This document shows positions 1 through 48,918 of a stretch of 48,918 nucleotides of DNA, one piece after another. The first letter of the stretch is position 1. The number at the start of each line of letters is the position of its first letter. A model generated the notes under the pieces. The model saw only the letters and a list, made by a program, of their open reading frames with translations, was not told where the DNA came from and did no database searches. The position numbers were made by a program, and so were the translations under genes. The DNA comes from a virus: IMG/VR virus record IMGVR_UViG_3300036850_000045, positions 1 through 48,918 of that record; one strand, 5' to 3'.

Positions 1-127
1 TGCTGGTGTGGTTCCGTGGGGCGCTGTTTATGTTGGACGCGAAAGGCGAGCGGGGCCGGATTACGGGACGGCAACAGGCCCTCCTAGACGATGGGTTTCC
101 ATTGCGGTTCGCGAAGACACCTCAAGA
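1..127. repeat. Terminal direct repeat, left copy
   Basis: These 127 bases are identical to the last 127 bases of the window (48792-48918). An exact end-to-end overlap of this size is the usual signature of a circular or circularly permuted molecule assembled by a k-mer method. It is probably not a biological terminal repeat, because it falls inside a coding sequence that reads smoothly across the junction. Confidence 0.95.
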
Positions 128-158
128 CGCACTGAAAGCCATCGGTGCGATCCGATGA
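1..158 (+). CDS. VRR-NUC-like nuclease, C-terminal part (gene wraps around the window ends)
   Basis: This is the end of an 87-residue protein that starts at 48686. Read across the circular junction it has a FD...(12 residues)...LDAKG arrangement followed by a TGRQQALLDDG segment. This matches the PD-(D/E)xK core of small phage VRR-NUC-type nucleases: acidic residue, hydrophobic strand, D/E-x-K, then a Q-rich helix. Such proteins are thought to cut branched or recombining DNA. In this copy the frame begins at base 3. The stop at 156-158 overlaps the start of the next gene. The family call is by motif only. Confidence 0.6.
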   Translation, partial: LVWFRGALFMLDAKGERGRITGRQQALLDDGFPLRFAKTPQDALKAIGAIR

Positions 159-622
159 ACAACGCGCTCATGTTCTCAAAAGCGTCGGACGAATGGAGAA
201 CGCCAAAAGAGTTCTTCGAGGCTCTCGATGCAGAGTTCGGGTTTGACGCCGACATGGCCGCCAGCGCGGAGAACTGCTGGAAGGATAACTATTGGGGTCC
301 AGATCATCACCGCGCGGATCGGCGGAACTCGCTAGTGTTTCGCTGGCCCGATGTGTGTTTCTTGAATCCCCCGTACAGCCGGTGTCGTGAGTTCATCGCG
401 AAAGCGGCCGAAGAGGCGCGGCATGGGAGCACCGTCGTATGTCTCGTCCCTTCGCGTACCGACACACGCTGGTGGCATGCATACGTCTGGGACCGCGAGC
501 AGCATCGGCCGAGAGCTGGCGTAGAAGTGCGCTTCGTGAAGGGCCGATTAAAGTTCGGCGGGGCCTCGGCCGGCGCGCCGTTTCCGAGCGTGGTGATTGT
601 GTTCCGGAGTCCGATCCGATGA
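155..622 (+). CDS. dam: Phage DNA N6-adenine methyltransferase (Dam-like)
   Basis: A protein of 155 residues that should transfer a methyl group from SAM to adenine N6. The N-terminal segment SDEWRTPKEFFEALDAEFGFD is typical of phage Dam-type enzymes. The catalytic NPPYS motif lies near residue 71, and a C-terminal segment RFVKGRLKF resembles the substrate-side strand of this family. The start is the ATG at 155, coupled by ATGA to the nuclease stop. Likely roles are protection from host restriction or marking of phage DNA. A second DNA methyltransferase follows at 810. Confidence 0.88.
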   Translation: MNNALMFSKASDEWRTPKEFFEALDAEFGFDADMAASAENCWKDNYWGPDHHRADRRNSLVFRWPDVCFLNPPYSRCREFIAKAAEEARHGSTVVCLVPSRTDTRWWHAYVWDREQHRPRAGVEVRFVKGRLKFGGASAGAPFPSVVIVFRSPIR

Positions 623-816
623 GACCAGCATTTCCAGTTGCCGCCGTGCGGTGTGCGACATGTCGGTTCCGCACGAAACGGGTGGTGCGTGAAGAGGACG
701 GTAAGTACGGGCCGTGCTCGCGGTGTGGCGGGCGGCTGGCGCTGAGTCAGGAGCAAGCCGAGCGGCGGGCTGCGAAGGCGAAGGCGGATCTACAAAGGAT
801 GGGGTTGGAGTGCTGA
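619..816 (+). CDS. Small zinc-ribbon protein
   Basis: A 65-residue protein with two cysteine pairs, CATC near residue 12 and CSRC near residue 33, followed by a basic helical tail rich in Ala, Lys and Arg. This is a zinc-ribbon or knuckle layout, so DNA or RNA binding is plausible. It starts by ATGA overlap with the Dam gene and its stop overlaps the next start, so it belongs to the same transcript. No specific family recognised. Confidence 0.7.
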   Translation: MRPAFPVAAVRCATCRFRTKRVVREEDGKYGPCSRCGGRLALSQEQAERRAAKAKADLQRMGLEC

Positions 817-1772
817 TTCGTGGGGATGCCCGGTCCTTACCGCTCAAGGATGGCTGCGTTGATTGCGTAGTGACGAGTCCGCCGTACTTCGGTTTGAGAG
901 ATTACGGCAATGCGGAACAGATTGGGCTCGAGCCGACGCCCGACGCGTACGTGCAGGCGCTGGTGGAAGTCTTTCGAGAGGTGCGGCGCGTGTTGAAATC
1001 GTGCGGGACGGTTTGGCTCAACATCGGCGACTCGTATGCGGCTGGCGGCAAAGGCGGTGGCGGGTCGTTCATGGCCGAGCGACGAGAGGCGGCATGGCAA
1101 AAACGATCGACGCTGAATGGCTGGCGACGACAGCCGGAAGGCTGCAAGGAAAAAGACTTGCTTGGCATTCCCTGGCGCGTCGCCTTTGCCCTCCGGGCCG
1201 ATGGCTGGTATCTCCGCTCAGACATCATCTGGTCCAAACCGAATCCGATGCCTGAATCCGTGACGGATCGGCCAACGAAAGCACATGAGTATCTATTTCT
1301 GCTGAGCAAGAACGAGCGGTACTACTACGACGCGGACGCGATCGCGGAGCCATTACCCGAAGTCAGCGTGAGACGGTACGAGCACGCGGTTCGGACGAAT
1401 GAACGCTTTGACCCGAAGCGGCACAAACACACCGACGGCGTGCAGTCACTGATGGAGGTTCTAACGCGCGCGGCGGCTGGCGTGCTGGAAAAGGGCACGC
1501 GAAATAAGCGTAGCGTATGGCACGTCAATACATCTCCCTATGCCGGCGCACACTTCGCCACCATGCCGGAAAAACTCATTGAGCCGTGCATTCTGGCGGG
1601 CTGTCCGCTCGGCGGGCTAGTGCTTGATCCGTTTGTGGGCTCAGGAACTGTTGTCGCCGTAGCCCAACGCCTCGGCCGGCGCGGCGTCGGCGTGGACTTG
1701 TCGTATCAAGACTTGGCGAAAGAACGGACGGCGCAACGAGGGATTCCGTTTACCGATGAGAGGACGGCCTAA
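810..1772 (+). CDS. DNA methyltransferase, beta class (N4-cytosine or N6-adenine)
   Basis: A SAM-dependent DNA methyltransferase of 320 residues. The catalytic motif TSPPYFGLRDYG (motif IV) is near the N terminus and the SAM-binding motif DPFVGSG (motif I) is near the C terminus, which is the circular order of beta-class enzymes. An SPPY core is common in N4-cytosine enzymes but also occurs in some N6-adenine ones. I chose the GTG at 810, which overlaps the previous stop by 7 bp and sits behind a purine-rich stretch (aaagga). No partner restriction enzyme is nearby, so it is best read as an orphan, probably anti-restriction, methylase. Confidence 0.88.
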   Translation: MLIRGDARSLPLKDGCVDCVVTSPPYFGLRDYGNAEQIGLEPTPDAYVQALVEVFREVRRVLKSCGTVWLNIGDSYAAGGKGGGGSFMAERREAAWQKRSTLNGWRRQPEGCKEKDLLGIPWRVAFALRADGWYLRSDIIWSKPNPMPESVTDRPTKAHEYLFLLSKNERYYYDADAIAEPLPEVSVRRYEHAVRTNERFDPKRHKHTDGVQSLMEVLTRAAAGVLEKGTRNKRSVWHVNTSPYAGAHFATMPEKLIEPCILAGCPLGGLVLDPFVGSGTVVAVAQRLGRRGVGVDLSYQDLAKERTAQRGIPFTDERTA

Positions 1773-1776
1773 CTCT

Positions 1777-2187
1777 ATGCCAGTCAAGCGAACGCAACAG
1801 AAAGCGAAACGCCATCGCATTCGACGCGGCAGCCATGTTGAGCGTCGAACCTGTGCGGTGTGTGGCGAGTCGTATTTGCCGTGGTGGGTGGAGCAACAGA
1901 CATGTCACCAGGCCTGTGCCCGGGTGTTGGGCGGGCGCGGGAATCGTGAAGCCAAGATCGCCAAACTGATGCGGGTCATTCAGCTCCGGAGAGACGCCAA
2001 AAAGAGGGCGCTCGAGGCCGAGTGTCGCGAACGCTGGCCCAACATGACCGCGCGTGAAATCGAGATTGCGAATTTCTTCGTGAAGCTGGGGTACAAGCGA
2101 GGATATAGCAAAGCCGTCTCAGGACAGGTGAGCGCGCGACGCTCGATGGGGGGGCGCTTGTCGGCTAAGCGGAACGCAGCGGCATGA
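1777..2187 (+). CDS. Zinc-finger protein, unknown
   Basis: A protein of 136 residues with a very basic N terminus, then a four-cysteine site (CAVC, then CHQAC) near residues 27-47, then a helical C-terminal half ending in a basic tail. I use the ATG at 1777, about 12 bases after a gagagg ribosome-binding sequence; an in-frame ATG at 1756 overlaps the methyltransferase. A nucleic-acid-binding role is likely but no family is recognised. Its stop overlaps the next start (ATGA). Confidence 0.65.
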   Translation: MPVKRTQQKAKRHRIRRGSHVERRTCAVCGESYLPWWVEQQTCHQACARVLGGRGNREAKIAKLMRVIQLRRDAKKRALEAECRERWPNMTAREIEIANFFVKLGYKRGYSKAVSGQVSARRSMGGRLSAKRNAAA

Positions 2188-2444
2188 GCACCCGCCGCCA
2201 TTACGTCGGCACGAGCACCGAGAGCGTGCGCCTCGTGCGGATGCGGCGTCAGAATCGTGGGCTCTGCATTGACTGCGGGCAACCCCGCGGAATTACGCCC
2301 TATCTCCGGTGCCGAGCATGTCGAGTGCGTCATTCCAATTATGAGACCCGCAAACATGCCGAGCGGAAACTCTGGCTGATGTTTGCGGCTGGAATCGGCG
2401 CGGCATTGTCGCCACTGCCGCTGAATCGTGGAGATGGCACATGA
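2184..2444 (+). CDS. Small zinc-knuckle protein
   Basis: A protein of 86 residues carrying CIDC and CRAC pairs about 14 residues apart in a strongly basic context. The C-terminal third contains a short hydrophobic stretch (LMFAAGIGAAL) that may be a helix rather than a true membrane segment. Coupled by ATGA on both sides. The cysteine layout resembles the small zinc modules that often accompany phage nucleases and DNA-modifying enzymes. Confidence 0.6.
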   Translation: MSTRRHYVGTSTESVRLVRMRRQNRGLCIDCGQPRGITPYLRCRACRVRHSNYETRKHAERKLWLMFAAGIGAALSPLPLNRGDGT

Positions 2445-2629
2445 GCGAAGAGACGATGAGCCAAGAAGAATGGCTGGATCGGTACGAACGTCGCTTCATC
2501 GCGCGGTGCATTCCGGCGCATGTCGCGCGTGAGGCCGCGAGGGCCGAGCCGTTCGAGGTGCTGGCTGATGGCTATGAAGACGATCCAGAAGGTGCGGCAG
2601 ACCTCGAAATGTCATATTGGCGCGATTGA
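2441..2629 (+). CDS. Small acidic protein, unknown
   Basis: A protein of 62 residues, acidic at both ends with a basic, helical centre. It starts by ATGA overlap with the preceding gene. Nothing in it is recognised. Its stop is followed at once by the first copy of a short repeated intergenic sequence (2630-2644). Confidence 0.55.
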   Translation: MSEETMSQEEWLDRYERRFIARCIPAHVAREAARAEPFEVLADGYEDDPEGAADLEMSYWRD

Positions 2630-2644
2630 GCCTCAGAGGGGCAG
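2630..2644 (+). repeat. Short intergenic repeat, copy 1 (contains ribosome-binding sequence)
   Basis: The 15-mer gcctcagaggggcag recurs exactly at 2825-2839. It lies at a gene end and supplies a purine-rich gagggg stretch upstream of the ATG at 2648. Confidence 0.7.
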
Positions 2645-2647
2645 TAA

Positions 2648-2848
2648 ATGAGCAAGGCGTGCGGTCGAAAAGAGCCAAAGAAGAAGCGCCAAGGCAAGTG
2701 CAAGGGCTGCGGGCATTCGCTTGAGCGGCACCGCGAGTACGCCGGCAACGGGCGGAATCGCCACGGCAGTCGGCTGGTCTGCATCGCTGACAACTGTACG
2801 GCTTGGACGGAATGCCGCGGTGAGGCCTCAGAGGGGCAGGGAGCCTGA
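2648..2848 (+). CDS. Small basic cysteine-rich protein
   Basis: A protein of 66 residues: a lysine-rich N terminus, then CKGC near residue 18, later CIADNC and a final single Cys, suggesting a zinc site. Its last codons (encoding EGQGA) lie inside the repeated intergenic sequence, so the C terminus is repeat-derived. The next gene ends with the same five residues. Confidence 0.55.
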   Translation: MSKACGRKEPKKKRQGKCKGCGHSLERHREYAGNGRNRHGSRLVCIADNCTAWTECRGEASEGQGA

Positions 2849-2850
2849 GC
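2825..2850 (+). repeat. Short intergenic repeat, copy 2
   Basis: Bases 2831-2850 (gaggggcagggagcctgagc) are identical to 3031-3050, exactly 200 bp downstream, and 2825-2839 match copy 1. The repeat spans the 3' end of one gene and the leader of the next. Confidence 0.75.
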
Positions 2851-2853
2851 TAT

Positions 2854-3048
2854 ATGTTTCCAGAAGAAACGCACGTCAAGATTCTGCAGCGCATCGACGC
2901 GATTGAGGCTGAAATGTTCGGCATCTATCGCAGGCTGGAACGATTGCGATTGGACCTTCAGGCGAAGTGGCGCGTGTTGCCGAGCGGCGCGCGATGGTCT
3001 GAAGAGCGTGTCGATAAAAAAGTCAACGGAGAGGGGCAGGGAGCCTGA
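2854..3048 (+). CDS. Small coiled-coil-like protein
   Basis: A protein of 64 residues. Residues 5-38 form a heptad-like helix (ILQRIDAIEAEMFGIYRRLERL) suited to a coiled-coil dimer. The C terminus EGQGA matches that of the previous gene because both end in the same repeated sequence. The start ATG lies 5 bp after the preceding stop. Function unknown. Confidence 0.55.
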   Translation: MFPEETHVKILQRIDAIEAEMFGIYRRLERLRLDLQAKWRVLPSGARWSEERVDKKVNGEGQGA

Positions 3049-3050
3049 GC
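3031..3050 (+). repeat. Short intergenic repeat, copy 3
   Basis: Exact 20-bp copy of 2831-2850. A shorter relative (aagggcagggtagagg) precedes the gene starting at 3462, so the element seems to have spread between small genes together with its purine-rich ribosome-binding stretch. Confidence 0.75.
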
Positions 3051-3080
3051 AGTACACCATGGAAAGGGGAGAGGGATCTA

Positions 3081-3431
3081 ATGGCCGACGCTGAGACCCG
3101 CCTATTGATCGAGCAGTTGATTGCGGCTGGAGATAAGTTGCAGGCTGAGGTCTGGGCGACATATGGACCGTTGCCGCGCGTTGAGCCTCTGTACGAGGAA
3201 TGGCACAAAGCTACAGACGAACTCGACGCCCTCCTCCAGTCCGTACGATCCGTCACCCCACAGGAGCCGAACAGTGAGGTCTGTGTTGTATGCCGCATTG
3301 ACTACGACCCAAAGGGCGGGCAGCGCGCGGGTGTGCCGTGGGGCATTTGGGGGAAAGGTTGGCGCGTCTGTAAGTGGTGCGTGCAGGCCGGGCGTGATGA
3401 GAAGCGAAAGCGCGAACGGGCTGCAAATTAA
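3081..3431 (+). CDS. Zinc-binding protein, unknown
   Basis: A protein of 116 residues with an N-terminal helical half and a C-terminal half carrying CVVC and CKWC pairs about 30 residues apart (positions about 70 and 101), followed by a basic tail. This looks like a treble-clef or zinc-ribbon fold of the kind found in HNH-like proteins, but no HNH catalytic residues are visible. The ATG follows a good purine-rich site (ggaaaggggagaggg). Confidence 0.6.
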   Translation: MADAETRLLIEQLIAAGDKLQAEVWATYGPLPRVEPLYEEWHKATDELDALLQSVRSVTPQEPNSEVCVVCRIDYDPKGGQRAGVPWGIWGKGWRVCKWCVQAGRDEKRKRERAAN

Positions 3432-3461
3432 GCAGCCACAGTGCCAAGGGCAGGGTAGAGG

Positions 3462-3677
3462 ATGACCCCCAAGCTGGAATGCCCGCGCTGCGGCGGCTAC
3501 GTCTCGCGCGTCACAGATGCTCGACCGAGCACGGATGGCAGCGAGTTCTTCAGGCGGCGGGAGTGTGCAGCGTGCGGTCTACGCTATAGCACGAGCGAAA
3601 AAATCAGCAAGTCCACAACATCTAGTAGCACAACCAGCGATAATCTACAGTATCCTGCGAGGCGTGACTCTCGCTGA
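3462..3677 (+). CDS. NrdR-like zinc-ribbon protein lacking an ATP-cone
   Basis: A protein of 71 residues. Residues 6-50 follow the zinc-ribbon of the transcriptional repressor NrdR closely: LECPRCGG, then V-T-D-A-R-P, then FRRRECAACGLRYSTSE. NrdR controls ribonucleotide reductase genes and normally continues into a nucleotide-sensing ATP-cone; here that domain is replaced by a short Ser/Thr-rich tail. It may bind NrdR-box-like DNA without sensing nucleotides, or interfere with host NrdR. No ribonucleotide reductase is present in the window. The next gene overlaps its 3' end by 14 bp. Confidence 0.7.
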   Translation: MTPKLECPRCGGYVSRVTDARPSTDGSEFFRRRECAACGLRYSTSEKISKSTTSSSTTSDNLQYPARRDSR

Positions 3678-4035
3678 TGGAACATTTGATCCGATTCACT
3701 TCGGACACATCCAATACCTGCTCGTCGCTGCCCATCTAGACCCGCCGCTCGTCGTCCACGTCGCCCCAGACGAGGCGATCCTGGCCAAGGGTCGGGCCCC
3801 GTTCCAATCCCGCCAGGAACGGGCCATGACACTCCTCGCTCTGGGTTGTGTAGACCGGGTGCGCATGTGGCCCTCATTGGCGGACGCGATTGATGAAGAA
3901 CAGCCCAGGTATCTCGTGAAAGGCGCGGAGTGGCGCGGGAAGCTGCCAAAGGACGTGCTGGAGGCCTGCCAGCGGAACGGTGTGGAGATTGTGTATACGG
4001 ACGTCAATGCTCCGCGGAGTCGAGAGCGGCTGTGA
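3664..4035 (+). CDS. HxGH nucleotidyltransferase (cytidylyl/adenylyltransferase-like)
   Basis: A protein of 123 residues. The N-terminal ADGTFDPIHFGHIQYL matches the G-T-F-D-x-x-H-x-G-H signature of the nucleotidyltransferase superfamily. The middle LVKGAEWRGKLP resembles the (L)VKG-D segment of RfaE/HldE-type enzymes that load a nucleotide onto a sugar phosphate. It heads the sugar island, so activation of a sugar or alditol phosphate is the best guess. The start is taken as GTG 3664; the open frame extends upstream inside the previous gene, but homology begins here. Confidence 0.8.
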   Translation: MTLADGTFDPIHFGHIQYLLVAAHLDPPLVVHVAPDEAILAKGRAPFQSRQERAMTLLALGCVDRVRMWPSLADAIDEEQPRYLVKGAEWRGKLPKDVLEACQRNGVEIVYTDVNAPRSRERL

Positions 4036-4694
4036 CATTCGACGCACAACGCAGTCAGGCGGAAAGAGATCTGGCGCGGTTTGAAGCCCTCGTGCTCTCA
4101 CAGCAGCCAGCCAGCGAGCCGTGGTCGCCGGTGACGGACTACTCATTTGAGGCTCGGAAGGAGATCGAGGGCAAACACCCGGAGTTAATCTTCAAGCATC
4201 TGATTCCGTGCGATGACGCCGATGTGCTCGACTACGGGTGTGGGCCGCAGGGCCATCTCGTGCGGTTGCTCCGTGAATACCGAGATCGCTATGCGCCAAC
4301 CAGCCAAGTCGGCATCATCGGTTACGACCCGCAGGCTGATGAGACAGTGGCGGGGCTATCGCGCGAGATAGGCCGCATCGCAGCCGTGTGGGATCTTGTG
4401 ATCTGTCGCGAAGTGTTGGAGCATTGCACGGTTCGTGAGATTCGACAAGTAGTGTCTCGGTTGTGCGACTTGTCGGCGCAATTTGTGTACATAACCACGA
4501 GGTTCCATCCAGATCCGCAATCCCTCCTCGACGTGGCTACCCACGATGGGTTGGATCCTACCCACCAGAGCATGCTTAATCAAGACCTGCTTAGGGTTCT
4601 CTTTATTTTGGAAGGATTTAGGCGTAGGTCTGATTTAGAAAAACGCATGGATTGGCAGCAGAAAGGTCGAGTGCTGGTCTATGAGCGCACGTAA
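4032..4694 (+). CDS. Class I SAM-dependent methyltransferase
   Basis: A protein of 220 residues. DVLDYGCGPQGHLVRLL near residue 60 is the SAM-binding motif I (D-x-G-C-G), IGYDPQ gives the acidic residue after strand 2, and WDLVICREVLEH is motif IV of small-molecule methyltransferases. Because the neighbours are sugar enzymes, a sugar or glycan substrate is more likely than DNA. GTG start at 4032 overlaps the nucleotidyltransferase stop. Confidence 0.8.
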   Translation: MTFDAQRSQAERDLARFEALVLSQQPASEPWSPVTDYSFEARKEIEGKHPELIFKHLIPCDDADVLDYGCGPQGHLVRLLREYRDRYAPTSQVGIIGYDPQADETVAGLSREIGRIAAVWDLVICREVLEHCTVREIRQVVSRLCDLSAQFVYITTRFHPDPQSLLDVATHDGLDPTHQSMLNQDLLRVLFILEGFRRRSDLEKRMDWQQKGRVLVYERT

Positions 4695-4890
4695 CGACTA
4701 CAGAATCGAACGGAACGACGTCAGCGGTCTCTATCGCGTGAAGCGGCGCTGGCTGGGCGTGTTCTGGTTCGTCTGCGGCACCGATTATAAAGACTTCGAA
4801 TTTGAAACGCCTGAAGAAGCTGAGTGGGCCATCACACGCGCGCTTGAGGACGAAGCGAAGCGTCGCGGGCGTTGGGTACGAGTCAAGTGA
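4681..4890 (+). CDS. Small basic protein, unknown
   Basis: A protein of 69 residues predicted to contain a three-strand sheet (YRIERND, YRVKRRWLGVFWFVCG, FEFETPEEAE) followed by a helix. No family recognised. It overlaps the methyltransferase by 14 bp and its stop overlaps the start of the glycosyltransferase, so it is translated within the sugar operon. Confidence 0.55.
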   Translation: MSARNDYRIERNDVSGLYRVKRRWLGVFWFVCGTDYKDFEFETPEEAEWAITRALEDEAKRRGRWVRVK

Positions 4891-5741
4891 TGATTGACGC
4901 CGTGCTCTCATATCACGTGAATGGTGCAACGTGCGGCGTCGCGAAGTTCAACCAGCAGCTCGCGGACAGGCTCGGCGTGCCGTGCCTACCATTCGATCGG
5001 GCCGCGCACTCGAAATATCCGCTGTACTCGATCAAGCTCGCCGAGATTCCAGACGCAGGCCCGTGGCATCCCGAGCCGCCCTTCCAGTTGTTCTTGCATG
5101 ATTGGCGCGAGGCCGATCGCTTCGTCTCGTGGCTCTATAGCGCGGATCGTATCTTTGTGGCGAATCTCGCGATCGGGCGACAACTCGACAAATACATCGC
5201 CGACTGGGATGAGGCCTTCTGTCCGGCCACGATCCAAGGCAATCCGCACCGAGCCGATCTGAACGTGCTGACGTTTGGCATGGCGCACAAGATCAATCTG
5301 TCGCATTTCGTGCGGCTGAAAGTGCTCCTCGATAATACCCGTGAGGATTATACGGTCAGCGTGTCCACGGCGGTGCATGAGGGATCGCCATGGTCGGAAG
5401 TCTCAGAAGCCGGCGACCGGCTGCGCGCCATCTTCGGCGACTGCACGCGCGTGTTGGGCTATCTGGCGGACGATGCGTTGGCGCGAGAACTTCAAGACTG
5501 CGCAGCGGTGGCCATGTTTTTCGATCCAGCCGTACGAGCCAACAACACGACGTTTTGGGCGGCCCTGGGCGCAGGGAAAGCGGTAATCAGTAACCGCGAT
5601 ACTGACTCGCCGCAAGTCGGCGGGTGGTACGACATCAATGAGTTGGTGCAATTCCCAGATTGGCGCGCGCATCATCAGAATGCGTCATATTTCGAAGCGC
5701 AGTACGGATGGGACCGACTCTTGGGGATCGTGCAGCGATGA
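4890..5741 (+). CDS. Glycosyltransferase-like protein (GT-B fold suspected)
   Basis: A protein of 283 residues. Near the N terminus HVNGATCGVAKFNQQLADRL resembles the glycine-containing acceptor-side loop of GT4-type enzymes. The C-terminal half has TFWAALGAGKAVISNRD, like the donor-side region where GT-B enzymes bind the nucleotide sugar. ATG at 4890 overlaps the previous stop. The location upstream of a CMP-nonulosonate pathway makes a glycan-building role likely. The acceptor is unknown and the classification is by resemblance only. Confidence 0.65.
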   Translation: MIDAVLSYHVNGATCGVAKFNQQLADRLGVPCLPFDRAAHSKYPLYSIKLAEIPDAGPWHPEPPFQLFLHDWREADRFVSWLYSADRIFVANLAIGRQLDKYIADWDEAFCPATIQGNPHRADLNVLTFGMAHKINLSHFVRLKVLLDNTREDYTVSVSTAVHEGSPWSEVSEAGDRLRAIFGDCTRVLGYLADDALARELQDCAAVAMFFDPAVRANNTTFWAALGAGKAVISNRDTDSPQVGGWYDINELVQFPDWRAHHQNASYFEAQYGWDRLLGIVQR

Positions 5742-5965
5742 AGCTATTCTTGTTTGAACGAATCGAACACGCATCCACCAACTACCATAAGGAGGGCGGG
5801 GCTGTCGTCATCGCGTCGGACGAATCTACCGCGCGCGCATTAATCGCAAGCGGTGACGGAGAAGTCATCATCTCGGATGAAGAGTGGAGCAAGGCGATAG
5901 TGTTTGAGTTGGTTGGCGAACACGAGCCGCGCGTGATCGCGTTCCCAGATGCCGGATGCTGCTGA
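5738..5965 (+). CDS. Small protein, unknown
   Basis: A protein of 75 residues, mostly beta with an acidic middle and a final double cysteine. ATGA overlap with the glycosyltransferase upstream. No motif recognised; it may be an accessory subunit of the neighbouring sugar enzymes. Confidence 0.5.
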   Translation: MKLFLFERIEHASTNYHKEGGAVVIASDESTARALIASGDGEVIISDEEWSKAIVFELVGEHEPRVIAFPDAGCC

Positions 5966-5969
5966 AGTC

Positions 5970-6887
5970 ATGCGCGAGTTAACCATTGCTGGGCGCCTGA
6001 TTAGCGACAGCGAGCCTGCCTATGTCATCGCTGAACTCGGTGGCAATCATCAGGGGCGGCTGGAGCATGCCTGGAAACTGATCAAGTCCGCGCATCAATG
6101 TGGCGCATCAGCGGTGAAGCTCCAGAAGCGACAGAATCACACACTGTATTCCGATGCGCTGCTGCATCAGCCGTATGAGAACGAGCACAGCTTCGGCCGG
6201 ACGTACGGAGAGCATCGCCACGCGCTCGAATTGGGCGAACGAGAATATCGCGAGCTGCAGAAGTGGAGTGCCAGTCTGCCGATTCCGTTGTTCGCGACGG
6301 CATTCGATGAACCGAGCGCCGACTTGCTTGCAGCCCTGGACGTGCCCGCCATCAAGATTCACTCTGGTGGCTTGACGGACAAGCCGTTGCTGCGGCATGT
6401 CGCGTCGTTGGGGAAGCCGATCATCTTGTCAACCGGCGGCGGGACCGAGAAGGACATTGACCGCGCGATAGATAACGTGTATTGCGGGGGGGGTTGTCCG
6501 TTGGCGATCCTACATTGCACGGCTTCCTACCCATTGAAGCCAGAGGAAGCGAATCTGCGGGTCATCGGCACGCTGCGTCAGCGCTATCCCGACTTCGTGA
6601 TCGGCTTCTCGTCGCACTCGCCGGGGATTGCCTTCTCGCTGATTGCTTATGCCTTCGGCGCCAGAATATTCGAGCACCACTTCACAAATAACAGAGCGGC
6701 GAAAGGGACAGACCACGCATTCAGTCTGGAACCGAAAGGATTGGAAACGCTGGTGGATGACCTCGACAAGTTGCGCGTGGCGATCGGGGATGGCGTGAAG
6801 GTGTTCTACAACTCAGAGCGGCGCCCTATCGCGAAAATGAGGAGAACGGAACAGGAGGACGGGACTTGGAAGATCGCCGGCCGGTAG
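5970..6887 (+). CDS. neuB: Nonulosonic (sialic-type) acid synthase, NeuB family, lacking a SAF domain
   Basis: A protein of 305 residues in the family that condenses phosphoenolpyruvate with an amino-hexose to give a nine-carbon sialic-type acid. The TIM-barrel signatures run in order: AELGGNHQG, KIHSGGLTDKPLL, LSTGGGTEKDI, LHCTASYP, IGFSSHSPG and EHHFTNNRAAKGTDHAFSL. Normal NeuB proteins are about 340-350 residues and end in an antifreeze-like SAF domain that completes the neighbouring active site; here the protein stops soon after the barrel. The start at 5970 fits the family; an ATG at 5949 is also open. The cupin gene overlaps its 3' end by 22 bp. Confidence 0.88.
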   Translation: MRELTIAGRLISDSEPAYVIAELGGNHQGRLEHAWKLIKSAHQCGASAVKLQKRQNHTLYSDALLHQPYENEHSFGRTYGEHRHALELGEREYRELQKWSASLPIPLFATAFDEPSADLLAALDVPAIKIHSGGLTDKPLLRHVASLGKPIILSTGGGTEKDIDRAIDNVYCGGGCPLAILHCTASYPLKPEEANLRVIGTLRQRYPDFVIGFSSHSPGIAFSLIAYAFGARIFEHHFTNNRAAKGTDHAFSLEPKGLETLVDDLDKLRVAIGDGVKVFYNSERRPIAKMRRTEQEDGTWKIAGR

Positions 6888-7249
6888 TCGAACGTTTCGA
6901 GCCGCGGGACATCGGGGAAAAACAGTGGGGGCGCGAACTCCTCATCGCGCACACCAAGGACTACATTGGCAAAGTATTGTTGATGAAGGCCGGCTGGGGC
7001 GGTCATCTGCAGTATCACAAGCGCAAGGATGAAGCCTTTTTCGTGTACGGCGGGACCGCGCTGTTGAAGTGGACGACACCAGACGGCGAGCTGCACGAGC
7101 AGGTTATCAGCGATGGCGCGGCGTATCACATTCCGCCAGGGGCTGGGCATCAGGTGATTGCGATCACAGACCTCGTGTTGTTTGAGGTGTCCACGCCGGT
7201 GTTTGATGACCGCGTAATCATTGCGCCGTTCGAGGGGCCCGCGCGGTGA
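6866..7249 (+). CDS. Cupin-domain protein (sugar-phosphate isomerase-like)
   Basis: A single-domain cupin of 127 residues. Metal-binding residues are visible as GGHLQYHKRKDE (two His and a Glu) and the later IPPGAGHQV (His), the two conserved cupin motifs. The sequence resembles the cupin half of mannose-6-phosphate isomerase type II proteins. The TTG start is supported by a strong aggagg site 9 bp upstream and no better ATG. Its overlap with the synthase, which lacks its C-terminal domain, suggests they act together, perhaps as epimerase or accessory subunit. Confidence 0.82.
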   Translation: MEDRRPVVERFEPRDIGEKQWGRELLIAHTKDYIGKVLLMKAGWGGHLQYHKRKDEAFFVYGGTALLKWTTPDGELHEQVISDGAAYHIPPGAGHQVIAITDLVLFEVSTPVFDDRVIIAPFEGPAR

Positions 7250-7968
7250 ACATGGTTGCGCTCATTCCCGCAAGAGCCGGGAGTCGCAGGGTGCCGGGCA
7301 AGAACATCCGACCGCTGGCGGGACATCCGCTCATCGCGTACACGATTGCCGCCGCGAAAGAGAGCGGCGTATTTTCGGACATCCTCGTATCCACCGAGCA
7401 TGAGGCGACCGGCAGGCTTACGGCGGCCTACGGGGCGACCTGGGTGAAACGGCTGCCAGAACTCGCACGTGATGATTCGCCGGATATTGCGTGGGTGAGC
7501 GATGCGCTCACATATGACAAGGATTCGACGTGGAACGCGTTCGCCATCTTGCGCCCGACGTCGCCCTTCCGCACGGCTGCGACGATCCGGCGCGCCTTCA
7601 TGCAGCTCAAGCGACAAGAAGTCCATTCGATTCGCGCGGTGCGGCCCGCGAAAGAGCATCCCGGCAAGCAATGGTTCATCGAGAACGGCTGCCTGAAGCC
7701 CGTCTTGGATTGGCGCCACGTTGACACCAAGCAGCCCTGGCACTCCATGCCGACACAGACCTTACCTCCAGCGTTCGTGCAGAACTCAAGTCTCGAAATG
7801 GCGTGGACCTACATCGTGAAGTCATTTGGGACGATTTCGGGGACGAAGATTGCTCCGTTTCTCACCCAAGAGCCAGAAGGGTTGGCCATCGACACGGAAG
7901 ACGATTGGACGACGGCGTATCAACTCGCGACGCGGCGACCCGAATTACTGCCGAAGGTGACGGCGTGA
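7246..7968 (+). CDS. neuA: CMP-nonulosonate (CMP-sialate) cytidylyltransferase
   Basis: A protein of 240 residues that should activate the nine-carbon acid with CTP to give CMP-sugar. The N-terminal IPARAGSRRVPGKNI is the nucleotide-binding signature of this family, followed by L-A-G-H-P-L-I-A-Y-T-I. ILRPTSPFR lies in the substrate-binding region. GTG at 7246 sits 8 bp after a gagggg site; an ATG at 7252 is also possible. With the synthase and cupin it forms an overlapping three-gene set that makes and activates one sugar. Confidence 0.88.
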   Translation: MNMVALIPARAGSRRVPGKNIRPLAGHPLIAYTIAAAKESGVFSDILVSTEHEATGRLTAAYGATWVKRLPELARDDSPDIAWVSDALTYDKDSTWNAFAILRPTSPFRTAATIRRAFMQLKRQEVHSIRAVRPAKEHPGKQWFIENGCLKPVLDWRHVDTKQPWHSMPTQTLPPAFVQNSSLEMAWTYIVKSFGTISGTKIAPFLTQEPEGLAIDTEDDWTTAYQLATRRPELLPKVTA

Positions 7969-8915
7969 CACGACTCGATCTCCACATGCGGTGGTTGTTG
8001 CGCGGCGGCGCGCCGATTCTCGTCGGGCCGTGGCTCAGCGAAGTCGGCTTCGAATCGCTGTACTGGATTCCCTTCGTCCATTACCTGCGCCATCGCTACA
8101 ACATCAAGAAAGAGCGGTTGATTGCGGTCACGCGGGGCGGGGCGGGCTTCTGGTATGACACGGAACAATCCGTGGAGCTGCTCGACTATGTACCGCTGAA
8201 GGACTTACGGCTGGCGCAGCTCGAGCAGCACGCATTGACCAAGAGCCTCAAGCAGACGACGATCACGCCGTGGGAACAGCGATTAATGCCGCTGATTGCC
8301 GCCAGGTGCGGGCTCCGGCGCTATCGGGTGCTGCATCCGTCGCTGATGTATGCCTTCTTTCATGACTGGTGGGCCAGCAAGATGAGCCTCGTGGAGTGCC
8401 TCCATCATCTACGGTTCGCGCCGATGCCGGTGCTGTTGCCGCCGCCTGAGTTGAATTTGCCCGAGCGGTATATTGCAACGAAATTCTATCAACGCCCGAC
8501 CTGGCCGTTGAATCAGGATATTCAGCACTGGACCGAGGACTTGCTCGGGCGCCTCGCGACGAAGATGCCGATTGTGTCGCTGTCGACTGGCCTGCCGGCC
8601 GATGATCACACCGATGCGATCATTCCCGGCGTGCTGAATCTTGTCGGTAAAGTCACACCCCAGAACAACTTAGCGATTCAGAGCGCGGTCATCGCCAAGT
8701 CACAGGCTTTCTTGGGAACTTACGGAGGAACAATGCAGCTCGCGGTCCGGCTGGGCGTGCCCGCGGCGGGTTTCTTCACCGAGTTCCGCGACACATCCTA
8801 TAGCCACTTGTTACTGACGAACTACCTCGGTGTGTCAGGGCAGCGACCGGTGTTTGTGGGGCGGCCTGGCGACGCGTCCTTTATCGCTCAGATTATCACC
8901 GGGATACAGGCGTAA
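7965..8915 (+). CDS. Glycosyltransferase-like or sugar-related protein
   Basis: A protein of 316 residues. It begins LLRGGAPILVGPWLSEVGFESLYW, and the C-terminal part SQAFLGTYGGTMQLAVRLGVPAAGFFTEF resembles the donor-site region of GT-B glycosyltransferases. It could transfer the CMP-activated sugar made by the three preceding genes, but no classic sialyltransferase motif is visible. GTG start overlaps the preceding stop. Last gene of the sugar island. Confidence 0.6.
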   Translation: MTRLDLHMRWLLRGGAPILVGPWLSEVGFESLYWIPFVHYLRHRYNIKKERLIAVTRGGAGFWYDTEQSVELLDYVPLKDLRLAQLEQHALTKSLKQTTITPWEQRLMPLIAARCGLRRYRVLHPSLMYAFFHDWWASKMSLVECLHHLRFAPMPVLLPPPELNLPERYIATKFYQRPTWPLNQDIQHWTEDLLGRLATKMPIVSLSTGLPADDHTDAIIPGVLNLVGKVTPQNNLAIQSAVIAKSQAFLGTYGGTMQLAVRLGVPAAGFFTEFRDTSYSHLLLTNYLGVSGQRPVFVGRPGDASFIAQIITGIQA

Positions 8916-8922
8916 TGCCCCA

Positions 8923-9114
8923 ATGAATGAGCCCCGCCTTCTAGACGTCTCCCAGGCGGCAAAGAGATGGAGCGTTTGCCCCGACACTATCCGCCGGTGG
9001 ATTAAGTCGAAGCGCCTCACGGCCATCAAGACGCTCGGGGGCGGGGGCTGGCGGATTCCAGAGACCGCGGTCCCACATCGGAAACCGGGCTCCACGTCTA
9101 CGTCCTCAACCTAA
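8923..9114 (+). CDS. MerR/BldC-like helix-turn-helix DNA-binding protein
   Basis: A protein of 63 residues consisting of one winged HTH: LLDVSQAAKRWSVCPDTIRRWIK is the helix-turn-helix and TLGGGGWRIPETAV is the wing, the pattern of excisionase-type and BldC-type proteins. Members such as BldC and lambda Xis bind direct repeats head to tail. The gene's stop codon lies within the first unit of a 10-bp direct-repeat array (9111-9150), and a matching array lies before the capsid genes. That makes it the best candidate to bind both, possibly as late-gene activator. Confidence 0.78.
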   Translation: MNEPRLLDVSQAAKRWSVCPDTIRRWIKSKRLTAIKTLGGGGWRIPETAVPHRKPGSTSTSST

Positions 9115-9150
9115 CATCCTCAGACTTCCGCAGAGATCTACAGACATCCG
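9111..9150 (+). promoter_or_regulatory. Helically phased direct-repeat array A (four 10-bp units)
   Basis: Four consecutive decamers start at 9111, 9121, 9131 and 9141: ctaacatcct, cagacttccg, cagagatcta, cagacatccg. Consensus CAGACATCCG; C1, A4 and T7 are invariant across this array and the matching one at 17570. One unit per helical turn suits a protein that polymerises along one face of DNA. It lies just upstream of the terminase genes, with a -10-like gaatct at 9166-9171. Confidence 0.75.
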
Positions 9151-9222
9151 CGGCTGAGTCCTGGCGAATCTGCGCGACACTGAACAGGCGTGTCTCGTTT
9201 GAAATCCGGGAATCCGTAATCA

Positions 9223-9609
9223 ATGCCACGCGGAGGCAAGCGGCCCGGCGCCGGGAAGCCGAAAGGCTACAAGCACAAACAGACGCTCGACAAAGAAGCG
9301 GCGCGACAGTTCTTGCGCGCACGTGTCATCGCCGAGCTTGCGCCTCTCGTCGAGGCCCAAATCGCGCAAGCCAAGGGCCTCAAATATCTCGTGACGCGCG
9401 ACAAAAAGACGGGGAAATTCATTCGCATCACTGAAGCGATGGCGCGTCACAAGTCACACTTGGCCGACAACGAGGAAATCATCGAGGTGTGGGAGAAGGA
9501 CCCATCGGTCCCAGCATTCATGGACCTGTTGAACAGAGCGCTGGACAAGCCGACGGAAGCCGTGACGCATGAGATCCAGGGCGGCATTTCCATCACATGG
9601 CAGAAGTAA
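9223..9609 (+). CDS. terS: Terminase small subunit-like DNA-binding protein
   Basis: A protein of 128 residues beginning with the GGKRPGAGKPKG motif typical of the N terminus of many phage small terminase and terminase-associated proteins, followed by an all-helical body. Small subunits recognise the packaging site and load the large subunit. It lies directly upstream of, and overlaps by 13 bp, the large terminase gene, which supports the call more than the sequence alone. Confidence 0.72.
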   Translation: MPRGGKRPGAGKPKGYKHKQTLDKEAARQFLRARVIAELAPLVEAQIAQAKGLKYLVTRDKKTGKFIRITEAMARHKSHLADNEEIIEVWEKDPSVPAFMDLLNRALDKPTEAVTHEIQGGISITWQK

Positions 9610-10928
9610 CCCATGTGGTCGTGCCCTACAAGCCGCGGCCGCTCCAACAGGCACTCCACGCGGCGCTCGAGACACATCGGTTCTCGGTGGCCGTCTGTCA
9701 TCGCCGATTCGGCAAAACCGTGATGGCGGTGAACCATCTCCAGAAAGCGGCGTTGACGTGCCAGAAGCCGCGACCCAGATTCGCGTATATCGCGCCGACC
9801 TATACGCAAGGCAAGGCCATTGCTTGGGATTACATGAAGCACTACGCGAGCCCGATTCCGAGCCATCTGCCGCATGAGTCAGAGTTGCGGGTCGACTACC
9901 CGAACGAGAGCCGCGTGCGCATCTTCGGGGCAGACAATCCCGACTCGCTGCGCGGCATCTACCTCGATGGCGTGGTGCTGGACGAATATGGACTGCAGCC
10001 ACCGAAGATCTTTAGTGAAGTCATTCGCCCGTTGCTGACCGATCGGCAAGGCTGGGCGCTATTCATTGGCACCCCGAACGGCAAGAACCAGTTTTACGAT
10101 GTGGCGCAGCAAGCGCAACGAGAATCGGATTGGTTCTTCGCGGAGTATCGCGCCTCGCAGACTGGCATTTTGTCGCAGTCTGAGCTGGACGACGCGAAGC
10201 GCTCCATGACGCCAGATGAATACGCCCAGGAGTTCGAGTGCTCCTTTGAGGCGTCCGTCAAAGGCGCCGTGTATGCGCGTGAGCTGCTCGCGACCCGTGA
10301 GTCTGGCCGACTGACGCGCGTGCCGTATGACCCGGCCGTGCCTGTCGATACCGATTGGGACCTAGGCTTCGGCGATACCACAGCGGTGTGGTTCTCACAG
10401 AGCTTCCCGTCTGGAGAGATTCGACTGATCGATTACTACGAAGCGGTCGGCCAGGGCCTGCCGCACTTTCTCTCGGTCCTGAAGGCGAAGAACTACGTCT
10501 ACGGGAATCATTGGGCGCCGCATGACATCCAACTGCTCGAGATGTCTGGGCAGAGCCGTCTCAAGGCCGCGCACAGTCTCGGGCTCAACTTCGTGATCTC
10601 GCCCAAGGTGGAGCACATCGAAGACGGCATCCACAATGTCAGGATGTTGTTACCGCGCTGTTATTTCGATGCGGATCGGTGTCGTGACGGTCTGGAAGCG
10701 TTGCACAACTACCGATGGAAACAGCCGCACGTGCAGGATCCGACCGGGCGCCCATTGCCTGTCCATGACTGGGCGAGTCACGGGGCGGACGCATTCAGGG
10801 GCCTCGCGACGCGGCATCTGACGCCACGGCCGAAGAAGCCGAAGCAAGAACAGGACATTGACATCAGCGAGCGGCAACTGTGGCGCGCGCGGCGGCATGC
10901 CGGCGTGGGACGTGGAGGATACGGGTAA
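9597..10928 (+). CDS. terL: Terminase large subunit
   Basis: The DNA-packaging motor and nuclease, 443 residues. The Walker A-type motif CHRRFGKT is at residues 34-41, the Walker B GVVLDEYG near residues 124-131, and a coupling-type GTPNGKN follows. The C-terminal RNase H-like nuclease shows DTDWDLGFGDT, WAPHD and the late DWASHGADAFR, supplying the metal-binding acidic residues. The length is normal for the family. Confidence 0.95.
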   Translation: MAEVTHVVVPYKPRPLQQALHAALETHRFSVAVCHRRFGKTVMAVNHLQKAALTCQKPRPRFAYIAPTYTQGKAIAWDYMKHYASPIPSHLPHESELRVDYPNESRVRIFGADNPDSLRGIYLDGVVLDEYGLQPPKIFSEVIRPLLTDRQGWALFIGTPNGKNQFYDVAQQAQRESDWFFAEYRASQTGILSQSELDDAKRSMTPDEYAQEFECSFEASVKGAVYARELLATRESGRLTRVPYDPAVPVDTDWDLGFGDTTAVWFSQSFPSGEIRLIDYYEAVGQGLPHFLSVLKAKNYVYGNHWAPHDIQLLEMSGQSRLKAAHSLGLNFVISPKVEHIEDGIHNVRMLLPRCYFDADRCRDGLEALHNYRWKQPHVQDPTGRPLPVHDWASHGADAFRGLATRHLTPRPKKPKQEQDIDISERQLWRARRHAGVGRGGYG

Positions 10929-11059
10929 TGCCTTTCAAGAAAATCGCGACAAATGTCTACAAATCGCCCAGCGGCAGAACCTGGACGAAGAAACAAGTCG
11001 AGGCCTACTACGCGACGGACGGCTTCAGTAAGCCGGTGAAATCCAAGAAGGGGAAGTAG
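10928..11059 (+). CDS. Micro-protein with lysine-rich tail (43 aa)
   Basis: Starts at the ATG overlapping the terminase stop (taATG) and ends in KSKKGK. A basic 43-residue protein with a short helical segment KKQVEAYYA. Small basic proteins next to terminase may bind DNA or the connector, but nothing specific is recognised. Confidence 0.5.
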   Translation: MPFKKIATNVYKSPSGRTWTKKQVEAYYATDGFSKPVKSKKGK

Positions 11060-11128
11060 ATGGCGCAGACCAGCAAGACGTTCATTGAGCTGACTGGACG
11101 GCCGCCCAAGAAGGGCAAGAGCAAGTAG
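11060..11128 (+). CDS. Micro-protein with RPPKK tail (22 aa)
   Basis: A 22-codon frame starting directly after the preceding stop (tagATG) and ending in the tail RPPKKGKSK. The tail resembles that of the next protein (RKPKKGKCK), and a second 22-codon frame at 40994 ends RPPKKKHKK. Conservation of length and tail in unlinked places argues that it is translated. Function unknown. Confidence 0.4.
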   Translation: MAQTSKTFIELTGRPPKKGKSK

Positions 11129-11131
11129 CCG

Positions 11132-11389
11132 ATGAGTGGCTTGCGAGAGCAGTTGGTGTATGCGGCGGAGCGACTCGCTGAGACAGCGGACAACAACAAG
11201 CCGCACCTCATAGCATTTGTGCGACAGCCTGAAGCCGACTCGATTGTTGTGCAGGATGGGATGTTGATATGGATTCCAAGCGGCGTTGATTTCGATGCAT
11301 GGTGGGCGGCACGGAAGGCGCGCCGACCAAGCCGCGTTGACTTCGATGCATTGTGGGGACGCAAGCCCAAGAAGGGCAAGTGCAAGTAG
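11132..11389 (+). CDS. Small protein with duplicated VDFDA segment
   Basis: A protein of 85 residues: a helical N terminus, a beta segment (SIVVQDGMLIWIP), then two copies of a VDFDA(W/L)W unit about 20 residues apart, visible also in the DNA as repeated gttga(t/c)ttcgatgcat. It ends in the lysine-rich tail shared with the preceding micro-protein. Unknown role in the head module. Confidence 0.55.
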   Translation: MSGLREQLVYAAERLAETADNNKPHLIAFVRQPEADSIVVQDGMLIWIPSGVDFDAWWAARKARRPSRVDFDALWGRKPKKGKCK

Positions 11390-11392
11390 GCG

Positions 11393-11539
11393 ATGGGCGA
11401 CAGTGCCTTCTGGCGGGACGTGGCCTCGCAGGGTATCGGTGATCTCTTGGCTGGTGTGATCCTGGTGGCACTCGCGGTCTGGGCGGAAGCCAAGATGGAC
11501 CGACAACGCGACGATCGGAGAGATGCGCGTGGCGAATGA
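11393..11539 (+). CDS. Small single-pass membrane protein (48 aa)
   Basis: A 48-residue frame with one hydrophobic segment (residues 14-33, GIGDLLAGVILVALAVWAEA) and a charged C-terminal tail (KMDRQRDDRRDARGE), so it should sit in the inner membrane with a basic tail. It begins 3 bp after the previous stop and overlaps the next gene by 17 bp. Confidence 0.5.
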   Translation: MGDSAFWRDVASQGIGDLLAGVILVALAVWAEAKMDRQRDDRRDARGE

Positions 11540-11858
11540 CCCGATCGCGGTCGCACGCATGGCCAGAGCGCTCAAGGAAATCGCGGGTGGCCAAGGCGGA
11601 AATGATGACTATTTCCTGCGGCTTGCGGACCAAGCGGTCACGGAATGCGGCAGAACGATCACGTTGGTGCTAGATGCCTTACCGCCCGAGCCGTTTCTGG
11701 TGCTGACGAAGCCGAGCCGCGGCGACCAGCTCCGCGTGCTCGCGACGGCGGCGACCGTGCTGGATGCTCAGGCCGCGGCGACAGACTACTTGCAACGGCA
11801 AGGCACGGGCTCGGTCTCACTCGCGGAGATCCGGCGCGTGGTGACGGTGGTCGGGTAG
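11523..11858 (+). CDS. Helical protein, unknown
   Basis: A protein of 111 residues, nearly all helical, alanine- and leucine-rich, with no motif I recognise. It lies between terminase and portal, the usual place for small head-assembly proteins. ATG 11523 and GTG 11529 are both possible starts. Confidence 0.55.
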   Translation: MRVANDPIAVARMARALKEIAGGQGGNDDYFLRLADQAVTECGRTITLVLDALPPEPFLVLTKPSRGDQLRVLATAATVLDAQAAATDYLQRQGTGSVSLAEIRRVVTVVG

Positions 11859-12418
11859 TGCCATTTGATAGCAACGGAGACATCTGTCTCCAGCTCTGGG
11901 CAGAGGCGTCCGCGAAGATCCCGATTGAGTTTCCGCTCGATGCCACTGTTCTTGAGATTGGCTGCGCGGAAGCGGACTGGATGACGCCCATGCTCGTCGA
12001 GCGGCCCGACCTGAAGATCACGGGCATCGACTGGCGACCCTGTGAACGGCCTGGACTGGTGTATCAAGCAGACGTGATGACCGTGCAGTTTCCAGAGGGC
12101 AGCTTCGATGCGATCGTGGGGATTTCGAGCATTGAACATATCGGGCTCGGGCATTACGACGACGACCCCACAGACGATTACGGTGATTGTCGAACCATGC
12201 TCAATGTGGTGCGGTGGCTCAAGCCGGGCGGGTTTGTGTATTGCGATGTCCCCTATAACACGACAGGTTATTACGTCTGTGGCACATCGCATCGGATCTA
12301 TGACGATCTGGCGATCCGGGACCGATTGATTGTGCCCGGGCTGTCGCTGAAGGCGCAAGCGTTTCACAAGCCCGAGGGCGAGATGCATTACACCATGTTG
12401 CTGGCGGTGAAGGATTGA
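11858..12418 (+). CDS. Class I SAM-dependent methyltransferase (methyltransferase 11-like)
   Basis: A protein of 186 residues. ATVLEIGCAEADW is the SAM-binding motif I, TGIDW the end of strand 2, FDAIVGISSIEHIG the motif IV/V region, and VRWLKPGGFVYCDVP the conserved post-motif strand. This is the small-molecule or glycan methyltransferase type, not a DNA methylase. GTG start overlaps the previous stop. Its place inside the packaging module, away from the sugar island, is odd; a virion or surface glycan substrate is possible. Confidence 0.8.
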   Translation: MPFDSNGDICLQLWAEASAKIPIEFPLDATVLEIGCAEADWMTPMLVERPDLKITGIDWRPCERPGLVYQADVMTVQFPEGSFDAIVGISSIEHIGLGHYDDDPTDDYGDCRTMLNVVRWLKPGGFVYCDVPYNTTGYYVCGTSHRIYDDLAIRDRLIVPGLSLKAQAFHKPEGEMHYTMLLAVKD

Positions 12419-12669
12419 CAGACACACTCTTCGGCGAAGTATTGCGCTCAGTTCGCGGCGAAATACCAATGAGAGACGCGAACATTGAGCGCATCGAACG
12501 GCTGGAAGTGCTGGTGTGGGCGCTACTCCAAGTGACGCAGACGGGCACGCTTGACCACCGCTTGGCGGCGCTACATGTTCTTGACGAGGCACGTGAAGAG
12601 ACCCCCATTTCAATCATCCAGATAGCAAAAAGGCTTTGGCGGGACTTGTCAAGGCCGGCGAAGGACTGA
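12415..12669 (+). CDS. Small helical protein, unknown
   Basis: A protein of up to 84 residues. TTG 12415 overlaps the methyltransferase stop and follows a gaagga sequence with almost no spacing; ATG 12469 gives a shorter form starting MRDANIERIERLE. The helical centre looks amphipathic. The stop overlaps the portal start (tgATG). Confidence 0.5.
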   Translation: MTDTLFGEVLRSVRGEIPMRDANIERIERLEVLVWALLQVTQTGTLDHRLAALHVLDEAREETPISIIQIAKRLWRDLSRPAKD

Positions 12670-14696
12670 TGGCTAAACAAGCCCGCAAGCCGTTCGAGGT
12701 AAAGCCCAAGGGCCGCACGTTTGACGATCTCGCGGATGAACTTGCCAATGACATCACCGAAGGGCTCGCGGCGCGATCTGCCTCGGAACTCGACGTCGCT
12801 TACTGGCACACGCTCTACGAACAAGGCCGCACGCGCAACCGGAACACCACCGTGGCCGACGCCGCGGACCTGACCAGCCATATCGGAACCGAGAAGGTGG
12901 ATGCGCTCCGCGCGCGTTTGGTGAAGACCGTGATGAGCGCCGAGCCGGTCTACACCGTGGAGGGCTGGGGCGAGGCGGAAAAGAAAGCGCCGTTCGTGGA
13001 AGAGTTCCACCAATGGCAGCTGGAAATGGAAGGTTTCCAGTCGGCATTCTCGCGCGCAGTGCATCTCGCGCTCATTGAGCCGATGGGTGTGCTGGAAGTC
13101 TACGAAGACACGATCCGGCGGCCGGTGCGGAAGACGATTCGCGCCGCGCTGGAACTCGCGCCGGATGGCTCCGCGATCGTTGGCGAAGACATGCAGCCAC
13201 AACTGCAGCAGAACCCGCAGACGCGCAAGTACGTGGAGACCGACGAGAACACGCCGTCCGCGGAAGTGGAGATTGACGATTATGAGGTGGTGGCTCGTGG
13301 TCCCCGACATCGCACTGTTGCTTATCGGGATTTTCTTGTGCTCCCTGGTCACGCGCGTGAGAAAGCGGATGTTTGGGGCTACGGCAAGCGATTTTTCCGC
13401 CGCGTGGACGAACTCAAGGAACGGGTTGAGGCCGGACTCTACGACAAAGACGCCGTAGAAAGCTTGGGCACTGATGACGAGCATGCTTCTGAGACTACTC
13501 TGGCTGGTGAACCTCTTGGTGTTACGGCTAAATCCACCGATCGCGCGGAAAAGGAACTCTGGGAACTACTGTTCCTGAAGGATCTTGGCGAAGGGCTGCG
13601 CTGGTATGTCGCCACGCTCTACAAAGACACGCCGACGCTCCTCCGTTTGCAGTATGACGACATCGGCCGCCCGCGCTACTTCCCGTTTATTCCATTCCCC
13701 AGACCGCATCGCTATGAAGGCTACTCCGTCATCGGGCACAAGCTGATTACATCGATCGAAGAGCACACGGCGTGGCGCAACATGGACGCGGATCGCGGGG
13801 CGATGCAGCTCCAGATGCCCATGCAGCGGGTACAGGGCGCGCTCTGGGATCCAGACGAACAGCCCATTGGCGCGAAAGCCGTGATCGATGTGCGGCAGAT
13901 TGGCGAAATTGTCCCGCTGGACATCCCCGACATGACGGGTTCTGCGGAGGAACGTATCTCGCGCTGTGAGCGCGCCGCCGAGCGACTGATTGGCGTGACG
14001 GACGTGGCTGCCGGCGTGACGCAGACCGAGAAGCGCACGCTGGGCGAAGTCAATGCGACGCTGGAGCAGTCCTTCGTCCGGATTGACGAGGCGAAAGCGA
14101 ACATCAACGAAACGCTCGAAGAGATCGGGCAAGTGCGCCACATCATGTGGAAGCGGGCGCTCGCCGAGATGGGTGCCGAAGGCTTGGAAGCTCCGCCCTC
14201 GGTGCAACAGTCGCTGATGCTGCGCGGGGCGCTGCAAGGGCCTGGCGCGCCGATGGAGCAAGCGCCGCCTGACCTGCATAGCCCGCTCTCGCTGATCGGC
14301 TTGGAAGTGCGTCAGCCCGACGTCGCGCCGACGATGCCGAATCTGCGGTTCACGGCCGAGATGATGGAGGGCGTGTTTCGGTTCAAGCCGAAGGGCTCGG
14401 TTGAGACCGCGGACAAGAACAAGCTGCGCGTCGACTTCAACCAGTCGCTACAGGCGATCGGTGGCTTGGCGGCGACCAATCCGATGATTGCGGCGATTCT
14501 CCAGACACCTTCTGCGGCGAAGGCACTGCTCGAGCAGTGGGTGCGGTTGTATCACGTCAACGACAAGCAGGCGTTTTTGGGCAGTGAAGCGATGCAGGCC
14601 ATGCAGCAGGCGATGATGATGCGCCAGGCGATGGGCACGCCGCCGGGCGCCCCGACGCAGGGACCGCAGCCACCCCAAGGAGCGCCGCCGGCATGA
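12669..14696 (+). CDS. Portal (head-tail connector) protein
   Basis: A protein of 675 residues, in the size range of large P22/podovirus-type portals, which form the dodecameric ring through which DNA enters and leaves the head. It is soluble, mixed alpha/beta in the first 380 residues, then has long helices (SAEERISRCERAAERLIGV, ANINETLEEIGQVRHIMWKRAL) as in portal stem and crown regions, and ends in a Met/Gln/Pro-rich tail. It follows terminase and precedes scaffold and capsid. The ATG at 12669 is coupled to the upstream stop. Confidence 0.85.
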   Translation: MAKQARKPFEVKPKGRTFDDLADELANDITEGLAARSASELDVAYWHTLYEQGRTRNRNTTVADAADLTSHIGTEKVDALRARLVKTVMSAEPVYTVEGWGEAEKKAPFVEEFHQWQLEMEGFQSAFSRAVHLALIEPMGVLEVYEDTIRRPVRKTIRAALELAPDGSAIVGEDMQPQLQQNPQTRKYVETDENTPSAEVEIDDYEVVARGPRHRTVAYRDFLVLPGHAREKADVWGYGKRFFRRVDELKERVEAGLYDKDAVESLGTDDEHASETTLAGEPLGVTAKSTDRAEKELWELLFLKDLGEGLRWYVATLYKDTPTLLRLQYDDIGRPRYFPFIPFPRPHRYEGYSVIGHKLITSIEEHTAWRNMDADRGAMQLQMPMQRVQGALWDPDEQPIGAKAVIDVRQIGEIVPLDIPDMTGSAEERISRCERAAERLIGVTDVAAGVTQTEKRTLGEVNATLEQSFVRIDEAKANINETLEEIGQVRHIMWKRALAEMGAEGLEAPPSVQQSLMLRGALQGPGAPMEQAPPDLHSPLSLIGLEVRQPDVAPTMPNLRFTAEMMEGVFRFKPKGSVETADKNKLRVDFNQSLQAIGGLAATNPMIAAILQTPSAAKALLEQWVRLYHVNDKQAFLGSEAMQAMQQAMMMRQAMGTPPGAPTQGPQPPQGAPPA

Positions 14697-14698
14697 GA

Positions 14699-14773
14699 CG
14701 CGACAGTCTTACCACGGATAAACGAACGCGGGCACGCAGCCGTTGTGTGGGAGTTGAACCCACTTTGTCGCGC
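14699..14773 (-). ncRNA. Candidate structured small RNA with a tRNA T-arm-like hairpin
   Basis: The intergenic gap after the portal gene folds on the minus strand as follows. A 7-bp closing stem pairs CGCGACA (14772-14766) with TGTCGCG (14705-14699). Then comes a 5-bp stem GTGGG/CCCAC with the 7-base loop TTCAACT (14763-14747), which fits the TTCRANY T-loop rule. A -10 promoter element on the same strand predicts transcription from 14773, right at the closing stem. Total size 75 nt. No complete cloverleaf or anticodon arm can be drawn, so it is not called a tRNA. Confidence 0.4.
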
Positions 14774-14779
14774 AGGACC

Positions 14780-14788
14780 AGTATAGCA
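14780..14788 (-). promoter_or_regulatory. Extended -10 promoter element, minus strand
   Basis: Reads TGCTATACT on the minus strand, an extended -10 (TGn plus TATACT). The predicted start point is 14773. The -35 region is weak (gatttc at 17-bp spacing). It points against the late operon, towards the structured element. Confidence 0.4.
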
Positions 14789-15117
14789 TGAACGAGACCG
14801 CCGAAATCCTTGAGCACGGGTTGTCCTCCGCGTTCTGGAAGCTTTTTTGTGAGCACGTCAACACCGAGTGGGGCGGCATCGGACGTCGCTTCGAGGGCGC
14901 GATCAACGACCTCGCGAATCAACACGAGAACGACGCGGTGCTGGTGAGCAAGATGCGCCAGATTGCCGTGGCGCGCCGCGAGATTCTCAAGCTGCTGCAA
15001 TGGCCGCAAGAAGAACTCAAGCGGCAGACGGCGAGCGAGCAAGAGATCAGCATCCCGCACGGACGATCGCCGCTCAACCAGGAACTCGTGAGTTTTGGTC
15101 GGCGAGGTGGACTGTGA
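14788..15117 (+). CDS. Helical head-module protein, unknown
   Basis: A protein of 109 residues, mostly helical. It lies between portal and co-chaperonin and includes a Trp-Pro turn (LLQWPQEELKRQ) near residue 70. No family recognised; small head or portal-associated factors are usual here. Its stop overlaps the next GTG start. Confidence 0.55.
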   Translation: MNETAEILEHGLSSAFWKLFCEHVNTEWGGIGRRFEGAINDLANQHENDAVLVSKMRQIAVARREILKLLQWPQEELKRQTASEQEISIPHGRSPLNQELVSFGRRGGL

Positions 15118-15254
15118 CGCGCATTCCGTCTTCGTGGGGCGACACCTTAACATTCGTGGCGATAGTTCTGACCTATTTGGCCGGCCTTGCCGTGTTCGTC
15201 CTCACGATGGATTGGCTGTTGACGGCCATTGAAAAAATAAACAGGCTGCCATGA
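15114..15254 (+). CDS. Small single-pass membrane protein (46 aa)
   Basis: A 46-residue protein with one strong membrane segment (residues 12-37, LTFVAIVLTYLAGLAVFVLT). GTG start overlaps the preceding stop and its own stop overlaps the co-chaperonin start. Small membrane proteins inside head modules are uncommon; role unknown. Confidence 0.5.
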   Translation: MTRIPSSWGDTLTFVAIVLTYLAGLAVFVLTMDWLLTAIEKINRLP

Positions 15255-15694
15255 ATAACATCCCAATTCGGGTATGTGGCCCGCGTGTGCTCATCAAGCC
15301 GGACATCGAAGAACAAAAGCCGGAACAAACGGCATCAGGCCTCTACCTCGCGAAGACACTTGAAGCCGCAGCGACGGGCGAAGATGCCCGCGAGGCGTGG
15401 TATACCGGCGTGGTGGTCGCGTTTGGCGAAGAGCGGCCCGTGTTTGATGTGCGGCCGTATGTGAAGCGTCGACTCAATGAAGCCTTGGACGCGACGTCCT
15501 ATCTCGATCTCGCGACTGATATCACCGCTCTTTACAACGACCTTGAGACGCTGCCCGCTGAGCGTGTGCGCGACGTCGCCATCGGCGATCACGTCACTTT
15601 CTCCGCGCGAGCGGGTCAAGAACTCGACATTGATGGAGACAGCTACTTGATCATGAACGAAACCGATATCCTCGGTGTACTGGAGACTGCCTAG
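15251..15694 (+). CDS. GroES-like co-chaperonin with internal insertion
   Basis: A protein of 147 residues. The N terminus IRVCGPRVLIKPDIEE and later ASGLYLAK match the first strands and mobile-loop region of GroES, and the C terminus VAIGDHVTFSARAGQELDIDGDSYLIMNETDILGVLE matches its second half. GroES is about 97 residues; the extra ~50 lie between the halves (from about 45 to 105). Phage GroES analogues such as T4 gp31 replace host GroES to fold their capsid protein, and this gene lies next to scaffold and capsid genes. Confidence 0.8.
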   Translation: MNNIPIRVCGPRVLIKPDIEEQKPEQTASGLYLAKTLEAAATGEDAREAWYTGVVVAFGEERPVFDVRPYVKRRLNEALDATSYLDLATDITALYNDLETLPAERVRDVAIGDHVTFSARAGQELDIDGDSYLIMNETDILGVLETA

Positions 15695-15696
15695 CA

Positions 15697-16491
15697 ATGG
15701 ACAGCGAAACCGTCGTAACTCCGCTCGATGCCCTCGAAGATCCGGCCGACGCGCAAACGCCCGAACCGGAACCGCCGCCACAGCAGACGCCGCCGTCGCC
15801 GCAGGACCAGCCGCCGGGCGAGGATGCGACGGGCCTTCGGGCGGCCCTCCTCGCCGAGCGTCGCCGCCGGCAAGACCTTGAGGAAGAGAATGCCTCGCTG
15901 CGACAACCGCCCCCGAAACCGCTCCCGCCCGAAGCGGAAACGGTGAATGACGACGAAGCCGAACGCTACGCGCGTCATTACGAGCTGTACACCAAAGACG
16001 GCTTGGACATCGGGCGTGCGAAACGCATCATCGCGGACAACCGTTCAGAAATGAAGCGAGTCGCGAAACAGGCGGCCGATGAAGCCGTCGGCCCAGTGCA
16101 GGAACAGACAGCCAAGAGCGGGGCGCGCGAACAGTTCGTCCGCGTCGCGATGGCCGTCGATGGTCAAGGCCAGCGCGTGCTAGACGATGACGGCGTGAAA
16201 ATCTTGGCGCAGAAGTTCGCGCAGATGCCGCCGCAGCTCGCGTCACTCCCTGAAGTCGCCGATTTGATGCTGAATGCCGCCATTGGCGAAACCGTGCGAA
16301 CCGGCAAGAAACGGGTCGCAGCGCCGAGCAAAGAGCCCGTCTTCAGCGAGTCACCGGGTGGCCAGCGCGGCACCGGCTATACGATCAGCAACATCGAAAA
16401 GAAAGTCGCAGACAGCCGCGGTATCTCCCATGGTGACTGGGAGAAAGCCGCCAAGACATATCAACCCGGTCAACCCAACCGCTTGGAGTAG
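15697..16491 (+). CDS. Probable scaffolding protein
   Basis: A protein of 264 residues with typical scaffold character: an acidic, proline-rich disordered N terminus (to about residue 45), a coiled-coil stretch (LLAERRRRQDLEEENASLRQ), a second proline-rich linker, then an acidic helical body and a basic C-terminal part. Scaffolds guide capsid assembly and are then lost. The position between portal and capsid fits. The call is by composition and order, not by homology. Confidence 0.65.
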   Translation: MDSETVVTPLDALEDPADAQTPEPEPPPQQTPPSPQDQPPGEDATGLRAALLAERRRRQDLEEENASLRQPPPKPLPPEAETVNDDEAERYARHYELYTKDGLDIGRAKRIIADNRSEMKRVAKQAADEAVGPVQEQTAKSGAREQFVRVAMAVDGQGQRVLDDDGVKILAQKFAQMPPQLASLPEVADLMLNAAIGETVRTGKKRVAAPSKEPVFSESPGGQRGTGYTISNIEKKVADSRGISHGDWEKAAKTYQPGQPNRLE

Positions 16492-16496
16492 CCCGC

Positions 16497-16712
16497 ATGC
16501 CTGCTTTGGATCTTGACAACATCTTCACGTATCACGCGCCTCGGAACGACCAACCGCAGCGCTATATCGCTTTGCGCGAAAAGGCGAAAGAACTCGCCGA
16601 TTTGATTCAACGGTCCACGCCGCCGAGCCGTGAGCAATCCGTAGCGCTCACCAACGTGCAGCAAGCCGTCATGTGGGCAAACGCTGCCATTGCAATTAAT
16701 GAGAAGGGCTAA
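16497..16712 (+). CDS. Acb2/Tad1-like cyclic-nucleotide sponge (anti-CBASS/anti-Thoeris hairpin protein)
   Basis: A two-helix protein of 71 residues. The pattern IFTYHAPRNDQPQRYIALR followed by a helix and then REQSVALTNVQQAVMWANAAIA matches the small helical-hairpin family that includes Acb2 and Tad1. Acb2 binds the cyclic di- and trinucleotide signals of CBASS, and Tad1 binds the Thoeris signal, so the phage blocks the alarm. The gene sits between scaffold and capsid, where such genes are often found. The ligand cannot be told from sequence. Confidence 0.75.
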   Translation: MPALDLDNIFTYHAPRNDQPQRYIALREKAKELADLIQRSTPPSREQSVALTNVQQAVMWANAAIAINEKG

Positions 16713-16717
16713 TCCAG

Positions 16718-17281
16718 ATGCCTCGCAAGAAGAGTGACACGACAGAGACTGAGACCCTTGACACCCCGAAGCCGCCGCGCGTGACGGTGCGCAGCCGATC
16801 AGAGATCATTGAACGCCGCCTCGCCGATCCGATGGGTGGGGGCGGTTCTCTACCGATTCCCTCGCGCCGCAAGGACCGCCAGGGCCGTCCGCTGACCATG
16901 TTCTACATCGCGAACTCCGAGATCGCGGCCGATCATGTGTGGCGCATGCGGAAAGTCTTGGGCTGGGAGTTTGCCACGCCAGAAGACATCGACGGCGCGG
17001 CCGAAGATCACGGCTTCGAAGCACGTGACGGCAGACTGGTGCGCGGGCCGAAAGGCCAGGAAGTCCTGATGAAGATGCCGAAGGCGGATTATGACGCCGT
17101 GCAGCAGGCCAAGAGCGACTGGAATCGCCGGCAAGCACTGGGGAACGAAGAGACCAAGGCCACGATTGTGGAGCGCGCGTCAGCCGAGCTCGGCGATGAA
17201 GGCGCGGACTTCCTGAACCGCTCAATCAGTAACGTCACGATCGAAGACACATACGAACGGATCCCCGTCGACGAACAGTGA
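16718..17281 (+). CDS. Head-module protein, unknown
   Basis: A protein of 187 residues. It has a basic disordered N terminus, a central part with a small sheet (LTMFYIANSEIAADHVWRMRK), and an acidic C terminus. It is flanked by the anti-defence gene and a winged-helix gene, upstream of capsid. It may be a minor head or assembly protein; no motif recognised. Confidence 0.55.
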   Translation: MPRKKSDTTETETLDTPKPPRVTVRSRSEIIERRLADPMGGGGSLPIPSRRKDRQGRPLTMFYIANSEIAADHVWRMRKVLGWEFATPEDIDGAAEDHGFEARDGRLVRGPKGQEVLMKMPKADYDAVQQAKSDWNRRQALGNEETKATIVERASAELGDEGADFLNRSISNVTIEDTYERIPVDEQ

Positions 17282-17478
17282 CACCCGCTGATCTGGAAGT
17301 GCTGCGCGCGATTACCGATCAGGAGGGCGTCAGCGTGACACAGATGTGCGCCAGGCTCGGGCGCTCTCGGGCCGCGATGCGGCGGCATCTTGCGCGGCTC
17401 GTCGCGGCCGGCGTCTTGAGAAGCCAACCGCGGGGGCTCGTCAAAGGCGCACGCGTCCTCTATCGTCGTGCGCAATAG
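17278..17478 (+). CDS. Winged helix-turn-helix regulator
   Basis: A protein of 66 residues. LEVLRAITDQEGVSVTQMCARLGRSRAAMRRHLARLVAAGVL is a classic winged HTH with recognition helix near residues 28-41, followed by a wing (LVKGARVLYRR). GTG start overlaps the previous stop. It lies immediately before the 368-bp non-coding gap holding the second direct-repeat array and a promoter, so local control of capsid expression is possible. Confidence 0.7.
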   Translation: MTPADLEVLRAITDQEGVSVTQMCARLGRSRAAMRRHLARLVAAGVLRSQPRGLVKGARVLYRRAQ

Positions 17479-17569
17479 GCGTCATTGACCGTCACATCAA
17501 GCACGGCCAGGGCGACGAGCAGAAGAGCCATCAGGAGCATATCTCTGTCTCTCGCAAGCCGTGTTCCGT

Positions 17570-17609
17570 CAGACATCGACAGACATCCGCCAACATCCAC
17601 AGACATGAC
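17570..17609 (+). promoter_or_regulatory. Helically phased direct-repeat array B (four 10-bp units)
   Basis: Units start at 17570, 17580, 17590 and 17600: cagacatcga, cagacatccg, ccaacatcca, cagacatgac. It has the same consensus and phase as array A at 9111. It ends 3 bp before a -35-like TTGTCA, a position typical of an activator contacting RNA polymerase. Confidence 0.78.
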
Positions 17610-17612
17610 CCC

Positions 17613-17640
17613 TTGTCAGTGGGTCGATGCGTGGTAATCT
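17613..17640 (+). promoter_or_regulatory. Candidate late promoter for the capsid operon
   Basis: TTGTCA (17613-17618), a 16-bp spacer and TAATCT (17635-17640) make a moderate sigma-70-type promoter with a start near 17647. The AATCTGCG at its -10 is shared with the region after array A (9167-9174), in the same decamer phase but one unit closer there. Confidence 0.55.
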
Positions 17641-17846
17641 GCGAATACTCATTCGTCTCGTGAGTGGTGCCGCCTACCCAAGGGTGTAGCAGAGAGACGC
17701 ATCGTCCGCCCTCACGTCATAGAGGGTAGCGGGCCGCCGCCGCAGTCAGCCATTCGGGCGCGGGATCGTCGCGTCACGGTTCGGAACCAGACGAAGTCCC
17801 GCGTACACCTTCCCGAACCACAACCTAGTTCTATAGGTGTGGATGC

Positions 17847-18443
17847 ATGGCTGATTGGACCAATACCACAAACAGCTACTTCCGCCCGTACCGGCATCCG
17901 CTCGGCTCGCCGCCGATTCGCTACTTTGAGGAATCGACCTGCGCAGCCACGGCGGTCATCCGCTACGGCGACGTAGTCTCCTTCGATACGGTGGTGGCAA
18001 CCGCTGGACATCGGATTCTCCGCGCGCCGTCGAGTGGCGGCACAGGCACCAACCTCCTGCAAGTCGGCATCACGTCACTACTCGGCGTCTGCGGTGAGAA
18101 CAGCACGTCTGATGGCTCGACCACTGGCCTGACCAATGGCACGGTCGTCGGCCCGCAGAGGGTCAATCGCAAGCTGGGCGTGTGGCTGGCGGACGAAAAC
18201 ACGGAGTTCATCGGCTTCATGTCGACGCAGGGCGGCAACAACTTGGCCGCGTCGACGCTGATCGGGCTCACCAAGGCGGTCATCTATGACCGCACGCTGA
18301 ATCGGTTCCTGATCGACTCGACCAATTCGACCGCTGCCCTGGCTGCCGTCAAGATCACGGACATTCCGTCCGAGTCGATCAACGACACCAACGGGCCGGT
18401 CATCTTCAAATTCCTGTCGTCCAATGTGGCGACGGGCGTGTAG
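17847..18443 (+). CDS. Probable head decoration or capsid-associated protein
   Basis: A protein of 198 residues, beta-rich with many Ser, Thr, Gly and Asn, and no cysteine-rich or catalytic motif. It lies directly upstream of the major capsid gene, separated by 15 bp, where gpT-type phages often carry a cement protein. The call rests on position and composition. Confidence 0.6.
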   Translation: MADWTNTTNSYFRPYRHPLGSPPIRYFEESTCAATAVIRYGDVVSFDTVVATAGHRILRAPSSGGTGTNLLQVGITSLLGVCGENSTSDGSTTGLTNGTVVGPQRVNRKLGVWLADENTEFIGFMSTQGGNNLAASTLIGLTKAVIYDRTLNRFLIDSTNSTAALAAVKITDIPSESINDTNGPVIFKFLSSNVATGV

Positions 18444-18458
18444 TGGAGGGTGTGACAC

Positions 18459-19379
18459 ATGGCTCAATCACGCGGCACATTCTCTGAACTCCACGACAAT
18501 CTCGACCGCACCGTCTATACCTTGCTGAGCAAGGAGTGGAAGGAGCGGAAAAAGATCTGGACACAGGTCTATGACCAGAAGACCAGCAAGAAGCGATCAG
18601 AACAGGTGATGACCGTCACGGGCGTCGGCGACATTCCGGAAAAGCCGGAAGGGCAGCCGTTCACCAGTGACATCATCCGGAAGGGCTACGAACGCGAGTT
18701 CCTCCATACCGAGTTCGGCAACATGTTTGAGGTGACCCAAACGGCCCTCGAAGATGACCGGACGGACGTGTTGGCGGGGCACGCGAAGTGGTTCATGTTC
18801 GCGGCACGTGTCGTCCAGGAGAAGCGCGCACATCTCCTGTTCAACAACGGATTCACGTCGGAAACCTCGCCTGATGGCGCGTCGATTTTCAACACGGCGC
18901 ACAACCTCAAGGGAGGCGGCACGGCGCGCAATCGGCCAGCGACGGACGCAAATCTCTCATGGAGCTCGTTGCAGACAGCGCTGATTGACTGGCACACGGA
19001 TCAGAAGTTCGAAGCCGGTCAGTTCATCATGCCGACCGAGAACCTGCTGCTGTTCGTCCCGCCGGCCCTCATGTTGACGGCCGATCGGATCGTGAACAGC
19101 AAGCAGCTCCCAGGCTCGGCGGACAACGATCGCAACTCCATCAATGCGCTCTACAACATCAAGGTGTTGTCGAGCCCCTATCTCACGGATTCGAACAACT
19201 GGTTCTTGCTGAGCGATCAGAAGGACGAGCACGGGTTCTGCAGCTACACGCGTGTGGCGATGACCATGCTCGACCCGATGACGAACTCGCGCACGCGGAA
19301 CCGGGAGTATCCGATCCGGTGGCGGCAGTCGTGGGGCTCGCGGTGGTGGCAGGGGGCGTACGGCGTCGCACCGGCGTAA
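18459..19379 (+). CDS. Major capsid protein (Mu gpT-like, HK97 fold)
   Basis: A protein of 306 residues. A helical N-arm (ELHDNLDRTVYTLLSKEWKE) leads into a body containing DGASIFNTAHNLKGGG, similar to the D-G-x-x-L-F-x-x-x-H segment of Mu gpT-like head subunits, and an aromatic C terminus (YPIRWRQSWGSRWWQGAYG). The length is close to the gpT family (~300). It stands after portal, co-chaperonin and scaffold, and is followed by a strong inverted repeat that may limit read-through. Confidence 0.82.
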   Translation: MAQSRGTFSELHDNLDRTVYTLLSKEWKERKKIWTQVYDQKTSKKRSEQVMTVTGVGDIPEKPEGQPFTSDIIRKGYEREFLHTEFGNMFEVTQTALEDDRTDVLAGHAKWFMFAARVVQEKRAHLLFNNGFTSETSPDGASIFNTAHNLKGGGTARNRPATDANLSWSSLQTALIDWHTDQKFEAGQFIMPTENLLLFVPPALMLTADRIVNSKQLPGSADNDRNSINALYNIKVLSSPYLTDSNNWFLLSDQKDEHGFCSYTRVAMTMLDPMTNSRTRNREYPIRWRQSWGSRWWQGAYGVAPA

Positions 19380-19402
19380 GAGTAAAGGCGCGGCATATGT
19401 GA

Positions 19403-19460
19403 CGGATCGGTCTGGCGCCTCCGCGCGGCGCTGATCTCGGAGAGGGATTAGACCGATCCG
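19403..19460 (+). terminator. Long inverted repeat after the capsid gene (terminator or processing signal)
   Basis: CGGATCGGTCT (19403-19413) pairs perfectly with AGACCGATCCG (19450-19460); the 36-nt interior contains a further GC-rich hairpin (ggcgcc...ggcgc). It is followed by ctttctct rather than a clean U run, so it may be an mRNA stabiliser or attenuator as well as a terminator. It fills the gap between capsid and the first tail gene. Confidence 0.6.
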
Positions 19461-19481
19461 CTTTCTCTCCAATGGTGAGGC

Positions 19482-19985
19482 ATGGACACACGTAGTACAG
19501 CCGCTGGCGGCTATACCCATTTTCTCGGCGATGTCTGGTCGGGCGTCGGCAGTTCACACGGGGTTGCGCTGCAGGCCGGAAGTACCGGCGGGATCGTGCA
19601 GGCGGTCGGAGACGATGCAAACGTCGCGCTCAACCTGCTGCCGAAGGGCTCCGGCCCGCTGATCCTCGGCAGTTCGGGCACGCCGGTCTTTACTGGCGGC
19701 AGCACGACCCCGTTCTCGGGCTACATTCGCCTGTCGACGGATATCACGACGCCGACGATCGCGAGCACGGATGTTGGCTCGACCTATTCAACGGTCACGG
19801 TCCCAGGCGGCAACTCCAGTCATTTCGTGGTCATCAACTCGCGCAATCTCTCGACAGCCTACGCGCTCGGTGAGGCGGCATTCGGTAGCACTGCAAACGA
19901 GTTGAACATCAAGTTCGTGAAAGCGTCGACCGTGGCCGGCGCTGGCTCGACCTTCACGATCAACATCCTCGTGTATAGGTTTTAG
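19482..19985 (+). CDS. Beta-rich virion protein, unknown
   Basis: A protein of 167 residues, rich in Gly, Ser and Thr with alternating hydrophobic strands and few charged residues, as in phage decoration or tail-spike domains. First gene after the capsid terminator-like structure. No homologue recognised. Confidence 0.55.
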   Translation: MDTRSTAAGGYTHFLGDVWSGVGSSHGVALQAGSTGGIVQAVGDDANVALNLLPKGSGPLILGSSGTPVFTGGSTTPFSGYIRLSTDITTPTIASTDVGSTYSTVTVPGGNSSHFVVINSRNLSTAYALGEAAFGSTANELNIKFVKASTVAGAGSTFTINILVYRF

Positions 19986-19988
19986 CTG

Positions 19989-20300
19989 ATGCCTGTCTCT
20001 GAAATCGATCAGACGTGGGTGAGTTCGGGCGGCACCGGCGGCATGACGGCGGTGCCGATCTATAACTCCGTGATCGAGTGGGCCTTCTACATCGAGAAGG
20101 ACAACTCCACAATCACGGCGTCACTCCAGAGTGCGCAGAACTCGACGGGGCCGTGGGTCACAGAAGGGTCGACCACCACGAATAGCACGGCGGCAGAACA
20201 GTTCGTGTTTCGAGGCGATGGCGCGATGCCGTGGGTGCGCCCCTTCATCACGGCACGGACGAATACCAATACCATCAACTTTCGCCTCATCGGAGCGTAG
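19989..20300 (+). CDS. Virion-module protein, unknown
   Basis: A protein of 103 residues forming a likely beta sandwich (IEWAFYIEKDNSTITASLQSA, PWVRPFITARTNTNTINFRL). It lies in a run of tightly spaced structural genes (3-bp gaps on both sides). Possibly a small connector or decoration protein. Confidence 0.55.
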   Translation: MPVSEIDQTWVSSGGTGGMTAVPIYNSVIEWAFYIEKDNSTITASLQSAQNSTGPWVTEGSTTTNSTAAEQFVFRGDGAMPWVRPFITARTNTNTINFRLIGA

Positions 20301-20303
20301 CGC

Positions 20304-20681
20304 ATGGCGGAGCCGGTCTTCCTTCTCCAGATCGTGGATCGGGACGGCCAGGTCGTCCGGCTCGCCGCTGGCGGGAAACTAGAACTCGATCTCGTTGAGA
20401 CGATCGTCTCTCCAGCGATCGCGCACGCGATTGGCGAGTTGTGGAGCGGACCAGAGGCCAGACAGCGGTTCCTGGACGCCATCTCAGAGCGTCTCGCCGA
20501 AAAGCCGATTGGTGTGTTTCGCACCAAAGCCCAAGTCTTACGCGCCGTCCACGAGGCGCTGGTCGAGACGCTGGCGAGTTACGGGATTGATCCCGTCGCG
20601 CAGAGCATGACGCATCTCTTAACACAGTCGTTGCAGACCGCGCTCAGGCAACTGAAACGCGCGTCACGGGCGGCGGTTTAG
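20304..20681 (+). CDS. Virion-module protein, unknown
   Basis: A protein of 125 residues: a short N-terminal beta segment (VFLLQIVDRDGQVVRL) then a long helical body ending in a basic tail. Such a layout suits a connector or chaperone in tail assembly. No recognisable family. Confidence 0.5.
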   Translation: MAEPVFLLQIVDRDGQVVRLAAGGKLELDLVETIVSPAIAHAIGELWSGPEARQRFLDAISERLAEKPIGVFRTKAQVLRAVHEALVETLASYGIDPVAQSMTHLLTQSLQTALRQLKRASRAAV

Positions 20682-20682
20682 C

Positions 20683-21855
20683 GTGCTGAACCACGGACCG
20701 CAGGTCGGGTACAACTACGTCTACAACGACGTCACCCTGAAGTGGGACGCGATGGCGCAGCCATCGACTGCCGCGGGCGGGGCGGGGTCGACGCAAGTCA
20801 TTGCGCGGCCGGGTGATACCAGTTGGGCCTCGTCGGCGGGTTTCCATTTCAACAGCAGCGGCGATCTTTTGACAGCTGGCAGCGGCGGCAGTGGATCCAC
20901 GCAGGTCTCGATCGCGGACATCCTGACAAAAGCTAGCGGGACGTCCGTCATGGATTCGACACAGAACTCCATCGGCGTGACGATCCGCGAAGGCTCGGCG
21001 GCAGGCTCAACCCAGGTCAGTATCAGCAGCGGCATGGTGCAGGCGCAGCCGAGGAGCGATAGCGGCGTCAGTCTGTCCACGGATGCGACCCCAGCGAGCA
21101 CGCGACAAGGCCTCGTTGTGCGGCAGGTGGATTACAGCACGATCATGACCGTCTCGACGGGTCATGTCACGGTCGATACCGGCTCCATCAGCGTCAGTAA
21201 CTTCTCGACACAGATGGCGGTCAGTTCGGTGGCTGGCGAGGTGTTCATCAAGCCGGTGGCGGGCTCCACGTTCAGTGTCCGTCCGCTGCAGTCCAGCGCG
21301 GCCGACCTCCAGATGACCGCCACGCCGGTCGCTGGCAGTACTTGGAACGTACGACCGCTGCAATCGTCAGCGGCGGATCTGCAGATGACCGCCTCGCAGA
21401 ACTCCACGGCCACATGGTCCATCCTCTCGCGGCTCACGACGTCCTCGGGCGGTGCACTCGAAGGCTCGACCACGCAGCCCGGCGGGGCAGTCCTCGGGTT
21501 CCATGTGCGGACAGTGTTCCCCTCGCTGCAATCGACGGGGCGCAGCACGACCGGAAACGGCTCGACGCGTGAGACCTTTGTCTCTTCCGCGGCGGGCGCG
21601 CGCGTCAAGGTCTATGCCTACTCGATCACGAGCACCGCACAGGCCGTGAATCAAGTCGGGTGGTTCTCCTCGAACGCCAACCTGCTCTGGCCGATTGTGA
21701 TGCAGTCGTTTTCGAGCGGCATTACCGGCGCGAATTTGGCCGTGTCGCCGCCGGCGTGGTTGTTTGCGACGGACGCGGCGAATGCGTTGACGTTCGGCAT
21801 TACGGGCACGACGGGCACCTACAACGTCGGCGTCTCGTGGTTTACGGATACGTAA
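20683..21855 (+). CDS. Ser/Thr-rich fibre-like structural protein with internal repeats
   Basis: A protein of 390 residues, very rich in Ser, Thr, Ala and Gly. Two tandem copies of a ~24-residue unit occur near residues 195-242: VAGSTxxVRPLQSSAADLQM twice. There are several GSTQV(S/I) short repeats in the first third. Repetitive beta-rich proteins of this kind form fibres, spikes or adhesins. The C-terminal 120 residues are less repetitive and could be a globular tip. GTG start 1 bp after the preceding stop. Confidence 0.6.
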   Translation: MLNHGPQVGYNYVYNDVTLKWDAMAQPSTAAGGAGSTQVIARPGDTSWASSAGFHFNSSGDLLTAGSGGSGSTQVSIADILTKASGTSVMDSTQNSIGVTIREGSAAGSTQVSISSGMVQAQPRSDSGVSLSTDATPASTRQGLVVRQVDYSTIMTVSTGHVTVDTGSISVSNFSTQMAVSSVAGEVFIKPVAGSTFSVRPLQSSAADLQMTATPVAGSTWNVRPLQSSAADLQMTASQNSTATWSILSRLTTSSGGALEGSTTQPGGAVLGFHVRTVFPSLQSTGRSTTGNGSTRETFVSSAAGARVKVYAYSITSTAQAVNQVGWFSSNANLLWPIVMQSFSSGITGANLAVSPPAWLFATDAANALTFGITGTTGTYNVGVSWFTDT

Positions 21856-22566
21856 ATGGCGATGACCTTCGATGTGTCAACCGGGCTACTCTCCTCGGCG
21901 GCGAATCCGTCATTCACGCATCCTAGCACTGCGTCCGCGCCCGCTGCCGTCGTCGTCACGGCGGTCAAGAACCTGACGAGTTCCACGAATCTGACCGACA
22001 TCAGCGCCATAACCTACGGCGGCGTCTCATTGCTGAAGAAGTCCGTTGCAGTCGATAGCGCTGGCGAATTAGGTGTTGCAGAAATCTGGACGCTGACGAA
22101 CACGGGCGGCGCGATTCCGACCGGATCACAAACAGTCGCGGTCACGAAGGCCACGACGACGGCGATTCAGTACTGCTCCATCACGGTCGCGGCCAGTACG
22201 GGCAACATCACGATCTTCTCGACACTGCGCGGTGCAGAGAATCAGAACAGCTCCGCCTGTGAACTGACGGCGACAAAGGGCGGCCAATTGGGCCTGACCA
22301 TCGGTGGGGCGTTCAGTGGCGTGGGAGCGACGAACGAATCCACGTTTAACGTGAACGTCACGCGCGTGCTCGATCGGGACTTCGGCGCACAGTGCGGCTT
22401 TTTTGGCCGTGAATCGTCGCCGTCCAGCGCGTCGTTGACGTTCGGCTGGCGCCAAACTGCAGACGATTGGGCGCTTGTCGCAGTGGTGCTGCAGGAAGAA
22501 GCCGGAGGCGGAGCCCCCGCAGCGCTGTTGCAGCCCTTCTCCTTCGGCTTGATGGGGTGTCAATGA
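21856..22566 (+). CDS. Beta-rich surface or tail protein
   Basis: A protein of 236 residues, almost all beta, containing TGSQTVAVTKATTTAIQYCSITVAA and a late ADDWALVAVVLQEE. It resembles secreted or surface beta-sandwich repeats often attached to phage tails. It overlaps the next gene by ATGA. The call is by composition only. Confidence 0.55.
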   Translation: MAMTFDVSTGLLSSAANPSFTHPSTASAPAAVVVTAVKNLTSSTNLTDISAITYGGVSLLKKSVAVDSAGELGVAEIWTLTNTGGAIPTGSQTVAVTKATTTAIQYCSITVAASTGNITIFSTLRGAENQNSSACELTATKGGQLGLTIGGAFSGVGATNESTFNVNVTRVLDRDFGAQCGFFGRESSPSSASLTFGWRQTADDWALVAVVLQEEAGGGAPAALLQPFSFGLMGCQ

Positions 22567-23351
22567 ACTTCGGGGCGATGTGGTCCTCGGCGCTGACGCA
22601 GGAATTAGGTACTGCGGATAGCACGCGACTGTTCACCGACGCGCGCCGGCAGCAAGCCGTCAACAACGGCCTGTTGGTCTTTGCCGATCTCACGGAATGC
22701 TCGATGCGGCAGAGCACGATCGTGAGTTCCCACGGGACGCGGGAATATAACCTGATGTCCACCGTGAACGTCCCCGGCGGGGACTTCCTCCGCTTGAGCA
22801 AGCAGAGCCCAGAGTATCAGTTCACGAACGACACCGGCATCGTGCAGTACGTCAGCGGCGAGGACTTCCCGCGTCGAGACATCAACTGGCTGAATCAGTA
22901 TCAACCGGGCTGGCGCAACTCCACGGGTGGCACGCCGAGCGCCTATTACCTCCGTGCGGACGGGGGCGCCCATTACTTCGGGTTCGATACGCCGCCAGAG
23001 ATTGACTCGAGCGAAAGCGCGAAGGTGTTGCTGCCATACGTCGCGAAGCCCGCGACGATGAGTAACAGCACGGATATCCCGTTCACGTTCGGCTCGACGT
23101 GGCGCACAGACTTGGAGCCCTACCACCAAGCGGCGGTGCATTACGCGGCCTATGAACTGGAGAAGCTCCGAGTCAATGAGCCTGCGGCGCAATCACAGTG
23201 GCAGCTCTTTACAGCCTACGTCGAACGTTATTTACGAACGACTCGCCACAAGGGTGGACAACAGATGCGCTCGGCGCGGAACTATTTCAGCGAGGCTCGT
23301 TCGCGCCGGTGGAATACCAGCGACGCAGCGATCTCGGATCCTTGGAGCTAG
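22563..23351 (+). CDS. Probable head-tail adaptor protein
   Basis: A protein of 262 residues. The N-terminal helical part (FTDARRQQAVNNGLLVFADLTE) followed by a beta part (REYNLMSTVNVPGGDFLRLSK) and a C-terminal helical bundle (YHQAAVHYAAYELEKLR...) matches the general layout of short-tailed phage adaptor proteins that attach under the portal. The ATG at 22563 is coupled to the upstream stop. Confidence 0.6.
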   Translation: MNFGAMWSSALTQELGTADSTRLFTDARRQQAVNNGLLVFADLTECSMRQSTIVSSHGTREYNLMSTVNVPGGDFLRLSKQSPEYQFTNDTGIVQYVSGEDFPRRDINWLNQYQPGWRNSTGGTPSAYYLRADGGAHYFGFDTPPEIDSSESAKVLLPYVAKPATMSNSTDIPFTFGSTWRTDLEPYHQAAVHYAAYELEKLRVNEPAAQSQWQLFTAYVERYLRTTRHKGGQQMRSARNYFSEARSRRWNTSDAAISDPWS

Positions 23352-23357
23352 TCGGCG

Positions 23358-23657
23358 ATGAATCCAATAGCTGAAGCAGTTCGCATCTTAACCCAAGCCG
23401 GTATTTTGAAATTCGATCCGGCCGGATTCGATGAAGCCGCACAGAGATCGAATAACGTCCTTCCGGACGCTGACGGTGTTCTGCCACAAATTGGGCAGCG
23501 TATGACTGAGTTCCTTGGCTTGATACCTCGCTCTGGCGAGCCGCTCGGATCGTATTGGGGCCGAACATGGGGATCGAATGTCCCGCCGGGCCTGAGGCAA
23601 CCCATAGGACGAGACATCCAACTACCCAAAGAGTCGCCACGTAAAGCGAAGAAATGA
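23358..23657 (+). CDS. Small protein, unknown
   Basis: A protein of 99 residues with a helical start (IAEAVRILTQAGIL) and a Pro/Gly/Arg-rich end. It overlaps the next gene by ATGA. No motif recognised. Confidence 0.5.
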   Translation: MNPIAEAVRILTQAGILKFDPAGFDEAAQRSNNVLPDADGVLPQIGQRMTEFLGLIPRSGEPLGSYWGRTWGSNVPPGLRQPIGRDIQLPKESPRKAKK

Positions 23658-23887
23658 GTATGGTCGTAATTCGATTTGCGTGTGGCCATGAAAGCCGCGT
23701 CGCCGCCAATGTGGACGCGGTACCAGCATGTCCGGAGTGTGGGAATGGCGAGATACGCCGCGTGAAAGCCCGTGCGCCTCGTTTTGTAGGCGTCGCTACC
23801 GGACCATATTGTGAAGTGAAAGCCTTGGACGCGATCCCCGTGAATGTCGCGCCGAAAGGCCCGTTGAAGTTGAAGGAGCCAGAGTAA
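23654..23887 (+). CDS. Small zinc-binding protein
   Basis: A protein of 77 residues with FACGHESR followed by CPECGNGEIRR, a C-x-H plus C-x-x-C site suggesting a zinc ribbon, then a Pro/Lys-rich tail. Unusual inside a tail module. No family recognised. Confidence 0.55.
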   Translation: MSMVVIRFACGHESRVAANVDAVPACPECGNGEIRRVKARAPRFVGVATGPYCEVKALDAIPVNVAPKGPLKLKEPE

Positions 23888-24592
23888 ATGCCCGGACAAT
23901 TCGGCGTGTCGTTTTTGCCAGGTCAGCCGAACGGAATGGATCGCAATGGCCAAGGTGGCAATGCGACCGAACCGATTCAACAGGCCATCAAGGTGTTAAG
24001 TCTCCGACTGCCGCGCGTGCTTGGGGGCGGCGCCTTTGCACCGTCCGGGCTGCTGCAGGGTGGCGGGTCGATGGGGAATCCCTTCGCTGGCGTCGGGCCG
24101 ATGCAGGGGCGCCCCTTGCCGCCTGGCGGGCTGCCTGGTGGTGGCGGACCGCCGCCGGGCGGGGGCGCGCCGAGTCCAGGCGGAGGGGGCTCGCCGTTCG
24201 GAGGCGGGGCGGGGAATCCGTTCGCGGGCTCGATGCCTGGGCCCGATCCGATGTCCCAAGCGATCATGGCATTGGTGGGTGGAGGCGGAGGTGGTTTCGG
24301 CGGAGTGCCGCCGAGTTTCGGCCCGACACCGCCGCCGCGTTTTACTCCTGGCGAATCGGGTCAGCCGCCAGCGCGGCCCATTCCAGAACCGCCTGGGCCT
24401 GGATGGCAACCGCCGCAGATAGGCGGACCGGAACGCGGGCCAGCGCTACCGCCGCCTGGAGTCGAACCGCCGCCGATCGAAACAGCTCCGACGCCAACGC
24501 CGGAACCGGAGCCGAGTCCAGATAATGGCGATCTCCCGCGTGAACTCGCCATGTGGCTCTATCGCAATCGCGGCCGAGGCTTCGAGTACTGA
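23888..24592 (+). CDS. Gly/Pro-rich low-complexity protein
   Basis: A protein of 234 residues, of which about 40-200 are almost entirely Gly, Pro, Phe, Met and Ser in loose repeats (GGGxPPxG, GGGSPFGGG), followed by a Pro/Glu linker and a short helical end (LPRELAMWLYRNRG). It is probably disordered and could be a flexible virion linker. The DNA is correspondingly G/C-skewed, which also gives long shadow frames. Confidence 0.6.
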   Translation: MPGQFGVSFLPGQPNGMDRNGQGGNATEPIQQAIKVLSLRLPRVLGGGAFAPSGLLQGGGSMGNPFAGVGPMQGRPLPPGGLPGGGGPPPGGGAPSPGGGGSPFGGGAGNPFAGSMPGPDPMSQAIMALVGGGGGGFGGVPPSFGPTPPPRFTPGESGQPPARPIPEPPGPGWQPPQIGGPERGPALPPPGVEPPPIETAPTPTPEPEPSPDNGDLPRELAMWLYRNRGRGFEY

Positions 24593-24595
24593 TCG

Positions 24596-26494
24596 ATGGC
24601 GAAGCGACAGATCAAGGCCAGCACGCCGACGGCTTCACGGACGTATCAACACGTCACCGTGAACGATCTGTCTGGCGGGCTGGATCTGCGCCGGAGCCCG
24701 ACACTCCTAGCGCCGGATCGTGCGCGCGTGCTCATGAACTACTCGCTCGCCACGCCGGGAGAAGTCTCGGTGCGTCTGGGGTATCAAGCCTTCTCGACAA
24801 CGAATCTTGGGACGGGAAGGCCGCAGGGAGGCCAGCGCGTCTATCTGGGCTCGACATCCTTCACGTTGATGGCGTGGAACGGGGCTGTGTACAAGCCCAC
24901 GGACGCGGGCGTGTTGTCGACGACACCGATCTATTCAACCATCAGCGCTGCGAATCAGGCGTTCTTTCCGTATGACCGGATTCTCACGGCGGTGCTCGAC
25001 GGCGCGAATCGCCCGCGGATGTCCACCGACGGTTCGACGTGGATTCCGATGGGCATCCTGGCGGGCACGGTCGCTAGCACCGCAAGTTCCAAAGCGAGCG
25101 GGTCGCTCTCGACCTCAGAGTTTGAGTTCACCTACACGTACAAGCACCGTGGGACGGCCCACGAATCGAACGGGGCCACGTCGGTCTCGACGGTCTCGCT
25201 GACGTCGACCGGCGCGGTGGAGCTCCAGATCCCCAATTCTACTGAAGCGAAGGTCGACGCCATTGTGCTCTACGGCCGCAACAAGACGGCGGGCGAAGCG
25301 GTGTTGCGGAAGATCTCAAGTGCCGCGGTACAGGGCGGGGCGCATTCGACCTACACAGTCTCCAGTTCCAATTGGTCCGCGAATGACGAACTGCCGACGA
25401 ATCATAACGTCCCTGACGCGTATCGCTTCGCAGTGGTCTGGAAAAACCGGTGGTGGGCGGCCGATGGCACGGTAGGGAACCGCCTCCATTTCACGGAACT
25501 GTTCCAGAACCAGTCCTGGCCGACGCTGTTCTACATCGATATCCCGTTCGAGCGCGGCGACGAAATCACCGCCATCATCTCGCAAGGGGACACGCTGCTC
25601 GTCTTTGGCCAGAGCAAGTTGTTTCTGATCATCGGGCAGACCTCGCTGGACTTCGAAGTGCGGCCATCGGCTGGCGCGCAAGCTGGCGCGCTCGGGCCGC
25701 GCTCGGTGACCGCGATCGAGAACGGCGTGGTACATATCGCGGCCGAAGGCGTGCTGATTTATGACGGGGCCTCGGATCGGTTACTCAGTTTCGATATCGA
25801 ACCGGCGATTCGCGATCTCGTGCGCAACACGGCGTCCACCGGGCTCGAGCTGGTCGCCGTGACGCATCACTTTCCGTTCAAGGAACTGCGGATTGCGATC
25901 CCGCGCGTGTTTCCTCGCGGCACGATTGGCGAATTGGTCTTGGACCTGAACAGGACGCGCGAGAGCGAAACGCCGGCATGGACCGATACTGATCGTGCAA
26001 TCGGCGGCTACATCCTGTGGGACGGGGACGAGCCCGTGACGGGCAATCGCGGCCGGTTGCTCTCATGGAGCCCGACCGAAGGCCGCATCACCGAGGAATC
26101 CACGGGCACGACCGCGAACAGCTCCAACATGACCGCGGAGTACGAAGGACCGCATCTGGCGACTGGCCTGAATCGCGCGCGGTTCATCGACCATTACGGG
26201 GAGTACGAACCGCACAGCGGGGCGTTCTCCGTGGAAGTGTATGTGGATGGCGTCAGCCAAGGCGCAGAGTCCATGACGATTGGATCGGGCCTCTCGGTGT
26301 ATGGCACGGGCCTGTATGGCACGGCGACTTATGGCGGGGCGGGCCGGCGGATGTATTACGGCACGCTACCGATCGGGGCAGAAGGCCGCACGGCCTGGAT
26401 CAAGACGAGTTACGCGGGCGTCGAAACGTTCCGGATGTTCACTTACGCAATTGGTATTGTTCCGGAAATTGAACCTCGGAGGTTCGCGGAATGA
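24596..26494 (+). CDS. Nozzle/stabilisation-like tail protein (P22 gp10-like role)
   Basis: A protein of 632 residues. It begins with a short arm containing NDLSGGLDLRRSPTLLAPDRA, a pattern seen in tail nozzle and DNA-stabilisation proteins, then has a long series of beta segments resembling propeller blades (NRLHFTELFQNQSWPTLFYI, DTLLVFGQSKLFLIIG, GVVHIAAEGVLIYDGASDR). Such proteins plug the portal channel in podoviruses. The 3' end overlaps by 52 bp the stop end of a minus-strand homing endonuclease. Confidence 0.7.
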   Translation: MAKRQIKASTPTASRTYQHVTVNDLSGGLDLRRSPTLLAPDRARVLMNYSLATPGEVSVRLGYQAFSTTNLGTGRPQGGQRVYLGSTSFTLMAWNGAVYKPTDAGVLSTTPIYSTISAANQAFFPYDRILTAVLDGANRPRMSTDGSTWIPMGILAGTVASTASSKASGSLSTSEFEFTYTYKHRGTAHESNGATSVSTVSLTSTGAVELQIPNSTEAKVDAIVLYGRNKTAGEAVLRKISSAAVQGGAHSTYTVSSSNWSANDELPTNHNVPDAYRFAVVWKNRWWAADGTVGNRLHFTELFQNQSWPTLFYIDIPFERGDEITAIISQGDTLLVFGQSKLFLIIGQTSLDFEVRPSAGAQAGALGPRSVTAIENGVVHIAAEGVLIYDGASDRLLSFDIEPAIRDLVRNTASTGLELVAVTHHFPFKELRIAIPRVFPRGTIGELVLDLNRTRESETPAWTDTDRAIGGYILWDGDEPVTGNRGRLLSWSPTEGRITEESTGTTANSSNMTAEYEGPHLATGLNRARFIDHYGEYEPHSGAFSVEVYVDGVSQGAESMTIGSGLSVYGTGLYGTATYGGAGRRMYYGTLPIGAEGRTAWIKTSYAGVETFRMFTYAIGIVPEIEPRRFAE

Positions 26495-27114
26495 GCCTGT
26501 TGTTCAAGGTCTCTGACGCGAGCCTGCAGCGCCTTAACAAGAGTGCGAGATTCGTGTTTGCTCGGCGTTGTAATAACGAGGTTTTCAGGCCTGTTGTCGT
26601 GTCTGATTCCGTTGATATGATGAACGACTTCGCAACTTCGCAGGCGACGCCCAAGAATGCGTTCCATCACCAATCGATGTTCGCGGACTTGCTTGCGCAC
26701 GCCAGCATAGACATAAACGTATCCTTCTCGAACAACGTGACGCCCGCCACGCCACCTGCCATGCTCTGCTCCGCGCGGGGCAATGTAGTCCTTTCTGCTT
26801 CGCATTGGCACGCCGGCTCGTCTCAGTCTGGCAGCGACAGCATTTGTTGTTACGCCTACCGCGCTGGCGATAGCCGAGCATGTTTGGCCAGAGCCATACA
26901 TTGTCACGAGGCTTTCGATGGGCGCGAGCCCGAGCCTGCCGCGCCCGTGCCGAGCTTTCACGCCAGCCCTCTGGAGTCTCTTCCAAATGGCGCGCTGACT
27001 CATGCCGAAGCGTTCGGCGATCTGGTAACTGGTAAGGCCGGCTGCGTACATCGCTGCAACTTCGCTCGACGTCACGCCAGGCCGCTTAATGCCAACTCGT
27101 GCTTTATTACTCAT
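26443..27114 (-). CDS. HNH homing endonuclease, minus strand, inserted in the tail operon
   Basis: A protein of 223 residues. Two N-terminal HTH repeats (SYQIAERFGMSQRAIWKRLQRAG and CSAIASAVGVTTNAVAARLRRAG) are followed by an HNH core: REHRLVMERILGRRL, then CEVVHHINGIRHDNRPENLVI. This is the classic selfish endonuclease layout with DNA-reading HTH modules. It is the only minus-strand gene in the late operon and lies between the nozzle gene and the next tail gene, so it is an insertion. A -10-like TACAAT lies close upstream of its ATG. Confidence 0.85.
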   Translation of the reverse strand: MSNKARVGIKRPGVTSSEVAAMYAAGLTSYQIAERFGMSQRAIWKRLQRAGVKARHGRGRLGLAPIESLVTMYGSGQTCSAIASAVGVTTNAVAARLRRAGVPMRSRKDYIAPRGAEHGRWRGGRHVVREGYVYVYAGVRKQVREHRLVMERILGRRLRSCEVVHHINGIRHDNRPENLVITTPSKHESRTLVKALQARVRDLEQQAHSANLRGSISGTIPIA

Positions 27115-27147
27115 ACACGTGATTGTATCACGGCAACGGTGAATTAG

Positions 27148-27813
27148 GTGGGTTATCCAACATCCGTTTCTGTTTTCTCGGCAAAAAACGCAGGCGACGT
27201 CATTCAGCCCGCGCACGTCAATGACCTGCAAACGGAAGTGTCGGCGATCGAGACCGGGTTGCTCAACGGATTGTCGCATAGCTTTGCGGCGAATGCCGGG
27301 CTGCAGTCGAGCAACTCCACGGTTAACGCACTGAGCGTGTCGAGCCTGTCGACGTTTGCTTATCGGCCGACGGTTCCGGCGCCAGATGCAGTACGTCTCT
27401 CGCTCGCCGCGAACTCGACGCACAGTAATACGACGAGAGCGATCAGTTGGACCGTGCAAGACTTCATGACCAATTCGTCGCTGCACTCGACCACGACGAA
27501 TCCGAGCCGCATCACGCCTCAGTCGACAGGTCTGTACCAAATTCATTGTGGGGCGCGTTCGAATAACGCACAAGCGGCATCGACCTTCCAATTCGATCTG
27601 TATGTGGAAGATTCGAGCGGCACGCGGATCGCGCTGGACAATTTCCAGCAGGCCGTCAATGTGGGACAGACGACCCCGGCAGTCCATGCCTTCGGATTGA
27701 AGCGGTTCGATTCCTTGGCGGCCACGCCGTATGTCCGTGCAGTGATTCAGTGCTCAGTGGCCGATGAAGTCAATTCGGCGGATGCGTTCTTCGAACTGTG
27801 GAAGCTGTTCTAG
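27148..27813 (+). CDS. Tail protein, unknown
   Basis: A protein of 221 residues. The N terminus FSAKNAGDVIQPAHVNDLQTEVSAIETGLLNG follows a pattern common at the start of phage tail or fibre proteins (x-G-D-x-I-x-x-x-H-x-N-D-L-Q-x-E). The C-terminal half looks like a C1q/TNF-type beta sandwich (TGLYQIHCGARSNN, FQFDLYVEDSSGTRI). GTG start has no clear ribosome-binding site; the homing-endonuclease insertion just upstream may have disturbed it. Confidence 0.6.
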   Translation: MGYPTSVSVFSAKNAGDVIQPAHVNDLQTEVSAIETGLLNGLSHSFAANAGLQSSNSTVNALSVSSLSTFAYRPTVPAPDAVRLSLAANSTHSNTTRAISWTVQDFMTNSSLHSTTTNPSRITPQSTGLYQIHCGARSNNAQAASTFQFDLYVEDSSGTRIALDNFQQAVNVGQTTPAVHAFGLKRFDSLAATPYVRAVIQCSVADEVNSADAFFELWKLF

Positions 27814-28173
27814 ATGGCCGACCTAGGAGGCCTTGAGGTCCTGCTCGGCGGCTTAGAAAGCGGCACCAAGAAGGTGCTCACGGAAGTGTTCCGCGCGCTG
27901 GTGCCATTTCTGCGTTTCAGTCCGGTCGAGCATCAATCGAAGGCAGAAAACTTTGCTGCGTATCATCAGACAAGCACCACCGCGGCCTCTACGGGCGAGT
28001 TCTCATTACAGCATGGGCTCAGTCGGATTCCCTACTTGGCGATTCAGACTCTGGATCTCACGTCGTCACGGTCACAGATCGTGCCGCTCGAAGTGACACG
28101 ACCCGCGGATGCGCAGCGGATCTACTTGAAGTCGACGTCGACGAGCGCCCCTTTCAGTCTTTTGGTGGAGTAA
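27814..28173 (+). CDS. Tail-module protein, unknown
   Basis: A protein of 119 residues: helical N terminus (GTKKVLTEVFRALVPFLRF) and a beta C-terminal half. It starts directly after the previous stop and is followed directly by the next start. No family recognised. Confidence 0.55.
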   Translation: MADLGGLEVLLGGLESGTKKVLTEVFRALVPFLRFSPVEHQSKAENFAAYHQTSTTAASTGEFSLQHGLSRIPYLAIQTLDLTSSRSQIVPLEVTRPADAQRIYLKSTSTSAPFSLLVE

Positions 28174-28998
28174 ATGAACGAGTTGAAGAAATGCGCGATC
28201 CTCGGAACGGCGCCATCATGGAAGCAGTGTCCTTGGAATGACAAAGACCTGGAGATCTTCGGACTCAATGATGCTTGGGTATTGGGCTACCAGCGCGTCG
28301 ATCGGTGGTTCGATCTCCATCCGCTGTCCGCGTTGGTGTTCTATGACCGGAACCACCCACCGGATCCGCGCACGATTCCGGCCGGGACATATCTGCGCCC
28401 GAAAGGCCATCTGGAGTGGTTGAAGTCGCAGAAGATTCCTGTGTTTCTCCAGCAGGCGCGGAAGGATTGGCCGAGCAGCCAGACATTTCCGAAAGACGAG
28501 GTGCTGGCGTTCTGGTCGAAGTTCTGGCCGTGGCGCGTGGACCGGCACGGAAAAGCGAGTGCGGGCAAGGACTATGAAGTGTCGAGTCCCTCGTGGATGC
28601 TCATGTGGGCCGTGGCACAGGGCTACACGGAAATCCACATTTACGGCATTCACTTGTCGACGGAGTGGGAATATCTGCAACAGCGGCCGAATCTGGAGTT
28701 CCTGATCGGCGTCGCGACCGGACTCGGCATCAAGATCGTGTTGCCGGAAGTGGTGCCGATTTGTCAGTCGAAGTTCACCTACGGCTATGAGACGAAAGCG
28801 GATGCGGGTCTCCAGCCGGTGCAACAGCAGATCGATGTCTTGAAGCGCCAGACGGTGAAGGCGCATACCCAGCTCACGAAGCTGCCGTGGTGGGCACGCG
28901 GCGAGAAGAAAGATCTGTTGGCGCGATTGGCGAAGTTGGACATTGAACTGAAAGACGCGCATGACGATCTCGCGCGAGAACGGATGCGGGTGAACTGA
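28174..28998 (+). CDS. Rossmann-like protein of unknown function
   Basis: A protein of 274 residues. It opens KKCAILGTAPSWKQCPW, a nucleotide-binding-like glycine loop, then IFGLNDAW and RWFDLHP. TEIHIYGIHLS suggests a further Rossmann strand, and the last 70 residues form a long helix. Proteins of this type recur in phages and resemble MAF_flag10/DUF115-like sugar-related proteins, but I cannot assign an activity. Confidence 0.55.
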   Translation: MNELKKCAILGTAPSWKQCPWNDKDLEIFGLNDAWVLGYQRVDRWFDLHPLSALVFYDRNHPPDPRTIPAGTYLRPKGHLEWLKSQKIPVFLQQARKDWPSSQTFPKDEVLAFWSKFWPWRVDRHGKASAGKDYEVSSPSWMLMWAVAQGYTEIHIYGIHLSTEWEYLQQRPNLEFLIGVATGLGIKIVLPEVVPICQSKFTYGYETKADAGLQPVQQQIDVLKRQTVKAHTQLTKLPWWARGEKKDLLARLAKLDIELKDAHDDLARERMRVN

Positions 28999-29516
28999 TG
29001 GCCGGACGAGGATCGCGCGCAGCTCAGGGCGCGCTCTCTGGCGCTGCGGCTGGGAGCGCGTTTGGGCCGTGGGGCGCTGGTATCGGTGGCGGGCTCGGCG
29101 CGCTGATTGGGCTGTTCAAGGGCGGCGACAAGCCGATGAGCCCAGAACTCCAGCGCATGTACGACTTAGAGTTGAGTCGCTTCGAGCAATCGAATCCGCT
29201 CGTGGAGGCTGCCTATCGCCTCGCGTTCAACCGCTTGCCTACGGCATCACGTGAAGGACTGACTGAGCCCTCCTTGGCTGGCGCGAACGCACAGGTGCCG
29301 TATCCGATGAGCGGGGATTACAACGAGCCGATCGGTGTGCGGAATGCGCTGCGGTCCCAGGAGGTCCGGATGCGGATGGCCGATCCCATCATTCAGGCCG
29401 TGCAGCGACTGGCGATGAACCGCATGCCGCGCGGCTATCAGTGGCAGAAGCCGCCGCTGACTGGCGGGACTGGGCCGGAGAATCCAGGCGGCGGGCGTGA
29501 GGGGAGACGAGTCTAG
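28998..29516 (+). CDS. Possible ejection protein with Gly/Ala hydrophobic segment
   Basis: A protein of 172 residues. Residues 8-42 are a Gly/Ala-rich glycine-zipper stretch (GALSGAAAGSAFGPWGAGIG) able to insert in membranes, followed by a soluble helical domain and a Gly-rich tail. Small glycine-zipper proteins among internal virion proteins often help DNA cross the host envelope. Overlaps both neighbours by one base or more. Confidence 0.55.
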   Translation: MAGRGSRAAQGALSGAAAGSAFGPWGAGIGGGLGALIGLFKGGDKPMSPELQRMYDLELSRFEQSNPLVEAAYRLAFNRLPTASREGLTEPSLAGANAQVPYPMSGDYNEPIGVRNALRSQEVRMRMADPIIQAVQRLAMNRMPRGYQWQKPPLTGGTGPENPGGGREGRRV

Positions 29517-31153
29517 TGGCCTCGATTGATTTCGACGCGATTGCCAGAAAATACGGGCGCGAGTCCAACTGGAACGCGCTGCGTGGATCCAATGATCCGT
29601 TGACGGCCGGGCTCGATCCGAACGCGAACTGGAACAGCTTCCGGCCACAGCGCACAGAGACGAGCCCGGCGCCAGCGCCGTCTACGCCCGCACCGGCACC
29701 GCCACCGTATCAACCGCCGGCACCCGCGCCGGCACCCGCGCCAGCGCCACAAGCGCCAGCACCAGCGCCCTACGGGGGGCCAGGACCGTTCAAGAACAAG
29801 TACACCGACAAGAACGGCAAGACCGTCTACGTGCGGCAAGCGGATGACAGTCTCTGGACCGACGATCCGGACCCGAACAGCGTGTACGGCTTCGTGCCGT
29901 ACAACGGCGGGGCACAGGGTGGCGGCGATTCGCGCGACAAGGCGCGGCAGTATGTCATGCAGGTCTTCGGGCGGCTCGGCGTGCAGCCGACCGGACGCGG
30001 CTCAGGCCCGACCGACATTGAGTATCTGATCGATCGGATGCTCGCCGAGAACTGGGAATCGAGCGGCTACGACTGGGCCGGACGCATCGAGCGTGGGATC
30101 CGCGGGACTCAGCCGTCCGAGGGCGGAGGGGGCGGCTATGGACAGGGCACTGGCGGGACACAAACGGGTGTCCCTGGCGTTCCGGTCTCCTCCTACGCGG
30201 CACAGTTCGATGATCCGTCCACGCGCCATCTTGAAGACTGGATGACGGCCCGACTCAACGAACTCAAGCAGCCCGTGGATGATCCGTCGCGAGCTGCCTT
30301 GGCGCGGCTCCTCGATCAACAGACCGCGCTGTATCAGCAGCAGCGAACCCGAGCCGAAGCGGAAGAAGGCGCATTGCGGGAACGGCGCGGCCGCGCGCGG
30401 ACGTCGGCCGACGAGTACATCAACTTCGCCAAACAGCGCGCCCAGAAACTCCAAGGCCCGGCTTATACCGGCGCCGAAGGCGAAGTACTGCGCACCCAAG
30501 CGTTGGATCCGATCGAAGCGGATCGGCAAGCGACCCGCCAGCGCGCAATGGAACGGATCTCGGCGCGCGGCATGGATCCGACGTCAGGCATTGCGCAACA
30601 ACTGCTCAATGACGTAGACGCCTCGTACGACCGTTCGCGGGCGGGTGCCCAGAACACACTGGCGTATCGGCAGATTGAAGAACAGCGGTCACGCGAACGC
30701 GAAGCCCAGGATCTGATCGCGTCCATCCCCGGCGCGGAAGAGGCGGTGCTGCGGGGCGATGTGAATTTCATTCAGGTGCTGAATAATCTGATCAACCAGC
30801 CGCAGCAGGGCGCCATCATGAGCGCGGGGCAATCAGCCGCGCTCGGCGAACGCGTGCGGGCGGACGAACAGAACCGCAGGCAAGAAGCGCTCGCGATCGC
30901 GGGCATGCTTCAGGAACTGCCGACAAATGCCCTCCAGCAGTCGATGGCGGCGATTGGACAGGCGCCGACTCCGGAATCGATCAGCAACATGGCGCTGCAG
31001 TTGTACGGCATCGGGCAGGCGAATCGCAATCAGGGCCTGAGTTGGTACGAGACACTCGGGTCGGCGCTGCCGTATCTGTCTGGGGCGTTCGGCGGCAGGC
31101 CGGGCGGCGGAGCTGGTGGCGGGTCAAATAACCTCGGCGGCTTCGGCTGGTAA
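29516..31153 (+). CDS. Large probable internal virion (ejection) protein
   Basis: A protein of 545 residues. It has a Pro/Ala-rich linker near residues 48-90 (repeated P-A-P), a small domain near 95-200, then a long helical region with heptad character (RTRAEAEEGALRERRGRARTSA) and a Gly-rich C terminus. GTG start overlaps the previous stop. Size, helicity and position with two further large helical proteins suggest it is ejected with the DNA. Confidence 0.55.
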   Translation: MASIDFDAIARKYGRESNWNALRGSNDPLTAGLDPNANWNSFRPQRTETSPAPAPSTPAPAPPPYQPPAPAPAPAPAPQAPAPAPYGGPGPFKNKYTDKNGKTVYVRQADDSLWTDDPDPNSVYGFVPYNGGAQGGGDSRDKARQYVMQVFGRLGVQPTGRGSGPTDIEYLIDRMLAENWESSGYDWAGRIERGIRGTQPSEGGGGGYGQGTGGTQTGVPGVPVSSYAAQFDDPSTRHLEDWMTARLNELKQPVDDPSRAALARLLDQQTALYQQQRTRAEAEEGALRERRGRARTSADEYINFAKQRAQKLQGPAYTGAEGEVLRTQALDPIEADRQATRQRAMERISARGMDPTSGIAQQLLNDVDASYDRSRAGAQNTLAYRQIEEQRSREREAQDLIASIPGAEEAVLRGDVNFIQVLNNLINQPQQGAIMSAGQSAALGERVRADEQNRRQEALAIAGMLQELPTNALQQSMAAIGQAPTPESISNMALQLYGIGQANRNQGLSWYETLGSALPYLSGAFGGRPGGGAGGGSNNLGGFGW

Positions 31154-31159
31154 TCACTC

Positions 31160-32692
31160 ATGCCGTTTGACATTCGACAACTGATCGAGATGGCGCCCCT
31201 GATCGTGGGGGCCATGAAACCGGGCTCGCCCGAAGCCGCGGCGATGATGCGCGGGTTCATGCGCTCGCAGCAGATGCGCCGTCAGCAGGGGATGGAAGAC
31301 CAGCAGCTACAGGAGCAGCGTGCCGTTCGCGAATCGCAAATGGCGAATATGACGGCCGACAACCGGCGCGCGGATGAAGCACTGCAGATGCAACGCGAAC
31401 AGGCGGGCTTCCAACGCGAGCAGGCGGGCATCGGGCGGCTAGAGAAGTTTCGGGAGGCCGCGAAAGAGCGCGCCGGCGAACTCATCGGCGGGGCAGATCT
31501 GAACACGAGCCCTGCCGACCCTGGCCTGCAGAACCAGATCGCCTTAGACCAGTTCAATCTGGCGAATCAATACGGCGTGCCTGGCGCACAGTCGACGACG
31601 CTGCCGAATGTCAGCGCGCCGCTGTCGATGCGCAAGAAGAACAAGGCGAAAGAGATTTACGAGCAGGCGAAGAAAACGTACGGCGATGAAGCGATGGCGA
31701 GTGATGCCATCACGATCAAGACCGGCGAACTATTCGGCGATATGAAGCCGTCGCAGTTGCGGACGATATATGAACTGCCAGCCGTGCAAGTTCCGACCGC
31801 TGGCGCATTGTCGTCGGCTGGAGAGCCGCCACTCGCAAAGCCCTTCATCGCAGATCGGGAAGCCAGCACGCCGGGAAGTTTCGATGCGCAGTTCGCAGAC
31901 GTGCTCGCCGCTGAAGAAGAGAAGCTGAAGCGGAAGCTGACGCGCACCGAGAAGGCGCAACTGCGGCTGAGGACGAAGGGATCGTACGAGGCGGCTGGTC
32001 GCGCGCCGGCCGCAGGCGACGAACCCATCCAGCCGGACGATGTCCTGGGCGCAGCAACCGCGATTCTCTCGGGTCGTATGGCGCCGAGCCAGTTGTCGTT
32101 GGTAGGCGGGATGGGGAACCGCGGCGTGAAGTTCAAGCAAGCTGTCGTCGCGGAAGTGAACAAACGCGATCCGAACTTCAATTGGCAATCCTCGGAAGCT
32201 GGCTACAAGTTCGCGAGTAGCCCTGGCACACAGAACACCATCCGGTTCCTCGACAACATCGAAAAGACCTTACCCGTCTTGGAGCGCGCGTCCGACGACT
32301 TCAAGCGCAGCAACGTGCAGGTGATCAATAAGGCCATCCTTGCTGGTAAGAAACAGTTTGGGTCGACCGATGTCGTGACATTCGAATTTGCGCGGAATAT
32401 CCTCGCTGACGAAATCGCCAAGATTCTCCAAGGCGGCGGGACGGGCAACGGCACGAGCGACGCCAAACTGCGACAGGCGCAAGACCTGATCTCTGGCGAC
32501 ATGACGCCAGATCAGTTGAAGGCGGCGATTGGGGCCGCGCGAGAACTCCTGAGCACGCGCCGCGAATCGTTGTCGAAGGGCACGTTCATGGAAAAGAAGC
32601 CAGGTGCCACTGGTCCGAAGATTGGCGAGCGTCGAACGTTTAACGGGAAAATCGGCGAATGGGACGGTAAGGGTTGGAAGGCCGTGCAGTGA
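31160..32692 (+). CDS. Large probable internal virion (ejection) protein
   Basis: A protein of 510 residues. The first 110 are highly Met/Gln/Arg-rich coiled coil (QQMRRQQGMEDQQLQEQRA), the rest mixed helical with a short beta end (RTFNGKIGEWDGKGWKAV). No enzymatic motif is seen; in particular no clear lysozyme or transglycosylase motif. Part of the block of four genes that likely act in DNA ejection. Confidence 0.55.
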   Translation: MPFDIRQLIEMAPLIVGAMKPGSPEAAAMMRGFMRSQQMRRQQGMEDQQLQEQRAVRESQMANMTADNRRADEALQMQREQAGFQREQAGIGRLEKFREAAKERAGELIGGADLNTSPADPGLQNQIALDQFNLANQYGVPGAQSTTLPNVSAPLSMRKKNKAKEIYEQAKKTYGDEAMASDAITIKTGELFGDMKPSQLRTIYELPAVQVPTAGALSSAGEPPLAKPFIADREASTPGSFDAQFADVLAAEEEKLKRKLTRTEKAQLRLRTKGSYEAAGRAPAAGDEPIQPDDVLGAATAILSGRMAPSQLSLVGGMGNRGVKFKQAVVAEVNKRDPNFNWQSSEAGYKFASSPGTQNTIRFLDNIEKTLPVLERASDDFKRSNVQVINKAILAGKKQFGSTDVVTFEFARNILADEIAKILQGGGTGNGTSDAKLRQAQDLISGDMTPDQLKAAIGAARELLSTRRESLSKGTFMEKKPGATGPKIGERRTFNGKIGEWDGKGWKAVQ

Positions 32693-33618
32693 TGGGACAA
32701 ACGCAATATCTCTCCACCGATCCGAACGCGGGCGAATATCTATCGACCGATCCAAATGCGGGCAATGCAGGGTCGCGCGAGACTCCGCGCATTGGTGGCG
32801 GCGTCACGATTGGCGGACAAACTTACCCATCGAGCTACTTCGACACGCCAGATCCGTCAGGCACTTCGCTTGGCGCTTTGTTCAACGATCCGCGGGGCAC
32901 GATGCAGCGCATTGGCGCCAGCGTCAAAACCGACCTTCAGGATCCGAAGCTGTGGTTGGCCGCTGCCATGTCCTATCTTGGACCGAAGGCTGTTAGTGCA
33001 ATGCCGACGATTGCCCGCACCATGAAAGGGGTGGCAACGCCGCAGATGGCGAAGGACCTGGCGCAGGTCGCATTAGGCGAAGGACGCGTGACCGCTGGGG
33101 CGCGGATTGCCGAGCGTGTCTCGGGCGCGATGAAAGCCCGCAGCGAGGCGGCACCTTCCGCTCCACCAGAGGCCACATCGCCTCTTCGGCGGAATGATGT
33201 CCGTAGCGATCTGCTCAAACGGGCCGACAAAGCCATGACCGAGGCGGACGTGGCCCAGCGCGAGCGGTACGGCTACAACGTACTCAGAGAGATGGGGAAA
33301 GAGCCGGTCAGCGCGGCTGCCGCTTCACCAGCCGCAGAACCCGCCGCCGCGCCTCGTCCTCGAGTACCTGGCAAGCCATCTCCCAAGTCGAAAGCGGAAG
33401 CGTCACCGCTACCAGCGGATCTGAAGACGAAGCTGTCGAGTGCGGAGTTTCGGGAAGCGCAGCGAATGATTCAGCGCGGGATGGATCCCGAAGCGGCGCT
33501 CCGGTCGGTGTTGGGCCAGCGAGCGTTTGCGAAACGGTTTGGTCTGCCAGATGCCGAGAAGGTGCGCGTTTCCGTTTCCGACCGAAACGCCACGGGGCGA
33601 TGGCCAGAAGAACAATAA
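32692..33618 (+). CDS. Probable virion protein with duplicated YLSTDPNAG
   Basis: A protein of 308 residues. YLSTDPNAG occurs twice in a row at residues 6-24. It is followed by a glycine-rich stretch, a hydrophobic helix (LWLAAAMSYLGPKAVSAM) and a Pro/Ala linker leading to a helical end. Short repeated N-terminal peptides may be docking motifs. ATGA overlap with the preceding gene. No family recognised. Confidence 0.55.
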   Translation: MGQTQYLSTDPNAGEYLSTDPNAGNAGSRETPRIGGGVTIGGQTYPSSYFDTPDPSGTSLGALFNDPRGTMQRIGASVKTDLQDPKLWLAAAMSYLGPKAVSAMPTIARTMKGVATPQMAKDLAQVALGEGRVTAGARIAERVSGAMKARSEAAPSAPPEATSPLRRNDVRSDLLKRADKAMTEADVAQRERYGYNVLREMGKEPVSAAAASPAAEPAAAPRPRVPGKPSPKSKAEASPLPADLKTKLSSAEFREAQRMIQRGMDPEAALRSVLGQRAFAKRFGLPDAEKVRVSVSDRNATGRWPEEQ

Positions 33619-33670
33619 AGACGAACAGCGCGAAGGCGAAGACCGCCAACAGCACAGGATACCACGGGCC

Positions 33671-33988
33671 ATGACCACTCAGGGCACAGAAAACGATCGG
33701 CGACATAGCGAGCGACGCACTGGATACAACGGCGATCTGCCGATCTGGGCACGCGTCCTCTGGCGATACGGGATTCCCGGCTTCATTGCTCTCTATCTGG
33801 TCTACCAGGGCAGCCAAGGCTTCGGGTTGACACTCGACACGATCAGAGACGAGCAGCGTGTGCATGTCAGCGAGAACAGCTTCTACCTGCGACAACTCTG
33901 TGTGTTCACGGCGAAGGCCGCCGGCGCGGATCCAGCCGCGTGCATTATGCCTCCGCTGGCACAGCCCATCTCGGCGCGTCAGCCGTAA
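33671..33988 (+). CDS. Single-pass membrane protein, possible holin
   Basis: A protein of 105 residues. A charged N terminus precedes one membrane segment (residues 31-50, WRYGIPGFIALYLVYQGSQG), then comes a soluble domain. It lies 68 bp upstream of a peptidase of the lysis type, so a holin or antiholin-like role is possible. I chose the ATG at 33671; the open frame extends further upstream inside the previous gene. Confidence 0.5.
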   Translation: MTTQGTENDRRHSERRTGYNGDLPIWARVLWRYGIPGFIALYLVYQGSQGFGLTLDTIRDEQRVHVSENSFYLRQLCVFTAKAAGADPAACIMPPLAQPISARQP

Positions 33989-34056
33989 AATATTCCGGTG
34001 ACCACAACATGTAGTAGTCACGCTTGGCTAAAGATGCGATATCGTGTGAGTAAGCC

Positions 34057-34365
34057 GTGACTGAGCTGGCATGCAAGCCGGGCGTAACGCCGCCGATCCT
34101 CTGGATCGCCGCAGCGGTCTCGCGGCTCGCCCTTCCAGTGCAGCGCGTGGTCATCACGTCTGGGAATGATGGCAAGCACATGAAGGGCTCCAAGCACTAC
34201 ACCTACGCGGCCTTGGACTTCCGGACCAAAAACTTTCCGACCCGAGAGAGCAAGCGTGCGTTCGTGCGAGCGCTCCAGGCAGAGCTCGGCCCAGAGTACG
34301 ACGTGCTCTTAGAGGGGCTCGGCACAGCCAACGAACACATTCATGCCGAATGGGATCACAAATGA
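34057..34365 (+). CDS. M15-type peptidase, probable endolysin (L-alanyl-D-glutamate or D,D-peptidase)
   Basis: A protein of 102 residues. KHYTYAALDFR gives the H-(6)-D zinc-ligand motif and NEHIHAEWD the E-x-x-H part of the M15/hedgehog-type metallopeptidase site; the S-x-H variant is common in phage endolysins. It should cut peptide bonds in host cell-wall peptidoglycan. There is no signal peptide, so release would depend on a holin. GTG start at 34057. Confidence 0.78.
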   Translation: MTELACKPGVTPPILWIAAAVSRLALPVQRVVITSGNDGKHMKGSKHYTYAALDFRTKNFPTRESKRAFVRALQAELGPEYDVLLEGLGTANEHIHAEWDHK

Positions 34366-34538
34366 CTGAGACCGAACCGATGGTGCCGCTCGCGCTCCTC
34401 ACGGACGTGCTCACGCAACTGGCGGAGCTGAAAGCGACGACCGACTTGATCTTGCTGGCCGTGCAGGGCCTCGCGCTGACCCATCGCTGGACCGTGACGG
34501 ATGCCATCGGCCGCCCGATCACGTCGGCGCGCGGCTAG
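34362..34538 (+). CDS. Small protein in lysis region, unknown
   Basis: A protein of 58 residues with an amphipathic helix (LLTDVLTQLAELKATTDLILLAVQGL). It starts by ATGA overlap with the peptidase. It could be a spanin-like or accessory lysis component, but no lipobox or clear membrane segment is present. Confidence 0.5.
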   Translation: MTETEPMVPLALLTDVLTQLAELKATTDLILLAVQGLALTHRWTVTDAIGRPITSARG

Positions 34539-34548
34539 CGGAGTAGCC

Positions 34549-34770
34549 ATGCCGAAGGCGAGACCCAAGGCGCAGCGCACCGAACGGTTCTGCTCCAAAT
34601 GCGAAGACGTGAAACCGCTCGCGGAGTTCAGCGGTGACGGGTACTGCAAGGCGTGTCATCGCGCGTATACGAAACAGTGGTACGCGCAACGAAAGGTGCG
34701 GGCGTCCGCCAAGCGCATGATGGCGAAGCACCAGATATCACTGGAGCGGCTGGCAAAGCGGAGCGCATGA
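34549..34770 (+). CDS. Small zinc protein resembling the N terminus of phage endonuclease VII-type enzymes
   Basis: A protein of 73 residues: CSKCEDVKPLAEFSGDGYCKACHRAYTKQWY is the four-cysteine module found at the front of many phage recombination endonucleases, but the downstream catalytic part is missing. It is either a truncated remnant or a stand-alone zinc module. Basic helical tail. Confidence 0.6.
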   Translation: MPKARPKAQRTERFCSKCEDVKPLAEFSGDGYCKACHRAYTKQWYAQRKVRASAKRMMAKHQISLERLAKRSA

Positions 34771-34780
34771 GGACGCGACC

Positions 34781-35104
34781 ATGAAACGAATGGATATTGC
34801 GCGGTGTGTGCCGTGGGTGATGCTGACATGTGCCGCGGTCGGATTCGCCGTGGGAGGCGGGCAACAGCGGGAGCAGTATCCGGGGCAGTCATGGCACGCG
34901 ACTCCGCCGGATGGTTATTTCTGTACGAAGCATCCAAGCGCTGATGCCGACCATAAATGTGAATGCCTCAAGAAGTGCGTCCCTGAACTGGACGAAGATG
35001 GCAACCCCACCGGCAAGCAAGTCGTACAAGAGGATCCGAAATGCTCGGTTCGTTGCCATCCTGATCATTGTGCGTGCGAAGTGAAGTGTGCGGAGACGGA
35101 ATGA
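34781..35104 (+). CDS. Secreted cysteine-rich protein
   Basis: A protein of 107 residues. An N-terminal hydrophobic stretch after basic residues (CVPWVMLTCAAVGFAVGG) looks like a signal sequence or anchor. The exported part has ten cysteines (FCTKH, CECLKKC, CSVRCHPDHCACEVKC), many in C-x-C or C-x-x-x-C spacing with His, suggesting disulfides or metal binding in the periplasm. No family recognised. ATG coupled to the next gene by ATGA. Confidence 0.6.
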   Translation: MKRMDIARCVPWVMLTCAAVGFAVGGGQQREQYPGQSWHATPPDGYFCTKHPSADADHKCECLKKCVPELDEDGNPTGKQVVQEDPKCSVRCHPDHCACEVKCAETE

Positions 35105-35280
35105 TCGCTCCGCCCAAGGCCTGCCCGAAGTGTGCCTCCAAGGACGGCTGGGAAGCGCCGCGCTATCAGGTCGGCAGCATTGACGGCTCGAATCTCCGCA
35201 CCGAATGGCTCGAAGTGCTATGTCGCACCTGTCGCTATCCGCTGATGGTCCCCTGCGCGGATGCGGAAGCCGAGACGTGA
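35101..35280 (+). CDS. Small zinc-ribbon protein
   Basis: A protein of 59 residues with CPKC near residue 9 and CRTC near residue 44, the two knuckles of a zinc ribbon, separated by a beta segment. ATGA overlap upstream, GTGA overlap downstream. Likely nucleic-acid or protein binding. Confidence 0.6.
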   Translation: MIAPPKACPKCASKDGWEAPRYQVGSIDGSNLRTEWLEVLCRTCRYPLMVPCADAEAET

Positions 35281-35480
35281 TCATCGTGGGCCGCATCCTC
35301 CTCTGTCGCCGTTGTAGTCATTGGTATCAAGTGGTTCAACAACAGATTCCTGACATCTGCCCGCATTGCGAAGCTAGCGCGAGCTGGACGACTGACCCAG
35401 ATCCTGAGAAGCCCTACCGCCTGAGTTGGAACGATCGTAAGTTCCTGACATCCATTCGTGTCGCGGACGATGACACATGA
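35277..35480 (+). CDS. Small zinc-ribbon protein
   Basis: A protein of 67 residues with CRRC near residue 9 and CPHC near residue 26, a compact zinc ribbon, then an acidic end. GTG start overlaps the preceding stop. Paired with the zinc-ribbon gene just before it. Confidence 0.58.
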   Translation: MIIVGRILLCRRCSHWYQVVQQQIPDICPHCEASASWTTDPDPEKPYRLSWNDRKFLTSIRVADDDT

Positions 35481-35560
35481 AACAGACCGATCCGGTCTCA
35501 GCTGTCATTGTGTGCCTATTCATCGCGCTACTGGTAGGCGTACTGGCGGGCTGGTGGTGA
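35477..35560 (+). CDS. Micro membrane protein (27 aa)
   Basis: A 27-residue frame with one membrane segment (AVIVCLFIALLVGVLAGWW), coupled to the previous gene by ATGA. Too short for function prediction; typical of small phage membrane peptides. Confidence 0.45.
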   Translation: MKQTDPVSAVIVCLFIALLVGVLAGWW

Positions 35561-35605
35561 GGACAAACCGTCGGGAGTTACGTACAAGTCCAGACATTCT
35601 GCGCC

Positions 35606-36100
35606 ATGCCCATTGACCCGAACAGGTTGTGTGAGTGCCATGGCGAGCCGATGTATGTCGGTGGCGACAGATATCATCGTTGCGTGGTCGCACGGCGCGC
35701 CCGCTTGCGACGCTACAACGCTACGGAAAAGGCCAGCGCCGTCCAGAAGCGCTACTGCGCATCGAAACATGGGCGCGCGGTCAGGAAACGCTACCGCGAA
35801 TCTGAGAATGGGAACGCGCGTAGTGTCTACATCGGCAGTGACTATCGCGGTCGTGCACCATCTATGGAACTCGCCAAACAAGTCAACGATCACATCAGGA
35901 GACGGCTAAGTGAGTTTAAGCAGGGACAGCAGGCAAGAGCGGAAACTGAAAGCGATCCGCTACGCGCAGTTTCGGCTGAAGCAGCGGCTGGAGATGATCG
36001 ATTGGATGGAAGACACCCTACAGCCGGAAGTGGAAGCGCTCAAATCGGGCAAGAGCGTGCTCGGATTACCCGAGGGCGTGGCATTCGATATCCAGATTGA
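35606..36100 (+). CDS. Zinc/basic protein, 3' part doubtful
   Basis: The first 100 residues look real: a CECH(G)-type N terminus and a repetitive basic region (RRYNATEKASAVQKRYCASK), in an arrangement seen in small DNA-binding phage proteins. The last ~60 residues turn into a Gly/Arg-rich sequence typical of a non-coding frame and overlap the next gene for 190 bp. A frameshift near 35900, or true overlap, could explain this. Confidence 0.4.
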   Translation: MPIDPNRLCECHGEPMYVGGDRYHRCVVARRARLRRYNATEKASAVQKRYCASKHGRAVRKRYRESENGNARSVYIGSDYRGRAPSMELAKQVNDHIRRRLSEFKQGQQARAETESDPLRAVSAEAAAGDDRLDGRHPTAGSGSAQIGQERARITRGRGIRYPD

Positions 36101-36137
36101 AGATCATTCTCCGGCCCAAACGTCAGAGCCCAGCTGA
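35910..36137 (+). CDS. Helical protein, unknown
   Basis: A protein of 75 residues, basic and helical at the start (RQERKLKAIRYAQFRLKQRLEM), then acidic. GTG start 35910 has a good site (aggaga, 35898-35903). Reads as a normal protein, unlike the frame it overlaps. Confidence 0.55.
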   Translation: MSLSRDSRQERKLKAIRYAQFRLKQRLEMIDWMEDTLQPEVEALKSGKSVLGLPEGVAFDIQIEDHSPAQTSEPS

Positions 36138-36756
36138 GTCGCTGACGATCGCGCCGTGTCCAATTCGGGTACAAACGCGCCCATTGCTGGTATTGGACTT
36201 TGACATTGAGAATCGGCCGCTGACCTATTTGGGCTCCGATTTCACAACCGCCGAGGTAACGGCAATCGCGTGGGCCTGGACAGATCGGCCGGAAGACGTG
36301 ACGGTGTATCTGCTTGGCGAGCACGAATTGTCATATATCCTCAAACGATTCGTGGATGCATACCAGCAGGCAGATCTCGTGACTGGACACTACATCAAGG
36401 GTCACGATCTCCCAATGATCAACGGCGCGCTCATGGAGTGCCAGATGGCGCCCTTGCCTGATAAGCTGGTCCAAGATACCAAAGTCGACCTGATGCGCCT
36501 GAAAGGGCTGAGCCGATCACAAGAAAGTCTCGGGGCAATGTTCCGGCTTGAGCAGCAGAAAGTTGTGATGAACCAAAGTAAATGGCGCGCCGCGAATCGG
36601 TTAACACCAGAGGGCTTGGCGGAAGTGCGGGCGCGGGTCGTTGGTGACGTGCAGCAGCACATCGCGCTCCGGCAAGAACTGTTGGCGCTCGGCTATCTCG
36701 CCCCTCCGACAATTTGGCGGTCTGGGGTTACCCAGGCGGAGCCTTACGCGCCATGA
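36097..36756 (+). CDS. DEDD-family 3'-5' exonuclease
   Basis: A protein of up to 219 residues. LLVLDFDIENRPL carries the D-x-E of Exo I, TGHYIKGHDLPMINGAL the Exo II aspartate, and DVQQHIALRQEL the late Exo III-type aspartate, as in predicted PolB-related exonucleases. It should remove nucleotides from DNA 3' ends, perhaps for proof-reading or end trimming. The TTG at 36097 overlaps two upstream frames and has no clear ribosome-binding site; the true start may lie a little downstream. Confidence 0.7.
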   Translation: MKIILRPKRQSPAESLTIAPCPIRVQTRPLLVLDFDIENRPLTYLGSDFTTAEVTAIAWAWTDRPEDVTVYLLGEHELSYILKRFVDAYQQADLVTGHYIKGHDLPMINGALMECQMAPLPDKLVQDTKVDLMRLKGLSRSQESLGAMFRLEQQKVVMNQSKWRAANRLTPEGLAEVRARVVGDVQQHIALRQELLALGYLAPPTIWRSGVTQAEPYAP

Positions 36757-36860
36757 TCGCGCTCGCAGTAGTCGCATGGTTCGCGATCGTGGCATGGGCG
36801 TGTTGGCGGATCTTCGGTGCCCGCGCGCGGGCCGAACTCCGCCATCCATTTCAGTTGTAA
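36753..36860 (+). CDS. Micro membrane protein (35 aa)
   Basis: A 35-residue frame: membrane helix (IALAVVAWFAIVAWACW) followed by a basic tail. ATGA overlap with the exonuclease stop. Probably an inner-membrane peptide of unknown role. Confidence 0.45.
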   Translation: MIALAVVAWFAIVAWACWRIFGARARAELRHPFQL

Positions 36861-36872
36861 AAAGGGGGCTGC

Positions 36873-37121
36873 ATGAACGCGCCACTCGTCAAGGTGATCT
36901 GGGACGATGCCGAAGATGCCGCCAGTACATGGTATGGCTCCGATGACATCGCCGAATTCAGCGAGGCGATCACGCTTGTCATCAGTGTCGGTTTCAAGGT
37001 CAGCGAGACGGCCAAATATGTGACGTTGGCTGCTGACTGGGTGGCTGGGTTAGAGCAATTCGGCCGCATTACAAAAATCCCGCGCGGTGTCATTGTCTCG
37101 ATTGAGGAGTTCACGGCGTAA
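36873..37121 (+). CDS. Small alpha/beta protein, unknown
   Basis: A protein of 82 residues with an acidic N terminus and alternating strands. ATG follows an aaaaaggggg ribosome-binding stretch. Its stop overlaps the next start. No family recognised. Confidence 0.5.
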   Translation: MNAPLVKVIWDDAEDAASTWYGSDDIAEFSEAITLVISVGFKVSETAKYVTLAADWVAGLEQFGRITKIPRGVIVSIEEFTA

Positions 37122-37444
37122 TGGCGTTCGACATTAAGGATAGCGGGCAGCGGCAGCAGTTCTCTGGCGGCATGGTGCGCGACGTGACCGACGGCAAGAT
37201 TGATTACTCGCTCGTCTTCGATGGGCCAATGTTTGATCGATGGGCGGCCCATCTCGACAAAGGCGCGACGAAATACGACAAGCGAAATTGGATGAAAGCG
37301 GCAGGCGACGAGGAGCGTGAGCGGTTCCGCGAATCCGCGCTAAGACATTTCCTGCAATGGTTCCGCGGCGAGACCGACGAGGACCATGCGGCGGCTGTGT
37401 TCTTTAATATTAATGGCGTGGAATTCCTCAAAGAGAAGCCGTGA
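37121..37444 (+). CDS. dATP/dGTP diphosphohydrolase N-terminal domain-like protein (MazG-related)
   Basis: A protein of 107 residues. KGATKYDKRNWMKA followed by ALRHFLQWFRGETDEDHAAAVFFNI matches the phage family annotated as dATP/dGTP diphosphohydrolase N-terminal domain. The helical metal-binding signature E-(3)-D-H lies in GETDEDHAAA. Such all-alpha NTP hydrolases trim purine dNTP pools or hydrolyse modified nucleotides. There is no sign of a Z-genome pathway (no PurZ or DatZ) in the window, so general pool control is more likely. Confidence 0.78.
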   Translation: MAFDIKDSGQRQQFSGGMVRDVTDGKIDYSLVFDGPMFDRWAAHLDKGATKYDKRNWMKAAGDEERERFRESALRHFLQWFRGETDEDHAAAVFFNINGVEFLKEKP

Positions 37445-37692
37445 AACCACAGCTCGCCATCTTCCTGCGGGGCTTCACGATCGTCGCGCTCACCGCAACC
37501 AATGTGGGGCAGGTGGCGGGCCAGCACTGGGTCGGCGCGTTTATGGTGGGCTTCGCAATCAGCTTCGTGTGGTTTGCGAATTCGCGCTGTGCGGCGCGCA
37601 CTGATGCCGTTGGCGCGCGGGAATGCTACGCGCTCGGTGCGGCCTGCGGCACCGTGGCCGGCATGTTGGCGGTCAAGGTGGTGTACGGGTGA
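37441..37692 (+). CDS. Small multi-pass membrane protein
   Basis: A protein of 83 residues with two or three membrane segments (FTIVALTATNVGQ, VGAFMVGFAISFVWFA, ALGAACGTVAGMLAV). GTG start overlaps the preceding stop. It could be a holin-like or host-membrane modifier; no family recognised. Confidence 0.5.
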   Translation: MKPQLAIFLRGFTIVALTATNVGQVAGQHWVGAFMVGFAISFVWFANSRCAARTDAVGARECYALGAACGTVAGMLAVKVVYG

Positions 37693-38060
37693 GAGCACAT
37701 TTGGCGGCCACGATCTTCGTCACGATGTGGGCCATCTTCTATCTGATGCACATTGTGCAGGCGGCACCCAAGTCCATCGCGATCAGTGTCTCGCCGCGCT
37801 TGGCGTTTGCGCCGGCGAATCTGTCGATTCAAGTGCGCGTGCATCCCTCGCCAGATGATCGGTGGATTGATGTACAGACCGATGGCGGCGACTTCGCACG
37901 GCGCTCGGCGTGGTCAATCGAACCCTCGCGCACGTTGTACCGGGTCGACTGGAGGGCGGTTCCCGCCGGGGATTACGCCATTGTGGCGAGACTCGGCCAC
38001 GGCGATGTCATCAGCGGATCGGATCGGGTCTCGGTGCAATTGATGGGCGCGGAACAATGA
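37689..38060 (+). CDS. Exported Ig-like protein, unknown
   Basis: A protein of 123 residues. N-terminal hydrophobic segment (TIFVTMWAIFYLMHIV) as signal or anchor, then a beta-sandwich-like domain (ISVSPRLAFAPANLSIQVRVHP, GDYAIVARLGHGD) typical of Ig-like surface domains. GTG start at 37689 overlaps the previous stop. Possibly a periplasmic or cell-surface exclusion factor. Confidence 0.5.
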   Translation: MRAHLAATIFVTMWAIFYLMHIVQAAPKSIAISVSPRLAFAPANLSIQVRVHPSPDDRWIDVQTDGGDFARRSAWSIEPSRTLYRVDWRAVPAGDYAIVARLGHGDVISGSDRVSVQLMGAEQ

Positions 38061-38146
38061 AGGGCTCTCTGTGCCTTCGTCTGAAGGCGGGTGCGTTGCC
38101 ACGGAGAATCGCACCCATCAGAGAGCCGCTGGGAAGTCTAGCATGA
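38057..38146 (+). CDS. Micro-protein (29 aa) coupled to both neighbours
   Basis: A 29-codon frame that starts at an ATGA overlapping the upstream stop and ends in an ATGA overlapping the downstream start, so it exactly fills the gap. The product is basic. The same stretch folds into a strong three-way junction (38063-38127), so the conserved element may be RNA, protein or both. Confidence 0.4.
   Translation: MKGSLCLRLKAGALPRRIAPIREPLGSLA
38063..38127 (+). ncRNA. Candidate three-way-junction RNA element
   Basis: The closing helix GGCTCTCTG (38063-38071) with CAGAGAGCC (38119-38127) encloses two hairpins: GCCTTC-GTCT-GAAGGC (38073-38088) and GGGTGCG (38089-38095) with CGCACCC (38110-38116) around a 14-nt loop. 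That is 22 perfect pairs with only one and two bases unpaired at the junction. It lies inside the 29-codon frame. No known riboswitch or ribozyme core matched. Confidence 0.45.
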
Positions 38147-38349
38147 CCTTCCTCGAATCAGGCTGCGCAGAACGCGTCAAGGGCGGCTGGCATCTGGGCG
38201 GCCTGCTGTTCGCGGGCGGGGCAGCCCTCTACAACATCGGGGCCTTGCTCCAGCGACGCGAAACGCACCTTGCGGTCAATACCCTTGTCTATAGCGCCCT
38301 GACGATCTTCGAGTTGCGGAAGGTGACGCACCACTTCCGCGACTGCTAG
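38143..38349 (+). CDS. Small membrane protein, unknown
   Basis: A protein of 68 residues with a Gly-rich hydrophobic segment (WHLGGLLFAGGAALYNIGALL) and a second weaker one. ATG 38143 is coupled to the micro-frame. Last + gene before the minus-strand lysogeny block; its stop overlaps the convergent gene by 4 bp. Confidence 0.5.
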   Translation: MTFLESGCAERVKGGWHLGGLLFAGGAALYNIGALLQRRETHLAVNTLVYSALTIFELRKVTHHFRDC

Positions 38350-38465
38350 AGCGGCACAGGCCCAATCAGCCACAACCCGAGCAGGGCCAAGACAAAGACA
38401 CTGCCCCAACTGATGAAGATCCACATCAGCGAGGGCGGCTCACGGTCCACAAGTCTCACAGGCAT
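38346..38465 (-). CDS. Small single-pass membrane protein (39 aa), minus strand
   Basis: A 39-residue frame, charged N terminus then one membrane segment (IFISWGSVFVLALLGLWLIG). It begins 3 bp after the lipoprotein stop on the same strand and ends 4 bp into the convergent gene. With the lipoprotein it would place two products in the envelope of a lysogen. Confidence 0.5.
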   Translation of the reverse strand: MPVRLVDREPPSLMWIFISWGSVFVLALLGLWLIGPVPL

Positions 38466-38468
38466 TGC

Positions 38469-38846
38469 TCACAGGCCGCGCCAAGTCCAGCCGTTGATAT
38501 AACCGCGGCTGTCGATGTGGAACATGCGATACGCTGTATATCCAGTCACTTGCGCTGGCGTGTAGACCGTGCGGCTCGTGGCCGTGCCCCAAATCAGAGC
38601 GTCGTAGGCTGTCGCATTAAAAGTCGTCGTCGTGCGTGCGGTGCCAGGCGCGACCCAGGCGCGACCGGCTGCGTAAACCAAGATTCTGCCGTCGGCCCCA
38701 TCATCAAAGACTTGTTGGGGAGGCCCCCATCGCATGATGAGCTGCGCATAGTGCTGGCCTTCCCATGAGCGCATCGTGCTGTTGACGGTGGCGCATCCGG
38801 AGAAAGCGAGGGCGGCGAGCAAGAGAACGACAAGTTTCAGTTTCAA
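38469..38846 (-). CDS. Outer-membrane lipoprotein, SmpA/OmlA-like
   Basis: A protein of 125 residues. The signal peptide with lipobox LAFSGC (Cys at residue 18) marks a lipoprotein. The mature part has LIMRWGPPQQVFDDGADGRILVYA and a late FHIDSRGYINGWTW, like the small SmpA/OmlA-type fold of many Gram-negative lipoproteins. TTG start lies 8 bp after a gaggagg site and overlaps the upstream 28-codon frame (TTGA). It lies next to the repressor on the same strand, so expression in the lysogen and a surface or exclusion role are plausible. Confidence 0.78.
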   Translation of the reverse strand: MKLKLVVLLLAALAFSGCATVNSTMRSWEGQHYAQLIMRWGPPQQVFDDGADGRILVYAAGRAWVAPGTARTTTTFNATAYDALIWGTATSRTVYTPAQVTGYTAYRMFHIDSRGYINGWTWRGL

Positions 38847-38929
38847 GCGTAATCCTCCTCATCGTCGCCGCGCGTTTCGGGGTCGAACCAGCGATGCCAG
38901 AAGTTCGCCAAGTATTCAATCAAGTCCAT
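38843..38929 (-). CDS. Small acidic protein (28 aa), minus strand
   Basis: A 28-codon frame with aromatic N-terminal half (LIEYLANFWHRWF) and acidic end, preceded by a good ggagg site. Its 3' end overlaps the lipoprotein start, so the pair is translationally coupled. Downstream of the repressor on the same strand. Confidence 0.5.
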   Translation of the reverse strand: MDLIEYLANFWHRWFDPETRGDDEEDYA

Positions 38930-38996
38930 CAGCGCCTCCACTTGGGAAGTATACGCGCATCGTCAAGGGAGAATGGCTCACGCGCCTTTGATGGCT

Positions 38997-39548
38997 TTAA
39001 GCGTCACGGTTAGGAGCATCTGGTCCACGAGCGCGTTTACGACGTGGACGTGGTTTGGGCTCAGCCGGCCGAGTTCGTGGATCTTGTCGCCGAGCGTCCG
39101 GTGGGGCCAACAGACTGTTCGCACGCGCGGCAAAGTCGGCGACGAGTGCTTGGATCTCCGCGGTGATGTCCGCCGCCGATTTCGCTGCTGTCGTTTCATG
39201 CTGTTCCCTGGGGCCAATAGAGTCACGCAAAACAATCATGCGTTCTGCATGTCCGATCCGCCGCTCCCGCCCTTTGCGGCGGTCTGCGCGACGACGCCGC
39301 TCTGTCAGTGCGCTAATACCGGGCTGAAATAATTGGTAGACACCGATACCTAAAAAGTCAGCGACCCGATCAAAATCGTCAATGTGCATCGGGCGCTTGC
39401 CGGCCAGTATCTTGTTGATCCAGGACGACTTCTTCCGACACCAGACGGCTAGGGCTGTTTGATTTTCTCCGCGAGCTATGAGGCACGCATGAATATTTCG
39501 TGCCAGCAAGAGGCGCGCGCGCATCGTCTGCATGCCATTGTCTATCAT
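38997..39548 (-). CDS. XRE-family repressor (CI-like), minus strand
   Basis: A protein of 183 residues (178 from the second ATG at 39533). The N-terminal HTH reads NQTALAVWCRKKSSWINKILAGKRPMHIDDFDRVADFLG. The C terminus is basic, Pro/Arg-rich and lacks a LexA/CI-type peptidase domain, so induction by RecA cleavage is unlikely. A -10-like TATGAT at 39550-39545 overlaps the first ATG, favouring the start at 39533. It is divergent from the small Cro-like gene. Confidence 0.75.
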   Translation of the reverse strand: MIDNGMQTMRARLLLARNIHACLIARGENQTALAVWCRKKSSWINKILAGKRPMHIDDFDRVADFLGIGVYQLFQPGISALTERRRRADRRKGRERRIGHAERMIVLRDSIGPREQHETTAAKSAADITAEIQALVADFAARANSLLAPPDARRQDPRTRPAEPKPRPRRKRARGPDAPNRDA

Positions 39549-39558
39549 AGGTTGTTGT

Positions 39559-39569
39559 GGCGGTCCGCC
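39559..39569. promoter_or_regulatory. Operator-like palindrome 1 (GGCGGTCCGCC)
   Basis: A perfect 5-1-5 palindrome midway between the divergent starts, matching in length and end bases (GGC...GCC) the second palindrome at 39603. Likely bound by one of the two XRE proteins. Confidence 0.5.
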
Positions 39570-39590
39570 CTCAGATTACAAATTAAGTGC

Positions 39591-39619
39591 TTGACACGCT
39601 GTGGCTAATAGCCTATCTT
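39591..39619 (+). promoter_or_regulatory. Sigma-70 promoter predicting a leaderless mRNA
   Basis: TTGACA (39591-39596), 17-bp spacer, TATCTT (39614-39619). The expected start point is 39626, exactly the A of the ATG of the Cro-like gene. Leaderless transcripts are known for lambda cI from PRM. Confidence 0.75.
39603..39613. promoter_or_regulatory. Operator-like palindrome 2 (GGCTAATAGCC), inside the promoter spacer
   Basis: A perfect 5-1-5 palindrome filling the last 11 bp of the spacer and abutting the -10. A protein bound here would block RNA polymerase. Confidence 0.55.
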
Positions 39620-39625
39620 CTACAC

Positions 39626-39886
39626 ATGCAAACCGGACGGAAGCGACTCCGAGAATGGATTAACCGCAGCAAGCTGAATCAGCGGCAAGCGGCTGAACTC
39701 CTTGAAGTTGACCAGACCTACCTGTCACAAATCCTGAGCGGCAAGCGGTTCCCTGGCCTCGCCACGGCTGTCCATTTCGAGGGCGTCACGGGCGTTTCGG
39801 TTGAGGCGTGGGTGCCACACGAGACTGGCGGGCAGTCCGAGCCCCCCTCGGGCCAAGCCCTTAACTCGCCTGATGGCAACGAGTAA
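39626..39886 (+). CDS. XRE-family regulator (Cro-like)
   Basis: A protein of 86 residues. The HTH is LNQRQAAELLEVDQTYLSQILSGKRFPGL, followed by VTGVSVEAWV. ATG at 39626 coincides with the predicted transcription start, with no ribosome-binding site. Divergent from the repressor and first gene of the early right-hand operon, so a Cro or CI role is likely. The C terminus is short, with no peptidase domain. Confidence 0.75.
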   Translation: MQTGRKRLREWINRSKLNQRQAAELLEVDQTYLSQILSGKRFPGLATAVHFEGVTGVSVEAWVPHETGGQSEPPSGQALNSPDGNE

Positions 39887-39892
39887 ATAGCC

Positions 39893-40552
39893 ATGTCCGC
39901 AGGTAAACATAACAGCTCAATATCAGCCCCAGGGGTGAGTGGCAGACAGCCACAAGCGCGGGTCTCGCGCGTTGGGCTACGGGGTGGGCGCAATCGCGCG
40001 TATACGCCGGCTGAACGGTTGGCCGCCCGCACCGTGAAACAGCCGAGTGGCTGTTGGGAAGTGCAGGGCTGCGTCTCCTCGCGCAGCGGCCACGTCCAGA
40101 TCAACCGCAAACACGAAGGACTGCCGGTCATCCGCGCCCATCGGTTGGCGTGGGAGCTGGCGAACGGGCCGATTCCGGCGGGCCTCAGCGTGCTCCATCG
40201 GTGCGACAATCCGCGCTGCGTCAATGTAGACCACCTCTTCCTCGGCACGCAACGAGATAACGTCCTCGATTCAATCTGCAAGGGCCGTTACAACGCCTTT
40301 GGTCGGCAGAAACTGAATGCCGCTCAGGTCCACCAGATTCGTGCCTTGGCCGCTCGTGGCCTGCGACACAAGGACATCGCGGCGCAGTTCGGGATTGCCC
40401 GAAACACCGTCAGCGGCATCGTCTCGGGCGCGTCTTGGGCGCATCTCCCTTTCGTCGCAAGCGGCGACCTCCAAGGCATAAACGCGGTCGCTGAGACGCG
40501 AGACCACGCGAATCAATTCCATCAACAACTGAACCGTTCGGAGTGTGTCTGA
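39893..40552 (+). CDS. HNH endonuclease with C-terminal HTH
   Basis: A protein of 219 residues. HNH core: GHVQINRKHEGLPVIRAHRLAWELANG, then LSVLHRCDNPRCVNVDHLFLGTQRDNV, the HNH_3 layout with zinc-binding Cys. A C-terminal HTH (HKDIAAQFGIARNTVSGIVSG) reads DNA. A free-standing homing endonuclease, between the Cro-like and CII-like genes; its 3' end overlaps the latter. Confidence 0.85.
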   Translation: MSAGKHNSSISAPGVSGRQPQARVSRVGLRGGRNRAYTPAERLAARTVKQPSGCWEVQGCVSSRSGHVQINRKHEGLPVIRAHRLAWELANGPIPAGLSVLHRCDNPRCVNVDHLFLGTQRDNVLDSICKGRYNAFGRQKLNAAQVHQIRALAARGLRHKDIAAQFGIARNTVSGIVSGASWAHLPFVASGDLQGINAVAETRDHANQFHQQLNRSECV

Positions 40553-40994
40553 CATGGCGTCCAGTCTTGTCGTTTCGCCACCCGACTGTCAGCGAATGTC
40601 TGTTCACCGAGCGGACGACGAACGGAGAACGGCGATTCACCGAGTGCAACTCGCGCTGGCGCTGTTGCGACGAGCAATCTTCAGTGAGCCGCCAGGTGGC
40701 TGTGGCTACACCTACGACGCGCTGGAGCAGCACACGGGCAAAGCCAAGAGTTATCTGCACGCCGTACTGAATGGGGAGAAACGCTGTTCGCTGGAGTTCC
40801 TCGCGAGTCTGCCGCGTGACGTGCGCGCGAAACATGCCCAGCTCGTGGCGCAGCAGTATTCGTACACGGTGGCCATCGCAGCCAAGCCGGAAGAGGCCGC
40901 GCAGCAACTGCTTGCGGGCTTGCTGGGGCTCTTGAAACCGCAGCCGGCGAAAGCGGAGTTGCATGAGCCGGTTGTGAAAAGCGAGGTGGCGTGA
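40545..40994 (+). CDS. CII-like transcription regulator
   Basis: A protein of 149 residues (146 from the ATG at 40554). The middle GYTYDALEQHTGKAKSYLHAVLNGEKRCSLEFLASLP is an HTH in the CII-type arrangement, with an alanine/leucine-rich C-terminal helix for oligomerisation. Position directly after the Cro-like gene and a homing endonuclease insert agrees with a lambdoid-style switch. Confidence 0.6.
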   Translation: MSDMASSLVVSPPDCQRMSVHRADDERRTAIHRVQLALALLRRAIFSEPPGGCGYTYDALEQHTGKAKSYLHAVLNGEKRCSLEFLASLPRDVRAKHAQLVAQQYSYTVAIAAKPEEAAQQLLAGLLGLLKPQPAKAELHEPVVKSEVA

Positions 40995-41062
40995 TGAATA
41001 CGAAGTGGTTGGCGTCAATGGGCATCGTCTCGCGACCGCCCAAGAAGAAGCACAAGAAGTAA
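40994..41062 (+). CDS. Micro-protein with RPPKK tail (22 aa)
   Basis: A 22-codon frame starting in ATGA overlap-like contact with the previous stop, ending RPPKKKHKK. Same length and tail as the micro-frame at 11060, in a different operon. Confidence 0.4.
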   Translation: MNTKWLASMGIVSRPPKKKHKK

Positions 41063-41070
41063 GGGCCATT

Positions 41071-41832
41071 ATGTGCAACTTTCTGTCAGTGCTGATTCTC
41101 AAGAACGGCGACGTGCTCCATCACCCGATGCTCGATTCCCATTCGGACCTGGTGACGTATTTCAAGCTGCCAGATACCGATGTCTATATCCAGCATTTCG
41201 CGAAAGCTGAACTGGTGCCAGATAACTGGCTGGACGTGGCGACGTGGCACTGGCGGCTCGACGAAGAGACGCGCCCGCGGTGGTTGACTAAGGCACTTGA
41301 GCGTGGCGCGGAAGATCAGACGCGTCGGATCGCGGGTCGCATGCTGTGGGTCGATGGCGAGCATCACCTTGTGGTGGATGGCTGTTGGATCGTTGGCGGC
41401 ACCGCCATCGTGTGTGATGTGCGGGCGGGGCGGATCGTGCGCGTGCAAGACTCCGCGCAGATTCGCGGCGTCGAGGGCTCCGCGCAGATTCACTGCGTCA
41501 GGGACTCCGCGCAGATTCACGGCGTCAGGGGCTCCGCGCAGATTCACGGCGTCTGGGGCTCCGCGCAGATTCACGGCGTCAGGGGCTCCGCGCAGATTCA
41601 CGGCGTCTGGGACTCCGCGCAGATTCACGGCGTCAGGGACTCCGCGCAGATTCACGGCGTCAGGGGCTCCGCGCAGATTCACGGCGTCAGGGACTCCGCG
41701 CAGATTCACGGCGTCAGGGGCTCCGCGCAGATTCGCGGCGTCGGGGACTCCGCGCAGATTCACGACGTCAGGGGCTCCGCGCAACTCGATGATTCTGCGA
41801 AGGCGCATGTGGTGACGAAGACGGTCACGTAA
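41071..41832 (+). CDS. Tandem-repeat solenoid protein
   Basis: A protein of 253 residues. The N-terminal ~125 residues (MCNFLSVLILKNGDVLHHP...) resemble a domain found in phage and bacterial repeat proteins. Then come twelve tandem 9-residue units, consensus (D/G)SAQIHGV(R/W), followed by a partial unit and a short end. The regular S-A-Q-I and G-V strands suggest a beta-solenoid. The first ATG after the upstream micro-gene was chosen. Function unknown; copy number could vary by slippage or recombination. Confidence 0.7.
   Translation: MCNFLSVLILKNGDVLHHPMLDSHSDLVTYFKLPDTDVYIQHFAKAELVPDNWLDVATWHWRLDEETRPRWLTKALERGAEDQTRRIAGRMLWVDGEHHLVVDGCWIVGGTAIVCDVRAGRIVRVQDSAQIRGVEGSAQIHCVRDSAQIHGVRGSAQIHGVWGSAQIHGVRGSAQIHGVWDSAQIHGVRDSAQIHGVRGSAQIHGVRDSAQIHGVRGSAQIRGVGDSAQIHDVRGSAQLDDSAKAHVVTKTVT
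41449..41772 (+). repeat. 27-bp coding minisatellite, 12 tandem units
   Basis: Unit gactccgcgcagattcacggcgtcagg varies mainly at the first codon (gac/ggc) and last codon (agg/tgg). The near identity at DNA level, with mostly one-base changes, points to recent expansion or homogenisation. Confidence 0.9.
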
Positions 41833-41863
41833 TTCCGCGTGACTAGGGTGTGGGAATTAAACA

Positions 41864-42187
41864 ATGAAACGACTATTAGTAGCGATGGCGATGGCGGCGG
41901 TGATCGGCGGAACGGCGGCGAGTCCCATCGGAGAGTCTCTTGGCCTTGGGGTCGTGGTCAAGGCCGAGAGCATCGTCCAGATTCTCGACTCGATCGATGC
42001 CTGTGCCTGGTATCAAGTCTACGTCTACAACGGATCCCAGCAGGTCGGATCGGGATTTCTGCAGGTGAGTCCCTACTACAACGCGGCGAGCGGGGCGTAC
42101 GAAGTGCCCGCGTACGTGCTCGGGATGTCGGAGAGCCAGTCGTGGACGTCCGTCACGACCTCGTACAGCGGGCCGGGATACTGCTGA
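41864..42187 (+). CDS. Secreted protein, unknown
   Basis: A protein of 107 residues. A typical signal peptide (MKRLLVAMAMAAVIGGTAAS) is followed by a beta-rich, Ser/Tyr-rich mature part with two Cys. Exported to the periplasm; no homologue recognised. It sits in the early region, so it may act on the host envelope. Confidence 0.55.
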   Translation: MKRLLVAMAMAAVIGGTAASPIGESLGLGVVVKAESIVQILDSIDACAWYQVYVYNGSQQVGSGFLQVSPYYNAASGAYEVPAYVLGMSESQSWTSVTTSYSGPGYC

Positions 42188-42197
42188 AGGAGACAAG

Positions 42198-42335
42198 ATG
42201 GCGAAGAAGGCGGCGCGAGCGGCGAGGACCAAAAAGACAGTACGTAAGCCTCAGCGTAAGAAACGGCGCCTTTCGGCAGATCAACAAACACGCTACGCAA
42301 TAGGCCCGAATCCGCGCGGCTGGGAATGGGACTAG
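42198..42335 (+). CDS. Small highly basic protein (45 aa)
   Basis: A 45-residue frame, about half Lys and Arg in its first 30 residues, with an aaggag site 6 bp upstream. Likely nucleic-acid binding. Too short to place. Confidence 0.55.
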   Translation: MAKKAARAARTKKTVRKPQRKKRRLSADQQTRYAIGPNPRGWEWD

Positions 42336-42354
42336 TTAAGCAAGGAGACAGGCC

Positions 42355-42549
42355 ATGTATCTCGATCAGACCGACCCGATGAAGCCGCGCGAGTTAGAGA
42401 TCGGCACGCTCGCCTTGGCCGAAGACGACTCGGACCGGGCGCGATGCATGGTCTGTCGCCAAGTGAAACCGATCTGTTGTACCGATGTCTCGCAAGATGG
42501 CGCGTTCGTCAACCCCACGTGTGATGCGTGCTGTACGCATCGGAGGTGA
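42355..42549 (+). CDS. Small cysteine-rich protein
   Basis: A protein of 64 residues with CMVC, CCTD and CDACC, a likely zinc site, preceded by an acidic segment. Good aaggag site upstream. Function unknown. Confidence 0.55.
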   Translation: MYLDQTDPMKPRELEIGTLALAEDDSDRARCMVCRQVKPICCTDVSQDGAFVNPTCDACCTHRR

Positions 42550-42553
42550 GCCC

Positions 42554-42808
42554 ATGTATCTCGCCATGTACGCCCAGACGCCAACTGACGTCCGAACGAC
42601 CGACCGCACGATCCGACGTGATCGGAAACGGCAGCAGGCGATCGACAACGTGATGGAGCGGCTCGATGTCTATAGCGTGCTGCTCGTCGCGCAAGAGTTC
42701 ACTGCCTTAGAGCTTGCCGACAAGGCCAAGGCGGGCCGGTATGCCGCGATGCGGAAACAGCAGGCGGCCGCGATCGTAGATGCAGTGCTTGGCCTGACGA
42801 GAGAGTAA
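42554..42808 (+). CDS. Helical protein, unknown
   Basis: A protein of 84 residues, charged and helical. It lies directly before the recombination genes with a 2-bp gap. It may be an accessory factor of the annealing system. Confidence 0.5.
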   Translation: MYLAMYAQTPTDVRTTDRTIRRDRKRQQAIDNVMERLDVYSVLLVAQEFTALELADKAKAGRYAAMRKQQAAAIVDAVLGLTRE

Positions 42809-42810
42809 TC

Positions 42811-43500
42811 ATGCAGACCTCGGAACAGATCAACGAATTAGCAGCGGCGCTGTCGAAAGCGCAGGGCGAGATGCGCTCGGCTTTGAAGGATTCCGCGAAT
42901 CCGTTCTTTCGCTCGAAGTACGCCGACCTCGCCAGCGTGCGCGAGGCGATTCAAGTGCCCTTCGCCAAGTACGGACTGTCAACGGTGCAGTTTCCGAAGA
43001 CCGAGTACGCCGGCACGCCTGAACCGTACGAGTGGACTGCGAAAAGTGGCGAGACGCGCTATGGCGTCCGCGTAGTCTGCGTCGTGTCGGTCCTGACACG
43101 ATTGCTGCACGCATCGGGTCAGTGGATGGAAGACAGCGTGTCAACGATGTTGCCGACTGGCGATCCGCAGTCCGTCGGCAGTGCCATCACGTATCTGCGA
43201 CGCTATGCCCTCCAATCGGTCGCCGGTGTCGCCCCGGAAGATGACGACGCTGAAGCTGCACAGAGCCGAGGCAATGCTCAACGGCAAGCGCCAGCACCAC
43301 CCACCCCAGAGGGATTTGATGATTGGTGGGCGGACATGACCGCCGTGGCCGACAACGGCCAGGACGTGCTCAGGAAGGCGTGGGAAGGATCCGCGAAGGC
43401 GTTTCGCGCCTACGTCTCGACGACGAAGCGTGAGGCGTGGGAAGCCCTCAAGGCACGTGCGCTCGCGGTGGACAAGCAGACGCCGCAGGCGGTCGCATGA
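42811..43500 (+). CDS. erf: ERF-family single-strand annealing protein
   Basis: A protein of 229 residues. The N-terminal domain shows NPFFRSKYADLASV and AYLRRY-type motifs (here SAITYLRRYALQSVAGVAPEDDDAE), the signature of ERF/Sak-type annealing proteins. They pair complementary single strands during recombination and genome circularisation. The C-terminal part is a Pro linker plus helical domain. It is coupled to the YqaJ exonuclease (ATGA), forming a Red-like pair. Confidence 0.85.
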   Translation: MQTSEQINELAAALSKAQGEMRSALKDSANPFFRSKYADLASVREAIQVPFAKYGLSTVQFPKTEYAGTPEPYEWTAKSGETRYGVRVVCVVSVLTRLLHASGQWMEDSVSTMLPTGDPQSVGSAITYLRRYALQSVAGVAPEDDDAEAAQSRGNAQRQAPAPPTPEGFDDWWADMTAVADNGQDVLRKAWEGSAKAFRAYVSTTKREAWEALKARALAVDKQTPQAVA

Positions 43501-44123
43501 CAATCATCGTCTGCGATCAACGCTCGCCGGCATGGCAGGCCGCCCGACTTGGACGACTGACCGGATCGCGTGCGGCCGATGCCTTCGCGACGATCAAGAA
43601 GGGCGAGTCCGCATCTCGGCGCAACCTGCGGCTGCAGCTCGTACTCGAACGGCTTACGGGCGAATCTCAAGAGAACGGCTACACCAACGCCGACATGGAA
43701 CGAGGCATCCTACTCGAGCCAGATGCCCGCGCGGCCTACGAAGCGGAGACTGGCATCTACGTCCAGTCGGTCGGCTTCGTGGCGCACGACGAGCTTATGG
43801 CTGGCTGCTCACCGGACGGCCTGACACAGGACGGCCTGATCGAAATCAAGTGCCCGAAGGCGGCGACGCATCTGGACTATCTACGCGGCGGATTGCCACA
43901 GGAATACCAAACGCAGATCACGCATAGCCTGTGGCTGACTGGCGCGTCCTTGGGGGACTTCGTCTCGTTCCATCCGACATTCCCCGAGCCGTTACGGCTG
44001 AAGGTCACGCGGATCTTCGCGCGCGATCTCGATCTCAAGGCGTACGAGTTGGCGGTGCGGTTGTTCCTCAGTGAGGTCGAGCGAGAGCTAAACGACGTGC
44101 AGCAATTAATGGCGGTGGCTTAA
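43497..44123 (+). CDS. YqaJ/lambda-type exonuclease
   Basis: A protein of 208 residues. GRLTGSRAADAF near the start, then ERGILLEPDARAAYE, then the PD-(D/E)xK core GCSPDGLTQDGLIEIKCP and a Q-helix (EYQTQITHSL): the YqaJ viral recombinase family. It resects 5' ends to give substrates for the ERF protein. Confidence 0.88.
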   Translation: MTIIVCDQRSPAWQAARLGRLTGSRAADAFATIKKGESASRRNLRLQLVLERLTGESQENGYTNADMERGILLEPDARAAYEAETGIYVQSVGFVAHDELMAGCSPDGLTQDGLIEIKCPKAATHLDYLRGGLPQEYQTQITHSLWLTGASLGDFVSFHPTFPEPLRLKVTRIFARDLDLKAYELAVRLFLSEVERELNDVQQLMAVA

Positions 44124-44546
44124 ATGGGGTCAGTCAATAAAGTGATTCTGGTCGGCAATCTTGGACGCGACGCGGAGCTGCGTTACACGTCTACCGGGGC
44201 GGCCGTTGCATCTTTCACGCTGGCCACCTCCGAAGTCTGGAACGACAAACAGGGCCAACGACAGGAGCGGACCGAGTGGCATCGTGTCGTGCTCTGGGGG
44301 AAGTCTGCGGAATCGCTCGCGGAGTATCTGAAGAAGGGCAAGTCCGTCTACGTCGAAGGCAAACTCCAAACGCGCGAGTGGAAGGACAAAGACGGTAACA
44401 AGCGATATACAACCGAAATCCGCAGCGAGCGGATCGTGTTGCTCGGCGGCGCGCCGGCGGCCTCGCAACGGTCAGCGCATCTCCGTGACGAAGACGTGAT
44501 GGACGAGCACAGCCAGCCCGTCGATGAAGATTCGGTGCCGTTCTAA
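44124..44546 (+). CDS. ssb: Single-stranded DNA-binding protein
   Basis: A protein of 140 residues. OB-fold signature: [37 protein letters not shown], and [15 protein letters not shown]. The acidic tail ends DEDSVPF, like the D-D-D-I-P-F tip that recruits repair proteins. Follows the recombination pair directly. Confidence 0.93.
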
Positions 44547-44755
44547 TGGCTGGCCGCTGGACCGTCGTCAGCGATTACGACTACATCAACGACGTCCCGG
44601 TATTCACGACCGTGACGCGCACGTGCCGACGTTGTGGGCACCAGTTCGAGCTGGCCACGGTCGGCGAGTACGTCCTGCACGTGCTGTGTGATGCGTGCTG
44701 GCGTATCGTGCAGAGTGTCCAGGATCGCAAGATGAACAAAGCCGCACAGGCGTAG
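44546..44755 (+). CDS. Small zinc-ribbon protein
   Basis: A protein of 69 residues with CRRC at residue 27 and CDAC near residue 49, a compact zinc ribbon. Starts by TAATG overlap with ssb. Possibly a replication or recombination accessory. Confidence 0.58.
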   Translation: MAGRWTVVSDYDYINDVPVFTTVTRTCRRCGHQFELATVGEYVLHVLCDACWRIVQSVQDRKMNKAAQA

Positions 44756-44772
44756 AAGACAGAGGAGATCTC

Positions 44773-45075
44773 ATGACACGCACGGAGTTTCTCAGACGAT
44801 TACGTCGCACGCGCACCCGCTGGGCGCTGGACGAAGACGGCTGTATTCGTGATACGCACAAACGCTGTCCGATTGAGGTCGTGTTGCGCACGGGCGCGAA
44901 CATCTACATCATGCGTATAGCGGCCGAACGCAAGCTCCGTAGTGCTGAGGCGATCATGTGTGCCGCAGACAATGGCTTTTTCGGAAGCGTGCCAGATCCG
45001 AGACTCCGCCAACAACTTCTGGCCGCCACAGTGGACAGGCGACGACGAAAGACGAAGAGGAAGCAGGCGTCATGA
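44773..45075 (+). CDS. Small basic protein, unknown
   Basis: A protein of 100 residues with basic ends and a helical centre (AAERKLRSAEAIMCAADNG). Strong agaggag site upstream. ATGA overlap with the next micro-gene. No family recognised. Confidence 0.5.
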   Translation: MTRTEFLRRLRRTRTRWALDEDGCIRDTHKRCPIEVVLRTGANIYIMRIAAERKLRSAEAIMCAADNGFFGSVPDPRLRQQLLAATVDRRRRKTKRKQAS

Positions 45076-45152
45076 CGTTGCTAGCGATCGTCATCATCGT
45101 CTGGATCTTTGCATGGTTTGACGCCAGAGACTCTGGACCCTTTTGGTATTGA
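45072..45152 (+). CDS. Micro membrane protein (26 aa)
   Basis: A 26-residue frame with one membrane helix (TLLAIVIIVWIFAWF) and a polar tail. Coupled by ATGA. Confidence 0.45.
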   Translation: MTLLAIVIIVWIFAWFDARDSGPFWY

Positions 45153-45155
45153 CTG

Positions 45156-45383
45156 ATGACTACAAGTAATTTCAGCGACGCCCTATTTACGCTGGGCCTG
45201 CAACTCGCCCGAGACCAGTTCTATGAGTATCGACATGACGGATCCGCGGCTCGGCTTCCCGAAGAAGCCACCGCGCATCGTGGATCGGATCCAACGCAAA
45301 GCGGACCTCGCGAAACAGGAACGGGAATGCCGGCAAGCGGTCAGAGCGCGCGACAAGGGTCGTTGCCGGATTCCGAACTGTAA
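45156..45383 (+). CDS. Doubtful frame overlapping the HNH gene
   Basis: 75 codons. The first ~22 lie outside any other gene and look protein-like (FSDALFTLGLQLARDQFY). The rest overlaps the HNH gene in another frame and looks non-coding. It may be a decayed gene or a leader. Confidence 0.25.
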   Translation: MTTSNFSDALFTLGLQLARDQFYEYRHDGSAARLPEEATAHRGSDPTQSGPRETGTGMPASGQSARQGSLPDSEL

Positions 45384-45573
45384 ATGCCCATCCCATCATT
45401 TACACCATATCGTCTACCGCTCACACGGAGGGAAATGTCAGACGAGCAATGTGGTATCGCTGTGTGGCCGACATCACGGTTTTGTGCATGCGGCACTCAT
45501 TCGAATTACTGGTAATGCGGACGAGAAACTGATCATCGCTGGCGATCTCAAGGCGCTGCGATTCAAGCTGTAA
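45223..45573 (+). CDS. HNH endonuclease
   Basis: A protein of 116 residues. CRIPNCKCPSHHLHHIVYRSHGG followed by NVVSLCGRHHGFVHA gives the zinc-binding Cys and the H-H...N...H catalytic layout of HNH enzymes. Similar small HNH proteins act in packaging, restriction or homing. It lies in the early operon between small zinc proteins. No separate DNA-reading domain is seen. Confidence 0.8.
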   Translation: MSIDMTDPRLGFPKKPPRIVDRIQRKADLAKQERECRQAVRARDKGRCRIPNCKCPSHHLHHIVYRSHGGKCQTSNVVSLCGRHHGFVHAALIRITGNADEKLIIAGDLKALRFKL

Positions 45574-45582
45574 GGGCGACAC

Positions 45583-45819
45583 ATGAGCCTCACAGACCAT
45601 CGGGAGACGGTATGGGCTTGGCGCGAACTACACCAGATGGCCGCGCGCGATCAGCGGCAGAAAGGAGCGGTCCCCGTGCGGAGTTGGCGAATCAGGTTTT
45701 GGGCATGGGTCTCTCGCGTCAGTCATCGCAAGCTGTTGAATCTGACCGTGCGGCATCGCGGAGGGCGAATCGCGCGGTTCACTGCCCGCAGTGCGGCCGA
45801 GCGATCGCGCATCGCTTGA
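45583..45819 (+). CDS. Doubtful frame overlapping a zinc protein
   Basis: 78 codons, Trp/Arg-rich, overlapping the next gene for 208 bp in another frame. The start has a weak aaggg site. Likely real only if the overlap is genuine. Confidence 0.25.
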   Translation: MSLTDHRETVWAWRELHQMAARDQRQKGAVPVRSWRIRFWAWVSRVSHRKLLNLTVRHRGGRIARFTARSAAERSRIA

Positions 45820-45908
45820 ATCGGCAGCGGATCTATTGCCGAGACGCGTGTCGGTATGCGTGGCATGCGCTGGGGCGTGATGGACAACGACGGCTACGAT
45901 TTCGGTAA
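45612..45908 (+). CDS. Zinc-binding protein (CxxC...YCxxxC type)
   Basis: A protein of 98 residues. The C-terminal HCPQCGRAIAHRLNRQRIYCRDACRYAWH is a treble-clef zinc module of a kind common in phage and plasmid proteins. ATG 45612 has a good gggaga site. The first half is disordered-looking. Confidence 0.6.
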   Translation: MGLARTTPDGRARSAAERSGPRAELANQVLGMGLSRQSSQAVESDRAASRRANRAVHCPQCGRAIAHRLNRQRIYCRDACRYAWHALGRDGQRRLRFR

Positions 45909-45918
45909 GAGGTGACGT

Positions 45919-46869
45919 GTGGATAGTTGGCATTCGTATCCGTCAATTTTCGCGCTGGGGCATCGCGCGATTGCCAAACTCCTGACGGTGCCCGTTTACG
46001 TCGAAGAAAAGGTCGATGGGTCTCAGTTCTCGTTCGGGTTGTTTGATGCCTACGAGCGCGATGGCACACTGCCGGACGGCGCGACGGTCCTGCGCGTGCG
46101 GTCTAAAGGCGCCGTGATGATGGCCGACGCGCCAGAGCCGATGTTTAAGGAGGCTGTGGAAACCGTTAAGCGGCTCGCGCCACAATTACATGTCGGCTGG
46201 ACCTATCGCGGCGAGTATCTCAAGAAGCCGCGCCACAATGGGCTGGCCTATGACCGCATCCCGAATCAACACATCATGTTATTCGACATCAATAGCGGCC
46301 ATGAGACCTATCTTGGACAGGACGAGAAACGCGCTGAAGCGACTCGTCTCGGCTTGGAAGTTGTACCGCTGTTACACGCTGGCGAACTCCACGATATTAC
46401 GTTATTCAGACAGTTCCTTGAGCGCCAAAGCGTCCTCGGCGGCCAGTTAATTGAAGGCGTTGTAGTAAAACCACAGGATTACAGCCTCTTCGGGCCAGAC
46501 AAGAAATGCCTGATGGGGAAGTTCGTCAGTGAAGCCTTCAAGGAAGTGCAATCGAAAGCATGGCGCGTCGACAATCCTGGCCGCGCTGATATTCTGGACG
46601 GCCTGATCGCCACTTACACATCACAAGCGCGATGGATGAAAGCGGTTCAGCATCTTCGCGAGCGCGGAGAGCTTGACGATTCGCCGCGCGATATTGCGAA
46701 GATCATGTCGGAAGTGCCGACCGATATCGAGAAGGAATGCCGCGACGAAATCGCAGGAGCACTCTACGCGTGGGCATGGCCAAAGATTCGGCGTGCCGTC
46801 TCGCGCGGCTTGCCTGACTGGTACAAGAACGAACTACTGAAACGGCAGTTCGATCAGGAGGTCTCATGA
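45919..46869 (+). CDS. RNA ligase (Rnl2-like)
   Basis: A protein of 316 residues that should seal RNA nicks with ATP. The nucleotidyltransferase motifs are in order: EEKVDGSQF (motif I, K31 nucleophile), WTYRGEYL (motif III), IEGVVVKP (motif IV) and CLMGKFV (motif V). A C-terminal helical domain follows. Such enzymes repair tRNAs cut by host anticodon nucleases during infection. No kinase/phosphatase partner (Pnkp) is visible. GTG start with an aagagg site. Confidence 0.85.
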   Translation: MDSWHSYPSIFALGHRAIAKLLTVPVYVEEKVDGSQFSFGLFDAYERDGTLPDGATVLRVRSKGAVMMADAPEPMFKEAVETVKRLAPQLHVGWTYRGEYLKKPRHNGLAYDRIPNQHIMLFDINSGHETYLGQDEKRAEATRLGLEVVPLLHAGELHDITLFRQFLERQSVLGGQLIEGVVVKPQDYSLFGPDKKCLMGKFVSEAFKEVQSKAWRVDNPGRADILDGLIATYTSQARWMKAVQHLRERGELDDSPRDIAKIMSEVPTDIEKECRDEIAGALYAWAWPKIRRAVSRGLPDWYKNELLKRQFDQEVS

Positions 46870-47063
46870 ACATCTGTCCGCAAAGTCCGACTGGGCAGCA
46901 TGAGCCCTCACCCAGATACAAGATCACGTGTCTGTGGTGTCGGGTGCTGTTGCCGACACGAGAAGAATCTGCGGTGGTGAACAACGAGGTTGGGGCAGGC
47001 CCTGGGTCTGATGGTGAGCTGAAAGAGCGGGGCCATCGTCTTGGTAGACCCACAATTCCGTGA
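46866..47063 (+). CDS. Small protein, unknown
   Basis: A protein of 65 residues with one CLWC pair. ATGA overlap with the ligase and a good aggagg site. The second half overlaps an arm of an inverted repeat. No family recognised. Confidence 0.45.
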   Translation: MNICPQSPTGQHEPSPRYKITCLWCRVLLPTREESAVVNNEVGAGPGSDGELKERGHRLGRPTIP

Positions 47064-47099
47064 GGAGCCAGGGCTAGGAGGGACTTCGGGGCCTGCCCC
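46992..47099. repeat. Inverted repeat flanking a gene end
   Basis: GGGGCAGGCCC (46992-47002) is perfectly complementary to GGGCCTGCCCC (47089-47099), 86 bp apart. In RNA this would form an 11-bp stem that sequesters the end of the small gene. It may be a terminator without U-tract, a translational control element or a protein site. Confidence 0.5.
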
Positions 47100-47119
47100 C
47101 ACAAACGGAGGGCGATGAC

Positions 47120-47209
47120 ATGCGGATCGTGAGAGACATTGCGGCGGCGGGAGCGATTATCTGCGGCGTGCTGTGGGGACTGGTCGTAGCCCTGTGGCAC
47201 GAGCAGTAG
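47120..47209 (+). CDS. Micro membrane protein (29 aa)
   Basis: A 29-residue frame with one membrane segment (AAAGAIICGVLWGLVVALW), preceded by a strong ggaggg site. Confidence 0.45.
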   Translation: MRIVRDIAAAGAIICGVLWGLVVALWHEQ

Positions 47210-47226
47210 AGAGGCGAGGAAGCGCT

Positions 47227-47340
47227 ATGACGTGTGCAACGCCTGAGCAATTGATCATCGTCGCGGCGATCGGGCTAATCTGCGGCGCGGTGCTGGGATT
47301 CGCGATCGGCTATCTGAACGGCTATCTGAACGAGCGATAG
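47227..47340 (+). CDS. Micro membrane protein (37 aa)
   Basis: A 37-residue frame with one Gly-rich membrane segment (LIIVAAIGLICGAVLGFAIG) and a short repeated end (GYLNGYLNER). Its stop directly precedes the replication gene start. Forms a pair with the gene just before it. Confidence 0.45.
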   Translation: MTCATPEQLIIVAAIGLICGAVLGFAIGYLNGYLNER

Positions 47341-48159
47341 ATGGCGCCTGCGAAATTACTTGCGGAATGGTTCTGGACTGACCGCTGGACTGGTTCTAGC
47401 GCGTTCTTGTTGCCAATGGCGGCGCGCGGACTCTATCGGGAGATGTTGACACAGGCGTGGCTGAGAGGAGCCAAGCTGCCGAATGACCACGAGGCGATTC
47501 GGCGTGCGACAGGAGCGACCCTTGACGAATGGTCAAGTGCATGGCCACAGATTGAGCGGTACTGGCGTGTCCGAAAAGGGTTTTTAGTGAATCCGAATCA
47601 AGTCCAAATATACGCCGAGGCGAGCCGACTAAAGAGCACTAGAAGTCGTATTCGCAGTCAAGCCGGAAGGCTCGGAGGCCTTAAGACTCAAGCACTTAAG
47701 CGTCAGGTTTTGCTTCAAGCAAATACCAAAAACACACAAGCAGAAACACAAGCAAAATCAAGCTCTCCGTCTCCGTCTCAGTCTCTTAAGAAAATACACA
47801 CACACACACGCGCGCGCGAACGATTCGGTGCGTCCCTAATCGGAAACGAGCATCGAGCCCACGCGGCATGTGGGCGTGTATGTGTGCCGGCCTTTCTGCA
47901 TCGGCAGTTCAAGGATGCGCTCGGCGGTGCGGAGCTGGATGCAGATACCAAGTTGCGGGCATGGTACGACCGCGTCATGGATGCGCTACCAGCAGACGGC
48001 GCGGTGCCCTCAGACGTGGCGAAGTTCTGGCGACCATTGTTCGATGCAGAGTTTGTGACGATGCCGGTCAAGCCAGCGCGCGATCGCGAAGCGGAACTCC
48101 AAGCAGATGCGGAATCTATACGCGCGTTCCTCGCCAAAGAAGAGGCAATGTACAAGTGA
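47341..48159 (+). CDS. Replication organiser (DUF1376/YdaU-like), with possible internal origin
   Basis: A protein of 272 residues. The N-terminal ~80 residues (ARGLYREMLTQAWLRGAKLPNDHEAIRRATG) match the DUF1376 domain of phage O-like replication initiators. The middle (about 110-165) is low-complexity Gln/Ser/Thr-rich, and the DNA there is AT-rich with repeated caagca, like the iteron origin within lambda O. The C-terminal domain is helical. Paired with a loader-like gene, it probably recruits host replication proteins. Confidence 0.75.
   Translation: MAPAKLLAEWFWTDRWTGSSAFLLPMAARGLYREMLTQAWLRGAKLPNDHEAIRRATGATLDEWSSAWPQIERYWRVRKGFLVNPNQVQIYAEASRLKSTRSRIRSQAGRLGGLKTQALKRQVLLQANTKNTQAETQAKSSSPSPSQSLKKIHTHTRARERFGASLIGNEHRAHAACGRVCVPAFLHRQFKDALGGAELDADTKLRAWYDRVMDALPADGAVPSDVAKFWRPLFDAEFVTMPVKPARDREAELQADAESIRAFLAKEEAMYK
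47641..47818. other. Candidate replication origin inside the replication gene
   Basis: CAAGC(A/C/T) occurs six times in ~105 bp (47659, 47689, 47716, 47737, 47749, 47759) in an AT-rich stretch, followed by 24 bp of alternating purine-pyrimidine (47795-47818: acacac... then gcgcgc...), able to unwind or form Z-DNA. The layout resembles lambda ori. Confidence 0.45.
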
Positions 48160-48686
48160 TCGATGTCGACATGGTTCCATTCGCAGCCATCTTCAGCGGA
48201 TTGACGAAGGTCTTTAAGCTCCGCGGCGATCGGGAAGATATCGCCGATATCAGGAATGCCTATTTTAAGGCCCTACGGCGATTCGATTTGAGAGCGATTC
48301 AATGCGGCGCGGATCGCTGCGCGCAGCAACTGAAGTACTTTCCGAAGCCGGTCGAGTGGATTGAGGCGATCCCGCGGCGAGACCCAGGCCCTGAGTTGTT
48401 TCAGATGAACGCAGAACAAGCCCATGAATGGCGACGAGCCGAAGCGCTGCGCTGGGAGGATCGGCCGTGTCTCTGTCACGCGTGCAAGACGGCTGGCGTC
48501 CACGAGAAGCCGTTGCGTTTCGTGCCGGAGTTCACGGATGACGACCGTGACCGGAAAGTGAAACTCGACGATCGGATCGTCACAGCGGGGCATTGGGCAC
48601 ACGGCGACGAGTTGGCGCGCTGGTATCAGGCGAAGGGAGATTTCTACGAGAAGTTCTACGCGCTGTGTGCCCAGAAAGGCGCGTGA
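48156..48686 (+). CDS. Replication loader-like or zinc protein
   Basis: A protein of 176 residues. The first 70 (FAAIFSGLTKVFKLRGD... ADIRNAYFKALRRFDLRAI... KYFPKPVEWIE) follow a helical pattern common in phage primosome or helicase-loader genes next to O-like proteins. CLCHACKTAG gives a zinc site further on. GTG start overlaps the previous stop. No AAA ATPase motif, so it is not a DnaC-type loader. Confidence 0.55.
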   Translation: MIDVDMVPFAAIFSGLTKVFKLRGDREDIADIRNAYFKALRRFDLRAIQCGADRCAQQLKYFPKPVEWIEAIPRRDPGPELFQMNAEQAHEWRRAEALRWEDRPCLCHACKTAGVHEKPLRFVPEFTDDDRDRKVKLDDRIVTAGHWAHGDELARWYQAKGDFYEKFYALCAQKGA

Positions 48687-48918
48687 TGAGTCTCAAGCGA
48701 TGGGCAGTGAAGCGTGACGTCAGCGAAGCGGCCATCGTGCAGGCGCTCCGCCGCGTGGGTGCGAAGGTCGTGTTGTTGAGCGAATTTGACATGCTGGTGT
48801 GGTTCCGTGGGGCGCTGTTTATGTTGGACGCGAAAGGCGAGCGGGGCCGGATTACGGGACGGCAACAGGCCCTCCTAGACGATGGGTTTCCATTGCGGTT
48901 CGCGAAGACACCTCAAGA
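48686..48918 (+). CDS. VRR-NUC-like nuclease, N-terminal part (continues at base 1)
   Basis: Start of the 87-residue nuclease described at 1-158. ATG 48686 overlaps the previous stop (tgATG). The frame runs unbroken through the window edge into the left end, which supports circularity. Acidic Asp in FDMLVW and D-x-K in LDAKG form the presumed active site. Confidence 0.6.
   Translation, partial: MSLKRWAVKRDVSEAAIVQALRRVGAKVVLLSEFDMLVWFRGALFMLDAKGERGRITGRQQALLDDGFPLRFAKTPQ
48792..48918. repeat. Terminal direct repeat, right copy
   Basis: Identical to bases 1-127; see the left copy. Removing one copy leaves 48,791 bp. Confidence 0.95.

Follow-up and report, generated by a model that had tools for sequence, protein, structure and literature searches.

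We show here that a virus genome, a linear IMG/VR record of 48,918 bases (the window, that is, the whole stretch of DNA that was analysed), carries a tightly packed block of seven genes, all on one strand, for a nucleotidyltransferase, a methyltransferase, a glycosyltransferase (GTa), a NeuB-family synthase, a cupin, a NeuA cytidylyltransferase and a second glycosyltransferase (GTb), together with two small ORFs (Table 1). It is already known that phage transferases glycosylate virions and that phage enzymes alter host nonulosonates; what is new is a phage-borne synthase with its activator and transferases, conserved throughout a lineage and with the synthase remodelled. We see even chances that enzymes expressed late in the cytoplasm draw in part on host precursors to produce a nonulosonate-like acid in CMP-activated form, and that the transferases of the cassette then add it to an acceptor, with virion proteins as the most likely target. 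If true, these phages would carry synthase, activator and transferases themselves, beyond merely altering host sialic-type sugars, and would do so under selection across an uncultured lineage. A bolder reading, tentative and in our judgement somewhat unlikely, is that a phage lineage evolved a ulosonate synthase of its own, with one domain and a changed active site, and uses it to turn a non-acetamido aldose into a CMP-activated acidic sugar of a kind not described before, with which the capsid is coated. Literature searches on phage-borne nonulosonate synthesis gave nothing direct.

In the proposed route, the block would be the phage counterpart of a surface-glycan cluster of cells. As its family membership implies, NeuB would condense PEP with an aldose, probably supplied or isomerised by the cupin, to a nonulosonate-type alpha-keto acid, which NeuA, again going by its family, would convert into a CMP-sugar. 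The nucleotidyltransferase and methyltransferase, which are fused in several genomes, may make a second group that is methylated and nucleotide-activated. GTa and GTb, both with predicted GT-B folds, would move these groups onto a cytoplasmic acceptor, most likely a virion protein, as the particles assemble.

A conserved block of seven genes

Table 1. Genes of the block and the two small ORFs in the window, with the evidence for each assignment
Feature	Coordinates	Strand	Evidence and remarks
HxGH nucleotidyltransferase (HldE-C / TagD-like)	3664..4035	+	GTG start; PF01467 46 bits
SAM-dependent methyltransferase	4032..4694	+	PF13489 25 bits, sub-threshold; GTGA overlap with nucleotidyltransferase
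Small ORF, function not assigned	4681..4890	+	No convincing family match
GTa, GT-B fold, GT4-like glycosyltransferase	4890..5741	+	AlphaFold2 and Foldseek
Small ORF, function not assigned	5738..5965	+	Weak match to phrog_5444 (function-unknown family)
NeuB-family PEP-condensing synthase	5970..6887	+	PF03102 233 bits; single TIM-barrel domain without SAF; Gly at Glu134 position
Cupin, possible sugar isomerase	6866..7249	+	PF07883 28 bits; QxH(x4)E...H metal-site pattern
NeuA, CMP-nonulosonate-type cytidylyltransferase	7246..7968	+	PF02348 69 bits, PseF 99 bits; GTGA overlap with cupin
GTb, GT-B fold, GT9 heptosyltransferase-like glycosyltransferase	7965..8915	+	AlphaFold2 and Foldseek; GTGA overlap with NeuA

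The original prediction had described overlapping NeuB, cupin and NeuA genes within an island (3664-8915) that also held an HxGH nucleotidyltransferase, a methyltransferase and two glycosyltransferase-like proteins, and all of these were recovered, the methyltransferase by a weak match that is stronger (47 bits) in a fused cellular homologue. The GTGA start/stop overlaps at three junctions (Table 1) are as expected for a translationally coupled unit.

Scans of viral contigs by alignment yielded 35 loci with NeuB, 36 with GTb and 20 with GTa. In most contigs of sufficient length, profile mapping gave the gene order nucleotidyltransferase, methyltransferase, GTa, NeuB, (cupin), NeuA, GTb; the complete seven-gene set was present in 16 contigs, and two more with a separate GTb bring the number to 18. 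In related pairs dN/dS was 0.10-0.21 for NeuB and about 0.02-0.40 for the whole block, by which measure the block is under purifying selection. Because the order is kept in many divergent contigs at such dN/dS values, the block is not a chance assembly. The survey of related phages that had been proposed as a check found the whole block, with its gene order kept, in many IMG/VR contigs that diverge from one another, and the families, the predicted folds and this order bear out the view of one conserved module that could make and attach an acidic sugar. Two related blocks (L085, 3300045284_000227, and L088, 3300047408_000148) have GTb proteins that are 100% identical and NeuB proteins that are 92% identical while NeuA is only 56% identical, which suggests that NeuA was exchanged by recombination.

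There is no cultured model, since tblastn of NeuB against isolated phages gave only three distant matches (30-37% identity) and the same collection held no GTb match and no portal match; no isolated phage in it carries the block. Defence-system models gave no match.

A remodelled synthase and its cellular relatives

Like the NeuB of Neisseria meningitidis (1xuu) and SpsE of Bacillus subtilis (1vli), the window NeuB has a TIM barrel with the PEP- and metal-site residues and covers the full PF03102 model (1-241; 233 bits against a gathering score of 22.1, E 5e-69). Unlike them, it gives no match to the SAF domain (PF08666), its chain ending shortly past the barrel, and it has Gly where the alignment places Glu134 of the N. 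meningitidis enzyme. Its best-scoring NCBIfam model is NeuAc synthase (TIGR03569), whose equivalog cut-off of 399.65 bits it does not reach with 227.8 bits, and the PseI model likewise falls short (191 bits, cut-off 340). The assignment to a NeuB-family synthase stands, but the description of its product as sialic is not supported, given these cut-offs, the missing SAF and the lost acidic residue; the product sugar is probably not Neu5Ac.

The loss of SAF has a clear phylogenetic pattern. The domain is absent from 23 of the 34 viral NeuB proteins, and in all 23 position 134 is Gly, Ala or Ser, whereas Asp occupies this position in 10 of the 34, all with a SAF-type tail, and one further tailed protein has Cys; the tail was confirmed as SAF by Pfam in one viral protein (L023). 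The SAF-less proteins form a single clade in the NeuB tree (support 99), which is explicable by one loss. Ten other residues of the site are invariant in all 34 proteins, namely Glu22, Lys50, Lys129, Ser132, Tyr187, Ser214, His216, Glu235, His237 and Asp248 (numbered in the window NeuB from 5970). Loss of key active-site residues in alignment had been named earlier as a possible refutation; the acidic one matching Glu134 is lost, and the other site positions are intact. The loss of that acidic residue is a fact of the sequence and does not imply a proven defect. Of the SAF residues of the meningococcal enzyme, only Arg314 extends into the active site, and the R314A variant has no activity (PMC6795526). 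Since this arginine is essential in a sialic acid synthase, the SAF-less proteins probably handle their substrate differently. The SAF-less architecture is not unique by itself, because the PDB holds such a chain (6ncs, 290 residues). The single joint loss of SAF and of an acidic active-site residue offers a natural experiment in substrate choice and enclosure by NeuB enzymes.

It could be argued that NeuB is decayed or is no synthase at all, and that the transferases alone matter. The joint loss of SAF and the acidic residue would fit this, as would the contigs that have GTb and no NeuB. However, the metal-ligand histidines, the PEP-site lysines and the Tyr, Ser and Asp of the site are conserved across the clade, and the dN/dS of NeuB is low (0.10-0.21), so that we regard decay as improbable.

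From a genome scan for NeuB came at least 520 related stretches, of which the best 80 (51-59% identity) encode proteins of at least 340 residues with Asp at the Glu134 position in all 80, and Pfam confirmed SAF in the three of these that were tested. Homologues of aldehyde dehydrogenase lie near 52, and of transketolase near 46, of these 80 loci, and a phage-type cupin in only one. The window NeuB belongs to a large cellular subfamily that is often encoded near SDR, aldehyde dehydrogenase and transketolase genes, with clusters in Chloroflexota, Acidobacteriota, Desulfobacterota and others. NeuA is related in the two settings, and homologues of the nucleotidyltransferase-methyltransferase, GTa and GTb are common to the phage block and the Acidobacteriota clusters; in contrast to the cellular subfamily, which keeps SAF and Asp134, the window has neither these features nor SDR, aldehyde dehydrogenase and transketolase genes. 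One phage contig (3300037044_000019) has kept SDR and transketolase genes inside the block. The original prediction had noted that the early precursor enzymes, a 2-epimerase and a dehydratase, are missing. The classical enzymes are indeed absent, but because the genes near NeuB in cellular clusters of this kind are those for SDR, aldehyde dehydrogenase and transketolase, the missing set is probably a different one.

These observations also bear on the idea of an ordinary Neu5Ac module fed by host ManNAc. NeuAc synthase is the top NCBIfam model for NeuB (228 bits), but this score is below the model cut-off of 400, the protein has no SAF, the domain whose Arg314 the meningococcal enzyme cannot do without (PMC6795526), and the cellular relatives sit near aldehyde dehydrogenase and transketolase; we consider such a module extremely improbable.

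The NeuB-SDR-aldehyde dehydrogenase-NeuA-transketolase cluster is widespread in cells (for example L095:8001-13372 and L102:7995-14304). The literature searched assigns no product to it, and searches for a NeuB-transketolase pathway gave nothing direct. The phage proteins may be a compact system for finding this product.

The claim of a CMP-nonulosonate cytidylyltransferase was upheld: besides its PF02348 match, the family profile of NeuA scores about 106 bits against CMP-NeuAc synthetases (including 1eyr) and at most 45 bits against KdsB, a preference of about 60 bits. Against PseF (TIGR03584) the window protein reaches 99.4 bits, below the equivalog cut-off of 205.7. The cupin predicted between NeuB and NeuA was also found, its match to PF07883 (Cupin_2) being marginally above the cut-off at 28 bits. 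Its conserved motifs are LQYHxxKDE and PPGAxH, and its closest solved structures by profile are oxalate decarboxylases. The metal ligands of phosphomannose isomerase are Gln/His/Glu/His. A route from mannose to Kdn by way of the cupin fits the metal-site pattern and the loss of SAF; with oxalate decarboxylases as the best profile matches of the cupin among solved structures it is a guess, and we did not adopt it.

For the nucleotidyltransferase, rfaE_dom_II is the top NCBIfam model at a score far under its cut-off, and the nearest solved structure is glycerol-3-phosphate cytidylyltransferase (1coz). It forms a single fused ORF with the methyltransferase in several phages and in Acidobacteriota; in the cellular fused homologue L134 both PF01467 and PF13489 are above the cut-off.

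Transferases and the likely acceptor

GTa and GTb gave no match in Pfam, NCBIfam or PHROG searches, and AlphaFold2 models were built on their viral homologues. The GTa model (pLDDT 91.9, pTM 0.77) retrieved SenB, TarM, Asp1 and other GT-B enzymes from the PDB with Foldseek (E 1e-7; global TM-scores 0.3-0.4), and the GTb model (pLDDT 91.9, pTM 0.91) retrieved the GT9 enzyme 3tov (E 1.8e-5) and WaaC at the top (TM-score 0.4-0.5). Because global TM-scores are low (0.3-0.5), both are assigned at the level of fold and not of family. The description of two glycosyltransferase-like proteins nevertheless agrees with the GT-B fold predicted for each, despite the lack of a sequence-family match. GTb homologues were also seen in two records, L219 (3300011443_000006) and L065 (3300009678_000010), that have no NeuB match in the stretch or record searched, so that in part of the phages the donor of GTb may be a different one.

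All 22 cellular homologues of GTa adjoin NeuB and/or the nucleotidyltransferase. In the GTa tree, phage and cellular proteins are two distinct groups (support 99.9), consistent with a single old exchange between phage and cell in either direction. GTa is also found in ten loci titled Acidobacteriota and one titled Acidimicrobiia, most of which have the nucleotidyltransferase-methyltransferase and GTb too. In two trees the locus titled Acidimicrobiia (L160, VFYY01000011.1) falls among Acidobacteriota, and a phylum search started from its genome drew the sample that an Acidobacteriota genome also drew; the title may therefore be wrong and the genome also from Acidobacteriota. In the Acidobacteriota cluster L102 the GTb homologue is fused to a GT2 domain.

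At least nine relatives have the block within the head operon and in the same orientation, between the portal and the major capsid protein; it is flanked there by homologues of window 16718-17281 and 17847-18443, and after the latter comes the major capsid protein (18459-19379). The window block is outside the head operon, with the terminase genes just downstream of it. Five relatives have GTb alone upstream of the portal and the remaining block genes elsewhere. A location beside the packaging genes had been called unusual; the window block does adjoin the terminase genes, but in relatives it is often within the head operon. NeuB gave no match in nine records whose portals are more distant (35-41% identity; length over 42 kb in eight) and in three shorter ones, which makes the block an accessory of one clade and indicates that NeuB is not required for building a virion.

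Among plus-strand ORFs of at least 60 amino acids in the window, none has more than one predicted membrane segment, which is evidence against a Gtr system, a flippase or a polymerase. Given the place of the block in the late/head region, and with no machinery for membrane export evident in the phage, a virion protein is the most likely acceptor; host surface, virion and DNA had all been named as targets, and the virion is favoured among them. Weighing against the virion are the position of the window block upstream of the terminase genes, the separate GTb of five relatives, the lack of NeuB in phages with more distant portals and the cellular homologues, which presumably act on surface glycans. 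The 390-residue product of window 20683-21855 (28% Ser+Thr, no family match), which has a homologue in the capsid-tail region of relatives, is possibly a spike or decoration protein and a candidate glycan acceptor.

Host surface, phage DNA and known systems

Alternatively, the cassette may remodel a host polysaccharide during infection or lysogeny, blocking superinfection or changing serotype, the main rival reading, which we find possible if rather unlikely. In the Acidobacteriota clusters, other glycosyltransferases are the neighbours of homologues of NeuB, NeuA, the nucleotidyltransferase-methyltransferase and the block's transferases; a PF00589 tyrosine integrase was matched in 5 of 18 records; and for Acinetobacter it is known that phages can encode enzymes modifying the pseudaminic acid of the host (PMC12053666). 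However, the window has no multi-span transferase, flippase or polymerase, neither the window nor 12 of the other records searched matched an integrase (records may be incomplete), and the block is among late head genes in many relatives. Since the window has neither an integrase match nor a multi-span membrane protein, lysogenic conversion is less likely for it; lysogenic effects are possible in the 5 of 18 records that bear an integrase.

The host itself cannot be named from GTa because its cellular homologues are too sparse (8 of 297 Acidobacteriota genomes, 1 of 301 Chloroflexota, and 2 of 249 and 0 of 246 in two further phyla). The portal had no match in 396 Acidobacteriota genomes, in a search run without a positive control. 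The terminase (window 9597-10928) is 48% identical to that of Pelagibacter podoviruses.

The preferred reading, modification of virion proteins, has precedents that differ from it in extent. Work by Freeman in 2023 (cited in PMC12619734) is said to have found mycobacteriophage virions to be glycosylated, with glycans on capsid and tail-tube proteins; the window phage also encodes putative enzymes of sugar synthesis and activation. In Acinetobacter, two reports (PMC12053666, PMC6586298) describe phage-encoded modification of nonulosonates that acts on host-made sugars. The phage genes there, as here, act on nonulosonic acids, whereas NeuB and NeuA themselves are phage-borne here.

Finally, the transferases might put the sugar on phage DNA as a protection against restriction. 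Virus-encoded DNA-modifying glycosyltransferases are known from work cited in PMC12619734, and the window has two DNA methyltransferases; but no thymidylate-synthase-like, hydroxymethylase or base-kinase gene was present among the window proteins scanned (which included part of the small ORFs), and the cellular homologues sit in glycan clusters, so that DNA hypermodification seems very improbable. The two DNA methyltransferases, one Dam-type (PF05869) and one N6/N4-type (PF01555), lie at the left end of the window (8-1772), and an ORF of the head operon (15251-15694) matches the GroES PHROG over its final 39 residues.
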